DNA of 64,000 nucleotides from Fluviicoccus sp. (GTDB lineage: Bacteria; Pseudomonadota; Gammaproteobacteria; Pseudomonadales; Moraxellaceae): NCBI RefSeq assembly GCF_030646115.1, contig NZ_JAUSMX010000018.1:1-64000 (forward strand), given 5' to 3'. Below are positions 1 through 64,000 of the stretch, piece by piece. Made by a program: the position numbers and the translations under genes. Position 1 is the first letter of the stretch. Each line of letters begins with the position of its first letter. The notes beneath the pieces are model-generated. The model did not search any database and had not been told where the DNA came from. It saw only the letters and a program-made list of their open reading frames with translations.

Positions 1-103
1 TCTTTCGAACCACCGCCTCCAGACCCGAAAACAACACCCAACCTAAGGCAAGTTATTGTTTTTGCTTGGCTTATTTAGCCAGCAGCGCGTCAGCGTGGGG
101 CGC

Positions 104-131
104 ATTATAGGGCCTGTGAGCTCACTGTCAA
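104..131 (-). promoter_or_regulatory. strong sigma70 promoter, rrn P1-like, firing leftward off the window
   Basis: Minus strand reads TTGACA-16 bp-TATAAT followed by GCGCCCC, the GC-rich discriminator typical of rRNA promoters. Confidence 0.7.
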
Positions 132-185
132 AGGGTTTTCCTTGGATTCTTGCCGAACGCTCAGAATTCCATCCAATACGGGAAT

Positions 186-803
186 TCATGTTGCTTTTTT
201 GGTCCGCGTGGAGGTTACAACGCTCTTGACGACAGGCAGGCGCAGTATCAGAAGCGCTCCCAGAATCAAGGCATAAGGCCAGACTGCCCATATTCCCAGT
301 TTTTTGAGCCAGATGAAGTGGAGCATGCCCAGAACTGCGGTCACATATACAGCTTTGTGCAAATGCAGCCATTTTTTCCCCAAGCGCTTTTGCCAGCGTT
401 TGGTGGACGTTACCCCCAATGGAATCATCAGTAGCCAAGCTGAAAACCCTACGACAATATACGGCCTCTTGACCAACTCTTTGGAAAGTTGCGCCAAGTC
501 ACCGCCAAGCAGCAATATTGCGTATGCCGACAGGTGGAGACAGGCGTAGAACAAGGCATACAGCCCTAGCATTCTGCGGTAGGATATCCAGATGCTATGC
601 CCGGTGATTATCCGAAGCGGGGTCATAGCCAAGCACAGTAACAGTATGCGAAACGCCCATAAGCCAGTGTTATCGACCACCGCCTTGGCTGGGTCGGGTC
701 CCAAACGGTTCAACATGGCGTTTGCCATCATCAAGATTAGCGGCAGCAGCAGAATCAGAAAGACCGTGACTCTTTTGATTGCCGCTCTCCTTTGCGGTGA
801 CAT
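186..803 (-). CDS. msrQ: MsrQ, heme-binding membrane subunit of the MsrPQ methionine sulfoxide reductase
   Basis: Multi-TM ferric-reductase-like protein (GLWAFRILLLCLAMTPLR..., WLHLHKAVYV); directly follows msrP. Confidence 0.93.
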   Translation of the reverse strand: MSPQRRAAIKRVTVFLILLLPLILMMANAMLNRLGPDPAKAVVDNTGLWAFRILLLCLAMTPLRIITGHSIWISYRRMLGLYALFYACLHLSAYAILLLGGDLAQLSKELVKRPYIVVGFSAWLLMIPLGVTSTKRWQKRLGKKWLHLHKAVYVTAVLGMLHFIWLKKLGIWAVWPYALILGALLILRLPVVKSVVTSTRTKKAT

Positions 804-1807
804 TAGAAGTACTTCCTCAAATCCATGCCTGCATATAGGCTGCTGACTTCACGGGCGTAGCCATTGAAGGGCAGCGTCGGTTTCCAATTGGGATTGAACA
901 AAGAGGCTGGCAGCCGGCGTTCACGGGATTGCGACCAGCGGGGATGATCGACGGCCGGATTGACATTGGCGTAGAACCCGTATTCACCGGGCGCCATCGC
1001 CGCCCAGGTTGTTCGGGGCTGGGAGGCCACGAAGCGAATTCTGACTATTGACTTGATGCTCTTGAAACCGTATTTCCAGGGAACAATCAAGCGCAATGGC
1101 GCACCGTTTTGCGGAGGCAGGCTTCGGCCATAGACGCCAACCGCCATCAATGCCAAGGGGTGCATGGCTTCATCCAGGCGCAGCCCTTCGACGTAAGGCC
1201 AGTCCAGTGAACGACTTCGCTGGTTTGGAAACTGCTTCACGTCTTCCAGTGTCGTGAATTCGACATATTTGGCTTCTTTTTTGGGATCAAAGCGGCGTAA
1301 CAGATCCGCCAAAGAGAAACCCAGCCATGGCACTACCATGGACCACGCCTCGACGCATCGGAACCTGTAGATGCGATCTTCCAGGGTATGGGGCTTCAGA
1401 ATGTCTTCCAGCGTGTAATTGCCAGGTTTGTTGCACAGCCCTTCAATGCTGACCCGCCAAGGGTCCGGACGAAAATCCGTTGAACGTTCGGCAGGATCTT
1501 CCTTGTCGAGGCCGAATTCGTAGAAGTTGTTGTAGGTGGTGACGCTGTCATAGGGGGTCAGGACTTCACCCGTGCCATTCAATGCGGGCTTGCGGCTTGC
1601 AATCTTCTGTCTTAGCCAGACCGGGGCATTGAACCGTTCCGACTCCTGCACATAAGGGGCACTGCCAGCCTGAACCACGGATGGCATCAGTGAACCCATG
1701 CCAAGGTAACCCAGGCTCTTCAGCAGGGAGCGGCGCTCCATGAATACGGACTCAGGGGTAACTTCATCGGGGACAACGCGAGGGTTGCGCGGAAAATGGT
1801 TGGACAT
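803..1807 (-). CDS. msrP: MsrP, periplasmic molybdopterin-dependent protein-methionine-sulfoxide reductase
   Basis: Sulfite-oxidase-like fold motifs ([39 protein letters not shown]); start re-assigned to MSNHFPRNP inside the longer ORF. Confidence 0.93.
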
Positions 1808-1841
1808 GGCGTTCTCCTTTCGCCCTGCCCAACCGGCACGG

Positions 1842-2639
1842 TCAGGAAGCGGGGCGCAGTTTGTTCCACAGCGCGGTAACCGGCGCTGATGCGGCATACA
1901 CGATTGAGACTGCCAGCAAGCCGATCGGCAGGTCGTTGGCAACAATGCCGATGACCAGCACCATCGGCAGCATGACGGCGAACGGCACCCGGCTCCGGTC
2001 CAGCTGCTTGAAACTGTAGTAGCGGAAGTTACTGACCATCAGGAACCCGGCCAGGACCGTCATGATGGCAGGCAGAATGGCGTAATCCCCATCCAGACCG
2101 GGAATATGATTGTCTACGGACGCCCACACCATGCTGGCAATTAACGCTGCCGACAACGGGCTGGCCAGCCCGATGAAGTAACGCTTGTCCACACTGCCGA
2201 TCTGCACATTGAAACGAGCAAGACGGAATGCCGCCGATGTCAGGTAAACAAAAGAACAAATCCAGCCAAACTTTCCGAGATGGCTCAGGCTCCAGCTATA
2301 CGCCAACAATGCCGGCGCAACACCAAACGAAACCAGATCGGACAATGAATCATATTGCTCCCCAAACGCACTTTGCGTATTGGTCATCCGTGCTACACGA
2401 CCATCCATGCCGTCAAAAACAGCTGCCATGAAGATAGCGATGGCTGCCGGTTCATAAAGGCCTTTCATGGCTGCGACGATTGCGTAGAATCCGGAAAAGA
2501 GAGCAGCCGTCGTAAACAGGTTCGGCAACAGGTAAATACCCTTGTTACGAACCTTTTGTCCGGCCCCGTCATCCTCTTCCTCTTCCACCTCGAAGGTGAT
2601 GCCTTCGTAATCATCCTGGTCATCAGTCGGTTTGTGCAT
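1842..2639 (-). CDS. pssA: CDP-diacylglycerol--serine O-phosphatidyltransferase
   Basis: CDP-alcohol phosphatidyltransferase motif [31 protein letters not shown]; start re-assigned to [10 protein letters not shown]. Confidence 0.92.
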
Positions 2640-2742
2640 GTGCTTAGGCACCTGTTCCCTTAAAACCCCGATGATAATCACGCAACCGGCCAGACGCCAT
2701 GTCTTTGTTGATTTGATGCGCGACTTCGGGATTTGTTTCAGT

Positions 2743-2777
2743 GAAAAAAATGAAAAAGGGCGCAACCCGTGCGCCCT
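2743..2777 (-). terminator. Rho-independent terminator after ilvC
   Basis: Minus strand AGGGCGCA-CGGGT-TGCGCCCT followed by TTTTCATTTTTTT. Confidence 0.85.
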
Positions 2778-2799
2778 CTTCCCGAACAAGACTGACGGA

Positions 2800-3888
<1,089 letters not shown>

Positions 3889-3894
3889 TTAACG

Positions 3895-4386
3895 TTAAAT
3901 GCTCAAAACCTTTTCGCCACGGGCAATGCCCGAGACGCCACTGCGCACCACTTCCAGCACCGTGGTTTCAGACAATGCCTGGATGAAGGCATCCAGCTTG
4001 TCGGAGGTGCCAGCCAGTTGCAGGGTATAGGTGGTTGGGGTGACATCGACGATCTGGCCGCGGAAGATATCTGCAGTGCGCTTGATCTCGGCCCGAACAG
4101 CGCCGGTGGCCTTGACCTTGATCAGCATCAGCTCGCGCTCAATGTGCGCACCCTCGCTGAGGTCCACAACCTTGACCACTTCCACCAGCTTGTTGAGTTG
4201 TTTGGTGACCTGTTCGATCTTGTGCTCATCACCGTTGGTGGTGAGAGTCAGACGCGACAAGGTAGGGTCGTCTGTCGGGGCGACGGTCAGGGTTTCGATG
4301 TTGTAACCGCGTTGGGCGAACAGGCCGACCAGACGTGACAGCGCGCCTGGTTCGTTTTCCATCAGCACAGAAATAATACGACGCAT
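3895..4386 (-). CDS. ilvH: acetolactate synthase small subunit
   Basis: ACT-domain protein MRRIISVLMENEPGALSRLVGLFAQRGYNIETLTV. Confidence 0.97.
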   Translation of the reverse strand: MRRIISVLMENEPGALSRLVGLFAQRGYNIETLTVAPTDDPTLSRLTLTTNGDEHKIEQVTKQLNKLVEVVKVVDLSEGAHIERELMLIKVKATGAVRAEIKRTADIFRGQIVDVTPTTYTLQLAGTSDKLDAFIQALSETTVLEVVRSGVSGIARGEKVLSI

Positions 4387-4388
4387 GA

Positions 4389-6125
4389 TCAAGTACGCTC
4401 CGTTTTCGACAGCCACATATCACGCATGGAGTTCCCCTGGATCTGCATCGGGTACACATGCTCGAATTGGTCCACATAGACATCCATGAACACCAGACGA
4501 TCCTTCATCGCCATGGCTTCACGCATCTTGCTTTCCAGTTCGGCGGGGTCGGTAATTTTCATGCCGACATGGCCGTAGGCTTCCACCAGCTTGACGAAGT
4601 CCGGCAGCGATTCCATGTAGGACTGGGAATGACGACCTTCATATTGCATGTCCTGCCACTGTTTCACCATGCCGAGGGCGCGGTTGTTCAGGTTCAGGAT
4701 CTTGACCGGCAGCCCGTATTGCAGGCAGGTCGACAACTCCTGGATGTTCATCTGGATGGAGGCTTCACCGGTGACACAAACCACGGTCTGTTCAGGGAAG
4801 GCCATCAGGCAGCCCATGGCGGCCGGCAGGCCGAAACCCATGGTGCCCAGGCCGCCGGAATTGATCCACTGACGCGGGCGATCGTACTTGTAGTACAGGG
4901 CCGCAAACATCTGGTGCTGGCCAACATCGGAGGTGATGATGGCCTGGCCCTCAGTCACCTTGTACAGCATCTCGATGACTTGTTGCGGCTTCATTTCATC
5001 GCCTGGCTTGGCGGCTTCATAACGAAGGCCGTGATGCCCACGCCATTGATTGATTTGCTGCCACCATTGGGCCAACACGTCAGGGTTGGGCTTATTGACG
5101 CCCAACTGCTTCAGTTGTGACAGCATCTCGGTGAGAATCGGTTCAACCGCGCCCACGATGGGGATATGCGCCGTGATCGTCTTGGAGATGGCGGCCGGAT
5201 CAATGTCGATATGGATGACCTTGGCGCCGGTGCAGAACTTCTTGGTGTTGTTGGTGACACGGTCGTCGAAACGGGCGCCGATAGCCAGGATCAGGTCGGA
5301 ATGGTGCATGGCCATATTGGCTTCGTAAGTGCCATGCATGCCCAACATACCCACAAACTGCGGATCGGAACCAGGGAAGCCGCCCAAACCCATCAGGGTA
5401 TTGGTCACCGGATAATTGAGCAGGTGCGCCAGTTCGGTCAGCAACGCCGAAGCATTCCCCTGAACCACACCGCCGCCAGCATAAATGACGGGGCGCTTGG
5501 CTTGCACCAATTCATCAATTGCCTTGCGGATTTGACCGGCATGGCCGCGTCCCGGCGGATTGTACGAGCGCATCTTGACCTTATCGGGGTACTCGTACGG
5601 GAATTTTTCGTTGGGGTTGGTGCAGTCCTTCGGAATGTCGATGACCACCGGGCCCGGACGGCCAGAAGCGGCAATATAGAACGCCTTCTTGACCATGCCG
5701 GGAATATCGCTGGCCTTGCGGACCTGGAAGCTGTGCTTCACGATGGGACGGGAAATGCCCATCATGTCCGTTTCCTGGAATGCGTCTTCACCGATGAGAT
5801 GCGATGGCACCTGACCGGAGATGACAACCATGGGAATGGAGTCCATGTAGGCTGTCGCGATGGCCGTGACGGTATTGGTTGCCCCGGGGCCGGACGTCAC
5901 CAGCACCACGCCGGTCTTGCCGGTGGAGCGGGAATAGGCATCGGCCATGTGCCCGGCCGCCTGTTCGTGACGGACCAGAATGTGCTTGACCTTGTCTTGC
6001 TGGAAGACAGCGTCATAAATATGGAGCACCGTGCCGCCGGGGTAGCCGAAGACGAATTCCACACCCTCGTCGGCGAGGGCGCGGATGAGCATTTCACCAC
6101 CAGATAAAAGTTCCACGAGTATCAC
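4389..6125 (-). CDS. ilvB: acetolactate synthase large subunit (GTG start)
   Basis: ThDP enzyme; [37 protein letters not shown], downstream of which lie ilvH and ilvC. Confidence 0.97.
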
Positions 6126-6513
6126 CCTTGCAGATGGCAGCCTGGCTGCCTGTCGAATGGATCAGAGGGGGTCCGCCTGACTCGTTGCCGGCACCGGTTG
6201 GGTGCGCTGCGACCTCGGGCCGGGTAGGCCTCCTGGTTTCTGACAAGTCGTTTCTTCCGGACTGCGTTCAGCAGGGCCGGACCGGCTTCACCGTGATTGC
6301 GCGGCGCAAGAGGGTGACTTGCGGCACAGCAACCCTTCCACTAAAAAGGGTAACATTTTTTAGACTTCAGCCCCGTCTGTCAAGTCATCGCCGCTATTTT
6401 TTGGAGCCGGGACGCGGAATACATTTTCTTACACAGCCGATGCCTTATCAATTCGCCCCAAAACAGCTATATTCAGCAACAAATAGCAGTCTTTAATATG
6501 GCGGGAGCCATTC

Positions 6514-6987
6514 ATGATGATCAAGCAACTGATAACAATAAGCTTTTTTGCCTGCGTCGCGTTGGGGGTCCAGGCCGAGCAGGACTTCTACAAATGGGTG
6601 GATGAAAAAGGTGTCACCCATTACTCGCAGAGCCCTCCAGAAGGCATGAACAAGGACAGCCGCGTTGAAACCGTCAATGTGCGAACCCGGATTCCGGTGG
6701 ACACGGAGAAAGCCTTGGCTGATCTCGAAAAAAAACGGGGTGAGTCTAATAAAGGCCGGGAAGAAGCTGCAGCCAAGGAGAATGGTAAAAAGAACGCCGA
6801 TCAGCTTGACGCTAAAACCCGCGAACTGAACAAGGAAAACTGCGTGCAGTGGCAAAAGGATCTGGAGACCCTGCAAAGAGCCAACATCCGTGAGGATGAC
6901 GGCAAGGGCAACATCAAGGTCATGACAGAAGAAGACAAGAAGAAACGCCTTGAACAAACCCGCAAGAACATCAAGGATTTCTGCTGA
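6514..6987 (+). CDS. DUF4124 domain-containing secreted protein
   Basis: Signal peptide then EQDFYKWVDEKGVTHYSQSPPEG, a typical DUF4124 N-terminus. Confidence 0.85.
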   Translation: MMIKQLITISFFACVALGVQAEQDFYKWVDEKGVTHYSQSPPEGMNKDSRVETVNVRTRIPVDTEKALADLEKKRGESNKGREEAAAKENGKKNADQLDAKTRELNKENCVQWQKDLETLQRANIREDDGKGNIKVMTEEDKKKRLEQTRKNIKDFC

Positions 6988-7004
6988 TTGTCTGTGGGCG
7001 CTCC

Positions 7005-8417
7005 TCAGGGCGCGCCCTCTTCACCATCGTCGATAATCGAGCGATCCGGAAACAAACCCTTCTCCAGCACCGGCAACACCTTCTCCATCTGCACGCCCAG
7101 ACTGACCTGGGGGTCTGAAGGCTGAAAGCCCTCTTCCTTTTCCCTCACGGCTATACTACGGCCTGCGGACTTGACCGCATCCAGCAAGGAGTTTTCCTGA
7201 CGCAGGGACTCATCAAAAAATGCCCGGCCGAAATAGGTAAAATCCGCATCATCGGAACAGCCGAAAGAGGCTTTGTCAGCCGCCGCCGCAGTAATGACCA
7301 GCGAGTCCGGCGACTTCAGGGCGGGAATGAACATGCCGGAATAGCAGGAGGAAAGCACGATGACCCGCCAATGAATGCCAGCCTTGTCGAGCGCGGACCT
7401 GAGCCACTCCGGTGTCACGCTTTCAAGTTGCAGCGGTTGGTGGCTAAGCTCGAACAATCCCTCTGGCGTACCGTGTGAAGTCATGAACAGGAACAGCACA
7501 TCTTCATCACGATTCATGCGCTGCCCCAGGGTTTCCAGGGCTCGGGTGATGCTGGTGCGCGTGGCAATCGGCTGCGTCAACGCCGTGTCATCGTCATTGA
7601 TCAGCACCAGTGAGTGCCCTTCAGTGTCAAAACGGGTGTCAAACAGGCTTTGCACCGACTCGGTTTCACGGCGAAAGACACTTTGGTATGCCGCCCCGCC
7701 TACCCCCAGGAAATACCAGTCCACTTGGCCCGGCGTTCCCGGCTCCACGCGAGCCAGCGCCCGACTAAGCAATAACGGCTGTAGATATACCGCTGCTTCT
7801 TCGGTGATGCGAGGTGGTGCGACCTCGCCAATTTCGGTCTGGGCGAACCACAGCCGTTGGTCGGCGAATAGATAGGTCCAACCGTAGAGGAAAACCAGAA
7901 CGCCACTCATGACCGCGCCTCGTAACCACCATCCCCACGCCAGTTGCCGGCCGAAGACCAGGATGACCGCTACCGTCGGCCAAGCGAAAAGCACCAGATA
8001 AATATTGGGGATGGCGTCGCCGAGCCATAGCGGCAGCAATGAGTTCTGCCCCGCCCACTGTATGGCCGACTGAAAAAGCCCGACCAGGATATCCGCGACC
8101 AACCAGAGAATGACCGGCCCCAGCACCAGACGCCAGACGCCGTAGCGCTGGGCGAGGAAAAGCCCGAAAATCACCCAGAAAAAGGGCGGCAGCAGGAAAA
8201 CCGCAAAACCGACCGGGTCCGGTGATCCGGGAAAACCTTCGCTGATCAAATCAAAAACCAGGCTGGTGAGCAGGCTGCCGGTGAGAAAAAACAGGAACTG
8301 GGCCGGTGAGGGATGCAGATGGACAAACGCACGGCGCAAACCCGCCAGCATCAGCAACGCAGCTAAGAGATTATCCGCCAGGGAGCGCAGGAAAAGGCCG
8401 ATTGGCCGCTGTGACAT
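7005..8417 (-). CDS. membrane-anchored C13 (legumain-like, caspase-fold) family peptidase
   Basis: N-terminal TM segments; C-terminal LFLFMTSHGTPEG and VIVLSSCYSGMFIPAL supply the His and Cys of a clan CD dyad. Confidence 0.8.
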   Translation of the reverse strand: MSQRPIGLFLRSLADNLLAALLMLAGLRRAFVHLHPSPAQFLFFLTGSLLTSLVFDLISEGFPGSPDPVGFAVFLLPPFFWVIFGLFLAQRYGVWRLVLGPVILWLVADILVGLFQSAIQWAGQNSLLPLWLGDAIPNIYLVLFAWPTVAVILVFGRQLAWGWWLRGAVMSGVLVFLYGWTYLFADQRLWFAQTEIGEVAPPRITEEAAVYLQPLLLSRALARVEPGTPGQVDWYFLGVGGAAYQSVFRRETESVQSLFDTRFDTEGHSLVLINDDDTALTQPIATRTSITRALETLGQRMNRDEDVLFLFMTSHGTPEGLFELSHQPLQLESVTPEWLRSALDKAGIHWRVIVLSSCYSGMFIPALKSPDSLVITAAAADKASFGCSDDADFTYFGRAFFDESLRQENSLLDAVKSAGRSIAVREKEEGFQPSDPQVSLGVQMEKVLPVLEKGLFPDRSIIDDGEEGAP

Positions 8418-8486
8418 GACAGGTATATCCTTTTGATTCCGGGCGGATCATAGCAAGAGAAACCGCTCCGGCAACAGTCCCTTTCT

Positions 8487-9167
8487 TTAGCCAATGAGAG
8501 GAGAAATATCCAGGTGCGCCGCCATGATCTCCGGATCGGTTTCAAGCTGGTAAGGAATGAAGCCCAGGCAGGGTCCGGGCAACATGGCGCGCAGGGTGGC
8601 CAGATTGTCCTCCACCGCCTGCATCTCCGGATCGGTCTGGTTGGCCACCCAGCCGGCCAGTCGCAAACCGTCCTTGATAATGGCCTCGGCCGTCAGCACG
8701 GCATGATTCAGGCAGCCGAGCCTCATACCGACCACCAGCACCACCGGCATTTTCAGATCCTTAGGCAAGCCTGATAACAATTCGCGGTCACTGAGCGGAA
8801 CCCGCCAGCCCCCTGCCCCCTCCACTAATGTCAAATCGGCACGATGCATGAGGCCGGATCGGACATGTCCGGTAAGCTGGAAGATGGTAAGCCGGCGGCC
8901 GGCGGCGCGGGCGGCCAGATGCGGCGACAAGGGTTCAGCCAGCGCCACCGGATTGACCTCCGGGTAGCTGAGCTTGATGGTGCTCACTGCTTGAAGCTGA
9001 AGGGCATCACTGTTCCGCAGCCCTTCCGGTGTTGGTTCGCAACCGGCGGCAACTGGTTTCAGGCCCAAGGTGCTTCGCCCCTGTTGCCGGGCCTTGGCAA
9101 GCAAGGCGCATGCTACCGTAGTCTTTCCGATGCCGGTGTCGGTGCCGGTGAGAAAATAGGCCTTCAT
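8487..9167 (-). CDS. bioD: dethiobiotin synthetase
   Basis: MKAYFLTGTDTGIGKTTVACALL; end of the bioBFHCD order. Confidence 0.96.
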   Translation of the reverse strand: MKAYFLTGTDTGIGKTTVACALLAKARQQGRSTLGLKPVAAGCEPTPEGLRNSDALQLQAVSTIKLSYPEVNPVALAEPLSPHLAARAAGRRLTIFQLTGHVRSGLMHRADLTLVEGAGGWRVPLSDRELLSGLPKDLKMPVVLVVGMRLGCLNHAVLTAEAIIKDGLRLAGWVANQTDPEMQAVEDNLATLRAMLPGPCLGFIPYQLETDPEIMAAHLDISPLIG

Positions 9168-9940
9168 GGTTTATACCCTTGGATTTGCAATACATCATAA
9201 CGCAACGGCAGTCCTTCAACGGTGCGGAACGGCTCCATCGCCGCCTCCAGCGCCTGCAATTTACCCTTCCCCCACAGGCCGGAGCGACGGGGTTCGTGGG
9301 TTTCGCTGGCGCCAATGCTTTTCAGGGCGCGCAACATGTCACGGACAGTCGGGTAATACTGGTACATCGGCATGACTTCCCATTTAAGGAGCACCAGTCC
9401 TTGCCGCTGACATGCAATGCCCCAGGACTCGGCGGACAGGAAGCGGTTGATCGGGGGGGTGTCCTCAACATCAAGCCATGCCTGCCGCAACTCGCGCAGG
9501 GAGCCGTCCACCGGCATGGCCAGCCGGAACGTCCCGGCGGGGTGCAGTACACGGCTCAACTCACCCGCGAACGGCTCCGGTGAATGCAGCCATTGCAGGG
9601 CGAAATTACTCACGATGTGATGGACACTGCCTGTCGCAACCGGCAAGGAATATGCATCGGCCTGGATACGCCGGATGTTGGACTGCTGTAAAGGCGCAGA
9701 CATCAGCATGGCGTGGGAGATATCCAACGCCACGACCTCCGCTGTTAACGAAGCAATCCGCTCCGTCATCCAGCCGGTGCCGCAGCCGATATCCAGCGTC
9801 CGTCCATCGAACACGGCTCCCGCCAGCAACCGCTCCGCCGAGCGGCGCTGCGCCAGGGCTTCACGATCGTAGTCGGCAGCAGCGGCTCCGAAACGCCGGG
9901 CAATGCGCATCCGGTCGGGAATATCGGCGTGTGCGTTCAT
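9164..9940 (-). CDS. bioC: malonyl-ACP O-methyltransferase
   Basis: SAM-methyltransferase LDIGCGTGWMTE; context in the biotin cluster. Confidence 0.93.
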   Translation of the reverse strand: MNAHADIPDRMRIARRFGAAAADYDREALAQRRSAERLLAGAVFDGRTLDIGCGTGWMTERIASLTAEVVALDISHAMLMSAPLQQSNIRRIQADAYSLPVATGSVHHIVSNFALQWLHSPEPFAGELSRVLHPAGTFRLAMPVDGSLRELRQAWLDVEDTPPINRFLSAESWGIACQRQGLVLLKWEVMPMYQYYPTVRDMLRALKSIGASETHEPRRSGLWGKGKLQALEAAMEPFRTVEGLPLRYDVLQIQGYKP

Positions 9941-10659
9941 GAGGTCTGGCCTGCGGCCCGGCTGCAAATCCATTGTTTGAATCGCTCCGGCTCAGAAAGA
10001 AAAGGGAGATGGGCTGAAGCCTCGAACACGGTGTTATCCGGACAGATTGCAGGGCCTGCGGCTATAGGGATCAACAAGTCCTCAGCCCCGCCCAGCCAGG
10101 CCACGGGACATGCCAACGACTCCAACATGGTGCGAACGTCCTCATGTTCAAGCCAGCCCAACTGGATATCCAGCCAGTCGGCTGCGGCGGGTAATTTCTC
10201 TCCGCACATCGCCAGCAATTGTCGGCGGTCGGCCTTGGCCGTTGCAGCGCCCAGACATTGCAGAGACAGGAACCGCTGCCAGGCCTGAGACGGGGCATGC
10301 GCAAAATCTTGCCGGAAGGACTGAAAATCCGCTTCCGGCATGGCGGTTCTGTAATCCGGCTGGCGGACAAAACAGGCATTCGCCGCCACCAGCAACAAAC
10401 GGCTGACCCGGTCAGGGTATGCCTCCGCCAACCGTGCCGCCACCATACCGCCCAGCGACCACCCCAGCCAGACCGCCTTTTCAGGAATTCGGGATTCCAG
10501 CCCGCGTATGTACTCTTCCAGGGAACTGCAGCCCGGGGGCTGGCTCAACAAATCAAGGTTAATAACCCTGAACCGGGTTTGCAGGGCTGCCGCGACCGGC
10601 GTCCAGACCGTAGCGGGAACACCCCAGCCCGCCAGCAACACCAGCACAGGAAGACTCAA
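9937..10659 (-). CDS. bioH: pimeloyl-ACP methyl ester carboxylesterase
   Basis: alpha/beta hydrolase with nucleophile elbow GWSLGG; between bioF and bioC. Confidence 0.92.
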   Translation of the reverse strand: MSLPVLVLLAGWGVPATVWTPVAAALQTRFRVINLDLLSQPPGCSSLEEYIRGLESRIPEKAVWLGWSLGGMVAARLAEAYPDRVSRLLLVAANACFVRQPDYRTAMPEADFQSFRQDFAHAPSQAWQRFLSLQCLGAATAKADRRQLLAMCGEKLPAAADWLDIQLGWLEHEDVRTMLESLACPVAWLGGAEDLLIPIAAGPAICPDNTVFEASAHLPFLSEPERFKQWICSRAAGQTS

Positions 10660-11843
10660 GTTTGTCGCTCCCGTAAATCCGCCAGCGCATCAAGCAGGGC
10701 ATCAACATCGGCTTCGCTATGCCCGGCTGTCAGCGTAATGCGCAACCGCGATTGCCCAACCGGAACGGTCGGCGGACGGATGGCCGTGACCCAGAAGCCC
10801 CGTTCCTCCAATGCCCGGCTCAAAGCCAGCGCCTTCATTTCCTCCCCCAACAGCAAAGGCTGGATAGCGGTTTCGCTGGGCATCAATACCCAGCCTTGAT
10901 CATTGGCGGCGGTGCGGAAGCGGCGGATCAGCGCTTGCAGGTGTTCACGTCGCCAGGATTCGGCCTGAACCAGGCGCAGACTTTGACGTGTCGCGGCGGC
11001 GAGCGCAGGCGGCATTGCAGTCGTGTAGATATAAGGCCTGGCGAAATTGGTCAGGAAATCCACCAACTCCCGGCTACCCGCGACAAAGGCCCCGAAGGTT
11101 CCGACTGCCTTGCCAAGCGTGGCCATGTAGACCGGAATATCATCAGTCGGACAGCCGAAATGAGCGGGTGTACCCTCTCCCCTCGGACCCAGCACGCCGA
11201 AGCCATGAGCGTCATCCACCATCAGCGCAGCATCGTGATCCCGGCACAGGCCGGACAGGCCCGCCAAGGGCGCCAGATCGCCGTCCATGCTGAACACCGA
11301 ATCGGTGACCACCAGCTTTGCCGAAGCCGCCGATGCCGCCAGCAAAGAGCGCAGATGCCTTTCGTCGTTGTGCCGGTAACGCTGAAAACGGGCCTCACTA
11401 GCCAAACCGCCATCCAGCAGCGAAGCATGATTGAGCCGATCTTCAAAAACGGCATCGCCCCGCCCGGCAAGCGCCTGTATCGTGCCAAGATTGGCCATGT
11501 AACCCGTAGAAAACAGGATGGCAGCTTCGCGGCCGGTAAACGCCGCCAGCTCCTCTTCCAGCGCCTGATGCTCTCGGGTGTGACCGCAAACCAGATGCGC
11601 TGCGCCGCTGCCGACGCCATAATGGGAAGCGGCCGCCACCAAAGCGGCGGTCACCTGGGGATGGGCGGCCAGTCCGAGGTAGTCATTGCTGGAAAAATTA
11701 CGGTAACGGCGACCGTCACGTTCCAGCCAGGTTCCCTGGGCGGAGTCGTGGGTTTTGCACTGGCGCAGCCGCTGTTGCAGCTGCCTTTCCGCCAGCTTTT
11801 CGCCCAGACGGAAGGCTTGCAATGACATGGCAGGCTCCTGCAC
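10656..11843 (-). CDS. bioF: 8-amino-7-oxononanoate synthase
   Basis: PLP enzyme: NDYLGLAAHPQV, DDAHGFGVLGPRGEG, TLGKAVGTFGAFVAGS. Confidence 0.96.
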   Translation of the reverse strand: MQEPAMSLQAFRLGEKLAERQLQQRLRQCKTHDSAQGTWLERDGRRYRNFSSNDYLGLAAHPQVTAALVAAASHYGVGSGAAHLVCGHTREHQALEEELAAFTGREAAILFSTGYMANLGTIQALAGRGDAVFEDRLNHASLLDGGLASEARFQRYRHNDERHLRSLLAASAASAKLVVTDSVFSMDGDLAPLAGLSGLCRDHDAALMVDDAHGFGVLGPRGEGTPAHFGCPTDDIPVYMATLGKAVGTFGAFVAGSRELVDFLTNFARPYIYTTAMPPALAAATRQSLRLVQAESWRREHLQALIRRFRTAANDQGWVLMPSETAIQPLLLGEEMKALALSRALEERGFWVTAIRPPTVPVGQSRLRITLTAGHSEADVDALLDALADLRERQT

Positions 11844-11876
11844 TGCCCGCTGATGTAGCGGGCACTGCGACGACCG

Positions 11877-12902
11877 TCAGGCGGACATGGCGTCCCGCCA
11901 CAAGGCAGAGGACTTGGGTGCGGTCACCGGCAGGCTGTCCGGCTCAGCCGTTTTTACCTGAAGCGCGTGGATGCCCAGCTTGTCGAACAACTGGCGGTCG
12001 GCGTGGGTTTCGGGATTGCTGGTGGTCAGCAACTTGTCACCGTAGAAAATGGAGTTGGCGCCGGCAAAGAAACACCAGGCCTGCAATTGCTCGTTCATCT
12101 TCTCGCGACCCGCAGACAGGCGGACAAAGGACTTCGGCATGATGATGCGGGCGACGGCCACGGTACGCACAAACTCAAACGGCTCCAGATCATCCACATC
12201 ACCCAGCGGTGTACCGGCAATCTTCACCAGCATGTTGATGGGCACCGAGTCCGGGTGCTCCGGCAAGTTGGCCAGTTCCATCAGCAGGCCGATGCGGTCT
12301 TCGCGCTTTTCACCCATGCCGATGATGCCGCCGGAACAGACCTTGATGCCAGCCTCGCGCACATGCGCCAGGGTATTCAGCCGGTCCGCGTAGCTGCGGG
12401 TGGTGATGATCTTGCCGTAGTATTCCGGCGAGGTGTCGAGGTTGTGGTTGTAATAGTCCAGACCGGCCTCACCCAGCGCCTTGGCCTGTTCGGGGGCCAG
12501 CATGCCCAGCGTCATGCAGGTTTCCATGCCCAGCGCCTTGACCTGCTTGACCATTTCCAGCACGTAGGGCATGTCCTTGTCGCGCGGACTGCGCCAGGCT
12601 GCGCCCATGCAGAAGCGGCTGGCGCCGGTTTCGCGGGCGGCCTTGGCCTCAGTCACCACTTTCTCGATTTCCAGCAGTTTTTCCTTGTCGAGACCGGTGT
12701 CATAATGGCCTGACTGCGAACAGTACTTACAGTCTTCCGGGCAGGCGCCGGTCTTGATCGACAACAGGGTGCTGACCTGCACTGCGTTGGGGTCGAAATG
12801 CTCCCTGTGTACAGTCTGCGCCCGGAACAGCAGGTCGTTGAACGGCAGGTCGAACAAGGCGCGCAGTTCGGCGCGGTTCCAGTCGTGGCGCGAGTGAGTC
12901 AT
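11877..12902 (-). CDS. bioB: biotin synthase
   Basis: Radical [21 protein letters not shown]. Confidence 0.98.
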
Positions 12903-12924
12903 GATTACCCCGGCGGATTAATAA

Positions 12925-12942
12925 ACCAAGCAGTTGCTTGGT
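12925..12942. promoter_or_regulatory. perfect palindrome in the bioB/comF divergent promoter region (candidate operator)
   Basis: ACCAAGCAGTTGCTTGGT, 8-bp arms, abutting TATAGT on + and TATACC on - strands. Confidence 0.5.
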
Positions 12943-12994
12943 ATAGTGACGGCAGGGCTGTCGGCCGTCAAGTTTCAAGGATGAAAAAATTTAC

Positions 12995-13678
12995 ATGTGG
13001 TCATTCATAAGTCAACTGTTTCAGCCGGAATCCCCCTGTTTCCTGTGTCAAAACCTGACCGGCGACGTCATCGGGCTGTGCAGGGCCTGTCAGCAGGACC
13101 TGCCGCTGACCGGCCGGGCCTGCCTCAGTTGCGGCATGCCGGTCTGCGGAACTGCCTGCGCCTGCAACCCGGCTGAATGGCCATTCAGCGCCGTGCTCAG
13201 CGCCAGTTATTACCAATTCCCGGCCGACCACCTGATTCACCAGTTCAAGGAAACACCAAGGCCGGAACTAGCCCGACCACTGGCCAGGCTGATGCTGCAA
13301 CGGATCCGGCGGCATGCCGGACCCCGCCCTTCCTTGCTGGTCCCGGTTCCCGCCGCCGCGAATCGCCTGCGGGAGCGGGGGTTTGACCAGTCGCTGGAAC
13401 TGGCCCGCCATTTAGGAACCCTGCTGCGCATTCCGGTGCGTCATGATGTTTTCCAGCGCACCGAAGGGCTGCCCGCCCAGAAAGGCCTGAACGCCGGGCA
13501 GCGCGAAGCCAATATCCGGCAGGCGTTCAAAGCCCTGAACCTGTGGGCATTGCCCAAACATGTCGCCTTGGTCGATGATGTGCTTACAACCGGCGCCACC
13601 GCCCGTCACCTTGCTGGTCTTTTGCATGGGGCCGGGGTCACCCGGGTGGAAATCTGGACCGTCGCCAGAACGCTGTGA
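12995..13678 (+). CDS. comF: ComF family phosphoribosyltransferase-like protein
   Basis: N-terminal Cys-rich zinc region CFLCQN...CRAC, PRPP motif VALVDDVLTTGATA. Confidence 0.93.
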   Translation: MWSFISQLFQPESPCFLCQNLTGDVIGLCRACQQDLPLTGRACLSCGMPVCGTACACNPAEWPFSAVLSASYYQFPADHLIHQFKETPRPELARPLARLMLQRIRRHAGPRPSLLVPVPAAANRLRERGFDQSLELARHLGTLLRIPVRHDVFQRTEGLPAQKGLNAGQREANIRQAFKALNLWALPKHVALVDDVLTTGATARHLAGLLHGAGVTRVEIWTVARTL

Positions 13679-13793
13679 CGCGGCCCGAAATTACCTTATA
13701 AAACACAAGCCTCTGTCCTTAGGCTTGTCTTTTGCGGTTAGAATAGATTGTCCGTTTTATTGCCACTCGGCCCTGCCGCGAGAGTATGTCCTT

Positions 13794-14744
13794 ATGCTGA
13801 TGGCCTTTTCCCTGAACAAAGGTGCGCTGGAGCAGATTGCGATCAATGCCGCCGCCGATCTGGGACCTGAGGTCATGTGGGTTGATTTGATCAACCCCAC
13901 CGATGAAGAACGCGACTGGATACGCATCGCCTATGCCCAAGAGCTGCCGACCATCGACGACCTCTATGAAATCGAGGCCAGCTCGCGGTTCTACGAAAAT
14001 GACTACGGCCTGCACATCAGCTCCTATTTCCTCAATTACGCTGACAACAACCCGGAAAACATTTCCGCCGCCTTTGTTTTCAACGGTGACCGCCTGTTCA
14101 CCCTGCGTGAAGAGGAACTGGCCGCTTTCCGCCTGTTCCGCATGCGCGGGCGCAAGGGGCTGGTCAACATCAACAACTCCAAATCCATTTTGCTGGGGCT
14201 GTTTGAAACCAAGGTGGAAAACCTGGCCGATATTCTGGAGCGGGTGCACGCCGATCTGGAGGAAACCAGCCGCCAGGTGCTGGGCAACGCTGAAAACGAC
14301 GACATGGAATCGCTGCTGACCAACATTGCCTCGCAGGAAGACATCAACGGCAAGGTGCGCATCTCCATGATTGACCTGCAACGCATGCTGTACCTGTTGC
14401 TGCGCGCCGGGGTGCTGAACGCCGAACAGAGCGAACGCCTGCGCGACATCATCCGTGACTCCGAGTCGCTGATTGCGCACAGCACTTTCCTCTTCGACAA
14501 GATCAAGTTCCTGCTCGACACCACGCTGGGCTTCATTAACGTCAACCAGAACAAGATCATCAAGATCTTCTCGGTGGCCTCGGTGATGTTCCTGCCACCG
14601 ACGATGATCGCCAGCGTCTATGGCATGAACTTCGAGATGATGCCGGAACTGAAGTGGCATTTCGGCTACCCCTTCGGCCTGTCGCTGATGGTGCTGTCCG
14701 CCGCGCTGCCCTTCCTCTATTTCCGGCGTCGCGGCTGGCTGTAA
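13794..14744 (+). CDS. CorA-family magnesium/divalent cation transporter
   Basis: Two C-terminal TM helices and signature YGMNFEMMPEL; start re-assigned to MLMAFSLNKG. Confidence 0.93.
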   Translation: MLMAFSLNKGALEQIAINAAADLGPEVMWVDLINPTDEERDWIRIAYAQELPTIDDLYEIEASSRFYENDYGLHISSYFLNYADNNPENISAAFVFNGDRLFTLREEELAAFRLFRMRGRKGLVNINNSKSILLGLFETKVENLADILERVHADLEETSRQVLGNAENDDMESLLTNIASQEDINGKVRISMIDLQRMLYLLLRAGVLNAEQSERLRDIIRDSESLIAHSTFLFDKIKFLLDTTLGFINVNQNKIIKIFSVASVMFLPPTMIASVYGMNFEMMPELKWHFGYPFGLSLMVLSAALPFLYFRRRGWL

Positions 14745-14848
14745 GCGCTGAATGGCGGTTAGTTGGCACATTTTTACAATCAAAGTAGCCCTGCCGCCTC
14801 AAAAGCGGCATAATCGGGGCGAATTTTGCCTGCACGGAATGGGTTGTC

Positions 14849-15370
14849 ATGCTGTCCAAACTACAAAAACTGTTGATCATTGCCTTGGGCGGATTTGCCT
14901 TGGAGTCTGCTGCGGCCGAGCGCCCCATCCAGTTTCCCGCCTACGAATCCGCCATTACCGTGTCCGGAACGCTCAGCCAGAGCCTCCACAGCACGCACAG
15001 CCCCGGCTATGCCATCGGCGGGGAAAGTATTTACTCCCGCGACACTTTCAACACCGGCGGCAGCCTGAAATATTTCCCGGAAGGCACTGACAGTCCGATC
15101 TTCAGCATTTTCGTCGGCACCGGCTACAAGCGCTTTCTGCAAGCCCAAGTTGGCTATGGCACCGAAGACGGCATCTACCGCCTGCGCAGCGAAATGGACC
15201 TGCCCTGGCTGTGGGTCATGGCCAAAAATGCAAGCCGTCTCGACTTCAAGCTGCCCGGCAAGCTGGACGCCTACCCGAACAACCGCTTCGTGGTGTCGTT
15301 CACCATTGAGAAGTACGATTCCGCCCGATATCTGGATAATGTTTCCTTCGGTCTCGGCCTGCGTTACTGA
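14849..15370 (+). CDS. secreted protein of unknown function
   Basis: 173 aa with signal peptide (MLSKLQKLLIIALGGFALESAAA); no family recognised. Confidence 0.65.
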   Translation: MLSKLQKLLIIALGGFALESAAAERPIQFPAYESAITVSGTLSQSLHSTHSPGYAIGGESIYSRDTFNTGGSLKYFPEGTDSPIFSIFVGTGYKRFLQAQVGYGTEDGIYRLRSEMDLPWLWVMAKNASRLDFKLPGKLDAYPNNRFVVSFTIEKYDSARYLDNVSFGLGLRY

Positions 15371-15435
15371 TCTGTCATAACGAACCTCTACACTGACTGC
15401 CAACCGCCCGGTTGGCCAGTCGAGGTTCTGTTGCC

Positions 15436-16479
15436 ATGCGTCACCCTTTCCCCCCGCCCCACGCCGTTACCGAACTCAACGCCCTGGAACACCTGCTGGA
15501 ACAAGGTCGCGGACTGCTGCGCGCCGACTGCCCCTTGCACATTCCACTGAATGGCCACTCGCTGCCGGTGTGGTGCATTGAACTGGGCAGCACCGCGCCG
15601 GATGCTCCGGTAGCCGGTTTTTTTGGCGGCATTCACGGCATGGAGCGCATTGGCAGCCAGATTCTGCTGGCGTGGCTGGAAAGCCTGGTGGCGCGGGCCA
15701 GCTGGGATGTCTCGCTACAGGATTTATTGCAGAAAGTGCGTATTGTCTGCCTGCCGATGGTGAATATCGGCGGACTGATGCTGAACACCCGCGCCAACCC
15801 CAATGGCGTGGACCTGATGCGCAATGCGCCTGTGGACGCGCACGGATTTACCGCCTGGCCGCTGGGCGGGCAACGTCTTTCCCCCCGGTTGCCGTGGTAT
15901 CGCGGCCATACTGAAACGCTGGAGCCTGAATCAGCGCTGCTGGTGGATATCGTACGTCGCCGCCTGCTGAACCAGCCGTTCTCGTTGGCCATGGACTGTC
16001 ATTCCGGATTCGGCCTGCGTGACCGCATCTGGTTTCCTTGGGCCTGCAGCCGTGAAGCACCGCCGCATCTGGCCGAGGCCGTAGCGTTGCGGGAAATCTT
16101 CAACAACACCTATCCCAACCATGACTTCTACCTGATGGAGCCGCAGTCGCTGAACTACACCACTCATGGCGACCTGTGGGATTACCTGTATCTGGAGCAT
16201 TTGCAACAAAGCCAGGGCCGCTATTTCCTGCCGTTCACGCTGGAAATGGGATCGTGGTTATGGGTGAAGAAAAACCCCCGGCAATTGTTTGACTGGTTTG
16301 GCCACTTCAACCCGATCTTGCCGCATCGCCTGAAACGGGTCTTGCGACGGCACCTGACGCTGTTTGATTTCATGCTGCGCGCCGCCGCTTCATGGGAACA
16401 ATGGCTGCCGCGACAGGAGGAAGTACGCCGGGTATACCGGCAAGCCGGGATGGAGCGCTGGTTTGCGGGGAAAGCCTGA
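15436..16479 (+). CDS. M14-family zinc carboxypeptidase-like protein
   Basis: GFFGGIHGMERIGSQILLAWLESL, LPMVNIGGLMLNTRANPNGVDLMRN, AMDCHSGFG. Confidence 0.8.
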   Translation: MRHPFPPPHAVTELNALEHLLEQGRGLLRADCPLHIPLNGHSLPVWCIELGSTAPDAPVAGFFGGIHGMERIGSQILLAWLESLVARASWDVSLQDLLQKVRIVCLPMVNIGGLMLNTRANPNGVDLMRNAPVDAHGFTAWPLGGQRLSPRLPWYRGHTETLEPESALLVDIVRRRLLNQPFSLAMDCHSGFGLRDRIWFPWACSREAPPHLAEAVALREIFNNTYPNHDFYLMEPQSLNYTTHGDLWDYLYLEHLQQSQGRYFLPFTLEMGSWLWVKKNPRQLFDWFGHFNPILPHRLKRVLRRHLTLFDFMLRAAASWEQWLPRQEEVRRVYRQAGMERWFAGKA

Positions 16480-16543
16480 AGGGCTCGGCTTTATAGCGGA
16501 TTCAGGCATAATAGCCTGATAACGACAATAGCCCGGTTGCCGC

Positions 16544-18748
16544 ATGCCCCGCCTTTACCTGCAAGTCGCCCTGCCCGTCCCGTTAAGGAAGACCTTTGAC
16601 TACCGCATGCCTGCCGGTTTTCCGCATCGGCCGCCGGTGGGGGCACGCGTCAAGGTGCCTTTCGGCTCCCGCGAATTGCTGGGCATTGTCACTCATCTCA
16701 GTGACCACACCGACTCCCCCGAAGACAAGCTGAAAACCGCCCGCGTGCTGCTGGACCCGGTGCCGGTCTTCCCCCCGGAACTGATGGAGCTTCTTCAGCG
16801 GGCGGCGCACTACTACCACTATCCGGTGGGTGAAGTCTTCGACGCCGCCTTGCCTGCCCTGCTGCGCCAGGGTGATGACCTGTTTGAAAACATGGTGCAC
16901 TGGCGGCTGACCAAAGCCGGGTTGTCGCTGGACCGCGTCGCGCTGCGCAACGCCCCCAAACAGCTGACGGCATGGGAAGGCCTGCAACTGCACGGCGAAC
17001 ACGGCATGAGCGAGGACTTCCTGACCCACATGGGCATCAGCCGGGACAGCCTGAATGCCCTAGCCCGCAAGGGATATGCGGAAACCTTCGGCGAAAACCA
17101 ACAGCATTTCAGCCACCCCCGCTTCCAGTTGGCGGAAGCACCGCTGGTGCCGAACGCCGAACAGAAGCACGCCATTGACGCCATCCGCCAGCAACTGGGC
17201 CGGTTTCAACCTTTCCTGCTGGAGGGCGTAACCGGCAGCGGCAAGACCGAGGTCTACCTGCAGGCCGTGGAAGCCTGCCTGCATCGCCACCGGCAAGTCT
17301 TGATCCTGGTGCCGGAAATCGGGCTGACACCGCAAATAGTCTCCCGCTTCCGCGCCCGCTTCGCCACGGATATTGCGCTGCTGCATTCCGGCCTAACCGA
17401 ACGCGAACGCCTGAAAGCCTGGCGACGCGCCTTCCTGGGCCATGCCGGCATCGTCATCGGCACCCGTTCTACGCTGTTTACGCCCATGCCGCATCTGGGG
17501 CTGATCATTGTCGATGAAGAACACGACCTGTCCTTCAAGCAACAGGAAGGCTTCCGCTATCACGCCCGTGATCTTGCGGTGATGCGCGGCCAGTTGCAGG
17601 ACTGCCCGGTGGTGCTGGGCTCCGCCACGCCCAGCCTGGAATCGCTGGGCAATGCCCGGCAAGGGCGTTATACCCATCTACCACTGAAGGAACGCGCCGC
17701 CAGCGCCCAGCCGCCGGAGATCAAGCTGATTGACCTGCGTGGCCAGAAACTGCGCAACGGCATTACCGACGCCATGCATCGCGCCATCAACCTGCGCTTG
17801 CAGCATGACGAACAGGTGCTGGTGTTCATCAACCGTCGCGGCTTTGCGCCGGTGCTGTTGTGCCACGCCTGCGGCTGGCAGGCCAAGTGCCCGCGTTGCG
17901 ACGCCCGCACCACGCTGCATCGTGATCCGGTGAGGCTGCATTGCCATCATTGCGGGTTCAGTGAGAGACCGCCGATGCAGTGTCCTTCCTGCCAGAGCCT
18001 GGAGTTGAAAGCGGTGGGCGCCGGTACGGTGCGAGTGGAAGAAGGCTTGAAAGAGCTGTTTCCCAAGGCGGAAGTGCACCGCATTGACCGCGACAGCACC
18101 CGCCGCAAGGACAGTTGGCAAAACCTCTACGACCATGTGGAAAAAGGCACGGCGGCCATTCTGGTGGGCACGCAGATGCTGGCCAAGGGCCACCACTTTC
18201 CGAACGTGACGCTGGTGGCCTTGCTGGAAGCCGACAGCGGCCTGATGGGCGCCGACTTCCGAGCCGGGGAACGGGTGGCGCAACTGATTACGCAGGTGGC
18301 CGGACGCGCCGGACGTGCGCACAAGGCCGGACTGGTTTTGCTGCAAACCCACCAGCCGGAGCATCCGTTACTGATGCAGTTGCTGCAAGGCGGCTACAGC
18401 GCCTTTGCCGACACCGCCTTGCAGGAACGCAAGCTGCTTGGCCTGCCGCCCTTTGGTTATCTGGCCTTGCTGCGCGCCGAAGCCAGTGCGCCGGAACTGG
18501 CGCTGCAGTTTTTGCAGGAAGCCGTGACCGGCGGGCAGGGTTTGGGCAACGAACCGGAATTCTGGGGGCCTATTCCCGCACCCATGGAAAAGAAGGCCGG
18601 GGTGTATCGCGCACATTTGCTGCTGAAGAGCGACCATCGCCCGCGCCTGCATCACTTCCTGGACCCCTGGCTGCCGCTGGTGGCGAAGCTGCCTTCTGCA
18701 AAACGGGTTAAATGGACGCTGGATGTGGACCCGCAGGAAACTGCCTGA
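16544..18748 (+). CDS. priA: primosomal protein N' (replication restart helicase)
   Basis: Walker A GVTGSGKTEVY, DEEH, zinc motifs CHACGWQAKCPRCDARTTLHRDPVRLHCHHCG. Confidence 0.97.
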   Translation: MPRLYLQVALPVPLRKTFDYRMPAGFPHRPPVGARVKVPFGSRELLGIVTHLSDHTDSPEDKLKTARVLLDPVPVFPPELMELLQRAAHYYHYPVGEVFDAALPALLRQGDDLFENMVHWRLTKAGLSLDRVALRNAPKQLTAWEGLQLHGEHGMSEDFLTHMGISRDSLNALARKGYAETFGENQQHFSHPRFQLAEAPLVPNAEQKHAIDAIRQQLGRFQPFLLEGVTGSGKTEVYLQAVEACLHRHRQVLILVPEIGLTPQIVSRFRARFATDIALLHSGLTERERLKAWRRAFLGHAGIVIGTRSTLFTPMPHLGLIIVDEEHDLSFKQQEGFRYHARDLAVMRGQLQDCPVVLGSATPSLESLGNARQGRYTHLPLKERAASAQPPEIKLIDLRGQKLRNGITDAMHRAINLRLQHDEQVLVFINRRGFAPVLLCHACGWQAKCPRCDARTTLHRDPVRLHCHHCGFSERPPMQCPSCQSLELKAVGAGTVRVEEGLKELFPKAEVHRIDRDSTRRKDSWQNLYDHVEKGTAAILVGTQMLAKGHHFPNVTLVALLEADSGLMGADFRAGERVAQLITQVAGRAGRAHKAGLVLLQTHQPEHPLLMQLLQGGYSAFADTALQERKLLGLPPFGYLALLRAEASAPELALQFLQEAVTGGQGLGNEPEFWGPIPAPMEKKAGVYRAHLLLKSDHRPRLHHFLDPWLPLVAKLPSAKRVKWTLDVDPQETA

Positions 18749-18794
18749 ACCTTGGCGCTTCCGGAATTGACGGACGTACTGCTACAATAACCCC

Positions 18795-18955
18795 GTCATT
18801 GGGGAGTAGTCGCTGTCCGCGCCCTGCGGACAGGTACGTGTCAACATACTTGTTCCACCGAACATGGTACGTACAGCTTCGGCCTGACCAGACCTTTGAC
18901 CTGCCCGCTTCGCCTCTGGGTCGGCCGAAGCCTGTCAGGTCATGGGATTTTGTTG
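18795..18955 (+). ncRNA. yybP-ykoY (manganese) riboswitch
   Basis: Diagnostic GGGGAGTAG and GTACGTGTCAACATACTTGTTCCACCGAACATGGTACGTACAGCTTCGGCCTGACCAGACC, directly upstream of a UPF0016 gene. Confidence 0.92.
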
Positions 18956-18974
18956 CCGACCCGGAGACCGCCGC

Positions 18975-19550
18975 ATGAATGCCTTTTTGATCGCCACCGC
19001 TCTGGTTGCCCTTGCCGAAATGGGTGACAAAACCCAACTGCTCGCCTTCCTGCTCGCTGCCCGCTTCCGGAAGCCGGTTCCCATTGTCGCCGGCATCTTC
19101 GTCGCCACCCTCATCAATCACGCCGGAGCCGGGGCTGTGGGCATGTGGGTGACTCAGATGGTGGGCGCTGACGTGATGCGCTGGATTCTGGGAATATCCT
19201 TCATCGCCATGGCGGCGTGGATTCTGGTGCCGGACAAGATAGATGAGGAAGAAACGCCGAAGGAGCATCGTTTCGGGGTGTTCGGCGCCACGGCCGTGGC
19301 TTTTTTCCTGGCGGAGATGGGCGACAAGACCCAGATTGCGACGGTAGCCCTGAGTGCGCGTTATGCGGCTGATTTCGTGTGGGTGATTGCCGGGACAACG
19401 CTGGGGATGATGTTGGCGAATGTGCCGGCGGTGTATCTGGGCAATCACTTTGCGGCGAAATTACCGTTGAAACTGATCCACGGCATTTGCGCGGCGATTT
19501 TTGCAGCGATCGGGGTGTTTGTGCTAATGGGGAAAACGGGGGTTATTTAA
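18975..19550 (+). CDS. TMEM165/GDT1 (UPF0016) family protein, likely Mn2+ exporter
   Basis: Duplicated E-x-G-D-K/R-[TS] motifs: ALAEMGDKTQLLAF and FLAEMGDKTQIATV. Confidence 0.95.
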   Translation: MNAFLIATALVALAEMGDKTQLLAFLLAARFRKPVPIVAGIFVATLINHAGAGAVGMWVTQMVGADVMRWILGISFIAMAAWILVPDKIDEEETPKEHRFGVFGATAVAFFLAEMGDKTQIATVALSARYAADFVWVIAGTTLGMMLANVPAVYLGNHFAAKLPLKLIHGICAAIFAAIGVFVLMGKTGVI

Positions 19551-19628
19551 GCCCACAGGAAACTGACGCCTGGCCCGGCGTCAAACGTGCTTTCATAGCC
19601 GCTTGACGCCAAACCCCGTTTCTTAGTC

Positions 19629-20459
19629 CTAGAACCGCCCCTCCCGATAATCCGCAAACGCCTGGTGAATCTCCGCCTGCGTATTCATCACAAACGGACC
19701 ATACCTCGCCACCGGTTCATGCAACGGTCTGGCCGCCACCAGAATAAAGGCGGACGCCTCCTCCCCGGCCACCGCATCCACCCGATCTCCCTCTTCCAGC
19801 ACCGCCAGCTCACCCCGCTGCAGTATCCGTCCGCCAATTTCCACCGCCCCCTGATAGACATAGGCAAAAGCATGGTGACCGGCGGAAACCGCCGTGCTGA
19901 ATTCCGCACCGCCCTGCAAGCGGACATCCAGATACAAGGGCTCGGTGACAATGCCCTGCACCGGTCCCGTAACCCCGCCCAGCGAACCGGCCAGCACCCG
20001 CACCGTACCCCCGGTGATGGCGACTTCCGGCACCGCCGACGGCGGAATGTCCTGATAACGAGGAGCCATCATCTTGTTTCGTGCGGGCAGGTTCACCCAT
20101 AACTGGAACCCCCACATCAGCCCGTTTTCCTGTTCCGGCATTTCCGAATGGACAATGCCCCGCCCCGCCGTCATCCATTGCACACTGCCCGCTTCCAGCA
20201 AGCCGCTGTTGCCCTGGTTGTCGTGGTGGCGCATCTTGCCCGCCAGCATGTAGGTCACCGTTTCAAAGCCGCGATGCGGGTGATCGGGGAAACCGGCAAT
20301 GTAATCCCCGGCCTGATCCGAGCGGAATTCATCCAGCATCAGGAAGGGGTCCAGCGCCGGCAGTTGCGAAGTGCCGATGACGCGCAGCAATTTCACCCCG
20401 GCCCCGTCACTGGTGGCCTGACCGCGAATGACACGGGTAACACGACGAGACTGGTTCAT
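19629..20459 (-). CDS. pirin family protein
   Basis: Cupin signature FPDHPHRGFETVTYMLAGKMRHHDNQGNSG, MTAGRGIVHSEMP. Confidence 0.95.
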   Translation of the reverse strand: MNQSRRVTRVIRGQATSDGAGVKLLRVIGTSQLPALDPFLMLDEFRSDQAGDYIAGFPDHPHRGFETVTYMLAGKMRHHDNQGNSGLLEAGSVQWMTAGRGIVHSEMPEQENGLMWGFQLWVNLPARNKMMAPRYQDIPPSAVPEVAITGGTVRVLAGSLGGVTGPVQGIVTEPLYLDVRLQGGAEFSTAVSAGHHAFAYVYQGAVEIGGRILQRGELAVLEEGDRVDAVAGEEASAFILVAARPLHEPVARYGPFVMNTQAEIHQAFADYREGRF

Positions 20460-20534
20460 GATGATCTCCATCCGGTTCGTTGATGCCGCCACTGTAACGA
20501 TGGAGCAAACGCAGCGGAAGTCAGGCGCAGGCGC

Positions 20535-21485
20535 TCATGGTGTTTCCTCCGGGTGAACACCGCAGGGCAATCCCCGCTCCCAGGGCGGAGTCTCACTCAG
20601 GGCAGTGACCAGATAGTCAATGACACCGCGCACCGCCCGGCTGACATAACGTGTTTGCGGATAAACAGCAAAGATATGGTCAGGCACCGGATTGGCAAAC
20701 CCGGCAATACACACCAGTTCGCCCTTGCACAGCGCATCCGCGACGATGAACAGCGGCAGCATGGCCACGCCCAGCCCCGCGCGGGCGGCCGAGGCGGCAG
20801 ACTCGCCATTATTGACCATGATGCGGCCGCGCATGGACAACGCCCGCACCTCGCCGCCGGGAATTTCCGGTTCGAACTGCCACAACTGGCTGGCGCTGAC
20901 GTTGGCATAACCGATGGCCGGGTGCTGCAGCAAGGCCTCAAAACTTTGAGGGTCGCCGTGCTGCTGACGGTAAGCCGGGCTGCAACACACCACGCGGCGG
21001 CTCAGCGCCAGCCGCCGCGCCTTCAGCTCCAGCGCCGGACTGCGCGTCACCCGGATGCCCAGGTCATAACCGTCTCGCACCAGATCGACGGTGCGGTCTT
21101 CCAGATCCAGCGAGAACTGCAGGCGTGGATGATGGGCCAGAAAAGGAAACAACAACTCACCCAGATAGCGGGAACCGAAGCTGAGCGGCGCGGCCACCCG
21201 CAACTGGCCCACCAGCTCATGGCCCTGCTCGGCCACTTCATCGGCCGCCAGATTCAGGTCTTCAATAATTCGCAAGGCGCGCTGGCTGAAGGCCTGCCCG
21301 CGATCAGTCAAGGTCACCCCGCGCGTGGAACGGTGCAGCAAGGCGATGCCGAGCATGCCTTCCAGCCGCACAATGCGCTTGCTGATCACGGACTTACTGA
21401 CACACAAACGGTCCGCCGCCTGGGTGATGCTGCCCGTATCGGCCACTTGCAAAAACGTTTCAATGTCTTCCAGACGATACTGCAT
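20535..21485 (-). CDS. LysR-family transcriptional regulator
   Basis: N-terminal wHTH IETFLQVADTGSITQAADRLCVSKSVISKRIVRLE; divergent from the solute-binding paralogs. Confidence 0.93.
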   Translation of the reverse strand: MQYRLEDIETFLQVADTGSITQAADRLCVSKSVISKRIVRLEGMLGIALLHRSTRGVTLTDRGQAFSQRALRIIEDLNLAADEVAEQGHELVGQLRVAAPLSFGSRYLGELLFPFLAHHPRLQFSLDLEDRTVDLVRDGYDLGIRVTRSPALELKARRLALSRRVVCCSPAYRQQHGDPQSFEALLQHPAIGYANVSASQLWQFEPEIPGGEVRALSMRGRIMVNNGESAASAARAGLGVAMLPLFIVADALCKGELVCIAGFANPVPDHIFAVYPQTRYVSRAVRGVIDYLVTALSETPPWERGLPCGVHPEETP

Positions 21486-21724
21486 GCCATGCTCCGCCGG
21501 ACAGGCCGGCCTCTGTTCAATGTCAAATCCGCAATTCATGACAGCCTAAGTATTGTCAATGGCCGCATCCGCCGCCACCGGACAAACGGCTTGTTTTCCC
21601 GACGGGCATACCCTACCATCGCAGATCATTGTGGTTTAGATTATTTACTCTAATAACGGTAAGCCACCATAACAATAACCCGGACGGCCGGCATGGCCGC
21701 TGCGGCAGTTCAGGGAGTCATTGC

Positions 21725-22840
21725 ATGGGATCATTTTTCAAACGCCTCAGCACCCGCCTGCTCGCGTGTTGCCTGCTGGCGCTGTCTACGCCGGTGTTTG
21801 CCGCCTCTGATATCCTGGCGGCTGCAGAGGACCTCAAGCCTAACGAAAATGGCCTTCCCCCTCCACTGGAAAAGCCTTTGTATATTTCAGTCTGCTTTTT
21901 TGACTTTCAGGGCAAAAACGGCGACATCTACAGCCAGGCCAAGGATCTGGTGCTGATTGCCCGCCGCTGGAACGTCATTGTCGAACTCAAAGTGTTTACC
22001 GACGAGCGTATCACCGCCGAAAATTTCAAGGCGGGACAATGTGACGCCGCCGGAATTTCCACGTTACGCGCCCGCCAGTTCAACTCCTTCATGGGCAGTG
22101 TCGACTCCGTGGGCGGCGTACCGGATTACGCCGGTATGCGCCTGCTGATCCATACGCTGCTGGATCCGAAAATTGCACCCATGACCATTACCGGCAAGTA
22201 CCAGATCCTCGGCATCATGCCGATTGGCGGTGCTTATGTTCACGTCAATAACCGGCACATCGACTCGATTGAAAAGGCAGCAGGCAAGAAAATTGCCGTT
22301 CTGGACTGGGACAAGACCCAGACTGAAATCGTCAAGCGCATCGGTGCTCAACCCATCTCCGCTGACTTATCCAATATTGGCGGCAAATTCAACAACGGCC
22401 AGGTGGATATTGTTGTGATGCCTGCGCTGGCCTACCGCCCCCTCGAACTGTACAGGGGCCTGGGCGAGTATGGAGGCATTTACAAATTCCCGCTGGCGCA
22501 AATGTCCGCCAGCCTGGTGATTGACCGCGAACGCATCAAGAAGAAACTGCCGGATCTGGACGAAAAACTGAATATTTTCCGGGGCATTGCCAGCCAGTTC
22601 ATGGACCAGATGCTGGACCAGATATTCCGCATTCTCGATCGCACCGAAAAAGACATTCCGGACAAATACTGGCTGCCGCTGGAGAAAGGAAACGAGGACG
22701 GCTTCAAACGCATGATGCGTGAGGCCCGCATCCAGATGACCAAGGAAGGCTACTATGATCCGCGCATGATGAAATTATTGAAGAAAGTCCGCTGCAAGCA
22801 GAACCCGACCGACGCCGAGTGTTCACAACCGGAAGAATAA
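21725..22840 (+). CDS. putative periplasmic solute-binding protein, paralog 1 of 3
   Basis: Signal peptide; shared blocks VFTDERI.AENFKAGQCDAAGIST.RARQFN, IDSIEKAAGKKIAVLDWDK, FNNGQVDI. Confidence 0.85.
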   Translation: MGSFFKRLSTRLLACCLLALSTPVFAASDILAAAEDLKPNENGLPPPLEKPLYISVCFFDFQGKNGDIYSQAKDLVLIARRWNVIVELKVFTDERITAENFKAGQCDAAGISTLRARQFNSFMGSVDSVGGVPDYAGMRLLIHTLLDPKIAPMTITGKYQILGIMPIGGAYVHVNNRHIDSIEKAAGKKIAVLDWDKTQTEIVKRIGAQPISADLSNIGGKFNNGQVDIVVMPALAYRPLELYRGLGEYGGIYKFPLAQMSASLVIDRERIKKKLPDLDEKLNIFRGIASQFMDQMLDQIFRILDRTEKDIPDKYWLPLEKGNEDGFKRMMREARIQMTKEGYYDPRMMKLLKKVRCKQNPTDAECSQPEE

Positions 22841-22858
22841 AGGCAGTTTCCTACCTTT

Positions 22859-22882
22859 GCGGGACGCCGCCCGGCGTCCCGC
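22859..22882. terminator. strong GC hairpin between paralogs 1 and 2 (terminator or processing site; no U-tract)
   Basis: GCGGGACGCCG-CC-CGGCGTCCCGC. Confidence 0.5.
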
Positions 22883-22997
22883 AGTCACCCTAACGACGCC
22901 AAAACCTGTCAGAATGGCCAATTCCGATCGCCACGGCCCGGTCTATCTTGAACCGTACGCCGAAAATAATAATTTGCCTGTCCGCCGAGGATTCCCC

Positions 22998-24128
22998 ATG
23001 TTCAAGCGCCTTGCCGCCCGTCTGCCTGCCCTGTTTCGACCCTTGCTGCTGCTGCCGGTGCTGGCCATGCCGTTGGCCCCGGCCGCCCAAGCCACAGAAA
23101 TCATGGCCATTGCCAAGGACTTGAAGCCAGGCGAGAACGGTCTGCCGGCGCCGCTGGACAAGCCGCTGCACCTTTCCGTGTGCCTGTTTGACATCCTGGG
23201 CAAGAACGGCGAGTTGTATAACCGCGCCAAGGATCTGGTGCTGATTGCAAGGCGCTGGAACGTCTACACCGAAATCAAGGTCTTTACCGACGAACGCATT
23301 GCCGCCGAAAACTTCAAGGCGGGCCAGTGTGATGCGGCGGGAATTTCCACACTGCGCGCCCGCCAATTCAACAGCTTCATCGGCAGCATTGACGCCGTGG
23401 GCGCGGTGCCTTCCTACGAGCATATGCGCATCCTGCTGAAAACCCTGCTCGATCCGAAACTGATCCCCTTATCCATTACCGAGCCGTACCAGATTGTGGG
23501 CGTGCTGCCGGTGGGGGCGCTGTATGTGATGGTGCGTGACCGCGAGATCAACTCCATTGAGAAGGCGGCGGGCAAGAAGATCGCCGTGCTGGACTGGGAC
23601 AAGTCTCAGGCGGAAATGGTGCAGAAACTTGGCGCGCAACCGGTGGCGTCGGACATCACCAACTTTGCGGGCAAGTTCAATAATGGCCAGGTGGACATCA
23701 TTGCCGCCCCAGCCATCGCCTTCCGCCCCATGGAGCTTTACAAGGGGCTGGGAACCACAGGGGCCATCTACAAATTTCCGCTGGCGCAGATTACCGGCAG
23801 CCTGGTCATCAACCGCGAACGCCTGCGCGCCAAGCTGCCGGACCTGGACCAGAAAATGCTGAGCCTGCGCGCCGTGGCGTTGCAATTCATGGATGATTTC
23901 CTCGACGAACTCTTTACCTATGTCGACAAGCTGGAAAAGGATATTCCCGCCAAATACTGGATGGAACTGACGCCTGACGATGAAAAGCGCTACAAGGAAA
24001 TGATGCGGGAAGCCCGTATCCAGATGACCAAGGCCGGTTACTACGACCCGCGGATGATGAAGGTCTTGAAGAAGGTGCGCTGCAAACTGGAGCCGTCCAA
24101 GGCCGAATGCAGCATGAACGATGAATGA
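22998..24128 (+). CDS. putative periplasmic solute-binding protein, paralog 2 of 3
   Basis: Same blocks as paralog 1; signal peptide MFKRLAARLPALFRPLLLLPVLAMPLAPAAQA. Start chosen from signal peptide. Confidence 0.82.
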   Translation: MFKRLAARLPALFRPLLLLPVLAMPLAPAAQATEIMAIAKDLKPGENGLPAPLDKPLHLSVCLFDILGKNGELYNRAKDLVLIARRWNVYTEIKVFTDERIAAENFKAGQCDAAGISTLRARQFNSFIGSIDAVGAVPSYEHMRILLKTLLDPKLIPLSITEPYQIVGVLPVGALYVMVRDREINSIEKAAGKKIAVLDWDKSQAEMVQKLGAQPVASDITNFAGKFNNGQVDIIAAPAIAFRPMELYKGLGTTGAIYKFPLAQITGSLVINRERLRAKLPDLDQKMLSLRAVALQFMDDFLDELFTYVDKLEKDIPAKYWMELTPDDEKRYKEMMREARIQMTKAGYYDPRMMKVLKKVRCKLEPSKAECSMNDE

Positions 24129-24243
24129 TTACCGACTGTCCTGACACCTTAAAACCGGCAAGCTGGCCAATGTCAAAACCGGCAGCCGGTATTAAACTTG
24201 TCACCACGTTGTCCCGAAACATAACCGGCGGATTATCCCTAAA

Positions 24244-25308
24244 ATGCGAATGACCTCCCTTAAAAAAATAGCCTTGCTGTCCTCCCTGCTGCTGCCGCTG
24301 CAGAGCCTGGCCGCCGAACCGGTCGGACTGCCTGCCATGAAGCCGCTGGCGAAGCCGATCACCATCAAGTTCTGTATTTTCGACATCATGGGCACCAGCG
24401 GCGACGCCTTCAGCTATGCCAAGGACCTGGCGCTAGAAGCCAAGAAATGGAATATCAATGCTGAAATGCGGGCCTACACCGATGAACGCGTGGCCGCCGA
24501 AGACTTCAAGGCCGGCCAGTGTGACGGCGTGGCCATCTCCACCATGCGCGCCAAGCAATTCAATTTCTTCATCGGTAGCATCGACTCACCCGGCTCCCTG
24601 CCCACCTGGCGCCATGTCCGCGAACTGATTTCCCTTCTGGCCAACCCAAAAATGGCGCCGCTGACCATCAGCGGCCCCTATCAGGTGGCAGCCGTGATCC
24701 CGCTGGGCGGAGCCTATGTGATGGTCAACGACCGCCAGATCGACTCCATCGAAAAGGCTGCCGGCAAGAAGGTGGCCGTGCTGGACTTCGACAAGGCGCA
24801 GGCCAAGATTGTGCAAGGTCTGGGTGCGCAACCTGTGGCCTCTGACATTACCAATTTTGCGGGCAAGTTCAACAACGGCCAAGTGGACATTATTGCCGCG
24901 CCCGCCGTTGCCTTCAAACCGCTGGAGCTTTACAAAGGCCTGGGCACCAAGGGCGCAATTTTCCGTTTCCCGCTGGTGCAGATTACGGCGACCGTACTGA
25001 TCCGCCGCGACAAATTCATCAAGGATGTGCCCGATTTTGATGACCGCGTGCAGAAGATGCGCGAATTCGCCTTCACCAAGCTGGATGTGGTGGAGCGCAT
25101 GGTCAATGCCAGCGAGGCCGACATTCCCAAGAAGTACTGGATGGACCTGACCAAGGCTGATCAGGACAAGTACACCCGCCTGATGCGCGAAGTGCGTATC
25201 AACATGACCAAGGAAGGCATGTACGACAAGAAAATGATGAGCCTGATGAAGAAGGTCCGCTGCAAGATAGAGCCCACGAATGAGGAGTGCTCACAGAACC
25301 TGGAATAA
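24244..25308 (+). CDS. putative periplasmic solute-binding protein, paralog 3 of 3
   Basis: Same blocks; signal peptide MRMTSLKKIALLSSLLLPLQSLAAEP. Confidence 0.85.
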   Translation: MRMTSLKKIALLSSLLLPLQSLAAEPVGLPAMKPLAKPITIKFCIFDIMGTSGDAFSYAKDLALEAKKWNINAEMRAYTDERVAAEDFKAGQCDGVAISTMRAKQFNFFIGSIDSPGSLPTWRHVRELISLLANPKMAPLTISGPYQVAAVIPLGGAYVMVNDRQIDSIEKAAGKKVAVLDFDKAQAKIVQGLGAQPVASDITNFAGKFNNGQVDIIAAPAVAFKPLELYKGLGTKGAIFRFPLVQITATVLIRRDKFIKDVPDFDDRVQKMREFAFTKLDVVERMVNASEADIPKKYWMDLTKADQDKYTRLMREVRINMTKEGMYDKKMMSLMKKVRCKIEPTNEECSQNLE

Positions 25309-25368
25309 GCACCGTACACCCCCGCCAGGGATGGCAACCCAAAACCATAACGAAGCATCTCCGATTGA

Positions 25369-25392
25369 AGCAGCCGCAAGGCTGCTTTTTTT
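25369..25392 (+). terminator. Rho-independent terminator after the third paralog
   Basis: AGCAGCC-GCAA-GGCTGCT followed by TTTTTT. Confidence 0.85.
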
Positions 25393-25478
25393 ATGGCGCG
25401 GCCAGCGACAGGCACGACTTGCAGCTGATGGAAATGCTAAGTTACGCCCTCCTCCGGCCAGACCGCACAGATTGCTCC

Positions 25479-26363
25479 ATGCTTGATCAGCTTCCCACCC
25501 TTGGCGTTGGCGTCAGCCTCAGCCTGGCGTCACGGCCCGACCCGGCCACCCTGGTTCGCAGCCCCGGCGGACCGCGCTTTGTCGAATATGCCGGACTGGT
25601 GGATGCCGACCGCATTCAGCCCGAAGTAGAACGCATACGCGAGGCGGGGGCCACGATCCTGTTTCATCCATCCTATATCAACTTTTGTGGCAGTTTCCCC
25701 AACAACCGCGCCTGGCTTGAAACCACCGCTGAACATATCCGGGCAGTGGGCTCTCCGTGGTTTGCACAAGACTGCGCCTACTGCTTCCGAGAAGAAGGAC
25801 CCGGTTACTCCACGTCACTGGGGTATTTCATTCCGCCCATCCTTAACGAAGCTTCGCTGCAACAGGCCATCCGACGCGTGCAGGAAGTCAGGGAAGTGAT
25901 TCCGGTGCCGGTCGCCATTGAGCCGCCGCCAATGACCTTCTTGGTGGGGTCCATGCCCCTGTTCACCTTCTTCGGACACTTGGCCGCAGCGGCGGACTGC
26001 GCCATTTTGCTGGACATGGGGCATCTGGTGTCGTGGGAAATGGCCGGTGGCGGGAAGGTGCTGGACCATTTGCACGATCTGGACTGCCGTCGCGTGGTTG
26101 AAGTTCATATTGCCGGGGGACGCCTGAAGGCCGGGGAGCAAGGCCCGATTTACGTGGACGCCCACGAATGCCCGATCCTCGACGAAAGCTGGCGGATGCT
26201 GGAGGCCCTGCTGCCGCAACTGCCCAACGTCAAGGCCGTATGTTATGAGTGCGAAGGCATGGATGAGGAAACCGTACTGAGCACGCTGAAGCGGTTGCGC
26301 GGCATGGTGCGTGAATTGAGCGCCAATGTCGCCCTGGTGGCCGTACTGGGAGACGCGCAATGA
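25479..26363 (+). CDS. DUF692/MNIO family (multinuclear non-heme iron-dependent) enzyme
   Basis: TIM-barrel signatures: VGVSLSL...FVEYAGLVD, ILFHPSYINFCGSFP, LLDMGHLVSWE, VVEVHIAGG...VDAHECPI. Start chosen at MLDQLPTLGVGVSL. Confidence 0.8.
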   Translation: MLDQLPTLGVGVSLSLASRPDPATLVRSPGGPRFVEYAGLVDADRIQPEVERIREAGATILFHPSYINFCGSFPNNRAWLETTAEHIRAVGSPWFAQDCAYCFREEGPGYSTSLGYFIPPILNEASLQQAIRRVQEVREVIPVPVAIEPPPMTFLVGSMPLFTFFGHLAAAADCAILLDMGHLVSWEMAGGGKVLDHLHDLDCRRVVEVHIAGGRLKAGEQGPIYVDAHECPILDESWRMLEALLPQLPNVKAVCYECEGMDEETVLSTLKRLRGMVRELSANVALVAVLGDAQ

Positions 26364-27289
26364 GTTTTGCCGCCCAGGAACAGGCGTTGTTCGATTTGTT
26401 GTTTGACCGGACACTGCGCGAAAACTTCATCCGTAACCCGGAAACCGCACTGGCTCCCTACCGCTTGAGCCCGGCGGAAGTGGACGACTTCCGGCTGATC
26501 CGTCCGGATGCGCTGGCGTTTGACGCCCGGTTGCGCACCGGCCTCATCCTGTCGCAACTGTGCCGGAATTTCCCGCTCAGCTTCAGCCTGATGTCTTCGG
26601 TTCCAGAGTGGCTCGACAAGCTGCAAGCACTGGTTGACCGGGAAACCATGCGTGCCCCTCCCTTGGAGCGGGCCACCGTTTTTGGCATGCGCCTGCGGGA
26701 TCTGGTGACCGAAACAGCCTTTTCATCACCGGAGGAACAGCAGGCGGCCGCTGCCATACTGGACGCCGAATTGGGCATGGTGTGGACATCGGCCATGCTG
26801 AAGGGGTTTGTGCTGGAAGGAGGGTCTCTTGCACAACCGCCGGCCGGTGTCCCTGAGGGTTGGCTGGCACTGCCGGCGCGGCCCGCCGCCTTTGTCAGCG
26901 CCATCCTGATTCCGCAACCTTATGAAGCGCTGAAGCAGGCCTTGTGCCCCTGCACGGGAACGGAGCTGTGGCGTCAGCTTGGCAAAACCCCGCTGGCCAC
27001 TGCCGATCGCCAGCGCATCCTTCAAGTACATAATCCCCGTTTGCTGGTTCTGCGCGCCACCCTGACCCGGATCTCACGCTGCGATCCGGATGTGGATCAC
27101 CGGACCGTTGAGTTACCGGAGGGCTTTGCCAGCCTCTTTGAACATCTGGACGGCTCCGGCAGCATTGGCGACCTGCTGGCCGGGTTGGTCCAGGCAGGAG
27201 CACCTGCCGGGCTGCTGCAAAGCGTACAGTCAGGATTTCTGCAATTGCTGCAATGCGGCATGCTGGAAACTGTTTCATACCGGAATTGA
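26360..27289 (+). CDS. uncharacterised MNIO partner protein
   Basis: Overlaps the MNIO stop (ATGA); N-terminus LFDRTLRENFIRNPETALAPYRLSPAEVDDF resembles peptide-handling/Nif11-like helices, C-terminus FASLFEHLDGSGSIGDLLAGLVQAG resembles a PqqD-like or winged-helix module. Confidence 0.65.
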   Translation: MSFAAQEQALFDLLFDRTLRENFIRNPETALAPYRLSPAEVDDFRLIRPDALAFDARLRTGLILSQLCRNFPLSFSLMSSVPEWLDKLQALVDRETMRAPPLERATVFGMRLRDLVTETAFSSPEEQQAAAAILDAELGMVWTSAMLKGFVLEGGSLAQPPAGVPEGWLALPARPAAFVSAILIPQPYEALKQALCPCTGTELWRQLGKTPLATADRQRILQVHNPRLLVLRATLTRISRCDPDVDHRTVELPEGFASLFEHLDGSGSIGDLLAGLVQAGAPAGLLQSVQSGFLQLLQCGMLETVSYRN

Positions 27290-27367
27290 CTATGGCAATT
27301 CAGCCTCTTGAGAACAAACCGGTATGTGCTAGAGTCCCGTTGATGAGGATCGTAGCGGCGCAACGTC

Positions 27368-30300
27368 ATGGAAAACAATAACAACACAGACACAGCCACG
27401 GCAGACACTCTGGTCGGCAAGCTGGCCAGACACCGGCTGGCTGGCAACTTGCTGCTGGCCGTCACTTATTTTCTGACCGCCCAGATCGGCCTGCTGCTGG
27501 CCGCGCCCCCCGGTTACGCCACTATTGTCTGGCCGCCGTCCGGCATTGCCCTGGGCTGGATTCTGTTATTCGGCTGGCGCTTGCTGCCGGGTGTCGTGCT
27601 GGGTTCTTTCGCTGCCAATGTCATCACCACCTGCAAGGCAACCGGCCTTGGCGTGCTGGAAATCAATTGGCTGCTGCCGATGGTGGTGGGCCTGGGTGCG
27701 GCGGCCCAAGCCTATCTCGGCAGCCGCCTGGTGCTCCGCTTTGTAAAGCAGGAGCCGGCTTTTGAAGAGCCGTCCGGCATTATCACAACCCTGGTGTTGG
27801 GCGGCTTGGCCGCCACGCTGTTCAATGCCAGCTGGAGTGTCAGCCTGCTGCATCTGGGCGGAGTCATCAGCAGCGACGTCATGTTGCGGAACTGGCTCAT
27901 CTGGTGGGTCGGCGACAGTATCGGCGTGTTGGTGTTTACCCCGCTGCTGCTGGTCTGGGGGTTGCAGCACCCCTATTTCAATCGCAACCGCGCCCTGATT
28001 GTCACTTTCGTTTCCGGATGCGCCTTCGCCCTGGCCACCTCGGCCTTTTTTCTGGCCATGAAGCTGGAGCATCAGGATCATGCCTCTCGCTTCCAGGTCA
28101 GCAGTGAACGCGCCATCAACCAGATGCAGCAACGCTTTTCGGAGTACGAACAGTTTTCACTGTTGGCGCGCGGTTTCTTTGACGGCAGCAGGATTGTTTC
28201 CCGGCATGAATTCCGCCTGTTTGTGCGGGAGTGGCTGCAAGGGCATCCCGAGGTGCAGGCGGCCTCGTGGGCGCCCCGGATCACTTGGGCGGAAAGGCCC
28301 GAATGGGAGCAAACGGCATTCATGGAAACCGGCATTCCGGTCACCATTACGGAAGCTCCGGACCGCCATCATCATGTCCCGGCCGGCAAGCGTGCGGAAT
28401 ACCTGCCTCTGACCTACATGGAGCCGTTCGACAACAACCGGATCATCCTCGGTTTTGACACCTTCACCAACCCCGTCAGCCCCGGCATCCTCCAAAATGC
28501 CGCCCTCAGCGGCAGCCCTTTGCTGACCCCTCCCCTGCAACTGCTGCAAGGGCCGGATGCCAATCCAGGCGCCTTGCTCTATACCCCGGTTTACCACCCC
28601 ACCGAATCCGGGGCCAAAGACTGGAGCACGTTGCGCGGCTTCATCGTCATGGCGCTGAAAAGCGACGTCCTGCTGGAGCGCGTCTCGGGCGGTATCATTC
28701 CGCCCGGCATGGCCATCCAGGTCAAGGACAAACTGACCGGCATCACCCTGTTCGGCACTCCCCCCAAGGAGTCCACTACACGCTCGGCTCTGACCATGGG
28801 CCTGCATTACCGGTCCGCCCTTACCGCCGGCAAACAGGTGTGGACGGTGGAAACCTGGCCTACGCCGGAAAGCCTGGCCGCCTACAAAACCTGGCTGACC
28901 TGGCTGGTGCTGGTGACGGGCCTCATCGGCACCAGCCTGGCCGTCAGCTATGCCCTGGTCAGCACCGGCCGCCGGCAATCGCTGGAGCGCGCCATAGAAG
29001 TCCATACCCGCATCCTGCGCGAACGTAATCTGGAGCTGGAGGCCGCCAAGGCAGAAGCCGAACGCGCCAACGCCGCCAAGAGCCTGTTTCTGGCCAACAT
29101 GAGCCATGAAATCCGCACCCCCATGAACGGCGTGCTGGGCATGACCGAACTGATGCAAGGCACCGAACTGGCGCCGCAACAACAGCAATATCTGCAAGTA
29201 ATCCAGATTTCCGGCAGCGCCCTGCTCAATATCATCAACGACATTCTCGACTATTCAAAAATCGAAGCCGGCATGATGGAAATTGAAGAACTGGATATGG
29301 ATCTGGAAAGCCTGCTGCTGGAGTGCGCCTCGATCTTTTCACTGACAGCCGAGCAAAAGCATCTGGAGTTTCTGGCTTATATTGAACCCGAAACCCCGGT
29401 CTGTATCCGGGCCGACCAGATCCGGCTGCGGCAGATCCTGCTGAACCTGCTGAGCAACGCCTTCAAATTCACCCATCATGGCCATATCGGCCTGCGGGTG
29501 TACACTCATCAGTCCGTCAGCGGGCAAAACCAGTTATGCCTGGAGGTCAGCGACAGCGGCATTGGCATGACCGACACCCAGAAGGGACGGTTGTTTCAGG
29601 CTTTCAGCCAAGCTGACGCCTCCACCACCCGCCAGTTCGGCGGCACCGGCCTGGGGCTTAGCATCTGCCGGCATCTGGTCAGACTGATGCACGGGGATAT
29701 TTCAGTCCACAGCCAGCCCGGCCAAGGCTCCGTTTTCACCGTCACCATTCCCTGCGAGCCCGCCAGCCCCGGCTATCTCCACAACCACTTCGTGCCAGTA
29801 ACCGCCCTGCAGGGCAAACGTATCCTCTTTGCCGACGCCTCAAGCGACTTTACACACATGATGTGCTCCCAGGCGCTGGCCTGGGGCATGGTCGCCCTGC
29901 CCGCGCATAGCGGGCAGGAAGCCCTGACCCGCATTTGCGATGCCTGCGCCGAAGGCCGTCCCTATGACATGGCGGTGCTGGACCTGAACCTGCCGGACGT
30001 GGACGGGCTGGAGATTGCCCGGCAGTTGGCCCGGACACCGGAGGTGGCTTCCACCCTGCGTATCCTGCTGACCCCGTTGCAAGTCTCGCTGATTGACCAG
30101 GACCTGGAGCCAGCGAAGTTGGCGCTGGCGATGCAAAAGCCGGCCTCGGCCGCCGTGCTGCGCAATGCCTTGCTGACGCTGGTGGATGACAGCCCGCGCC
30201 TGCGCACGGATGACAGCCGTTCGGACGCCGGGGCATTCCGGCAATGGCTGGCCGGGCGCAAACTGCTGGTGGCGGAAGACAACGCCGTCAACCAGATGGT

Positions 30301-30682
30301 GATCCTGGGCATGCTGAAGAAGCTGGATATCTCGGCCACCATCGCCGACAACGGGGCCGAAGCCCTGCAACGCTACTGCAACAATCCCATGGCTTTCGAC
30401 CTGGTATTGATGGACTGCGAAATGCCGGAGATGGACGGTTACGAAACCACACGGCTGCTTCGCCAGTTCGAACAGCAGCATCAATTGCGCCCCATCGGTA
30501 TCGTGGCCCTGACTGCCCATGCCATGCGTGAACAGCAGCAGCGTTGCCTGAGCTCCGGCATGAATGACTACCTGGCCAAACCGCTCACCTTTGACCGCTT
30601 GCGGCAAGTGCTGGTGCGGGCGCTGCGGACGCCGGAATCTGCCGCGCCCCTGACGGCTTCACCCCACGAGACCCTGACATGA
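27368..30682 (+). CDS. hybrid sensor histidine kinase: MASE1, CHASE, HisKA, HATPase, two REC domains
   Basis: N-terminal multi-TM ([23 protein letters not shown]), CHASE block, [44 protein letters not shown] and [12 protein letters not shown]. Confidence 0.93.
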
Positions 30683-31161
30683 AAATACTGGACGACACCC
30701 TGCTGGAGACCCTGATCGCCACGGCCGGGGGCCTGCCCCGCCTGCGCACACACCACAACCTGCATCAGGAACTGTCAGACCCGGTGCAACGGCTGGTGGT
30801 GTCGGTCGCACCGGGCACCTACATCCAACCCCACCGGCACCCGGCTCCCAAATGGGAAATGATCCTGGCGTTGCGGGGAACACTGACGCTGGTCTTCTTT
30901 GATACCGCCGGGACGATCCAGCAACGCCTGACACTGGCCGCTGGCGGCCCGGTAACCGCCGTGGAGATTCCGCCCGGCAGCCTGCATACCCTGTTCCCCG
31001 GCGCTGACTCTGCCGCCTTCCTGGAGATGAAACCCGGCCCTTACGCCCCTTCCGGCCCGGAGGATTTTGCTGAATGGGCGCCGTCGGAAGGTGACGCAGC
31101 TGTGGCCGCCTTTCAGGATTGGTTAAAGACTGCCGCACCCGGCGATCATTTCAAACACTGA
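30679..31161 (+). CDS. WbuC family cupin-fold protein
   Basis: [32 protein letters not shown]; start overlaps the kinase stop (ATGA). Confidence 0.8.
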
Positions 31162-31177
31162 CTCAGGAGATAAACGG

Positions 31178-31525
31178 ATGGACATTACCCGAATCGGTAC
31201 CACACAACGCTGGTCGGATATCGTAATCCACAACCGCACGGTGTATGCGGTTGAGGTTGCCGCCAGCGTGGATGCGGATCTGGATACGCAGGCGCGCGAA
31301 GTGCTGGAGCAACTAGCGGAGAGCCTGGAAAAGGCGGACAGCGACAAGACGCGGTTATTGATGGTGACGGTGTGGCTGAAGGATATCGGCGAGATTGACA
31401 CTTTCAACCGGCACTGGGATGCCTGGGTGCCCGCCGGTTGCGCCCCGGTTCGCGCCTGTGTGCAGGCGGCCTTGGCCAAACCGGGGTACCGGGTGGAAAT
31501 CCAGGCGATGGCGGCCCAGCGCTAA
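31178..31525 (+). CDS. RidA/YjgF family protein
   Basis: RWSDIVIHNRTVYAVEVA, VWLKDIGEIDTFNRHWDAWVPAGCAPVRACVQA. Confidence 0.9.
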   Translation: MDITRIGTTQRWSDIVIHNRTVYAVEVAASVDADLDTQAREVLEQLAESLEKADSDKTRLLMVTVWLKDIGEIDTFNRHWDAWVPAGCAPVRACVQAALAKPGYRVEIQAMAAQR

Positions 31526-33180
31526 TTTACCTGTGTCGCAATCACCGTGCGGTTACGCCCCTGGGACTTTGCCGCATACAATGCATGATCCGCCGCCAAC
31601 AGCAACTCATCCAGGTTGGCGGCATGGCAGGGAAAGCCCGCAATGCCTGCCGAGAAGGTCACCGGCAGCGGTCGGCCATGAAAAACTATCCCACTGTTGA
31701 AGGTAGCCCGCCACCGCTCCACTTTGGCCGCCACCTCCAACGGCGTCGCGTTCAGCATTACGACGACCAGTTCATCACCACCATACCGGCAGGGAATATC
31801 ACTCTCACGGCACCCCTCTCGCAGAATGGCGCTGATCGACATCAGCACCTCGTCACCCGCCGCATGCCCCAGGCTGTCGTTAACCTGCTTGAACTCATCC
31901 AGATCAATAATGGCCAGACTGACCGGCTGACCCTCACGGGCAGCCCGCACCAACTCGCGCTGCAAGGTTTCACTCAGGTAACGCCGATTGAACAACCCGG
32001 TTAAGGCATCTCGGATGGCCTCTTCACGCAACTGCTGCTGGAGGACGTTATTTTCAAAAAGCTGCTGCGCCAATTCGCGGTTCAACCGATGAAAGCGGCC
32101 GGCCAGCCAGCTGACCACGGCCAAGGCTCCCAAAACCGCCATCACCACCCAGACCAGCCAGCGATAATCCAGTTGTCTTGCAGGCCGGAATACAAAGGAC
32201 TTCAGCGCCACTTGACGGCCGGGCGGCAACACCCCCAATTGCCGGTAGGTATCCAGGATATGACGCCAGCGTCCTTCGTGGTTGTAACCGGGGGCCACCA
32301 TGTCGGAACGGATCAGCGACACCATGCGCCCGGCTTCGAACAACAGCTTCTCCACCGGCAGGTCCGGGGCATAGCGCTGATGAATCAGCTTCGCCATTTC
32401 CTCCTGATGATCCAGTGCATATTCCCAACCGCGGAGGCTGGCGTCCAGAAACGCCTGAACCCGGTGCGGGTCGGCCGCCACCTGGGCGCTGGCAGTAAAC
32501 AGGGTGTCCCCATAGAAATCGATGCCGCTGGCCCGGGGGGTGAAGCTGATGTACTCGTCCAGATGCTCCCGCAGATACCAAGCCTCATCGGTATCGTATC
32601 CGGCCAGCACATCCACTTTCCCTTGCAGCAGGCTTTCCGGGTTGAAGTGATGTGGTTCACGGACCAATTGGTTGAGCGGAATCCGCTCGCGCTGCAGATA
32701 GGCAAGCAGTTCGGATTCAGAGTCGGCCAGGGCAATACGTTTGCCCCGGATATCCTGGATGTGTTCAATGCCAGAGCCGCGACGGGCAAACAGCACCAGC
32801 GGCGAATGCTGGAAAATGACGCCCATCGCCACCACAGGCGCACCTTCGGCATAGCGCAGCACCAGTTCCGACGACGCCACGCCGAACTCGGCCTGACCCG
32901 TGACCACCTGCTGCACCGCATCCAGGCCGGGACGCGCGGGGAGGATGGACACCTCAAAACCGGCGTCACGGTAATAGCCCTTCTCCAGCGCAGCATAATA
33001 GCCTGCGAACTGGAACTGGTGCCGCCACTTCAATTGCAGGCGCACATGCTCCAGCGGATCGGCCGATGTTGTTGACGGCGCAACGGCACAACACAGTACC
33101 AAGCCTGCAATCAGGAACGCATACACCCTGCAACGACCGGTAATATAGGTACGGATGGGCCACCCTGAAACTCTTGGCAT
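31522..33180 (-). CDS. diguanylate cyclase with N-terminal NMT1/THI5-like periplasmic binding domain
   Basis: LQLKWRHQFQFAGYYAALEKGYYRDAGFEV (NMT1-like), TM segment, RDALTGLFNRRYLSETL, RYGGDELVVV (GGDEL). Confidence 0.92.
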   Translation of the reverse strand: MPRVSGWPIRTYITGRCRVYAFLIAGLVLCCAVAPSTTSADPLEHVRLQLKWRHQFQFAGYYAALEKGYYRDAGFEVSILPARPGLDAVQQVVTGQAEFGVASSELVLRYAEGAPVVAMGVIFQHSPLVLFARRGSGIEHIQDIRGKRIALADSESELLAYLQRERIPLNQLVREPHHFNPESLLQGKVDVLAGYDTDEAWYLREHLDEYISFTPRASGIDFYGDTLFTASAQVAADPHRVQAFLDASLRGWEYALDHQEEMAKLIHQRYAPDLPVEKLLFEAGRMVSLIRSDMVAPGYNHEGRWRHILDTYRQLGVLPPGRQVALKSFVFRPARQLDYRWLVWVVMAVLGALAVVSWLAGRFHRLNRELAQQLFENNVLQQQLREEAIRDALTGLFNRRYLSETLQRELVRAAREGQPVSLAIIDLDEFKQVNDSLGHAAGDEVLMSISAILREGCRESDIPCRYGGDELVVVMLNATPLEVAAKVERWRATFNSGIVFHGRPLPVTFSAGIAGFPCHAANLDELLLAADHALYAAKSQGRNRTVIATQVN

Positions 33181-33210
33181 GTCACTTCTTCTTTGTTTCT
33201 AAAAACCATA

Positions 33211-33228
33211 GGCGGGCTTGCTCCCGCC
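33211..33228 (-). terminator. hairpin downstream of slt (terminator-like, REP-like sequence)
   Basis: Minus strand GGCGGGAGCAAGCCCGCC then TATGGTTTTTAG. Confidence 0.6.
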
Positions 33229-33241
33229 GTCAATCTTCAGC

Positions 33242-35164
33242 TCAAGGCATATTCACCGGCGCGGGATTACGCGCCGGGATCACTCCCATGCGCGCCGACA
33301 ACGACTGCGGCCCCATGCCGAAACCGATGGCGTAATGCACGGCGTTGGTCATGACTTTCTTCACATAATCGCGGGTTTCCAGGAACGGGATGCTTTCGAC
33401 ATAAATATCCGCCTCCAGCGGGCGCGACTGGTGCTGCCACTGCCGCGCCCGACCGGGTCCGGCGTTATAGCCCGCCGTGGCCAGCACCGGCTGGCTGCCC
33501 AGATTTTTCAGCGCGTTGGACAGATAATACGTACCCAGGCGGATGTTCATACCCACGTCGTTGACCATGCCGGCGTGATAGGGAATCTTCAGGCGGTTGG
33601 CCACCCACTGCGCGGTGGACGGCATCACCTGCATCAAGCCGCCCGCCCCGACCGTGGAGCGGGCATTGGTGACAAACCGGCTCTCCTGCCGCATCAGGCC
33701 AAAGACCCAGGCCGGATCAATCCCGAATTCCCGGGAGTAACCCTCCGCCACCTCGCGGTAAGGCGTCAGGTAGCGCAGGCTGTAACTGTGCAGCTGCTTG
33801 GTGCGTTCGGCGGCATAGATGGCGCGGTCATACCAGCGGGCGTTGGCGGCCTGCTCGGCGGCGGACAGCAGCAAGCGGTCGTCGGCGTTGCGCAGCGCCC
33901 AGTTCCACTCCCTGACGGCTTCGGTGCGCAGATCCAGCAAGTACAGGCGCAAGGCGCGTTGCAGGCCGGGATTCAGCTGCGCCCGTTCCACGTCGGCCGG
34001 TTCGGGCCTGAAGGTCTGCGGGGCGGCGACAAAGGGCTTGCCCAGATGGTCACGCGCCAACAGGCCGTAATAGTCGTCATCCACCGCCAGCCCGCTGAAG
34101 ATGGCCTGCACGATGGGCGGCTTGTCGCCGGACTTCTGCATGGCATGCGCCCGCCAGTAGCGCCAGGCGCGGTCCTGCTGCCGCTCCGGACTCAGGCTGT
34201 TGATGGCCTTCAGCACTTCCGGCCAGCGCTCGGCGCGGATGGCCATCCGCACATGCCATTCGCGATCGCCGTCCGCCCACAGCGCTGCCTCACTGAGGCC
34301 GAACCAGTCCACCGCCCGCTCATCCTGCTTGCGCGCTCCGGCCAGCGCCAGCAGGCGCCAGCCATAGGCGCGGCTTTCCCCGTCAAACTGTTTTTCTACC
34401 GACCGCCAGCGCTCCAGGGCGTCATCCAGTGACTGACGGCTATGGCGGGCCAGCGCCGCCAGATACAATTCGTGCCCGATGCGGGTTTCCACATCCGGGC
34501 GCGCCAGAACAGCGCGGGGGTTAGTGGACAACTTCCCCAGCATATCGGCCTTCAGGTCCAGACCCATCTTGCCCGACAGACTGCGCGCCAGCGCCGTGTT
34601 GCCCTCCTGCAAGGCCAGGCGCAATCGATCCCAGCGATCGTCCTCACGGATCAAGCCCGCATCGTCCGCCATCTTCAGCAACTCCTGGCACGGAGCCGGC
34701 GGGTTCTTGCCGGAAAACCAGAGCGACTTGCGCGCCTCGGTCAAGACCGGGACCGCCTGTTCCTGTAACTCTGCCCGGGACAACAGGCCGAAGCAGCGGT
34801 GTTCCGGGTCCGGGTTCTGCAAGCCGTCGGCAAAGTCGCGATAAGCCGCCCAATTGCCCTGCTTGCCCAAGACCTTCAGGTAGTCCCCGCGCAGTTTTTC
34901 GGCCAGCCAGGTATCGGGGTATTTGATGAGGAAGGCGCGCACCATATCCGGGCTGACCTGATCCAGCTGCTTGCCCAGCATGTAATAATCGGCATAGATG
35001 ACCAGCGGGTCGCCCTGCAGGCGCGCTCCGGCTTCGGCCAAGGTTACCAGATCACCCTGCTGAAAGGCTTCGCGCGCCAGCAGGAAGTCCTTGTCATCGG
35101 CCAGTACAGGCAGGGACAGCAACAGGGAAAACGGCAGCCAGGCCGGGGGGCGAATGCGGAACAT
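33242..35164 (-). CDS. slt: soluble lytic murein transglycosylase
   Basis: C-terminal GLMRQESRFVTNARSTVGAGGLMQVMPSTA and AGYNAGPGRARQW; start at signal peptide MFRIRPPAWLPFSLLLSLPVLA. Confidence 0.94.
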   Translation of the reverse strand: MFRIRPPAWLPFSLLLSLPVLADDKDFLLAREAFQQGDLVTLAEAGARLQGDPLVIYADYYMLGKQLDQVSPDMVRAFLIKYPDTWLAEKLRGDYLKVLGKQGNWAAYRDFADGLQNPDPEHRCFGLLSRAELQEQAVPVLTEARKSLWFSGKNPPAPCQELLKMADDAGLIREDDRWDRLRLALQEGNTALARSLSGKMGLDLKADMLGKLSTNPRAVLARPDVETRIGHELYLAALARHSRQSLDDALERWRSVEKQFDGESRAYGWRLLALAGARKQDERAVDWFGLSEAALWADGDREWHVRMAIRAERWPEVLKAINSLSPERQQDRAWRYWRAHAMQKSGDKPPIVQAIFSGLAVDDDYYGLLARDHLGKPFVAAPQTFRPEPADVERAQLNPGLQRALRLYLLDLRTEAVREWNWALRNADDRLLLSAAEQAANARWYDRAIYAAERTKQLHSYSLRYLTPYREVAEGYSREFGIDPAWVFGLMRQESRFVTNARSTVGAGGLMQVMPSTAQWVANRLKIPYHAGMVNDVGMNIRLGTYYLSNALKNLGSQPVLATAGYNAGPGRARQWQHQSRPLEADIYVESIPFLETRDYVKKVMTNAVHYAIGFGMGPQSLSARMGVIPARNPAPVNMP

Positions 35165-35366
35165 GATCAATCCTTGCTGAAAAAAACAGGACGGGGGCGC
35201 AATGCCAACCCGCAAGCCGGAAGGAATTCCGGTGAAGTACGGCATAGCCTATCCGCAAGCGGCCTCCGGCAGAATGCCAACTCTGTAACAAAAGCGGTCA
35301 AGACTCCCCGCAACGGGCGCAGGCCGTTATAATGTGCCCCCTTCGCGGTCAACCGGAACACCCGTC

Positions 35367-36725
35367 ATGTCCACCCCCCCATCCCTGCCCAAAAAAGTCT
35401 ACATTGAAACCCAGGGCTGCCAGATGAACGAGTACGACAGCTCGCGCATGGCGGACATGCTGGGAAGCTCGCATGGCATGGTGCGCACCAACAACCCTGA
35501 TGAAGCCGACGTGCTGCTGCTGAACACCTGCTCCATCCGCGAAAAAGCCCAGGAAAAAGTGTTTTCCGAGCTGGGCCGCTGGCGGCAGATGAAGGAAAAG
35601 CGGCCGGAACTGGTAATCGGCGTTGGCGGCTGCGTGGCCTCGCAGGAAGGTGAAAACATCCAGAAGCGTGCGCCGTTTGTGGATGTGGTGTTCGGCCCGC
35701 AGACCCTGCACCGGTTGCCGAAAATGCTGGACGACCGCCAGACACGCAAGATCACGATGGTGGACGTCAGCTTCCCGGAAATCGAGAAATTCGACTTCCT
35801 GCCCGAACCGAAGGTGGAGGGCCACAAGGCCTTTGTTTCCATCATGGAGGGCTGCTCCAAGTATTGCACCTTCTGCGTGGTGCCCTATACCCGCGGTGAA
35901 GAAGTGTCCCGGCCGTTTGATGATGTCATTGCCGAGGTGTCCCACCTGGCCGCCCAGGGCGTGCGTGAAGTGACCCTGCTGGGCCAGAACGTCAACGGCT
36001 ATCGCGGTCTTTTCCATGACGGCGGCATTTGCAGCTTTGCCGAGTTATTGCATCATGTTGCGGAAATTCCCGGTATCGGCCGTATCCGCTATACCACCTC
36101 GCACCCGCTGGAATTCAGTGACGAGCTGATTGCCGCATATGCCGATATTCCGCAACTGGTTTCCCATGTGCATTTACCCGTGCAGTCCGGATCCGATAAT
36201 GTGCTGGCGGGCATGAAACGGAATCATACCGCCCGGGATTACCGGCAACGCATTGCTAAATTACTGGACGTCCGTCCTGATATGCATATTTCCTCCGATT
36301 TCATTATCGGTTTTCCCGGTGAAACCAATCAGGACTTTGCCGAAACCATGGACCTGATTGCCGATATCAGCTTTGACCACTCGTACAGCTTTATTTACTC
36401 GAAGCGCCCCGGCACCCCGGCCGCCGAAATGCCGGACCCCACACCGGAGGCGGAGAAGAAGCAGCGACTGCACCTGCTCAAAGAACGCATCCGCCAGCAG
36501 ACCCAGCAAAAGACTGACGCCATGCTGGGCTCCCGCCAGCGCCTGCTGGTGGAACGGGTATCGAACCGGACACCGGGTTATCTGATTGGTATTGCCGAGA
36601 ATACCCGCTGGGTGCATTTTCCCGGCAATGCTGAATTGATTGGGCATTTTGTCGATGTGGATATTACTGAAGTCATCAGCATCAACGCCCTCCGGGCCGG
36701 CGCACCGGTCTGGACCGAGGCTTGA
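35367..36725 (+). CDS. miaB: tRNA-2-methylthio-N6-dimethylallyladenosine synthase
   Basis: [19 protein letters not shown], radical [27 protein letters not shown] domain. Confidence 0.97.
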
Positions 36726-36729
36726 ATCC

Positions 36730-36767
36730 GGTTGGCTTATCCCGGCGACTGCTCCGATAAGCCGACC
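36730..36767. repeat. inverted repeat after miaB (terminator-like, no U-tract)
   Basis: GGTTGGCTTATC ... GATAAGCCGACC. Confidence 0.55.
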
Positions 36768-36960
36768 ATTCAAAACCCGCAAGCCGCCCCGGAAAAATGA
36801 CAACCGGCACTTGTTTCACAATGTTTCTGTGAACCACTTATCGGAATTCCGCTACCGCCAGTAGAACCAACGCTATTATTTTTTCAGATGCTTCATATAT
36901 TGAGCTCAAAGGGTAAACACAATAATCAGACAACCTTGACACGTTGGCAGGAGAAATCCC

Positions 36961-37245
36961 ATGGTTACCACCGAGAATACCTGCACCGCCTGCGGTTTCC
37001 ATTTGGTCATGGTCGGGCATGACGCCTCCCGCCCGTTTTGCCCCAACCAGTATTGCGCCACCAAATTCGAAGACAGTTGCCCGCGCTGCCAGTCCGACCA
37101 CAAGTCGGTGCGGCTGGTCAGCACCGGATTTGCCGCCTTCACCTGTCTGGATTGCGGCCAGGCTTGGGACCGCATGAACGGACGCGCCACGGCTCCGGCC
37201 TCCTCCAACCTCATCGTGCTCAACTTTCGCAAACGCAACGGCTGA
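36961..37245 (+). CDS. small zinc-ribbon protein of unknown function
   Basis: 94 aa with CTACGFH, CPNQYC, CPRCQ, CLDCGQAW. Confidence 0.65.
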   Translation: MVTTENTCTACGFHLVMVGHDASRPFCPNQYCATKFEDSCPRCQSDHKSVRLVSTGFAAFTCLDCGQAWDRMNGRATAPASSNLIVLNFRKRNG

Positions 37246-37263
37246 ACCCGGCATACCGCTGTC

Positions 37264-37668
37264 CTAGCGCAGCGCACCAATGTAATGGTGCGCCACCTCC
37301 TCTTCCGTGACGACATGCACCGGCTCCTCTGACAGCACTGGCGCCGGAGGCACTGGCGTCTCCACCATTCTCAGCACCGGGATTGACGGCTGCGAAGGCT
37401 CCCTAACCGGCTTTGGCTGGGTGGCGTCCTTGACCGGCTCTACCGGCAAGACCGGTGCCGCCGAGTCCAGCAGCTTTTCAAACCGGCTGGCCAGCAGCAG
37501 TAATTCCGTATCCGGCTGCTTAACGGCCAACTCCAGTATCTCACGAGCATAAGCCTCATTCTTGGCCATGTAGAGCGCATCCACAATCCGTCCATTGCAA
37601 CGGCGCATACGCACATAAATCTGGCCGGCTATCATCATCAATTCGGAATTGTGCATAGAGTCACTCAT
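37264..37668 (-). CDS. hypothetical protein
   Basis: 134 aa ORF; N-terminal MRRCNGRIVDALYMAKNEAYAREILELA then Pro-rich tail; no family recognised. Confidence 0.5.
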   Translation of the reverse strand: MSDSMHNSELMMIAGQIYVRMRRCNGRIVDALYMAKNEAYAREILELAVKQPDTELLLLASRFEKLLDSAAPVLPVEPVKDATQPKPVREPSQPSIPVLRMVETPVPPAPVLSEEPVHVVTEEEVAHHYIGALR

Positions 37669-37791
37669 GATCGTATTGCTCCCGTAGGCATTTGACGGCG
37701 GCTGGTTTTGACCTGAAACGTGTCAGCCGCCATTGACCCGGAAAGGAACGACCGGCCGGACAGCCGGTGCGCGCCTAGAAATAATGACGTA

Positions 37792-39108
37792 TCAGGGAAT
37801 CTGTTCCCCGTGCTGGGAAAGATCGAGCCCGACCTGTTCATGCTCGACATCAACCCGCAGACCAAACAGCTTGTCGACGACAAACAGGATGACCAGGGTG
37901 ACCAAGCCGCTGTAGGCCAGTGTCGCCACCACTCCTATAGCCTGAACCGTCAGGCTGGCAGGAGCTCCCGCCAGTTCCTTCACCGAGAAGACACCGGTCA
38001 GCAAGGCCCCGACGATGCCGCCGATGCCATGGATACCGAACACATCCAGCGAGTCATCCGCACCCAGCATCCGCTTCAGACCCGTGGCACCCCAGTAGCA
38101 GCAGATCCCGGCCGCCATGCCGATGACATAGGCTCCCGATACCTGGACGAAACCGGATGCCGGGGTAATGGCCACCAGCCCCGCCACCGCTCCCGAGCAA
38201 GCGCCCAGCAACGAGACACGTCCTCGATTGATCCACTCAACCAGCATCCACGTCATGGCGCCCATGGCGGCCGCCACTTGCGTCACCAGCATCGCCAGTC
38301 CGGCGCGGCCGTCCGCCGCAACCGCCGACCCGGCATTGAAGCCGAACCAGCCCACCCATAACAACGAGGCGCCGATCAGGGTCAAGCCCAGGTTATTGGG
38401 AAAGAACGGTTCCCGCCCGTAGTTATGGCGCTTGCCCAACATGAAAGCGCATACCAGACCGGCCACACCGGCATTGATATGCACTACGGTGCCGCCGGCA
38501 AAATCCTGAGCGCCCATGGCCGCCAGCCATCCAGCTGGCTCCCACACCCAATGCGCCACCGGGGCGTAGACCAACAGCGACCACAAGGCCATGAACACCA
38601 TCATGGCGCTGAATTTCATGCGCTCGGCAAACGCGCCGGTTATGAGTGCAGGCGTAATGATGGCGAAGGTCAACTGGAACATCACGAACACCGATTCCGG
38701 AATCGTCGGCGCAATATGGCTGACGCTGACGGTGCCCTGAATGCGGTCAAAAACCATGTTGTTCAGGAACAGGTCGTCAAAGCCGCCAACCCAGGGCGAT
38801 CCCGGCGTGAAAGCCAGCGAATAGCCTACCGCCACCCACAAGGCGGTCACCAGACAGCACACCGCAAAACTTTGCAGCAAGGTCGAAAGGACATTTTTCT
38901 TGCGGACCATGCCGGCGTAGAACAATGCCAGGCCGGGAATAGTCATCAAGAGCACCAGTACAGTTGAAGTGAGCATCCATGCGGTATCGCCTGCACTGAT
39001 TTTGTCCGGGGTAGTGACATAAGGAGCAGATTCCGCCAACGCCCCGCAGGGCATCAGCAGCATGAGCGTTGCCGGAAGAAGCAACGACGTTGCGCTGGAC
39101 CGTTTCAT
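37792..39108 (-). CDS. amtB: ammonium transporter
   Basis: DTAWMLTSTVLVLLMTIPGLALFYAGMVRKKNVLSTL, GGTVVHINAGVAGLV. Confidence 0.96.
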   Translation of the reverse strand: MKRSSATSLLLPATLMLLMPCGALAESAPYVTTPDKISAGDTAWMLTSTVLVLLMTIPGLALFYAGMVRKKNVLSTLLQSFAVCCLVTALWVAVGYSLAFTPGSPWVGGFDDLFLNNMVFDRIQGTVSVSHIAPTIPESVFVMFQLTFAIITPALITGAFAERMKFSAMMVFMALWSLLVYAPVAHWVWEPAGWLAAMGAQDFAGGTVVHINAGVAGLVCAFMLGKRHNYGREPFFPNNLGLTLIGASLLWVGWFGFNAGSAVAADGRAGLAMLVTQVAAAMGAMTWMLVEWINRGRVSLLGACSGAVAGLVAITPASGFVQVSGAYVIGMAAGICCYWGATGLKRMLGADDSLDVFGIHGIGGIVGALLTGVFSVKELAGAPASLTVQAIGVVATLAYSGLVTLVILFVVDKLFGLRVDVEHEQVGLDLSQHGEQIP

Positions 39109-39477
39109 GAAGCCTCCTGATTGGTTTCATTAACGTCTCTGCAACAACTGCGCCAAATTTCTGAAAGCCGTTAACGTAACCAAGCGGCAATTGCGCCCCA
39201 TCCCGGGGCCGTGCGCACTGCTTCAGTTCACTCCCGATCACAAACGCCTGTCCTGCAGCGGGTTCCACCCCGAAGAACAAGACGCTTACAGATGAGAGCC
39301 TTGTGAAAAGATCTGGAAAACCTCGTCAGGTCTGATCCTGGAGCGAAGAGCGGCCGATACGAAATGTGAGCCAGGTCATGTTCACCAATGAAGAATAAGT
39401 GGACTGCTTTGGCTGGGTATAATCAAACCGGGCGGGAGATGGTGCATCAGTAAAGGTCCAGCCGACGCCCGAACCCG

Positions 39478-39502
39478 TAAAAACGCCCCAAGCCGGGGCG
39501 TT
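39478..39502 (-). terminator. Rho-independent terminator of the AraC-family gene
   Basis: Minus strand AACGCCCC-GGCTT-GGGGCGTT TTTACG. Confidence 0.8.
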
Positions 39503-39508
39503 GAAATC

Positions 39509-40519
39509 TCAGGAGCCCCGGGCGCCCTTGCGCCAGCTGTTGGGCGTGGCGCCGGTCCAGCGCTTGAAGGCGCGGCTGAAATTGGCGACGTCGGAATACC
39601 CCAGTTTCTCGGCGATATCCTCCAGGCTTGCGGGCGATCCTTCCAGCAGGTCTGTCGCCATTTGCTTGCGCGCCTCTTCCACCAGGTCACTGTAGGCCAC
39701 CTGGTTGCCCGCCAGTTGCCGCTTCAGCGTGCGTTCGGACATGTGCAGCCGTTCGGCTACCTGCTCCAGCGTCGCAAAGCCGCGCCGCTCGTCATACATC
39801 AGGGCTTTCACCTGCGCCACGAAGGGCTTGTCCAGACCGAACCGCCGCAAGTCCTGCTCGCACTGGGTCATGGCCATCTGGCTGGCCACCGGATTGGCCA
39901 TGATCAGCGGCAGATCCAGATAGGAGGTCGGGAAAACCAAGCGGTTGACCGGCTGGCCGAAGTCCACCGGGCCTGGCAGATAGGGCTTGATCGGCTCCAG
40001 ATAGGGAGGTTCGTCAAACTCCACCTGCGCACGCCCGCTAAGCGTCTTGCCAGTGACGGTCTGCCCCATGTGCACAAAGCCGAAGATCAGGCAGATGATC
40101 GCCGCTTCGCGCAGCGGCTGCAGGGTGGTATGAGGAATGATGGTCAGGCTGGCCTCCTGCGGCCCCTCCTCCAAACGCAGCTCGAAAGCGGTACTGATCA
40201 TGCCGATGAAGCGCTCGGCCACCGTCAGCGCCTCACGCACCGTGGCTGCGGTCATGGCGGCGAAACCGACAAAACCATGCAGGGACACCTGCATCGTCAC
40301 CCCGAAATGCATGGCCAGCGCCGTCTCGCCAGTCAAATCGCGGGCGCGGATGATCATCGTGTTGAAGTCTTCCAGCGCCAGGCGGCGCTGCGGCTCCAGC
40401 ATCATCTCGCGCGTCAGGCCGGTGCCTTCCAGCATCTGTTCATCACTTACGCCCCAACGGGAGACGATATCCACGATGAACAAGGCATAAACCATCGGCA
40501 GGCTGGGTGAATCATGCAT
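39509..40519 (-). CDS. AraC-family transcriptional regulator (OruR/ArgR-like arabinose-binding-domain type)
   Basis: C-terminal VAERLHMSERTLKRQLAGNQVAYSDLVEEARKQMATDLL...IAEKLGYSDVANFSRAFKRWTGATPNSWR. Confidence 0.94.
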   Translation of the reverse strand: MHDSPSLPMVYALFIVDIVSRWGVSDEQMLEGTGLTREMMLEPQRRLALEDFNTMIIRARDLTGETALAMHFGVTMQVSLHGFVGFAAMTAATVREALTVAERFIGMISTAFELRLEEGPQEASLTIIPHTTLQPLREAAIICLIFGFVHMGQTVTGKTLSGRAQVEFDEPPYLEPIKPYLPGPVDFGQPVNRLVFPTSYLDLPLIMANPVASQMAMTQCEQDLRRFGLDKPFVAQVKALMYDERRGFATLEQVAERLHMSERTLKRQLAGNQVAYSDLVEEARKQMATDLLEGSPASLEDIAEKLGYSDVANFSRAFKRWTGATPNSWRKGARGS

Positions 40520-40630
40520 CTCGCGTTGTCCCCAAATGATAAAAAACTGGCACCAAGTCACCTGTTTACAATACGTGCGTACCGCTAAATTGCAAGCATG
40601 ACATTCGTCAATGTAACAATAGAGGTTGAC

Positions 40631-41575
40631 ATGAACACCCACACAGCATCCGTTACGACCGCCAAATCCGCAGCTGTTGCTCCAAAGCAGGCCACCGGCG
40701 CCAGCGTCAATATTCCGCCGCGTCGTCTGGACTTCGAGTTTCCGGAGACCATGTCACGTTATTACTTTGACAACAGCCCGTTCCTGAGCAGTTTCCTGAC
40801 TACGCTGTCAGCGCTGTTCCCGGAAGGCGAATCCTTCTTCGTGGAGTCGGTGCGCGCCTATCGCGACCAGATTACCGACCCGGTGCTGCGCGCCCAGGTT
40901 TCCGGCTTCATTGGCCAGGAAGCCATGCACAGCAAGGAACACGCTTCTTTCAACGAAGCCGCCACCCGTATGGGCTACCCGGTACTGCAGCAGGACAAGG
41001 AACTAGGCTATGTGCTGCGCTTCGGGCAACGATTCCTGCCGAAGGCCGTTCAGATTTCGATTACCACCGCGCTGGAACACTATACCGCCATCATCGCGGA
41101 AATGCTGCTGCGTGACCCGGACGTTCAGCAAAAGTTCAGCCCGGAAATGCGCCAGTTATGGTTGTGGCATGCCCTGGAAGAAAACGAGCACAAGACCGTA
41201 GCTTATGATGTGTACGAACAGGTCAGCGGCAGCTACTTGCTGCGCGCCGGCACCATGATTCCGGTCACCGCCATCTTCTTTGCCGTGGTGGCTGTCAACC
41301 ATACCCGCATGCTGGTGGCCGACGGCAAGCTGACCAACTTCAAGGACAACTGGAACGGCCTGAAGTACTGCTGGGGCGGCCGCAAGGGCGTGTTTTCCCG
41401 CCTGCTGCCGGTGTACCTGGATTACTTCCGTCCCGACTTCCACCCCAATGACCACGACACCTCCGCCCTGCTTGACGAGTGGCGCGAGAAGCTGTTCGGC
41501 AATAAGGGTCTGCTGACGGAACAACTGAAAACCGCTGGCAAGAAGAAGTCCCGCAAACTTGCCGCCGCCGCGTAA
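40631..41575 (+). CDS. PF10118-type metal-dependent hydrolase
   Basis: FPEGESFFVESVRAYRDQI, FIGQEAMHSKEH, LWHALEENEHKTVAYDVYE. Confidence 0.9.
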   Translation: MNTHTASVTTAKSAAVAPKQATGASVNIPPRRLDFEFPETMSRYYFDNSPFLSSFLTTLSALFPEGESFFVESVRAYRDQITDPVLRAQVSGFIGQEAMHSKEHASFNEAATRMGYPVLQQDKELGYVLRFGQRFLPKAVQISITTALEHYTAIIAEMLLRDPDVQQKFSPEMRQLWLWHALEENEHKTVAYDVYEQVSGSYLLRAGTMIPVTAIFFAVVAVNHTRMLVADGKLTNFKDNWNGLKYCWGGRKGVFSRLLPVYLDYFRPDFHPNDHDTSALLDEWREKLFGNKGLLTEQLKTAGKKKSRKLAAAA

Positions 41576-41714
41576 CCGCGTCATCGTTATAGAACTCGCC
41601 GGCGGGCTGACCCATCCCGCTGGTGTCACCTATGTCGCACACCCGTGACATGACCCGGCAAGGATGCCACCATTACCGCACCCGCCCCCTGAAAGCCGGC
41701 AGCATTCCGTCACC

Positions 41715-41749
41715 AAGGCCGGAACAGCAATAACTTTGGCCGGAACGGC
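41715..41749 (+). promoter_or_regulatory. direct repeat with 21-bp period, candidate AraC-type activator site
   Basis: AAGGCCGGAACAGC (41715-41728) and TTGGCCGGAACGGC (41736-41749), upstream of the reductase gene. Confidence 0.55.
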
Positions 41750-41814
41750 GCTTTATTGAACGGCCCCCCCTCGTTAGTCTTTCGCCATCAAATCACAACA
41801 ATAAAAACGCCAAC

Positions 41815-42927
41815 ATGACGACCTTAACCACCGGTACCACCTCCCGGCCCGGAAGAGACTTTGCCCCGTTTCAGCCCGTTCCGTTCTGGCAGCGTCAAGG
41901 CTACCTGCAAACCCACCTGGACTTCCTGCTGCGTGAAATCAGCCCGACGCTGTCACGCAGGGAGATGATGGCCCGGGTAGTGGAGGTGATTTCCGAAACC
42001 GCCGACACCAAGACCTTTGTGCTGCGTCCTCCCCGGCGCTGGCAGGGCTTCCAGGCTGGCATGCACTTGCCGGTGGCGTTGGAACTGAACGGCGTCCGGA
42101 CACGCCGCACCTATTCGCTGTCGTCCACACCGGACCAGTTCCGCCGCCATGGCACTGTCGCCATTACCGTGAAGCGCCAGCCCGGCGGCAAGCTGTCCAA
42201 CGCCTTGTTCTATAAACTGCAGCCTGGCCAATGGTTGCGTATCGGTCAGGCTGCCGGTGAGTTCACGCTGGCGAAGTCGTCACGGGACAAATTGCTGTTT
42301 CTGGCCGCCGGCAGTGGCATCACGCCCTTGTTTTCCATGCTCACTGCCCAAAGCGGCAAAGATATTGTCCTGATGTATTACTGCCGCTCGCCGGAAGAGG
42401 TCATTTTCGCTCTTCAATTGGAGCAGTTGGCCCGCACGCAGCCTGGTTTCACGCTGGTCATCCAGTTGTCCGGCCAGCACGGCCGCATTGCCCTGCCCCA
42501 CCTCAAGCGTTACTGCCCGGATGCCACCGAGCGCGATGTCTTCCTGTGCGGTCCGGGCGGCTTCATGACGTCTGCCAATAGCGTGCTGGATACGCTGGGC
42601 GTGGCGGCGGATCGCCGTTTCTGTGAAAGTTTCGGCCTGCACATCAACCCCACTATTACGGATGCCGGGGTTGCTGCCGATGTCGTCTTCACCCGCACCG
42701 GCCTGCAGGTTAAAGGCGATGGCCGCCATACCTTGCTGGAACTGGCCGAACAAGCCGGACTGACACCCAAATACGGGTGCCGCAGCGGACTGTGCCATGA
42801 GTGCACCTGCCGCAAGCTGAGCGGTGTGGTGGTGGATGCCCGCAGCGGCAAGACCCTGGGGCCGGATGCCACGGAAATCCAGGCGTGCATCGCCATTCCC
42901 CAGGGCCGGGTCGAGATTGCCCTGTAG
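41815..42927 (+). CDS. ferredoxin reductase with C-terminal 2Fe-2S domain
   Basis: RRTYSLSS, AAGSGITPLFSML, YGCRSGLCHECTCRKLSG. Confidence 0.93.
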   Translation: MTTLTTGTTSRPGRDFAPFQPVPFWQRQGYLQTHLDFLLREISPTLSRREMMARVVEVISETADTKTFVLRPPRRWQGFQAGMHLPVALELNGVRTRRTYSLSSTPDQFRRHGTVAITVKRQPGGKLSNALFYKLQPGQWLRIGQAAGEFTLAKSSRDKLLFLAAGSGITPLFSMLTAQSGKDIVLMYYCRSPEEVIFALQLEQLARTQPGFTLVIQLSGQHGRIALPHLKRYCPDATERDVFLCGPGGFMTSANSVLDTLGVAADRRFCESFGLHINPTITDAGVAADVVFTRTGLQVKGDGRHTLLELAEQAGLTPKYGCRSGLCHECTCRKLSGVVVDARSGKTLGPDATEIQACIAIPQGRVEIAL

Positions 42928-42984
42928 TGCGCCACCAGCGGTCAAAGCCCCCGAAAACAACCATAATCAAAATATGAGTGACGC

Positions 42985-44070
42985 GTGATGACTAAACCCG
43001 GCGTAGAAAAACTGGATGCCTTCGGCCAGGAACTGGATGCGCTGCGCGATGCCGCCATGGCCGACCTGGGCCAGCGCGATGCCAACCATATTCGCGGTGT
43101 CATCCGCATACAGCGTTATGCCGAAATCGGCGGCCGCGCCTTGCTGCTCTTCGGTTTCAGCCTGCTGGCGTGGCCGTTGGGCGTGGCGCTGCTGGCCCTG
43201 TCGAAAATCCTCAACAACATGGAAGTCGGCCATAACGTCATGCATGGCCAGTACGACTGGATGAACGACCCGGAGCTTCACTCCCAAAGCCATGACTGGG
43301 ACAATATTTGTGACCCGGACTCCTGGCGCAAAACCCATAATTTCGAGCATCACTCCTTTACCAACATTATCGGCAAGGACCGGGATTTTGGTTATGGCGC
43401 CTACCGCCTGCAGCACGATATGCCCTGGGAGCCGCGACACCGTTACCAGATTCCGTTTTATATCCTGATGGCGCTGTTGTTCCAGTGGGGTTTGGGGTTG
43501 CATGACCTGGAGGCCGAGCGCATCCGCGCCGGGGAAATCACCCGCGAGTCCAAGCAAGCGGTGTGGCGCACTTTTCTGCAACGGGCCAAGTCGCATATGC
43601 TGAAGGATTACCTGCTGTGGCCGTTGCTGGCCATGCCGCTGCTGGGTGTGAAGGGTTTTCTGGCGGTGATGCTGGGAAATTTCCTGGCCAATACCATTCG
43701 CAACGTCTGGGCGTCGGCGGTAATTTTCTGCGGACATTTCACTGATAACGTGCAGACCTTCCAGCCTGAGGAGTGCGAGAACGAAAGCCGGGGCCAGTGG
43801 TATTACCGGCAGATCCTGGGCTCCAGCAATTTTCGGGGCGGACGCTGGATGCATATCATGACCGGTCACCTCAGTTACCAGATTGAGCATCATCTGTTTC
43901 CGGATATTCCGGCGCATCGTTATGCGGAACTGGGGCCGAAGGTGGAGGCGATTTGTGCGCGTTACGGGGTTGCCTATAACACCGGGCGGCTGGGGGCGCA
44001 GTATGTGTCGGTGCTGAAGCGGCTGGCGCGGTATTCGGTGGAGCCGGGAAGGGAGGAGCAGTTGGTGTGA
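42985..44070 (+). CDS. membrane fatty acid desaturase
   Basis: His boxes HNVMHGQYDW, HNFEHHSFTN, HLSYQIEHHLFPD. Confidence 0.94.
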   Translation: MMTKPGVEKLDAFGQELDALRDAAMADLGQRDANHIRGVIRIQRYAEIGGRALLLFGFSLLAWPLGVALLALSKILNNMEVGHNVMHGQYDWMNDPELHSQSHDWDNICDPDSWRKTHNFEHHSFTNIIGKDRDFGYGAYRLQHDMPWEPRHRYQIPFYILMALLFQWGLGLHDLEAERIRAGEITRESKQAVWRTFLQRAKSHMLKDYLLWPLLAMPLLGVKGFLAVMLGNFLANTIRNVWASAVIFCGHFTDNVQTFQPEECENESRGQWYYRQILGSSNFRGGRWMHIMTGHLSYQIEHHLFPDIPAHRYAELGPKVEAICARYGVAYNTGRLGAQYVSVLKRLARYSVEPGREEQLV

Positions 44071-44078
44071 GGGAATCA

Positions 44079-44098
44079 GGCGGGGTTCAATCCCGCCC
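44079..44098. terminator. hairpin between convergent desaturase and GNAT genes
   Basis: GGCGGGGTTCAATCCCGCC. Confidence 0.5.
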
Positions 44099-44134
44099 AA
44101 GGGGCCTTTATGAAAAGCCCTTTGGAATAAAGGG

Positions 44135-44566
44135 CTACAGCTTCATCGACATATGATGACCCGCAAAAAGCATCCCCTTGCGCAGATACAACCGATGAGC
44201 ATCCTGGCGCTGGTAACCGGTATCCAGATGCATTTCATCGCACTCACGACGCTGGCCCTCGGCAATCAGCCAGTCCAGCATCGCCCCGCCCAGCCCGCCC
44301 CGGCGCTTGTCAGGATCAGAAACCAGGTCATCGACATAGAACACCCGGCCCCAGGCCATGAAAGACATGACCCGACAACCCGCCGCCGCCGCAATTTCCC
44401 CGTCCTGTTCCATATAAACCACCGAATAACCCTCGGCGGCCTGCACTTCCAGGCGACGTTGAAACTCCTCCGGCGTCAAATGCGGACGCAGGATAACGAA
44501 CAAACGGAAACATCCGGCGACATCCGCCTCGTTGCGGATATCCAGCGTCTTGACCTCAAAACTCAT
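44135..44566 (-). CDS. GNAT family N-acetyltransferase
   Basis: YVDDLVSDPDKRRGGLGGAMLDWLIAEGQRRECDEMHLDTGYQR. Confidence 0.9.
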   Translation of the reverse strand: MSFEVKTLDIRNEADVAGCFRLFVILRPHLTPEEFQRRLEVQAAEGYSVVYMEQDGEIAAAAGCRVMSFMAWGRVFYVDDLVSDPDKRRGGLGGAMLDWLIAEGQRRECDEMHLDTGYQRQDAHRLYLRKGMLFAGHHMSMKL

Positions 44567-44645
44567 GTTCTTGTTCTCGCGGGTACATCGCTCCCGTGAC
44601 AAGGGAGTGACAAGTGTCGAATCCTGCGACTTTTCCGCTCATTCG

Positions 44646-45368
44646 TCAATCAGTCATCTGTGACGGGCTGCCCGCCTGTCGCAAACCGTCCAGATCCAGG
44701 ATTTCCATTTCGCGGTAACTCAGCTTCACCAGCCCCTGCCCCTCCAGCTGGCGCAGCACCTGATTGATGGTTTGCCGCGACAAGGACAACATGCTGGCCA
44801 ACTGGTCCTGCGGTAACGGCAACACCCGCCGCGTCCGGTCCTGCCACTCGCCATAGCCCTCCGCCATGAACACCAGCCGCCGCGCCACCCGGATCGGCGC
44901 GGGTAGTAAAGCCGCCTCTTCCAGCGCAATGAAGGCGAAACGCATCTTCTGGCTTTGCAGCAGCCCGAACCAGAACCACCAACCGGGGTTGGCTGCCAGC
45001 ATCGCTTCCAGCGCCGCCTTTGGCACGCGCAGCACCAGCGACGACTGGTCGGCAATGACATCGTGAGTACGCGCCAATCCGTCAAACAGCGCGATTTCAC
45101 CAAACCAGCTGCACGGCTCCAGAATAGCCAGGATCGCTTCCTTGCCATTTTCACTGACACCCACCGTGCGCAACGCCCCGCGCACCACACAGTAGATGCC
45201 GTCAAAGGCGTCGCCGCGGGCAAACAGGCGCTGACCGGTATCCAGGGCATGCAGAACCGCACCGTCCAGCAGGGCGTCCTGCAAGGCCGCGGGCAGGCCG
45301 CCAAACCAGCGTCCGGCGACAATCGCCTCGCGGTGAGCGGTGATATCGGAACGGGAGGGAGACGACAT
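44646..45368 (-). CDS. Crp/Fnr-family transcriptional regulator
   Basis: cNMP-binding domain and C-terminal LPLPQDQLASMLSLSRQTINQVLRQLEGQGLVKLSYREMEILD; start re-assigned to MSSPSRSDIT. Confidence 0.93.
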   Translation of the reverse strand: MSSPSRSDITAHREAIVAGRWFGGLPAALQDALLDGAVLHALDTGQRLFARGDAFDGIYCVVRGALRTVGVSENGKEAILAILEPCSWFGEIALFDGLARTHDVIADQSSLVLRVPKAALEAMLAANPGWWFWFGLLQSQKMRFAFIALEEAALLPAPIRVARRLVFMAEGYGEWQDRTRRVLPLPQDQLASMLSLSRQTINQVLRQLEGQGLVKLSYREMEILDLDGLRQAGSPSQMTD

Positions 45369-45470
45369 AAGGCTAAAGTTCCGGATAAATTCCACCCAAG
45401 TGTCGGATAGATGACAAAAGGCCGTCAAGGAATTGACTATGATGATCAAACAGCAATGAGGAGCATTCCC

Positions 45471-45986
45471 ATGAAGACCCTGACTGACCACCTGACCATG
45501 TACGCCGAGTATCACCGCGACAAGCGCAACATCGCCACCCATTTCGTGGGCATTCCGCTGATTGTGCTCTCCATCACCACCCTGCTGTCCGTTCCGGCGC
45601 TGTCTTTCAATGCCGGCGGCCTGCACCTGAGCGCCGCCATCATTCTGGCCCTCTTTTCCAGCCTGTTCTACCTGCGCCTGGACCTCGCCTTCGGCCTGAC
45701 CATGACTGCACTGATGGTCAGCATGGTGCTGGGCGGCGAAGCCATTGTGCAGGCGCTGCCGGAACAGGCGGTGACGGTCGGCGTCGCGCTGTTCGTAGTG
45801 GGCTGGATCTTTCAATTTGTTGGGCATTATTGGGAAAAGCGCAAACCCGCCTTTGTGGATGACCTGGTCGGCCTGCTGGTCGGCCCGCTGTTCCTGGTGG
45901 CGGAAGTGGCCTTTGCCGTCGGTCTGGCCAAAAAGGAAAAAGACGAAGTGCTGCGCCGCGCCGGTCCCACCCTGACCCGTTCCTGA
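45471..45986 (+). CDS. DUF962/Mpo1-like (YGL010w-type) membrane protein
   Basis: YAEYHRDKRNIATHFVGIPLIVLSI, WIFQFVGHYWEKRKPAFVDDL. Confidence 0.9.
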   Translation: MKTLTDHLTMYAEYHRDKRNIATHFVGIPLIVLSITTLLSVPALSFNAGGLHLSAAIILALFSSLFYLRLDLAFGLTMTALMVSMVLGGEAIVQALPEQAVTVGVALFVVGWIFQFVGHYWEKRKPAFVDDLVGLLVGPLFLVAEVAFAVGLAKKEKDEVLRRAGPTLTRS

Positions 45987-45999
45987 ACCCGAGACGACC

Positions 46000-46953
46000 A
46001 TGAGCCTCGCCCTGCACGAACAACTGCTGTACACCCCGCACCACCGCATCCGTGAACTGCTGGACAGCGGCGTGCCGGTGCATGTGCTGGTCAACCCGGT
46101 GGAATACCATGGACCGCACTTGTCGCTGGGCAACGACCGCATTCTCAGCGAACGGCTGGCGCGCAAGCTGCACGACCGGCTGAATGCGGAACGGGGCGAA
46201 AACCATCCCTTCCTGGTCGGCGGCGTGATCGATTTCGGCAGCGACCCGACGCCGGGTGACGGCTCGGTAGGCATCAACTACACACAACTGAGCCGTCTGG
46301 TGACGGGCGTGGCGGACGGCCTGATCGCGCTGGGTACGCGACGGGTCATTTTCCATACTTTTCACGGTTCACCGTTCCACTGTCATGCCATCCATCAGGG
46401 CATTGAGCGTTTGCGGCAGGCAGGCATTCCTTCGCTGTCGGTATTCGACCTGCTGCTGAACGCGGTAATCAACTACGACGAAGCGCAATTCGCGCCACTG
46501 GCGGACTGTTTCGACAATCCCGCCGATTACCTGACCGTGCGCGACCGCCTGCCCTTCGACCTGCACGCCGGATTCTTTGAAACCTCGGTGGCGCTGTATC
46601 TGGCCCCGGACACGGTATCCGACATTTACAAGACGCTGCCGCCCTGCCCCGACCTGGATGTGCCGCGCGCACTGAAGCCGGTGACGCAGTGGCTCGAGCG
46701 GTTCCCGGCGATGTCGCGGGAGATTGAACACACTTCGGTGGCGATGGCGTGGATGCAACTGAAGCCCTTCCCCGGTTACACCAGCTATCCGTCACTGGCC
46801 TCCGCCAAGGCGGGGGAACTATTCATAGAACGGGTGATGCTGCCGCTGTATGTGAAAGCGAGTCTGGACGTGTTGTGGGGCGGGGCGAAGACGCCGCCGG
46901 CGCAGTTTGCGTGGCTGAAGCCATTGGCGGCGTTGCTGGGGGGACGGGTCTGA
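46000..46953 (+). CDS. creatininase family protein
   Basis: VHVLVNPVEYHGPHLSLGNDRILSE, VIFHTFHGSPFHCHAI. Confidence 0.82.
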   Translation: MSLALHEQLLYTPHHRIRELLDSGVPVHVLVNPVEYHGPHLSLGNDRILSERLARKLHDRLNAERGENHPFLVGGVIDFGSDPTPGDGSVGINYTQLSRLVTGVADGLIALGTRRVIFHTFHGSPFHCHAIHQGIERLRQAGIPSLSVFDLLLNAVINYDEAQFAPLADCFDNPADYLTVRDRLPFDLHAGFFETSVALYLAPDTVSDIYKTLPPCPDLDVPRALKPVTQWLERFPAMSREIEHTSVAMAWMQLKPFPGYTSYPSLASAKAGELFIERVMLPLYVKASLDVLWGGAKTPPAQFAWLKPLAALLGGRV

Positions 46954-46956
46954 AGT

Positions 46957-47090
46957 TCCCTCTCCCCTTGTGGGAGAGGGTTAGGGAGAGGGGTGCGGAA
47001 AGCGGCCCGGACACACCGGCAGCCCAAGCGCCACCGCCGTACCCCTCTCCCCGGCCCTCTCCCACAAGGGGAGAGGGAGATTTACCCCTT
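46957..47090. repeat. large imperfect inverted repeat (REP/BIME-like)
   Basis: CCCTCTCCCCTTGTGGGAGAGGGTTAGGGAGAGGGGT ... ACCCCTCTCCCCGGCCCTCTCCCACAAGGGGAGAGGGA. Confidence 0.8.
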
Positions 47091-47291
47091 CGCCGCCCTC
47101 TCCCTTATCACCGTCACGCTCTCCCCGCCAATCCCCCAGTTATCGGTGTTCACTTCATCAATCACCACCACCGTGGTGGCGGGATTCTTGTTCAGCACCC
47201 GTTGCAGCAGTTCCGTCACCCCGGCAATCAGCTCGGCCTTTTTCTCCGGTGTTGCGCCATCGGGCGTAATCTTGATGTTGACGTAAGGCAT
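47082..47291 (-). CDS. 4-oxalocrotonate tautomerase family protein
   Basis: 69 aa, starts MPYVNIKITPDGATPEKKAELIAGVTELL with N-terminal Pro. Confidence 0.9.
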   Translation of the reverse strand: MPYVNIKITPDGATPEKKAELIAGVTELLQRVLNKNPATTVVVIDEVNTDNWGIGGESVTVIRERAAKG

Positions 47292-47328
47292 GATGTAACT
47301 CCTGTTTACTTAACCCGCATGAGATTCT

Positions 47329-48501
47329 TCATTCACTCCGCCAGCGGCTGACCACCAGCGCCAATCCCCCCGCCAGCAAGCCCCAGAACGCCGAACCGAT
47401 ACCCGCCAGACTCACCCCGCTTGCCGTGACCAGAAAGGTGATCAGCGCCGGTTCACGCTCGCTTTCCCGCTCCAGCGCCGTCGCCAACCCGTTGCCGATG
47501 GTGCCCAGCAGGGCCAGTCCGGCCAGGGCCAGCACCAGTTCCTTGGGGAAGGCAGCGAATAACGCACTAACCGTGGCCCCAAAAATGCCGATCAGCAGGT
47601 AGAAAAACCCGGCCGATACCGCCGCCACATAACGCCGGGGCAATTCATGATGCGCCTCGCGCCCTAGCACGATCGCCGCCGTCACCGCCGCCAGATTGAT
47701 GGCGAAGGCCCCGAACGGCGCCAGCAGCAGCGTTGCCGCGCCGGTCCAGCCCACCACCGGCGACACCGGCGGATTGAAACCGGTGGCGCGGATGGCCGCC
47801 ACACCGGGCAGGTTCTGCGAGGCCATGGTTACCGCAAACAGCGGCACCGCCACGCCCACCAACGCATGCCAGGAAAACTCCGGCATCATGAACACCGGCC
47901 GCGCCAGCTCCAGATGGACGCTGCCCAAATGCAGCAAGCCTTGCGCCCCGGCCAGTGCGGTTCCCGCCGCCAGCGCGCCGATCACCGCATAGCGCGGTTT
48001 CCAGCGCCGCATCAGCAGGTACGCCGCAAACATCGGGAATACCAGCTCAAACCGGTGCGACATGGCGGCAAAGGCATTGATGCCGAACTGCAGCAAAATG
48101 CCCGCCAGCATGGCCGAGGCCATCGACAACGGAATGCGGTTCATCAACCGCTCAAAAATGCCGGTAAAACCCACCAGCAGAATCAGCAGCCCCGATACCA
48201 TGAACGCGCCGATCGCCTCCGGCAACGTGACGCCCTGACTGCTGATCAGCAGCGCCGCCCCCGCCGACGACCACGCCGTGCCGATGGGCGTGCGGTAGCG
48301 CAGCGACAGCCCGATGGACGTCACCGCCATGCCGACTCCCAGCGCCCACAACCACGACGCCGTTTGCGCCGCCGTGGCACCCAAGGCCTGTGCCGCCTGG
48401 AAAATCAGGATGCCGGAGGCGGTAAACCCCACCAGCACCGTCACGAACCCGGCCATCACGGCGGACAACGAGGCATCGCGGTACAAACGGACAGGCATCA
48501 A
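47329..48501 (-). CDS. benE: benzoate/H+ symporter BenE family transporter
   Basis: AVMAGFVTVLVGFTASGILIFQAAQALGATAAQTASWLWALGVGM. Confidence 0.92.
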   Translation of the reverse strand: MMPVRLYRDASLSAVMAGFVTVLVGFTASGILIFQAAQALGATAAQTASWLWALGVGMAVTSIGLSLRYRTPIGTAWSSAGAALLISSQGVTLPEAIGAFMVSGLLILLVGFTGIFERLMNRIPLSMASAMLAGILLQFGINAFAAMSHRFELVFPMFAAYLLMRRWKPRYAVIGALAAGTALAGAQGLLHLGSVHLELARPVFMMPEFSWHALVGVAVPLFAVTMASQNLPGVAAIRATGFNPPVSPVVGWTGAATLLLAPFGAFAINLAAVTAAIVLGREAHHELPRRYVAAVSAGFFYLLIGIFGATVSALFAAFPKELVLALAGLALLGTIGNGLATALERESEREPALITFLVTASGVSLAGIGSAFWGLLAGGLALVVSRWRSE

Positions 48502-48533
48502 ACGCTCCGGCAGGTTTCAGGGGAAACGCAGTA

Positions 48534-49142
48534 TCAACCTTTCAGGCCTTCGGCAGCCAGCGCTTCCTGCACCGCCGGGCGTGCGGCCACGCGCTGCTGG
48601 AAGCCGGCCAAAACCGGCCAAGCCGACAGGTCGATACCCACCATCCGCGTCCAGTTCAACACGGTGAACAGGTAGCCGTCAGCGACCGTGAACTGCTCGC
48701 CGAACAGATAGCTTTGCCCGTCCAGACGCGCACTAAGCAGGTCAAAACGCGCCGCCAGCATGGTCTTTACCTGTTCCTTCCACTCCGCCGGGGCGCTGGG
48801 ATTGAACAACGGCGAAAAGCTCTTGTGCAGTTCGGTGCTGATGTAGTTCAGCGTTTCCTGCATACGGTAGCGTTCCAGCGTCCCGGCAGCCGGAGCCAGC
48901 CCGGAAGCCGGAGCCTGGTCGGCAATGTACTGGACGATGGCCGGGCCTTCAGTCAGCAGGCTGCCGTCCGGCAACTGGATGGCGGGCACATAGCCTTTCG
49001 GGTTCACGACGCGAAAATCGCTGCCGTCGCTGAGCGTCTTGGCGCGCAGATCGACCTTCACCAGCTCCACCGGCAAACCGGCTTCGCGCAGGGCAATGTG
49101 GGGGGACAGCGAGCAGGCGCCGGGAGAGAAGTACAGTTTCAT
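48534..49142 (-). CDS. glutathione S-transferase
   Basis: MKLYFSPGACSLSPHIALREAGLPVELVKVDL, PAIQLPDGSLLTEGPAIVQYIAD. Confidence 0.95.
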   Translation of the reverse strand: MKLYFSPGACSLSPHIALREAGLPVELVKVDLRAKTLSDGSDFRVVNPKGYVPAIQLPDGSLLTEGPAIVQYIADQAPASGLAPAAGTLERYRMQETLNYISTELHKSFSPLFNPSAPAEWKEQVKTMLAARFDLLSARLDGQSYLFGEQFTVADGYLFTVLNWTRMVGIDLSAWPVLAGFQQRVAARPAVQEALAAEGLKG

Positions 49143-49258
49143 GATGTTTTTTCCTCATGGGTAGTCAGTGCGACATTCAGTGAGGCTAGCATAGTGATTT
49201 CAGTTATCGGGATAAATCCTTTATGATTTGATGATCCATTTCACAAACCGGGACAATC

Positions 49259-50248
49259 ATGGACCGCCTTGAAGCGATGCGCGTGTTTTGCACCGTCGTC
49301 GATACCGGCAGCTTCGCCGCCGCCGCCGAACGCCTGAACGTCTCCACCAGCGCCGTCTCGCGCTGGGTGGCGCAGCTGGAAAGCCATTTGCAGGCGCGAC
49401 TACTGAACCGCACCACCCGCCGCATCGGGCTGACGGAAAGCGGACAGGCCTATTACGAACGTTGCGCACAGTGGTTGCAGGAACTGGAAGCGATTGAATC
49501 GGCCGTGGGCGAGCAGTCGCTCAACCCGCAGGGCACCTTGCGCATCACCACCTCGGTGGGCTTTGCGCTGAACTACCTGTCCCCGGCGCTGGCGGAAGCG
49601 CGGCAACGTTTTCCGCAGTTGCAGTTTCATGTGTCGCTGTCCGGGCGGGTGGTGGATCTGGTGGAAGAAGGTTTCGACCTGGCGCTGCGCATTGGGCCGG
49701 TGGGCTCGCAGCATCTGGTGGCGCGCGAGATCGGGCAGACCACGCTGCTGCATGTGGCGTCGCCGGACTACCTGGCCGCCGCCCCGCCCTTGCAGGCTCC
49801 GGCGGATTTAGCTGCGCATGACTGCCTGCTGTACGAGCATGACACCGATCGCGGGCTGTGGCGCTTTACCGGGCCGGACGGGCAGTTGCATGAAGCGCGG
49901 GTGTCAGGGACGGTGCAGAGTGACAACTCGGAATTCCTGATGGAAATGGCGGCGCGGGGCCAAGGGGTGTTCAGCACGCCTTGCTATATTGCGCGGCCGC
50001 ATTTGGAGGCTGGCCGGGTGGTGCGGGTGCTGGCGGATTATGAAAGCGAGCGGCTGCCGATTTATGCGGTTTATCCGAACCGGAAGCATTTGTCGGCCAA
50101 GGTGCGGGCGTTTGTGGCTTTTTTTTCGGAGTGGATGCGGGAACGGGCTGCGAGGCAATGGCGAGAGGAAAACCGTGAAGAAATGACGGCGTATGGGCGG
50201 GCCGTGGATCGGGATGGAGTATTTAGTGACAGTGTGCGGAGCTTTTAA
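49259..50248 (+). CDS. LysR-family transcriptional regulator
   Basis: MDRLEAMRVFCTVVDTGSFAAAAERLNVSTSAVSRWVAQLE; divergent from the GST. Confidence 0.95.
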   Translation: MDRLEAMRVFCTVVDTGSFAAAAERLNVSTSAVSRWVAQLESHLQARLLNRTTRRIGLTESGQAYYERCAQWLQELEAIESAVGEQSLNPQGTLRITTSVGFALNYLSPALAEARQRFPQLQFHVSLSGRVVDLVEEGFDLALRIGPVGSQHLVAREIGQTTLLHVASPDYLAAAPPLQAPADLAAHDCLLYEHDTDRGLWRFTGPDGQLHEARVSGTVQSDNSEFLMEMAARGQGVFSTPCYIARPHLEAGRVVRVLADYESERLPIYAVYPNRKHLSAKVRAFVAFFSEWMRERAARQWREENREEMTAYGRAVDRDGVFSDSVRSF

Positions 50249-50466
50249 TATGGCGCCATTTTTTGGCGCCTGTGAGCCGCACTCCGACATTGTTGTTCAT
50301 AGCGGTTTCTTTTCCTGTTCATTCTGGATGAACCGGGTCAGCTCCTTCCCGCTGGGCGTCTGAGGAATTCAAGGCAGGTGAATGACCGCCTCCTGAGGGC
50401 ATTGGCTGCGGCCGGCGAACGTGGCAAACTCCGGGAGGGAGCTCATCCCTATTCCAAGGAAAACAC

Positions 50467-51120
50467 ATGTCCATAAAACGGTTGTTACGCTTGGCCCTCC
50501 TCCCCCTGCTGATACACGCCTTCCCGGCAATGGCCGGTGAACCGTCCGCACCGGCCTCCCCCAGCCGAGACGAGATCCGCACGATGGTGCTGGCCCAGAT
50601 GCCGCCCGCTCCCGAGGGCTTTACCTGGAACATGTTCCACAACGCGGTGTTCCTGGAACCGAAGGGCTGGTTCATTCATGACCTGCAACGCCCGGCTCAA
50701 GGCCCCGTGATCGCCACCCATGCCATGAGCCCCAAGGACTTCAGCCTGCAACAGCAGTTCGAAACCGGGTTCACGGTGCAAGTTTTCTCGAACCTAATGA
50801 AATACGGCAAACCGTCCCCGAGCAAATCGGCAGCGATGATGCAGTGGGACATCACCAAGAGCCACGCAAAAGAGGACATTCGCTATTTCAGTCAGGCGGA
50901 CAAAGGCGATTTCAAGGTCAGCTGGCTGGAATACCGTGACGCACCACCGGGACTCAAGCCGATAATCGTGCGGCACTTTTATTTGGCGAATGACACGACC
51001 GACAACCTGAATGTTTTCATCTTTGAAAGCCCCGAATCCAGTTGGAACCAAGACTGGAAGACCTACGGAGAGGTCATTTTCAAGCGGCTCTCCGCGATTC
51101 CTGCTTATCCGAATGACTGA
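50467..51120 (+). CDS. secreted hypothetical protein
   Basis: Signal peptide MSIKRLLRLALLPLLIHAFPAMAG; 217 aa; no family recognised. Confidence 0.65.
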   Translation: MSIKRLLRLALLPLLIHAFPAMAGEPSAPASPSRDEIRTMVLAQMPPAPEGFTWNMFHNAVFLEPKGWFIHDLQRPAQGPVIATHAMSPKDFSLQQQFETGFTVQVFSNLMKYGKPSPSKSAAMMQWDITKSHAKEDIRYFSQADKGDFKVSWLEYRDAPPGLKPIIVRHFYLANDTTDNLNVFIFESPESSWNQDWKTYGEVIFKRLSAIPAYPND

Positions 51121-51170
51121 TGGTACACCGGTAAAGGAGCGGGCGGCGGATGCCGGGACTTCCCGCCTCC

Positions 51171-51317
51171 GCTATAATCGGACAAGAATCCTATCACCGG
51201 TGCCATCATCAGCTTCAACAGCACCCTCACCACCATCCGCCAGCTTCACCTCAGCCCGCCGGACCCGCAGCGCCTCACCGCCCTCTGCGGCCCGTTGCAC
51301 TAACACCTGAAACTGAT
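51171..51317 (+). pseudogene. decayed duplicate of the phoH/ybeZ promoter and 5' end
   Basis: 51211-51317 aligns without gaps to 54668-54774 with 7 mismatches in 107 bp; start TTG is TTC and a GAA codon is TAA. Confidence 0.9.
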
Positions 51318-51318
51318 G

Positions 51319-51350
51319 AGGCTTTATTTCGCTCAGGTTTTATTTCGCTC
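51319..51350. repeat. 16-bp tandem repeat at the phoH-fragment/island junction
   Basis: AGGCTTTATTTCGCTC / AGGTTTTATTTCGCTC. Confidence 0.8.
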
Positions 51351-51708
51351 CCGGTTTTCTGCTGCGGTCCAAAATCGCGCGAGCATTTTCATCGCCATTT
51401 TGTAATTGTCCAGACACTGTCTGGACAATCTCTGGATAGCCCAGATAATACCGTCGAAAGAGATGAAAGTTAGATCGTGATGCGCCAGCGACACCGGATG
51501 CTTGCAGTTGCGCAGCTAAACGTTTGTAAAGACCTTCTCCATAAACGGCCCGATCCTGGCCGTTTTGCTCATACTCGAACAGGTAGGCCCCTATCAGCCA
51601 ATTGCGTAGCGTCAGGGCAACATTGACCTGCTTTTGGGCTTGTTGCTGGAAGTAGCGATTGGTTTCGGCGATGCTGGTGACCAGAGCCTTGAAGTCGTTG
51701 TGTGTCAT
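51340..51708 (-). pseudogene. truncated DUF1016 N-terminal (YhcG-like) protein
   Basis: 122 aa matching the DUF1016_N helical domain (NRYFQQQAQKQVNVALTLRNWLIGAYLFEYEQNGQDRAVYGEGLYKRLAAQL); the C-terminal nuclease part is missing. Confidence 0.75.
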
Positions 51709-51878
51709 GGATTTTATCTATCCGTTGGGGGTGAGTCAGGATTGCTTTGTGTGGCGCGCTAGGACAATGGAAACCCTGAGGGGTGATGCCCTACACCAAA
51801 ATCAGCGTAAGCATGTTAAGGAGACTCAGATGGCATTATTGTCACGCAGATACCGATAGTAATCGTACGGGACAACTT

Positions 51879-52976
51879 TTAGACAGACTCAAACAGGCCA
51901 TTTTCCGTTTCTTGCACAAGGATCATGAAATCGATATATAGGGAGACCACTTCGTCTTCCGCATTAACTCCCCAGAATGCGGGATATGCACCGTCACCAA
52001 AACCACTTGTGGATATGACGCAGTCGTCTTCACCTGTCATTGATAATAATTCTGGCTTACCGGAAAGGCACCATTTATTAAAGATCCGTCCTTTTTTGAT
52101 ACGGCTTAAACCCATGAGATTACCGACATCGAAAATGGCTAAATTGCCGGCATCTACGCCATAAACACCATTGCCACTTGGTGTATTAGCCGCATACCAT
52201 TTAACTGGTTGCTCGCTATCATTAAACCTTACTCGAATACCAGCCACTCGGTTATGAATTGTTACGGTTTCAACAGGATATTCCCCTGGGTTCACCTTTC
52301 TTTGCAGAGGCTCAAAGTCATAAATGTCATAGCCGAAATCTAAAATCCCAAGCACCCCTGAGCTGATTCGAAGCTTTCCGATCCGCTCTAGTTTTGCCAC
52401 TCCTTCATCTAAATTCGGAATCTTGATGTTACGTTCTGCTTGAAAAAGCGTGTTTTCATTGAATTCTATATGATCCTCCTTGTCCATGAAAGGAGCATCA
52501 GAGATACTTAAAGATAGGATGTCTGCATGTTTGTCAGTGTCAACAACAGGGCTCTTTGGAGGATGAAAAAGAGAAGATATTGCTGCTATTTTCCAACCTT
52601 TCTCTGTCTCATTTTCAAGATCATAGACGTGATATTTTGATGACTTAAGCGTCTCTTCGTAAATCTCTGTGAATACGCTGGCAACGTTGCCTTGAATTTC
52701 GCATTCTGTGATTTTTTCTATATTGGGGTTGAAATCAGCTTGCGAGCCAAATGAATTTCTAGATCCCGAACTACTCCCAGCAATAAAATTAGCCCTATCA
52801 ACATCTGCTATAAGATCTCCCCAATAGTCAAAATCCACATCATTGCCCATTTTTCTTTGGGCTTTTGACCATTGATCATACCAATGAGAAATAAACGCCT
52901 TGACCCTACCTTCAGGAGAATCAATCACATCACCGTATTTATCGTTTTTCTTGAAGAAATCAATGATTTTTTTCAT
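51879..52976 (-). CDS. DUF4241-like protein with N-terminal NTF2-like region, probable immunity-type protein
   Basis: C-terminal SGVLGILDFGYDIYDFEP...VAGIRVRFNDSEQPVKWYAA...YGVDAGNLAIFDV...GDGAYPAFWGVNAEDEVVSLYIDF; lower GC than surroundings. Confidence 0.7.
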   Translation of the reverse strand: MKKIIDFFKKNDKYGDVIDSPEGRVKAFISHWYDQWSKAQRKMGNDVDFDYWGDLIADVDRANFIAGSSSGSRNSFGSQADFNPNIEKITECEIQGNVASVFTEIYEETLKSSKYHVYDLENETEKGWKIAAISSLFHPPKSPVVDTDKHADILSLSISDAPFMDKEDHIEFNENTLFQAERNIKIPNLDEGVAKLERIGKLRISSGVLGILDFGYDIYDFEPLQRKVNPGEYPVETVTIHNRVAGIRVRFNDSEQPVKWYAANTPSGNGVYGVDAGNLAIFDVGNLMGLSRIKKGRIFNKWCLSGKPELLSMTGEDDCVISTSGFGDGAYPAFWGVNAEDEVVSLYIDFMILVQETENGLFESV

Positions 52977-52999
52977 GCTTAATTTCGATCTCCGGTTTC

Positions 53000-53122
53000 A
53001 CCTAACTACCCGTAAGGCGCAAGCACCCACCAACAAAATAAACAAAAACTCAGTAATCACTGAATTCAAAAATAACACAATAATTGGCTGGGTGCTTGTC
53101 GCACTTGACGCGCAAGTTAGGC
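53000..53122 (-). other. integron attC recombination site
   Basis: Minus strand: R'' GCCTAAC ... R' GTTAGGT; L'' GTCAAG(T)GCGAC pairs with L' GCGCCTTAC leaving extrahelical bases on one arm only; then a 10-bp CAAGCACCCA/TGGGTGCTTG stem and an AT-rich terminal loop. It begins at the stop codon of the Sel1 ORF. Confidence 0.87.
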
Positions 53123-54300
53123 TATTTATTAAATCCTGACAATGCAACCTTTGCTTGCTCATATCCTAACTCTGCTGCCTGCTTAAACCATTTAACAGCT
53201 TGAACTATATTTATGCTTCCACTTTTTCCTTCTTTATATATATTTCCTAAACTATACATTGCTTCTGGAGTCCCTTGCTCTGCTGACATCAAATAATAAC
53301 TAATGGCTTTTTTAATATCTTGCGAAACACCTAAACCATATTCATATTTATCAGCCAAGTTACACTGTGCGAATGCAAATCCTTGATCAGCCGCTTTTTG
53401 ATACCACGCTACAGCTTTAATATAGTCTTGCCGTACCCCTTTTCCATCCTGATATGCTAAACCAAGGCTATACTGCGCCGAATCTAACCCTTGCTTTGCC
53501 GCTAATTCATAGTACTCAAAAGCATTAGCAGCATTTTTTTCAACTCCCAAGCCTTGCGAATAGAAATAACCAAGTCTATTTTGCGCTATATCCAAACTAT
53601 TGGCCGCAGCAGAATACCATTTAAATGCCGTTACATAGTCTTGCTGAACACCATATCCTTTTTCATATAGAACACCTAAACAATATTGAGCCATTATTAC
53701 GTCTTTATCTGCTGCAAGTTCGTAATAATGTGCTGCTTGTTCATAGCTTTGATTAACTCCTAAACCATCTTCAAAACAACAACCCAACATATAATGAGCG
53801 TCTGAATTATCGCCTTTCGATGCATAATGAAATAACTCTACTGCTTTTAAATAATCTTGAGGTACTTCATCACCAAAAAAATACAAAACCCCTAAATGAA
53901 AAGCAGCTAAAAAACTACCTCTCTGGAAAGCCAACACCCACAACTCAATTGATTTTGTAAGATTTTTTTCAACCGAATGTCCTGTGTAACAGATAGTACC
54001 TAGCACAAATGGTGAGTTCTTATCACCTTCGGCTCGCTTGGCTTCTAAAAATTCAATACAATCATTTATATAGTCCTTACTATTTCTTTTGACAAAAGTA
54101 AGAAAGTTATTTTTATAACCATTATACTTAACTGGCCGTAATCCAGAGCCTCCTTCGTCCAAAAGTACGCAAAACACATCATCTCCAGTTAAGAAGCCAC
54201 TCACAATTGATGGAAACACTCCATAATTTGATAAAACTGCATCACCTTCCAAAACAGGAGATCCATCTTCATATAAAAAGTTATTTTCAGGTTTAAACAT
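53122..54300 (-). CDS. Sel1-repeat protein
   Basis: Many ~36-aa repeats such as AQYCLGVLYEKGYGVQQDYVTAFKWYSAAA; start chosen at MFKPENNFLYEDG. Confidence 0.9.
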   Translation of the reverse strand: MFKPENNFLYEDGSPVLEGDAVLSNYGVFPSIVSGFLTGDDVFCVLLDEGGSGLRPVKYNGYKNNFLTFVKRNSKDYINDCIEFLEAKRAEGDKNSPFVLGTICYTGHSVEKNLTKSIELWVLAFQRGSFLAAFHLGVLYFFGDEVPQDYLKAVELFHYASKGDNSDAHYMLGCCFEDGLGVNQSYEQAAHYYELAADKDVIMAQYCLGVLYEKGYGVQQDYVTAFKWYSAAANSLDIAQNRLGYFYSQGLGVEKNAANAFEYYELAAKQGLDSAQYSLGLAYQDGKGVRQDYIKAVAWYQKAADQGFAFAQCNLADKYEYGLGVSQDIKKAISYYLMSAEQGTPEAMYSLGNIYKEGKSGSINIVQAVKWFKQAAELGYEQAKVALSGFNK

Positions 54301-54415
54301 TATCATCCACCAAAAGCCTACACTTCGACGACACCTGTCGCCATAAATCAAATTCGCCTAGAAAAGATTGCCTTCCAGCGAGCTCCCTTTAGAATCAGAA
54401 ACTTAACCGCCAACT

Positions 54416-54437
54416 CCCCGGTAATTCCCCGGTAATT
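54416..54437. repeat. 11-bp tandem repeat
   Basis: CCCCGGTAATT x2, followed by a partial third copy. Confidence 0.7.
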
Positions 54438-54670
54438 CCCGGTTTTCAGCGACCGAAATCCAATGGCCGAAACACCATGAAAACTAGCAACACAGACACG
54501 CCTCGTCAACCCTGCCTGCTGCACTAACGGCGTCAGACTCTTAAAGCGCAATACCCGGCCACTTATCATTCCCCATACGCCCATCAACACCCAAAAACCC
54601 CGCTCCTCACCCCTCCCCACCTCAGCTATACTTCCCCCAAACAGCCCCCGCCCTCGGAGCCACCCCCAGC

Positions 54671-55753
54671 TTGAACACCACCCTCACCACCATCCGCCAG
54701 CTTCACCTCAGCCCGCCGGACCCTCAGCGCCTCACCGCCCTCTGCGGCCCCCTGCACGAACACCTGAAGCTGATTGAAAACCGCCTCGGCATCCGCATCC
54801 ATCAGCGTGGCCATTTATTCCACTTGCAAGGCCCCCTCACCGCCGTAATGCGCGCCGAACGCCTGCTCACCCAACTGTATAGCGACAGTGCCCTGATCCA
54901 CGAACTGACACCGGACACCATCCACCTCATGCTGCAAACCAGCCAGGACGACTCCGAATTGACCACCGAACCGCTTGTCGTTGAAGAGTCTCCGGCTGAA
55001 CCCGCCGCCGACTTCGCCCTGCGCACCCGCAAGGGCAGTGTCCACCCGCGCGGCGCCAACCAGCGCCAATACGTGGAAAACATCCTCAACCACGACATCA
55101 GCTTCGGCGTCGGACCCGCCGGCACCGGCAAGACTTACCTGGCCGTCGCTGCTGCGGTGGATCAACTGGAGCGCGATGAAATCCGCCGCATCCTGCTGGT
55201 GCGCCCCGCCGTCGAAGCCGGGGAAAAACTGGGCTTCCTGCCCGGCGACCTCACTGAAAAGATCAACCCCTACCTGCGGCCGCTGTACGACGCCCTCTAT
55301 GAAATGCTGGGCTTTGAGCGCGTGGCCAAGCTAATTGAGAAACAGGTGATTGAAGTGGCTCCCCTCGCCTACATGCGCGGCCGCACGCTTAACCACGCCT
55401 TCATCATCCTTGATGAAGGCCAGAACACCACACCGGAACAGATGAAGATGTTCCTGACCCGCCTCGGCTTCGGCTCACGGGCGGTGATTACCGGCGACAT
55501 TACCCAGGTGGACCTGCCGCGCGGCATCCAGTCCGGTCTGGCGCATGCCATCCGCGTGCTGGACAAGGTTCCGGGCATCCACATCACCCGTTTCACCAGC
55601 CGCGACGTGGTGCGGCACCCGCTTGTGCAGCATATTGTGGAAGCCTACGAGGCCTGGGACAAAAAGTCCGACGCCAAACCGGCCGGCCGCCCGCAACGCG
55701 TGAAAGCGGTGGTGGCGTCTGAATCCGAAGAAACCGGGGAGACACCAGCATGA
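54671..55753 (+). CDS. ybeZ: PhoH-like ATPase YbeZ (TTG start)
   Basis: FGVGPAGTGKTYLAVAAAVD, RPAVEAGEKLGFLPGDL, FIILDEGQNTTPEQMKMFLTRLGFGS. Confidence 0.96.
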   Translation: MNTTLTTIRQLHLSPPDPQRLTALCGPLHEHLKLIENRLGIRIHQRGHLFHLQGPLTAVMRAERLLTQLYSDSALIHELTPDTIHLMLQTSQDDSELTTEPLVVEESPAEPAADFALRTRKGSVHPRGANQRQYVENILNHDISFGVGPAGTGKTYLAVAAAVDQLERDEIRRILLVRPAVEAGEKLGFLPGDLTEKINPYLRPLYDALYEMLGFERVAKLIEKQVIEVAPLAYMRGRTLNHAFIILDEGQNTTPEQMKMFLTRLGFGSRAVITGDITQVDLPRGIQSGLAHAIRVLDKVPGIHITRFTSRDVVRHPLVQHIVEAYEAWDKKSDAKPAGRPQRVKAVVASESEETGETPA

Positions 55754-56226
55754 GTCGCGCCCTGTGCACGGTCAGCCTGCAAAAAGCCGCCAAGCATCGT
55801 GACCTGCCGAAACTGGCGGACTTCCGTCTTTGGGTGCAGGCAGCGCTGCAAGGCGCGGGACGTCAAAAGGCCTGCGAAGTGTCGATCCGTCTGGTGGAAG
55901 CTGACGAGAGCCAGGCGCTGAACCTGCAATACCGGGGCAAGGACAAACCCACCAACGTGCTGTCCTTCCCCTCCGACCTGCCGGAAGCCGTGCTCGACAG
56001 CCTGCCGCGTGAACCGCTGGGCGATATCATCATTTGCGTGCCGGTGGTGTATGCCGAGGCGGAAGAAGCGGGCAAGACCTCACAGGCGCACTGGACGCAC
56101 CTGACGGTGCACGGCATATTGCACCTGCTGGGCTTCGACCATATTGAAGATGATGAAGCGGAGGAGATGGAAGGTCTGGAAATACGGATTCTGGACGGGA
56201 TGGGAATTGCCAATCCTTATGAGTAG
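55750..56226 (+). CDS. ybeY: rRNA maturation endoribonuclease
   Basis: H-x3-H-x5-H motif HGILHLLGFDH; overlaps ybeZ stop. Confidence 0.96.
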   Translation: MSRALCTVSLQKAAKHRDLPKLADFRLWVQAALQGAGRQKACEVSIRLVEADESQALNLQYRGKDKPTNVLSFPSDLPEAVLDSLPREPLGDIIICVPVVYAEAEEAGKTSQAHWTHLTVHGILHLLGFDHIEDDEAEEMEGLEIRILDGMGIANPYE

Positions 56227-56322
56227 AAGGCTTAGGGATTGGCCTGCTTTCCGCCCGAAATACTGGCATTTCCCCCCCGCTCCCTGCACAATCGCCATCC
56301 CGACCATAATTCAACCTGAACC

Positions 56323-57171
56323 ATGAGTGACGACCGAGGAAACGATCAAGGCAAATCCTGGCTGGACCGCCTGACCGGATTGTTGAGCACAGAGCCGCAA
56401 GACCGCCAGGAACTGGCCGAAATCATCCGCAGCGCCGGAATGCGCGGTGTGCTGGACGCTGAAGCCCAGCGCATCATCGAAGCCACGCTGCTGGTCGCCG
56501 ACATGCAGGTTCGTGAAATCATGGTGCCACGCGCACAAATGATCTGCATCCGCGATGACGACGAACCCAAGGACTTCCTGCCGGTCCTGATTGAGTCCGC
56601 CCACTCCCGGTTTCCGGTGCTGGCCGAAGACAACTCCGATGAAGTAGTCGGCATCCTGCTGGCGAAAGATCTGTTGCGGCTCATTATCCAGAAGTCCGAA
56701 CGCTTCAGCATGAAGGACTACCTGCGCCCCGCCTTCTGCATTCCCGAATCGGCCCATATCGACAAGCTGCTCAGCGAATTCCGCGACAAGCAAAGCCACC
56801 TCGCCATTGTGGTGGACGAGTACGGCGGCATTTCCGGGCTGGTGACGCTGGAAGATGCTCTGGAACAGATTGTCGGCGACATCCATGACGAACACGACGA
56901 TGCCGATGAGGATTCGCACTGGATCAGTGAACAGGAAGACGGCACGTGGGTGGTGCAGGCCATAACCCCCATTCCCGATTTCAACGAACAGTTTGACACC
57001 CAATACAGCAACGAGGACTTCGATACCGTGGGCGGCATTGTCCTCAGCGAATTCGAGCGTATGCCCACCATCAACGAATCCATCACCATCAGCCCTTACC
57101 GTTTTACGGTCATGGCCGCCGATGCCCGCATGATCCGTGTGCTCAGGGTCGAAAAAATCCCGCATGATTAA
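56323..57171 (+). CDS. corC: CorC/YbeX CBS-domain protein
   Basis: VREIMVPRAQMICI, VDEYGGISGLVTLEDALEQIVGDI. Confidence 0.95.
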   Translation: MSDDRGNDQGKSWLDRLTGLLSTEPQDRQELAEIIRSAGMRGVLDAEAQRIIEATLLVADMQVREIMVPRAQMICIRDDDEPKDFLPVLIESAHSRFPVLAEDNSDEVVGILLAKDLLRLIIQKSERFSMKDYLRPAFCIPESAHIDKLLSEFRDKQSHLAIVVDEYGGISGLVTLEDALEQIVGDIHDEHDDADEDSHWISEQEDGTWVVQAITPIPDFNEQFDTQYSNEDFDTVGGIVLSEFERMPTINESITISPYRFTVMAADARMIRVLRVEKIPHD

Positions 57172-58690
57172 ACTGCTTTCCACCCTGCGCGGCCCTTGGG
57201 CGGCGCCTGTGCTGGCCCTGCTTGCCGGGGCGGTCTTTGTTCTGTCGTTGTCTCCCTTCAATGTCTGGGGGCTGGCGCTGCTGTCCCCCGCCTTGCTGGC
57301 GGAACTGCTGCATGGCCAGCGCCCCGGCCGCGCAGCACGCATCGGCTGGATGTACGGCATCGGCCTGTGGGCCGCCGGGGTATGGTGGCTGTACATTTCC
57401 GTGCATGACTATGGCCACACGCCGGCCTGGCTGTCGGTGATCATGGTGGGTCTGGTGGCTTTGGTCATGGGCTCGTTGACCGGGCTGATGGGTTTCCTGT
57501 ATCGCCGTTTCAACCTCGATCGCCGCGCCCTGCTGACGTTCGCTCCTTTGTTCATCGGCTTCGAGTGGATGCGCAGCTGGCTGTTCACCGGGTTCCCGTG
57601 GCTCTATACCGGCTATGCCTTCCTCGACACGCCGCTGGAGCATTACGCGCCGTTGCTGGGGGTGTTTGGCGTGGGGTTGCTGGCCATTGTCAGCGCCCAG
57701 TCGGCGGCGGCGCTGCTGAAGACCGGCGGTCGCGCCTGGATGGCGGCGATATTGGCCGCGCTGGTGTGGGGCGGCAGCTTTGCCCTGTCACAGCATGTCT
57801 GGAGCAAACCGGACCTGCAACGGCAACTCAGCCTGAGCATCATCCAGGGCAATATTCCGCAAGACATGAAATGGCAGATGGAGTGGCGTGACAAGACGCT
57901 GGACATCTACCGCCAGTGGTCGAAAAACGAATGGGGCCGCGATCTGGTGATCTGGCCGGAAGCGGCGGTGCCGATGTTCCAGTACGAGGCCGCCGAGTTC
58001 CTGTCCGAGATGGAAAACAACGCGCTGACCGCGCACAGCACGCTGGTGACCGGCATTCCCTTTGCCGATCTCCGGCGGCTCGACAAGGCGGGCATTCCGC
58101 CGTTCTACAACAGCGTGGCGGCCATCGGTCAGGGCTATGGCTTGTACTTCAAGCAACGGCTGGTGCCGTTCGGGGAATACATTCCCTTTGAAAGCCTGCT
58201 GCGCAACACCATTCCCTTCTTCAGCCGCGACATGTCCAGTTTCAGCGCCGGCACGCCGGGCCAGATGCCGTTGATGGTGGGGAACTACCGGGCCGGGGCC
58301 GCCATCTGCTACGAAGTGGCTTATCCGGAACTGACGCGGCGCAATGCAACAGATGCCGACTTCCTGATCACGGTCAGCAACGACGGCTGGTTCGGGCATT
58401 CCATCGGCCCCGACCAGCATTTGCAGATGGTGCGCATGCGCTCGCTGGAAACCGGCAAATGGTTTGTGCGCGCCACCAACAACGGCATTTCGGCCATTAT
58501 CAATGAGCACGGCCGGATTGTGGCGCAAGTGCCGCAATTCAAGCGCACTGTGTTGCGCGGCACGGTGTACATGACCTCGGACAAGACGCCGTATCTGCGT
58601 TGGGGCTATGCCCCGGTGATGCTGCTGGCGGGATTGATGCTGGCGGCGGGGGTTTGGCGTGTGAGAAGTGGGCAATCGGATGTCTTGTAG
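57164..58690 (+). CDS. lnt: apolipoprotein N-acyltransferase
   Basis: WPEAAVP, KQRLVPFGEYIPFESLL, ICYEVAYPEL; end of the ybeZ-ybeY-corC-lnt order. Confidence 0.96.
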   Translation: MIKLLSTLRGPWAAPVLALLAGAVFVLSLSPFNVWGLALLSPALLAELLHGQRPGRAARIGWMYGIGLWAAGVWWLYISVHDYGHTPAWLSVIMVGLVALVMGSLTGLMGFLYRRFNLDRRALLTFAPLFIGFEWMRSWLFTGFPWLYTGYAFLDTPLEHYAPLLGVFGVGLLAIVSAQSAAALLKTGGRAWMAAILAALVWGGSFALSQHVWSKPDLQRQLSLSIIQGNIPQDMKWQMEWRDKTLDIYRQWSKNEWGRDLVIWPEAAVPMFQYEAAEFLSEMENNALTAHSTLVTGIPFADLRRLDKAGIPPFYNSVAAIGQGYGLYFKQRLVPFGEYIPFESLLRNTIPFFSRDMSSFSAGTPGQMPLMVGNYRAGAAICYEVAYPELTRRNATDADFLITVSNDGWFGHSIGPDQHLQMVRMRSLETGKWFVRATNNGISAIINEHGRIVAQVPQFKRTVLRGTVYMTSDKTPYLRWGYAPVMLLAGLMLAAGVWRVRSGQSDVL

Positions 58691-58755
58691 GTCGGGTTTC
58701 AACCCGACAACAGTCTCCGACCGAAGGGCATTGTCGGGCTGAAGCCCGACCTACA
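58685..58755. repeat. REP/BIME-like paired palindromes
   Basis: TTGTAGGTCGGGTTTCAACCCGACAA and TTGTCGGGCTGAAGCCCGACCTACA in inverted orientation. Confidence 0.85.
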
Positions 58756-58844
58756 GGCGGGTGCGCCCTACTTCCGCCAGACGCTGTTCTGTTCGTTTTC
58801 TTGCCACCGACATGTCTGTCAACGAGGGCGCACGCAGTTCGCCC

Positions 58845-59882
58845 CTACGCTGTGATCCTGGCGTGGATGGTGTTCCAGCCCGCCTCAATTTCCCCCACCA
58901 CACGCTGCATCACCTCCTCCGCTGACACCACATCGCGAATCAAGCCCTGCGACTGGCCGATGAACTGCATGCCCTGCTCCAGGTCGCCCTGCTGGGTGGC
59001 GGCCTGCAGCCGCGGCGCGGCGGCACCAAACAGGGCCAGCATGCGAATCTTGGTTGGATCCAGCAGCAAGCCCGCCAGCACTTTCCAGATCGGCACCGCC
59101 AGCGCGCGGGCGGCCAGCATGGCGTGCCATGCGGCGGGTATAATGCCCATCGGCTTGCGGGTCAGCTTTTCAGCAATGGGGGTTTTCATGTAGCGGGCGT
59201 TGAGGCCGTCAAAATGGGGGGAATAGATGGTGTCGTGCTGATCCTTGTCCACTACAGCCTGCTTGGTGCGGGCATGCACCGGACTTTCAGCACAGGTGGC
59301 AAAGCGCGAGCCCATGGCTATGGCGTCCGCCCCCAGCGCCAGCGCCGCCAGCAAACCGCGCTGGTCGGCAAAACCGCCGCAACCGATCACCGGAATCTTC
59401 ACCGCATCGGCAATGGCCGGCACCAGCACCAGCGAGGTGACTTCACCGCCATGCGCCGCCGCTTCATGGCCGGTCACCAGCAAGGCATCCACGCCTTGCG
59501 CCTGCGCCGCCAGCGCGTGTTTCGCCGTGGTCACGGTGGCGATGGCCTTGCCGCCGTAGGCATGGCAGCCCGCAATCAACCAGTCGCCCTTGCCCAGTGA
59601 AAAGTTGATCACCGGCACCTTCTCCTGCAGCGCCACTTCGGCGTTTTCCTTGGCGCCGGGCATGATCAGCGCACAATTCACCCCGAACGGCTGGTCTGTG
59701 AGTTCACGCACGCGGCGGATGGAGGCGCGGGTCTGTTCCGGATTAAGGGGGCCGAGGGCGAGGATGCCCAGACCCCCGGCATTGCAGACGGCGGCGACCA
59801 GCTCCGGGGTGGAAATCCAGCTCATGCCGGGCAGGATCACGGGATAACGGATGCCGAGCAGTTCGGTGATGCGGGTTTTCAT
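58845..59882 (-). CDS. nitronate monooxygenase-family flavin oxidoreductase
   Basis: YPVILPGMSWISTPELVAAVCNAGGLGILA, VTGHEAAAHGG, VIGCGGFADQRGLLAALALGADAIAMGSRF. Confidence 0.93.
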   Translation of the reverse strand: MKTRITELLGIRYPVILPGMSWISTPELVAAVCNAGGLGILALGPLNPEQTRASIRRVRELTDQPFGVNCALIMPGAKENAEVALQEKVPVINFSLGKGDWLIAGCHAYGGKAIATVTTAKHALAAQAQGVDALLVTGHEAAAHGGEVTSLVLVPAIADAVKIPVIGCGGFADQRGLLAALALGADAIAMGSRFATCAESPVHARTKQAVVDKDQHDTIYSPHFDGLNARYMKTPIAEKLTRKPMGIIPAAWHAMLAARALAVPIWKVLAGLLLDPTKIRMLALFGAAAPRLQAATQQGDLEQGMQFIGQSQGLIRDVVSAEEVMQRVVGEIEAGWNTIHARITA

Positions 59883-59954
59883 GGCAAGTCTGCGCCTGAC
59901 AGAGGGTTCAGGCGCTATTTGTAACAGAGCGGACGCTTGGTTGGGAAGTGTGGA

Positions 59955-61367
59955 TCAGGCCACGCCTTCCGGCTCCACCCCCAAAACCGCTTCCAGCTCT
60001 TCCAGTACCTCCCGGCTGTACACCGCCAGCCGTTGCAAGTGCGGCAAGGCATCGCGGCAGCCGATGAAGCCGAAGTTCAGCGTATCGACATAGCTGACCA
60101 CCGTGATGTTCAGCGCATAGCCCTTGAACGGTATCGACAGCGGGAAATAGGAGTCCATGCGGTAGCCCCGGAAATACAACGGTTTCTCCGGCCCCGGCAC
60201 ATTGGAAATGGCGACATTGAAGGCCGGACGCACCCGCCCCGCCGCGCCCGGAATCTGTGACAGCAGCATCGGCGCCATCAGCAGGCCGGTAAACTGGATG
60301 ATGGCGTCCTTCGACATGCCTTGCAGTTGCTCCTTGGCGTGCGTGGTCGAGGTGACAATGGCATTCACCCGTTCCAGCGGATCGGCGATATCGGTCGCCA
60401 GCGAGGCGAGGATCGCCCCCACCGCATTGCCGCCGCCCGGATCATCCTTAGGCCGGACATTTACCGGGAGCATGGCTGTCAGGGCATCGGCAGGCAGTTT
60501 CTCCTGTTCAAGCAGGAATCGCCGCAACGCCCCCGAACACAGCGCCAGGACCACATCATTCATGGTGCCGTGACAGGCGCGGGCGACACGTTTGAGACGC
60601 TCCACCGGGAATTGCTGGGTGGCGAAACGACGGTTGCGGCTGATCTTCTGGTTGAGCGGGGACAGCGGCGCCTGCATCGGCGCAACCAGTTGCTGGTCAT
60701 GCTTGCGGGCGGACCGGATGACCGCCAGCAGGGCCGAGGCGGCGCTGCGCGAGGTTTCCAGCTGACCCTGCATGCCGTTCCACAGCGCTTCCAGCGTCGG
60801 CGGCTGCTCTTCCCGTTTTTCGCGGGGGTTGCGCGGCAGGGGCGGAATCAGGTGGAACATCGGGGTGCGGCGATCGGCGGGGTCGCTGGACAGGCTGCGC
60901 GACAAAATCTTGATGCCGGTATAACCGTCCACCAGCGCGTGATGCACCTTGAAGTAAATCGCGAAACGACCGCCCTCCAGCCCCTCGATGAAATGCACTT
61001 CCCAGGGCGGACGATGGAAGTCGATGTTGTGGCTGTGCAGGCGCGACACCAGGATGCCCAGTTCGCGCTCATCACCCGGCACGGGCAGTGCGGAACGGCG
61101 CACATGGTATTCCACGTCGAAATTGCGGTCTTCCACCCACGACTGCAACGGGTGGGTCAGCAGGTCGGGGTGACGCAGCTTGAGGTTCCACGGCGCATAG
61201 ACGGTAGTGTCATGACGAACCTCCTCCATCAGTTGCCGCAGGAAATCCGGAGATGCGTCGGCGGGCGGGATGAAGGTCATCAGGCCGCCGACATGCATCA
61301 TCGATTCACGGGTTTCACCGGCCAGGAACGACCAGTCCAGACTGTTGAGACGTTTTGACGCGGCCAT
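59955..61367 (-). CDS. wax ester synthase/acyl-CoA:diacylglycerol acyltransferase
   Basis: WS/DGAT motif FKVHHALVDGYTG (HHxxxDG), NVAISNVPGP. Confidence 0.95.
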   Translation of the reverse strand: MAASKRLNSLDWSFLAGETRESMMHVGGLMTFIPPADASPDFLRQLMEEVRHDTTVYAPWNLKLRHPDLLTHPLQSWVEDRNFDVEYHVRRSALPVPGDERELGILVSRLHSHNIDFHRPPWEVHFIEGLEGGRFAIYFKVHHALVDGYTGIKILSRSLSSDPADRRTPMFHLIPPLPRNPREKREEQPPTLEALWNGMQGQLETSRSAASALLAVIRSARKHDQQLVAPMQAPLSPLNQKISRNRRFATQQFPVERLKRVARACHGTMNDVVLALCSGALRRFLLEQEKLPADALTAMLPVNVRPKDDPGGGNAVGAILASLATDIADPLERVNAIVTSTTHAKEQLQGMSKDAIIQFTGLLMAPMLLSQIPGAAGRVRPAFNVAISNVPGPEKPLYFRGYRMDSYFPLSIPFKGYALNITVVSYVDTLNFGFIGCRDALPHLQRLAVYSREVLEELEAVLGVEPEGVA

Positions 61368-61567
61368 GGTTTTTTTCCTTATGCGGACCGTCGGAATGTG
61401 GATCGAGAGTAGCAAGGCCGGGACCGGTGCTCAAGTCATGAAAGCGCGGGCGGGTGCGCCGGGTGCGACAATATGTCGCAGGCGGTGGGCAGTCCATTAT
61501 CCTTATAATTCATATGTGAATTACGCCGCATGGATGACGTCGATCCCGCAACCGGAGACTGAAACCC

Positions 61568-62308
61568 GTGCATGCCGCCCTCGAAGACCGCTGTTCGCTG
61601 TGCCAGCCGCCGAAAAGCCCGGGAATCGGCGGGCCTTTGCTGCTGGCCATCGGTTTGCACGCGGCGCTGCTGGCCTGGCCCGGCTCGCCGGTTGTCATGC
61701 CCAAGCCGCAACACGAAATCCGGCTGCTGACGACGCTGGTCACGCCAGCCAATGCTCCGGCCGCACAAAGCATCCGGCGGGAAGCTGTTGCGACGCATCC
61801 CGCCGGATCCAACACATCGGCGTCATCGTTTTCACCAGTCCCACGCCTGAAAACCACTGCTGACAGCCCTCATCTGATGACAACCGCCGACGGCGGCATC
61901 CCCTCACCCGCTGTTGCGACGGTCGCGACGGACACCTTCCCGGAACAGGCCGACATCACGACTCCTGCCGCTGCCGCCCAATCCCAGCCCGGAATCACAA
62001 GCTCTGCGACAGCTGAGACAACGCCGCTAGAGCTGGCTGACCTGAATGTCGTCTGCCCGCAGCAACCCACGCCTGTGTACCCCTTGGCCTCCCGGCGTTT
62101 GCATGAAACCGGCCAGGTGGTGCTGAAAGTCGCCCTCGACAACGCCGGGCGCATCCTCAGCAGCGAAATCCGCCAGTCCTCCGGCTCCGGCCGCCTGGAC
62201 CGCGCCGCTCAGGAAACCGTCAGGGCCTGGCGCTGCCAACCGGCCCGCCGCGACGGTCAGGCGGTGGCCGCCGTCGCCCTGCAACGCTTCGAGTTCGCCC
62301 TGCAATGA
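61568..62308 (+). CDS. TonB-family energy transducer
   Basis: C-terminal PVYPLASRRLHETGQVVLKVALDNAGRILSSEIRQSSGSGRLDRAAQETVRAWRCQPA. Confidence 0.88.
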   Translation: MHAALEDRCSLCQPPKSPGIGGPLLLAIGLHAALLAWPGSPVVMPKPQHEIRLLTTLVTPANAPAAQSIRREAVATHPAGSNTSASSFSPVPRLKTTADSPHLMTTADGGIPSPAVATVATDTFPEQADITTPAAAAQSQPGITSSATAETTPLELADLNVVCPQQPTPVYPLASRRLHETGQVVLKVALDNAGRILSSEIRQSSGSGRLDRAAQETVRAWRCQPARRDGQAVAAVALQRFEFALQ

Positions 62309-62357
62309 CGGACTCCGCCCCGAATTCCCCTAACCCCCTTGTCACAGGAATACTTCC

Positions 62358-64000
62358 ATGACCTTCCATCGCAACCTGCTGGCTTTATCCATCCTGACCG
62401 CACTGTCCGCCGCCGCCCATGCCGGTGACGAGCCGACCCGCCTGCCCACCATCCTGGTGACCGCTCCCGGCATGGACCAGCCGCTGCAAGTGCATACCGA
62501 CCCGCGAACCCCGCGCCAACCCCTGCCCGCCCACGATGGCGCCGACTTCCTGAAGACCATCCCCGGCTTCAATGTGGTGCGTAAGAGCGGCACCGACGGC
62601 GACGCCACCTTCCGCGGGCTGGCCGGTTCACGGCTGGGCGTGCTGGTTGATGGTGAGAACATTCTGGGTGGCTGCAACGCCCGCATGGACGCCCCGACGG
62701 CGTATATTTACCCGGAAATCTACAACGCCATTACCGTGATCAAGGGACCGCAGACCGTGCAGCACGGCCCCGGCAACTCGGCCGCCACCATCCTCTTCGA
62801 GCGCAAGGTCAAGGCCTTCAGCGAACCGGGCTATCGCGGTTACGCCAGCCTGCTGGGCGGCAGCGCCGGTCGCCATGATGAAATCCTGGATGCCCAGTTC
62901 GGCAATACCCTGGGTTATGTGCAACTGACCGGCAGCAACTCCGCCTCGGGAGATTATCAGGACGGTGACGGCAACGACGTGCATTCGGAATTCAAGCGTC
63001 ACAGCGTCAATGGCGCGCTAGGCTGGACTCCGGGTAAAGACTCCCGACTCGAACTCTCCGGCGCACAAAGCGATGGTGAAGCGGCGTATGCCGACCGGGG
63101 CATGGACGGCACCAAGTTCCTTCGCAACAGCGCCAGCCTGCGCGGCGAATGGAAAAACCTCGGCCCGGTCGACAAACTGGACATTCTGCTCTATGAAAAC
63201 AGCGTCGACCACATCATGGATGACCAGACCCTGCGCAAGCCCGGCACCATGGGCTACGCCAACCCGAAACGCGAAACCCGCGGCGGCAAGATTGCCGGGA
63301 TGTTCGCCGTGTCCTGGGAAACCACCCTGACCCTGGGGCTGGATGCGCAGGAAAACGACCACAGCTCCCGCAGCGCCCCGGCCAGCGGGGTTTACAAGGC
63401 TTGGATCAATGACGCTTCGTTCAGCCAGCAGGGAATGTTCGCCGAAATGGAACATGCCTTGGGTGAGCGTCAGCGCGTGCTGGCCGGTGCGCGTTTCGAC
63501 CAATGGGAAGCGACCGACCAACGCCCCATGCTGATGGTGATGACCATGGGCGGCATGGCCATGAACCCGAACCCGACTGCCGGCCATACCCGGGATGACA
63601 ATCTCAGCAGCGGCTTCTTGCGCTACGAACAGGACCTGAGCGGCAGTCCCACCACCGTGTTCGCCGGGCTCAGCCAGAGTGAGCGCTTCCCGGACTACTG
63701 GGAACTGGTGGCCAAGCGCGGCGCCACGTCCAACAGCGCCTTCGACACCGCCGCCCCGGAAAAGACCCTGCAACTGGACTTCGGCGCCCTCTACAAATCG
63801 GAGCGTACCGAGTACTCCGCCTCGCTGTTCTACAACCGCATCCAGGACTACCTGCTGGTGGACTACACCTTCATGGGCATGGACAAGATGGCCACCGGCG
63901 TCACCCGCAACATCGACGCCCGCAGCTTCGGCGGTGAGTTGGGTGCAGCCAGGGAATTCGGCGCTTGGAAAGCCGATGCGACGCTGGCCTATACCCGAGG
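62358..64000 (+). CDS. TonB-dependent copper receptor (OprC/NosA-like), 3'-incomplete at window end
   Basis: Manual translation MTFHRNLLALSILTALSAAAHAGDEPTRLPTILVTAPGMDQPLQ...LVDGENILGGCNARMDAPTAYIYPE...VIKGPQTVQHGPGNSA; open to the window edge, so absent from the ORF track. Confidence 0.9.
   Translation, partial: MTFHRNLLALSILTALSAAAHAGDEPTRLPTILVTAPGMDQPLQVHTDPRTPRQPLPAHDGADFLKTIPGFNVVRKSGTDGDATFRGLAGSRLGVLVDGENILGGCNARMDAPTAYIYPEIYNAITVIKGPQTVQHGPGNSAATILFERKVKAFSEPGYRGYASLLGGSAGRHDEILDAQFGNTLGYVQLTGSNSASGDYQDGDGNDVHSEFKRHSVNGALGWTPGKDSRLELSGAQSDGEAAYADRGMDGTKFLRNSASLRGEWKNLGPVDKLDILLYENSVDHIMDDQTLRKPGTMGYANPKRETRGGKIAGMFAVSWETTLTLGLDAQENDHSSRSAPASGVYKAWINDASFSQQGMFAEMEHALGERQRVLAGARFDQWEATDQRPMLMVMTMGGMAMNPNPTAGHTRDDNLSSGFLRYEQDLSGSPTTVFAGLSQSERFPDYWELVAKRGATSNSAFDTAAPEKTLQLDFGALYKSERTEYSASLFYNRIQDYLLVDYTFMGMDKMATGVTRNIDARSFGGELGAAREFGAWKADATLAYTR

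Follow-up and report, generated by a model that had tools for sequence, protein, structure and literature searches.

Integrons are usually described as one integrase, one attI site and one array of gene cassettes. The integrase, IntI, binds the folded bottom strand of a cassette's attC site and joins attC to attI, and expression of the first cassettes is driven from a promoter upstream of attI (Pc). Transcription of cassettes in Vibrio cholerae begins 65 bp upstream of attI (PMC3948777). Loci that have lost parts of this arrangement are also described. The locus reported here resembles sedentary chromosomal integrons with decayed intI in its attI, its attC sites of one family, its low-GC cassettes in one orientation and its intI pseudogene. 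It differs from them in that the genome carries at least 18 attI-like heads with a single intI remnant besides one stub, and in that these heads are scattered, each with one to few cassettes. It also resembles CALIN, which have attC without an integrase nearby, and cassettes at attG sites, which lie away from a main array. Pseudogenes of intI are common: a 2008 survey found that about one third of intI genes are pseudogenes and that one fifth of hosts have more than one intI (PMC2426708).

The window is the 64,000-nucleotide stretch of Fluviicoccus sp. DNA analysed here; it belongs to contig C14 of a fragmented assembly (39 contigs, 3.89 Mb). An earlier note, made from the letters of the window, had placed an integron attC site at positions 53000 to 53122 of the minus strand, and both its coordinates and its anatomy hold. 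Along that strand, the first half of the site runs from R'' (GCCTAAC, 53122-53116) through 7 nt to L'' (TCAAGTGCGAC, 53098-53110), a stem strand (AAGCACCC) and an AT-rich loop; after the loop come GGGTGCTT, L' (GCGCCTTAC, 53011-53020), a spacer and R' (GTTAGGT, 53006-53000). The R'' and R' core boxes are complementary over six Watson-Crick pairs and a G-T pair, and the stem joins 53090-53097 with 53021-53028. The Sel1 ORF closes with a stop codon whose last base is base 1 of R'', and the ATG of the following gene, which encodes a DUF4241 protein, lies at 52976, 23 nt past R'; the orientation of the site thus agrees with gene direction, as the note had held.

A DNA fold, which the note had called for, yielded the hairpin it described (-27.4 kcal/mol, z -6.8, matched by 0 of 200 shuffles). 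In this fold, the single unpaired C, T and A all lie on the L'' arm, a stem of 10 bp follows the L boxes, capped by a large loop that is AT-rich and ~60 nt or more long, and most of the central spacer is left unpaired apart from isolated pairs in the minimum-energy structure. The opposite strand folds at -24.1 kcal/mol (z -6.05). The strand used by IntI, the folded attC bottom strand, would be the + strand of the window. The site shares with class 1 attC of the aadA and OXA-2 types the R''/R' pair, the 7-nt spacer, an L'' of the TCAAG type, one-sided bulges and the bottom-strand logic; its loop is much longer than theirs, and it has three bulges where they have two.

Does such a hairpin qualify as a cassette recombination site? 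An arm scorer trained only on 11 attC arms from class 1 integrons ranked it first in the 64 kb, with a score (31.5) that narrowly exceeded the top hits of all 30 Markov controls, each 64 kb long (the highest, 30.7). The genome-wide search for further attC that the note had suggested matched eight more sites of the same ~124-nt type, giving nine with that of the window: C1:284492, C1:307576 (a half site), C1:307942, C1:308711, C33:214833, C7:142661, C7:143700 and C15:67750. These were matched with a covariance model, R1, built from six of the genome's attC sites; the score of the window site itself (144 bits) is that of a sequence that helped to build the model. The six-site alignment keeps 90.7% of pair cells, and four pairs are changed on both sides. 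Slid versions of the structure fail on this alignment, for which shuffle counts do not amount to a probability, the copies being related. An early, strict genome scan for R''/R' pairs gave only one true new site, since in arrays part of R' comes from the following cassette.

A second covariance model, R3, representing short class 1 attC and independent of the window site, had no match there. We attribute this miss to the long loop, since a genuine long-loop class 1 site, the attC of the blaIMP-1 cassette, obtained just 19 bits with the same model. An Rfam search of the window likewise returned no attC match, and the searches with R1 and R3 gave, between them, one attC in the window. The R''/R' pair, the three one-sided bulges, the long stem, the top rank in the window and the eight sister sites mark this hairpin as a genuine recombination site for gene cassettes. 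That any inverted repeat can fold, together with the miss by the short-attC model, would be the case for an ordinary intergenic hairpin or terminator with no tie to integrons. This idea, to which we give next to no credence, is refuted by the R and L boxes, the one-sided bulges, the covariation among sister sites, the orientation relative to the cassette and the adjoining attI.

That attI belongs to a segment directly upstream of the Sel1 cassette. Positions 54318 to 54521 (minus strand) are 82% identical to C15:65890-65698 over 204 nt (BLAST, E 6.6e-53), a stretch that sits between a cassette and an intI remnant. Because the segment matches the attI/intI 5' region of C15, we read it as an integron head, made up of attI, a leader and a stretch that is conserved with the intI 5' end. 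By homology and position, attI adjoins the first cassette; its core, GGTGTCGTCGAAG|TGTAGGC, spans 54316..54335 (minus strand), with a putative crossover between 54323 and 54322. On the plus strand, 54477..54527 holds a 5' stub of intI (MKTSNTDTPRQPCLLH*), which shares 43 of 45 nt with the beginning of the C15 intI remnant and is then truncated; the window holds no intI sequence other than these first ~15 codons. The note's remark that no integrase was in view is correct for intact intI but overlooked this stub. A candidate Pc (54481..54509, minus strand) consists of TTGACG (54504-54509), 17 nt and TAGTTT (54481-54486), with TG-C just before the latter. The TTGACG-17-TAGTTT arrangement is conserved in heads of the window's type (type A, below), matches the consensus weakly and was not listed by a simple consensus promoter scan; from its sequence, we regard it as a promoter candidate.

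The order of elements along the minus strand, as predicted from these matches, is intI stub, attI, Sel1, attC and DUF4241, which is that of a decapitated integron and not of a solitary attC. The note's view of two former cassettes joined by one attC in the right orientation, Sel1 and then DUF4241, stands; its label of a solitary or CALIN-like remnant does not, as the attI head and intI start adjoin the Sel1 cassette, and the IntegronFinder 2.0 default for CALIN is at least two attC with no integrase (PMC9024848), whereas the window has one attC. We also considered that IntI might have inserted a single cassette at an attG site in ordinary genomic sequence, which would make the attC a solitary one. 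Insertion at attG has been reported, as cited in PMC12901181 and PMC11023631, and would fit one attC in a window that lacks an integrase. We nevertheless judge it very improbable here: what adjoins the Sel1 cassette at its 5' junction is a conserved attI head that includes the first codons of intI, not ordinary genomic sequence, and a second cassette ORF comes after the attC.

We consider it likely, with good confidence, that the window attC belongs to the first cassette in a small chromosomal integron whose integrase has been lost. This is a known kind of site, and a decapitated integron a known kind of decay. In the live state, IntI would have used the folded bottom strand to recombine attC with attI, inserting or excising the Sel1 cassette. 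At present, the window cassettes would be immobile in cis, recombination being expected only with an integrase supplied in trans; the two cargo genes are probably still expressed in cis from the promoter region before attI. The crossover point, the promoter activity and the use of these sites by an outside IntI are what we infer from the comparisons above. Three results count against reading the locus as a decayed integron, namely that the short-attC model misses the site, that the attC models found no attC downstream of DUF4241 in the window and that the core of this type of attI reads G|TG and not G|TT; a fourth, the similar left limit of such heads, is taken up below.

The two cassettes form an island at 51.8-54.4 kb in which GC drops from ~0.60 to 0.34-0.45. 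The first encodes a Sel1-repeat protein (53122..54306, minus strand, GC 0.36) and the second, also of low GC, the DUF4241 protein (51879..52976, minus strand). The island is bordered by a direct repeat of 120 bp of the phoH 5' end, 91% identical: the 5' end of intact phoH (phoH, 54671..55753; repeat, 54655..54774; both plus strand) is matched on the far side by a dead copy (51198..51317, plus strand) that has lost the start codon and has an in-frame TAA. A truncated gene for a DUF1016 N-terminal domain (51340..51708, minus strand) adjoins the dead copy. In Agitococcus, miaB directly precedes phoH, the two being immediate neighbours. A clean empty phoH site is not demonstrable, because the 217-aa gene to the left of the island had no relative among the other 37 genomes searched. 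At a second head locus (C3:53.7k), 146 bp of the 3' end of a neighbouring M16 peptidase gene is repeated inside the array (C3:53396-53540 and 54555-54700, 91%); this copy has CAGAGCAACA on both sides, followed by an apparent 3' half of an attC. One possible source of such gene-end repeats may be the import of DNA carrying a gene end together with an integron.

The attI-like heads in the genome number at least 18 and fall into two sequence types. A search with the window head defined five of type A: that of the window itself, C15:65.7k, C3:400, C33:211.5k and C3:53.7k. Besides its match to C15, the window head is 70% identical to C3:400-584 (E 1e-14), 85% identical to C33 over 47 nt (E 3e-8) and 73% identical to C3:53775-53859 (E 2e-5). 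Type B was searched with a model built from nine copies, which are among its 13 matches in the genome at E < 1e-3; nine of the matches lie in C23:1-27 kb. Within C23:1-27000, the nine heads are spread over the two strands amid ordinary high-GC host genes, and behind each of them lies a low-GC gene. Both arrays on C1 start with a type-B head (...AATTTGGTGTCGATATCAAAG|TTAGGC). No type-B head was found at E < 1e-3 in seven relatives.

Most heads lead into a foreign-looking gene, an ORF of GC 0.34-0.54 starting within 39 nt of 16 of the 18; for comparison, 11% of random positions have an ORF of GC <0.54 whose start lies within 150 nt. The two exceptions are C1:281k, which leads into an IS91-type element, and C3:400, at a contig end. 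With the short-attC model, canonical attC were seen after some heads (C15:67249, C33:213799, C23:19692 and C18:3030); 101 kb of other loci gave none. All long-loop attC seen lie downstream of a head in the correct orientation, a count that joins C3 and C7 on the strength of a repeat common to their contig ends and suggesting that the head at C3:400 leads the attC pair on C7. This short tandem repeat, translated as MFQ repeats at one of the two contig ends and as LKH repeats at the other, is common to the end of C7 (143988) and the start of C3. Several arrays have a common distal tail (C7:142290 on the minus strand, C15:69809, C15:72222 and C15:129723), which is missing from the window; it has the form (C)CTAAC-N6-TATAAGGAACCTCCCC, continues for 70-185 bp and resembles a 3' conserved segment. 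Head (GGGTTGACG) and tail (CGTCAACCC) also share a 9-nt inverted match, which was rejected as a pair of transposon ends, as the tail homology extends further and the match is near chance.

The note had proposed searching the genome for intI. No intact integrase was found in the assembly, and beyond the window stub the search returned the C15 remnant, the sole recognizable one in the genome; intI is absent at the other 16 of the 18 heads. The remnant is a 187-aa ORF that matches positions 1-93 of TIGR02249 and then the C-terminal ~22 positions in one frame, so that the catalytic core is missing; it is 50-54% identical to IntI of family members. A candidate at C1:281112 was dismissed, since its TIGR02249 score fell below the cut-off, XerA, XerC and XerD matched about as well, and an IS91 transposase adjoins. 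This XerC-like tyrosine recombinase and the IS91-family transposase (C1:281112-283213) are inserted between a type-B head and an attC-bearing cassette.

How did so many heads come to lack an integrase? Our default account is that several integrons were duplicated or imported and that intI was lost each time, given how common intI pseudogenes and multiple intI genes per genome are in the survey cited above. Dispersal of the heads would then reflect integrons that were copied or imported and later lost intI. Independent decay of intI is less easily squared with the type-A homologies, which have a common left limit near GGTTGACGA, close to the -35-like box. This limit, the number and two types of heads with an intI remnant adjoining one of them, and the low-GC ORF close behind 16 of the 18 would all suit a family of intergenic repeats that cassettes use as multi-copy landing pads, an integrase acting in trans, with one occupied pad in the window. 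So would a relative, Agitococcus sp., with intact intI and two orphan heads. We think this explanation unlikely, as none of the 13 type-B matches was seen to be an empty pad, C15 links a head to intI, and the window head carries the intI-coding stub. For this Moraxellaceae lineage, we put forward only tentatively that the promoter-attI head may itself be a dispersed unit or landing pad, many heads across the chromosome each expressing one or a few cassettes of their own, with one integrase, intact in Agitococcus and dead in the window genome, acting in trans.

The relatives supply context for decay of an integron, our preferred reading of the window, and for these suggestions. The window attC type is present in seven other genomes of the family, and its motif also occurs in Agitococcus lubricus, Agitococcus sp. 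and other Moraxellaceae records; three of the nine motif records are short metagenome contigs binned as other phyla, possibly in error. No viral contig matched in the motif scan for attC of the window type. Of 119 family genomes, 12 have an intact IntI. One relative, Agitococcus sp. G019, carries intact intI and its attI on contig C11, and also two attI without intI, on its contigs C47 and C20, each of them before attC sites. The attI of a relative with intact intI ends GGTGTCTAATACTAAG|TTAGGG and resembles the heads described here. In relative G046, a Sel1 homologue lies between two attC sites, which supports the cassette status of Sel1.

As far as the literature searched extends, with subscription journals mostly outside it, so many orphan attI heads in one genome are undescribed. 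At least 18 heads without a working integrase suggest that cassettes, and perhaps entry sites, spread and persist without a local recombinase, and such loci are easily overlooked by tools that seek intI and clustered attC. The window locus differs from CALIN in its attI head, its intI stub and its one attC rather than at least two, and from attG-site cassettes in that its 5' junction is a conserved head. The head sequences provide a concrete set for testing the use of attI in trans and the origin of orphan heads. If true, the landing-pad reading would describe an integron system in which a single recombinase serves many entry points.

Other features of the sequence were recorded as well. The sole Rfam match in the window is a manganese (yybP-ykoY) riboswitch at 18789-18933 (78.3 bits). 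Stretches of ~0.6-1 kb within 21803-25295 of the window are repeated at 67-71% identity and are related to C14:67001-67797. A partly palindromic repeat of ~125 bp is dispersed between host genes (window 46957-47082, C15:64384, C14:78776 and C37:73561), its copies being 76-88% identical and present in both orientations.
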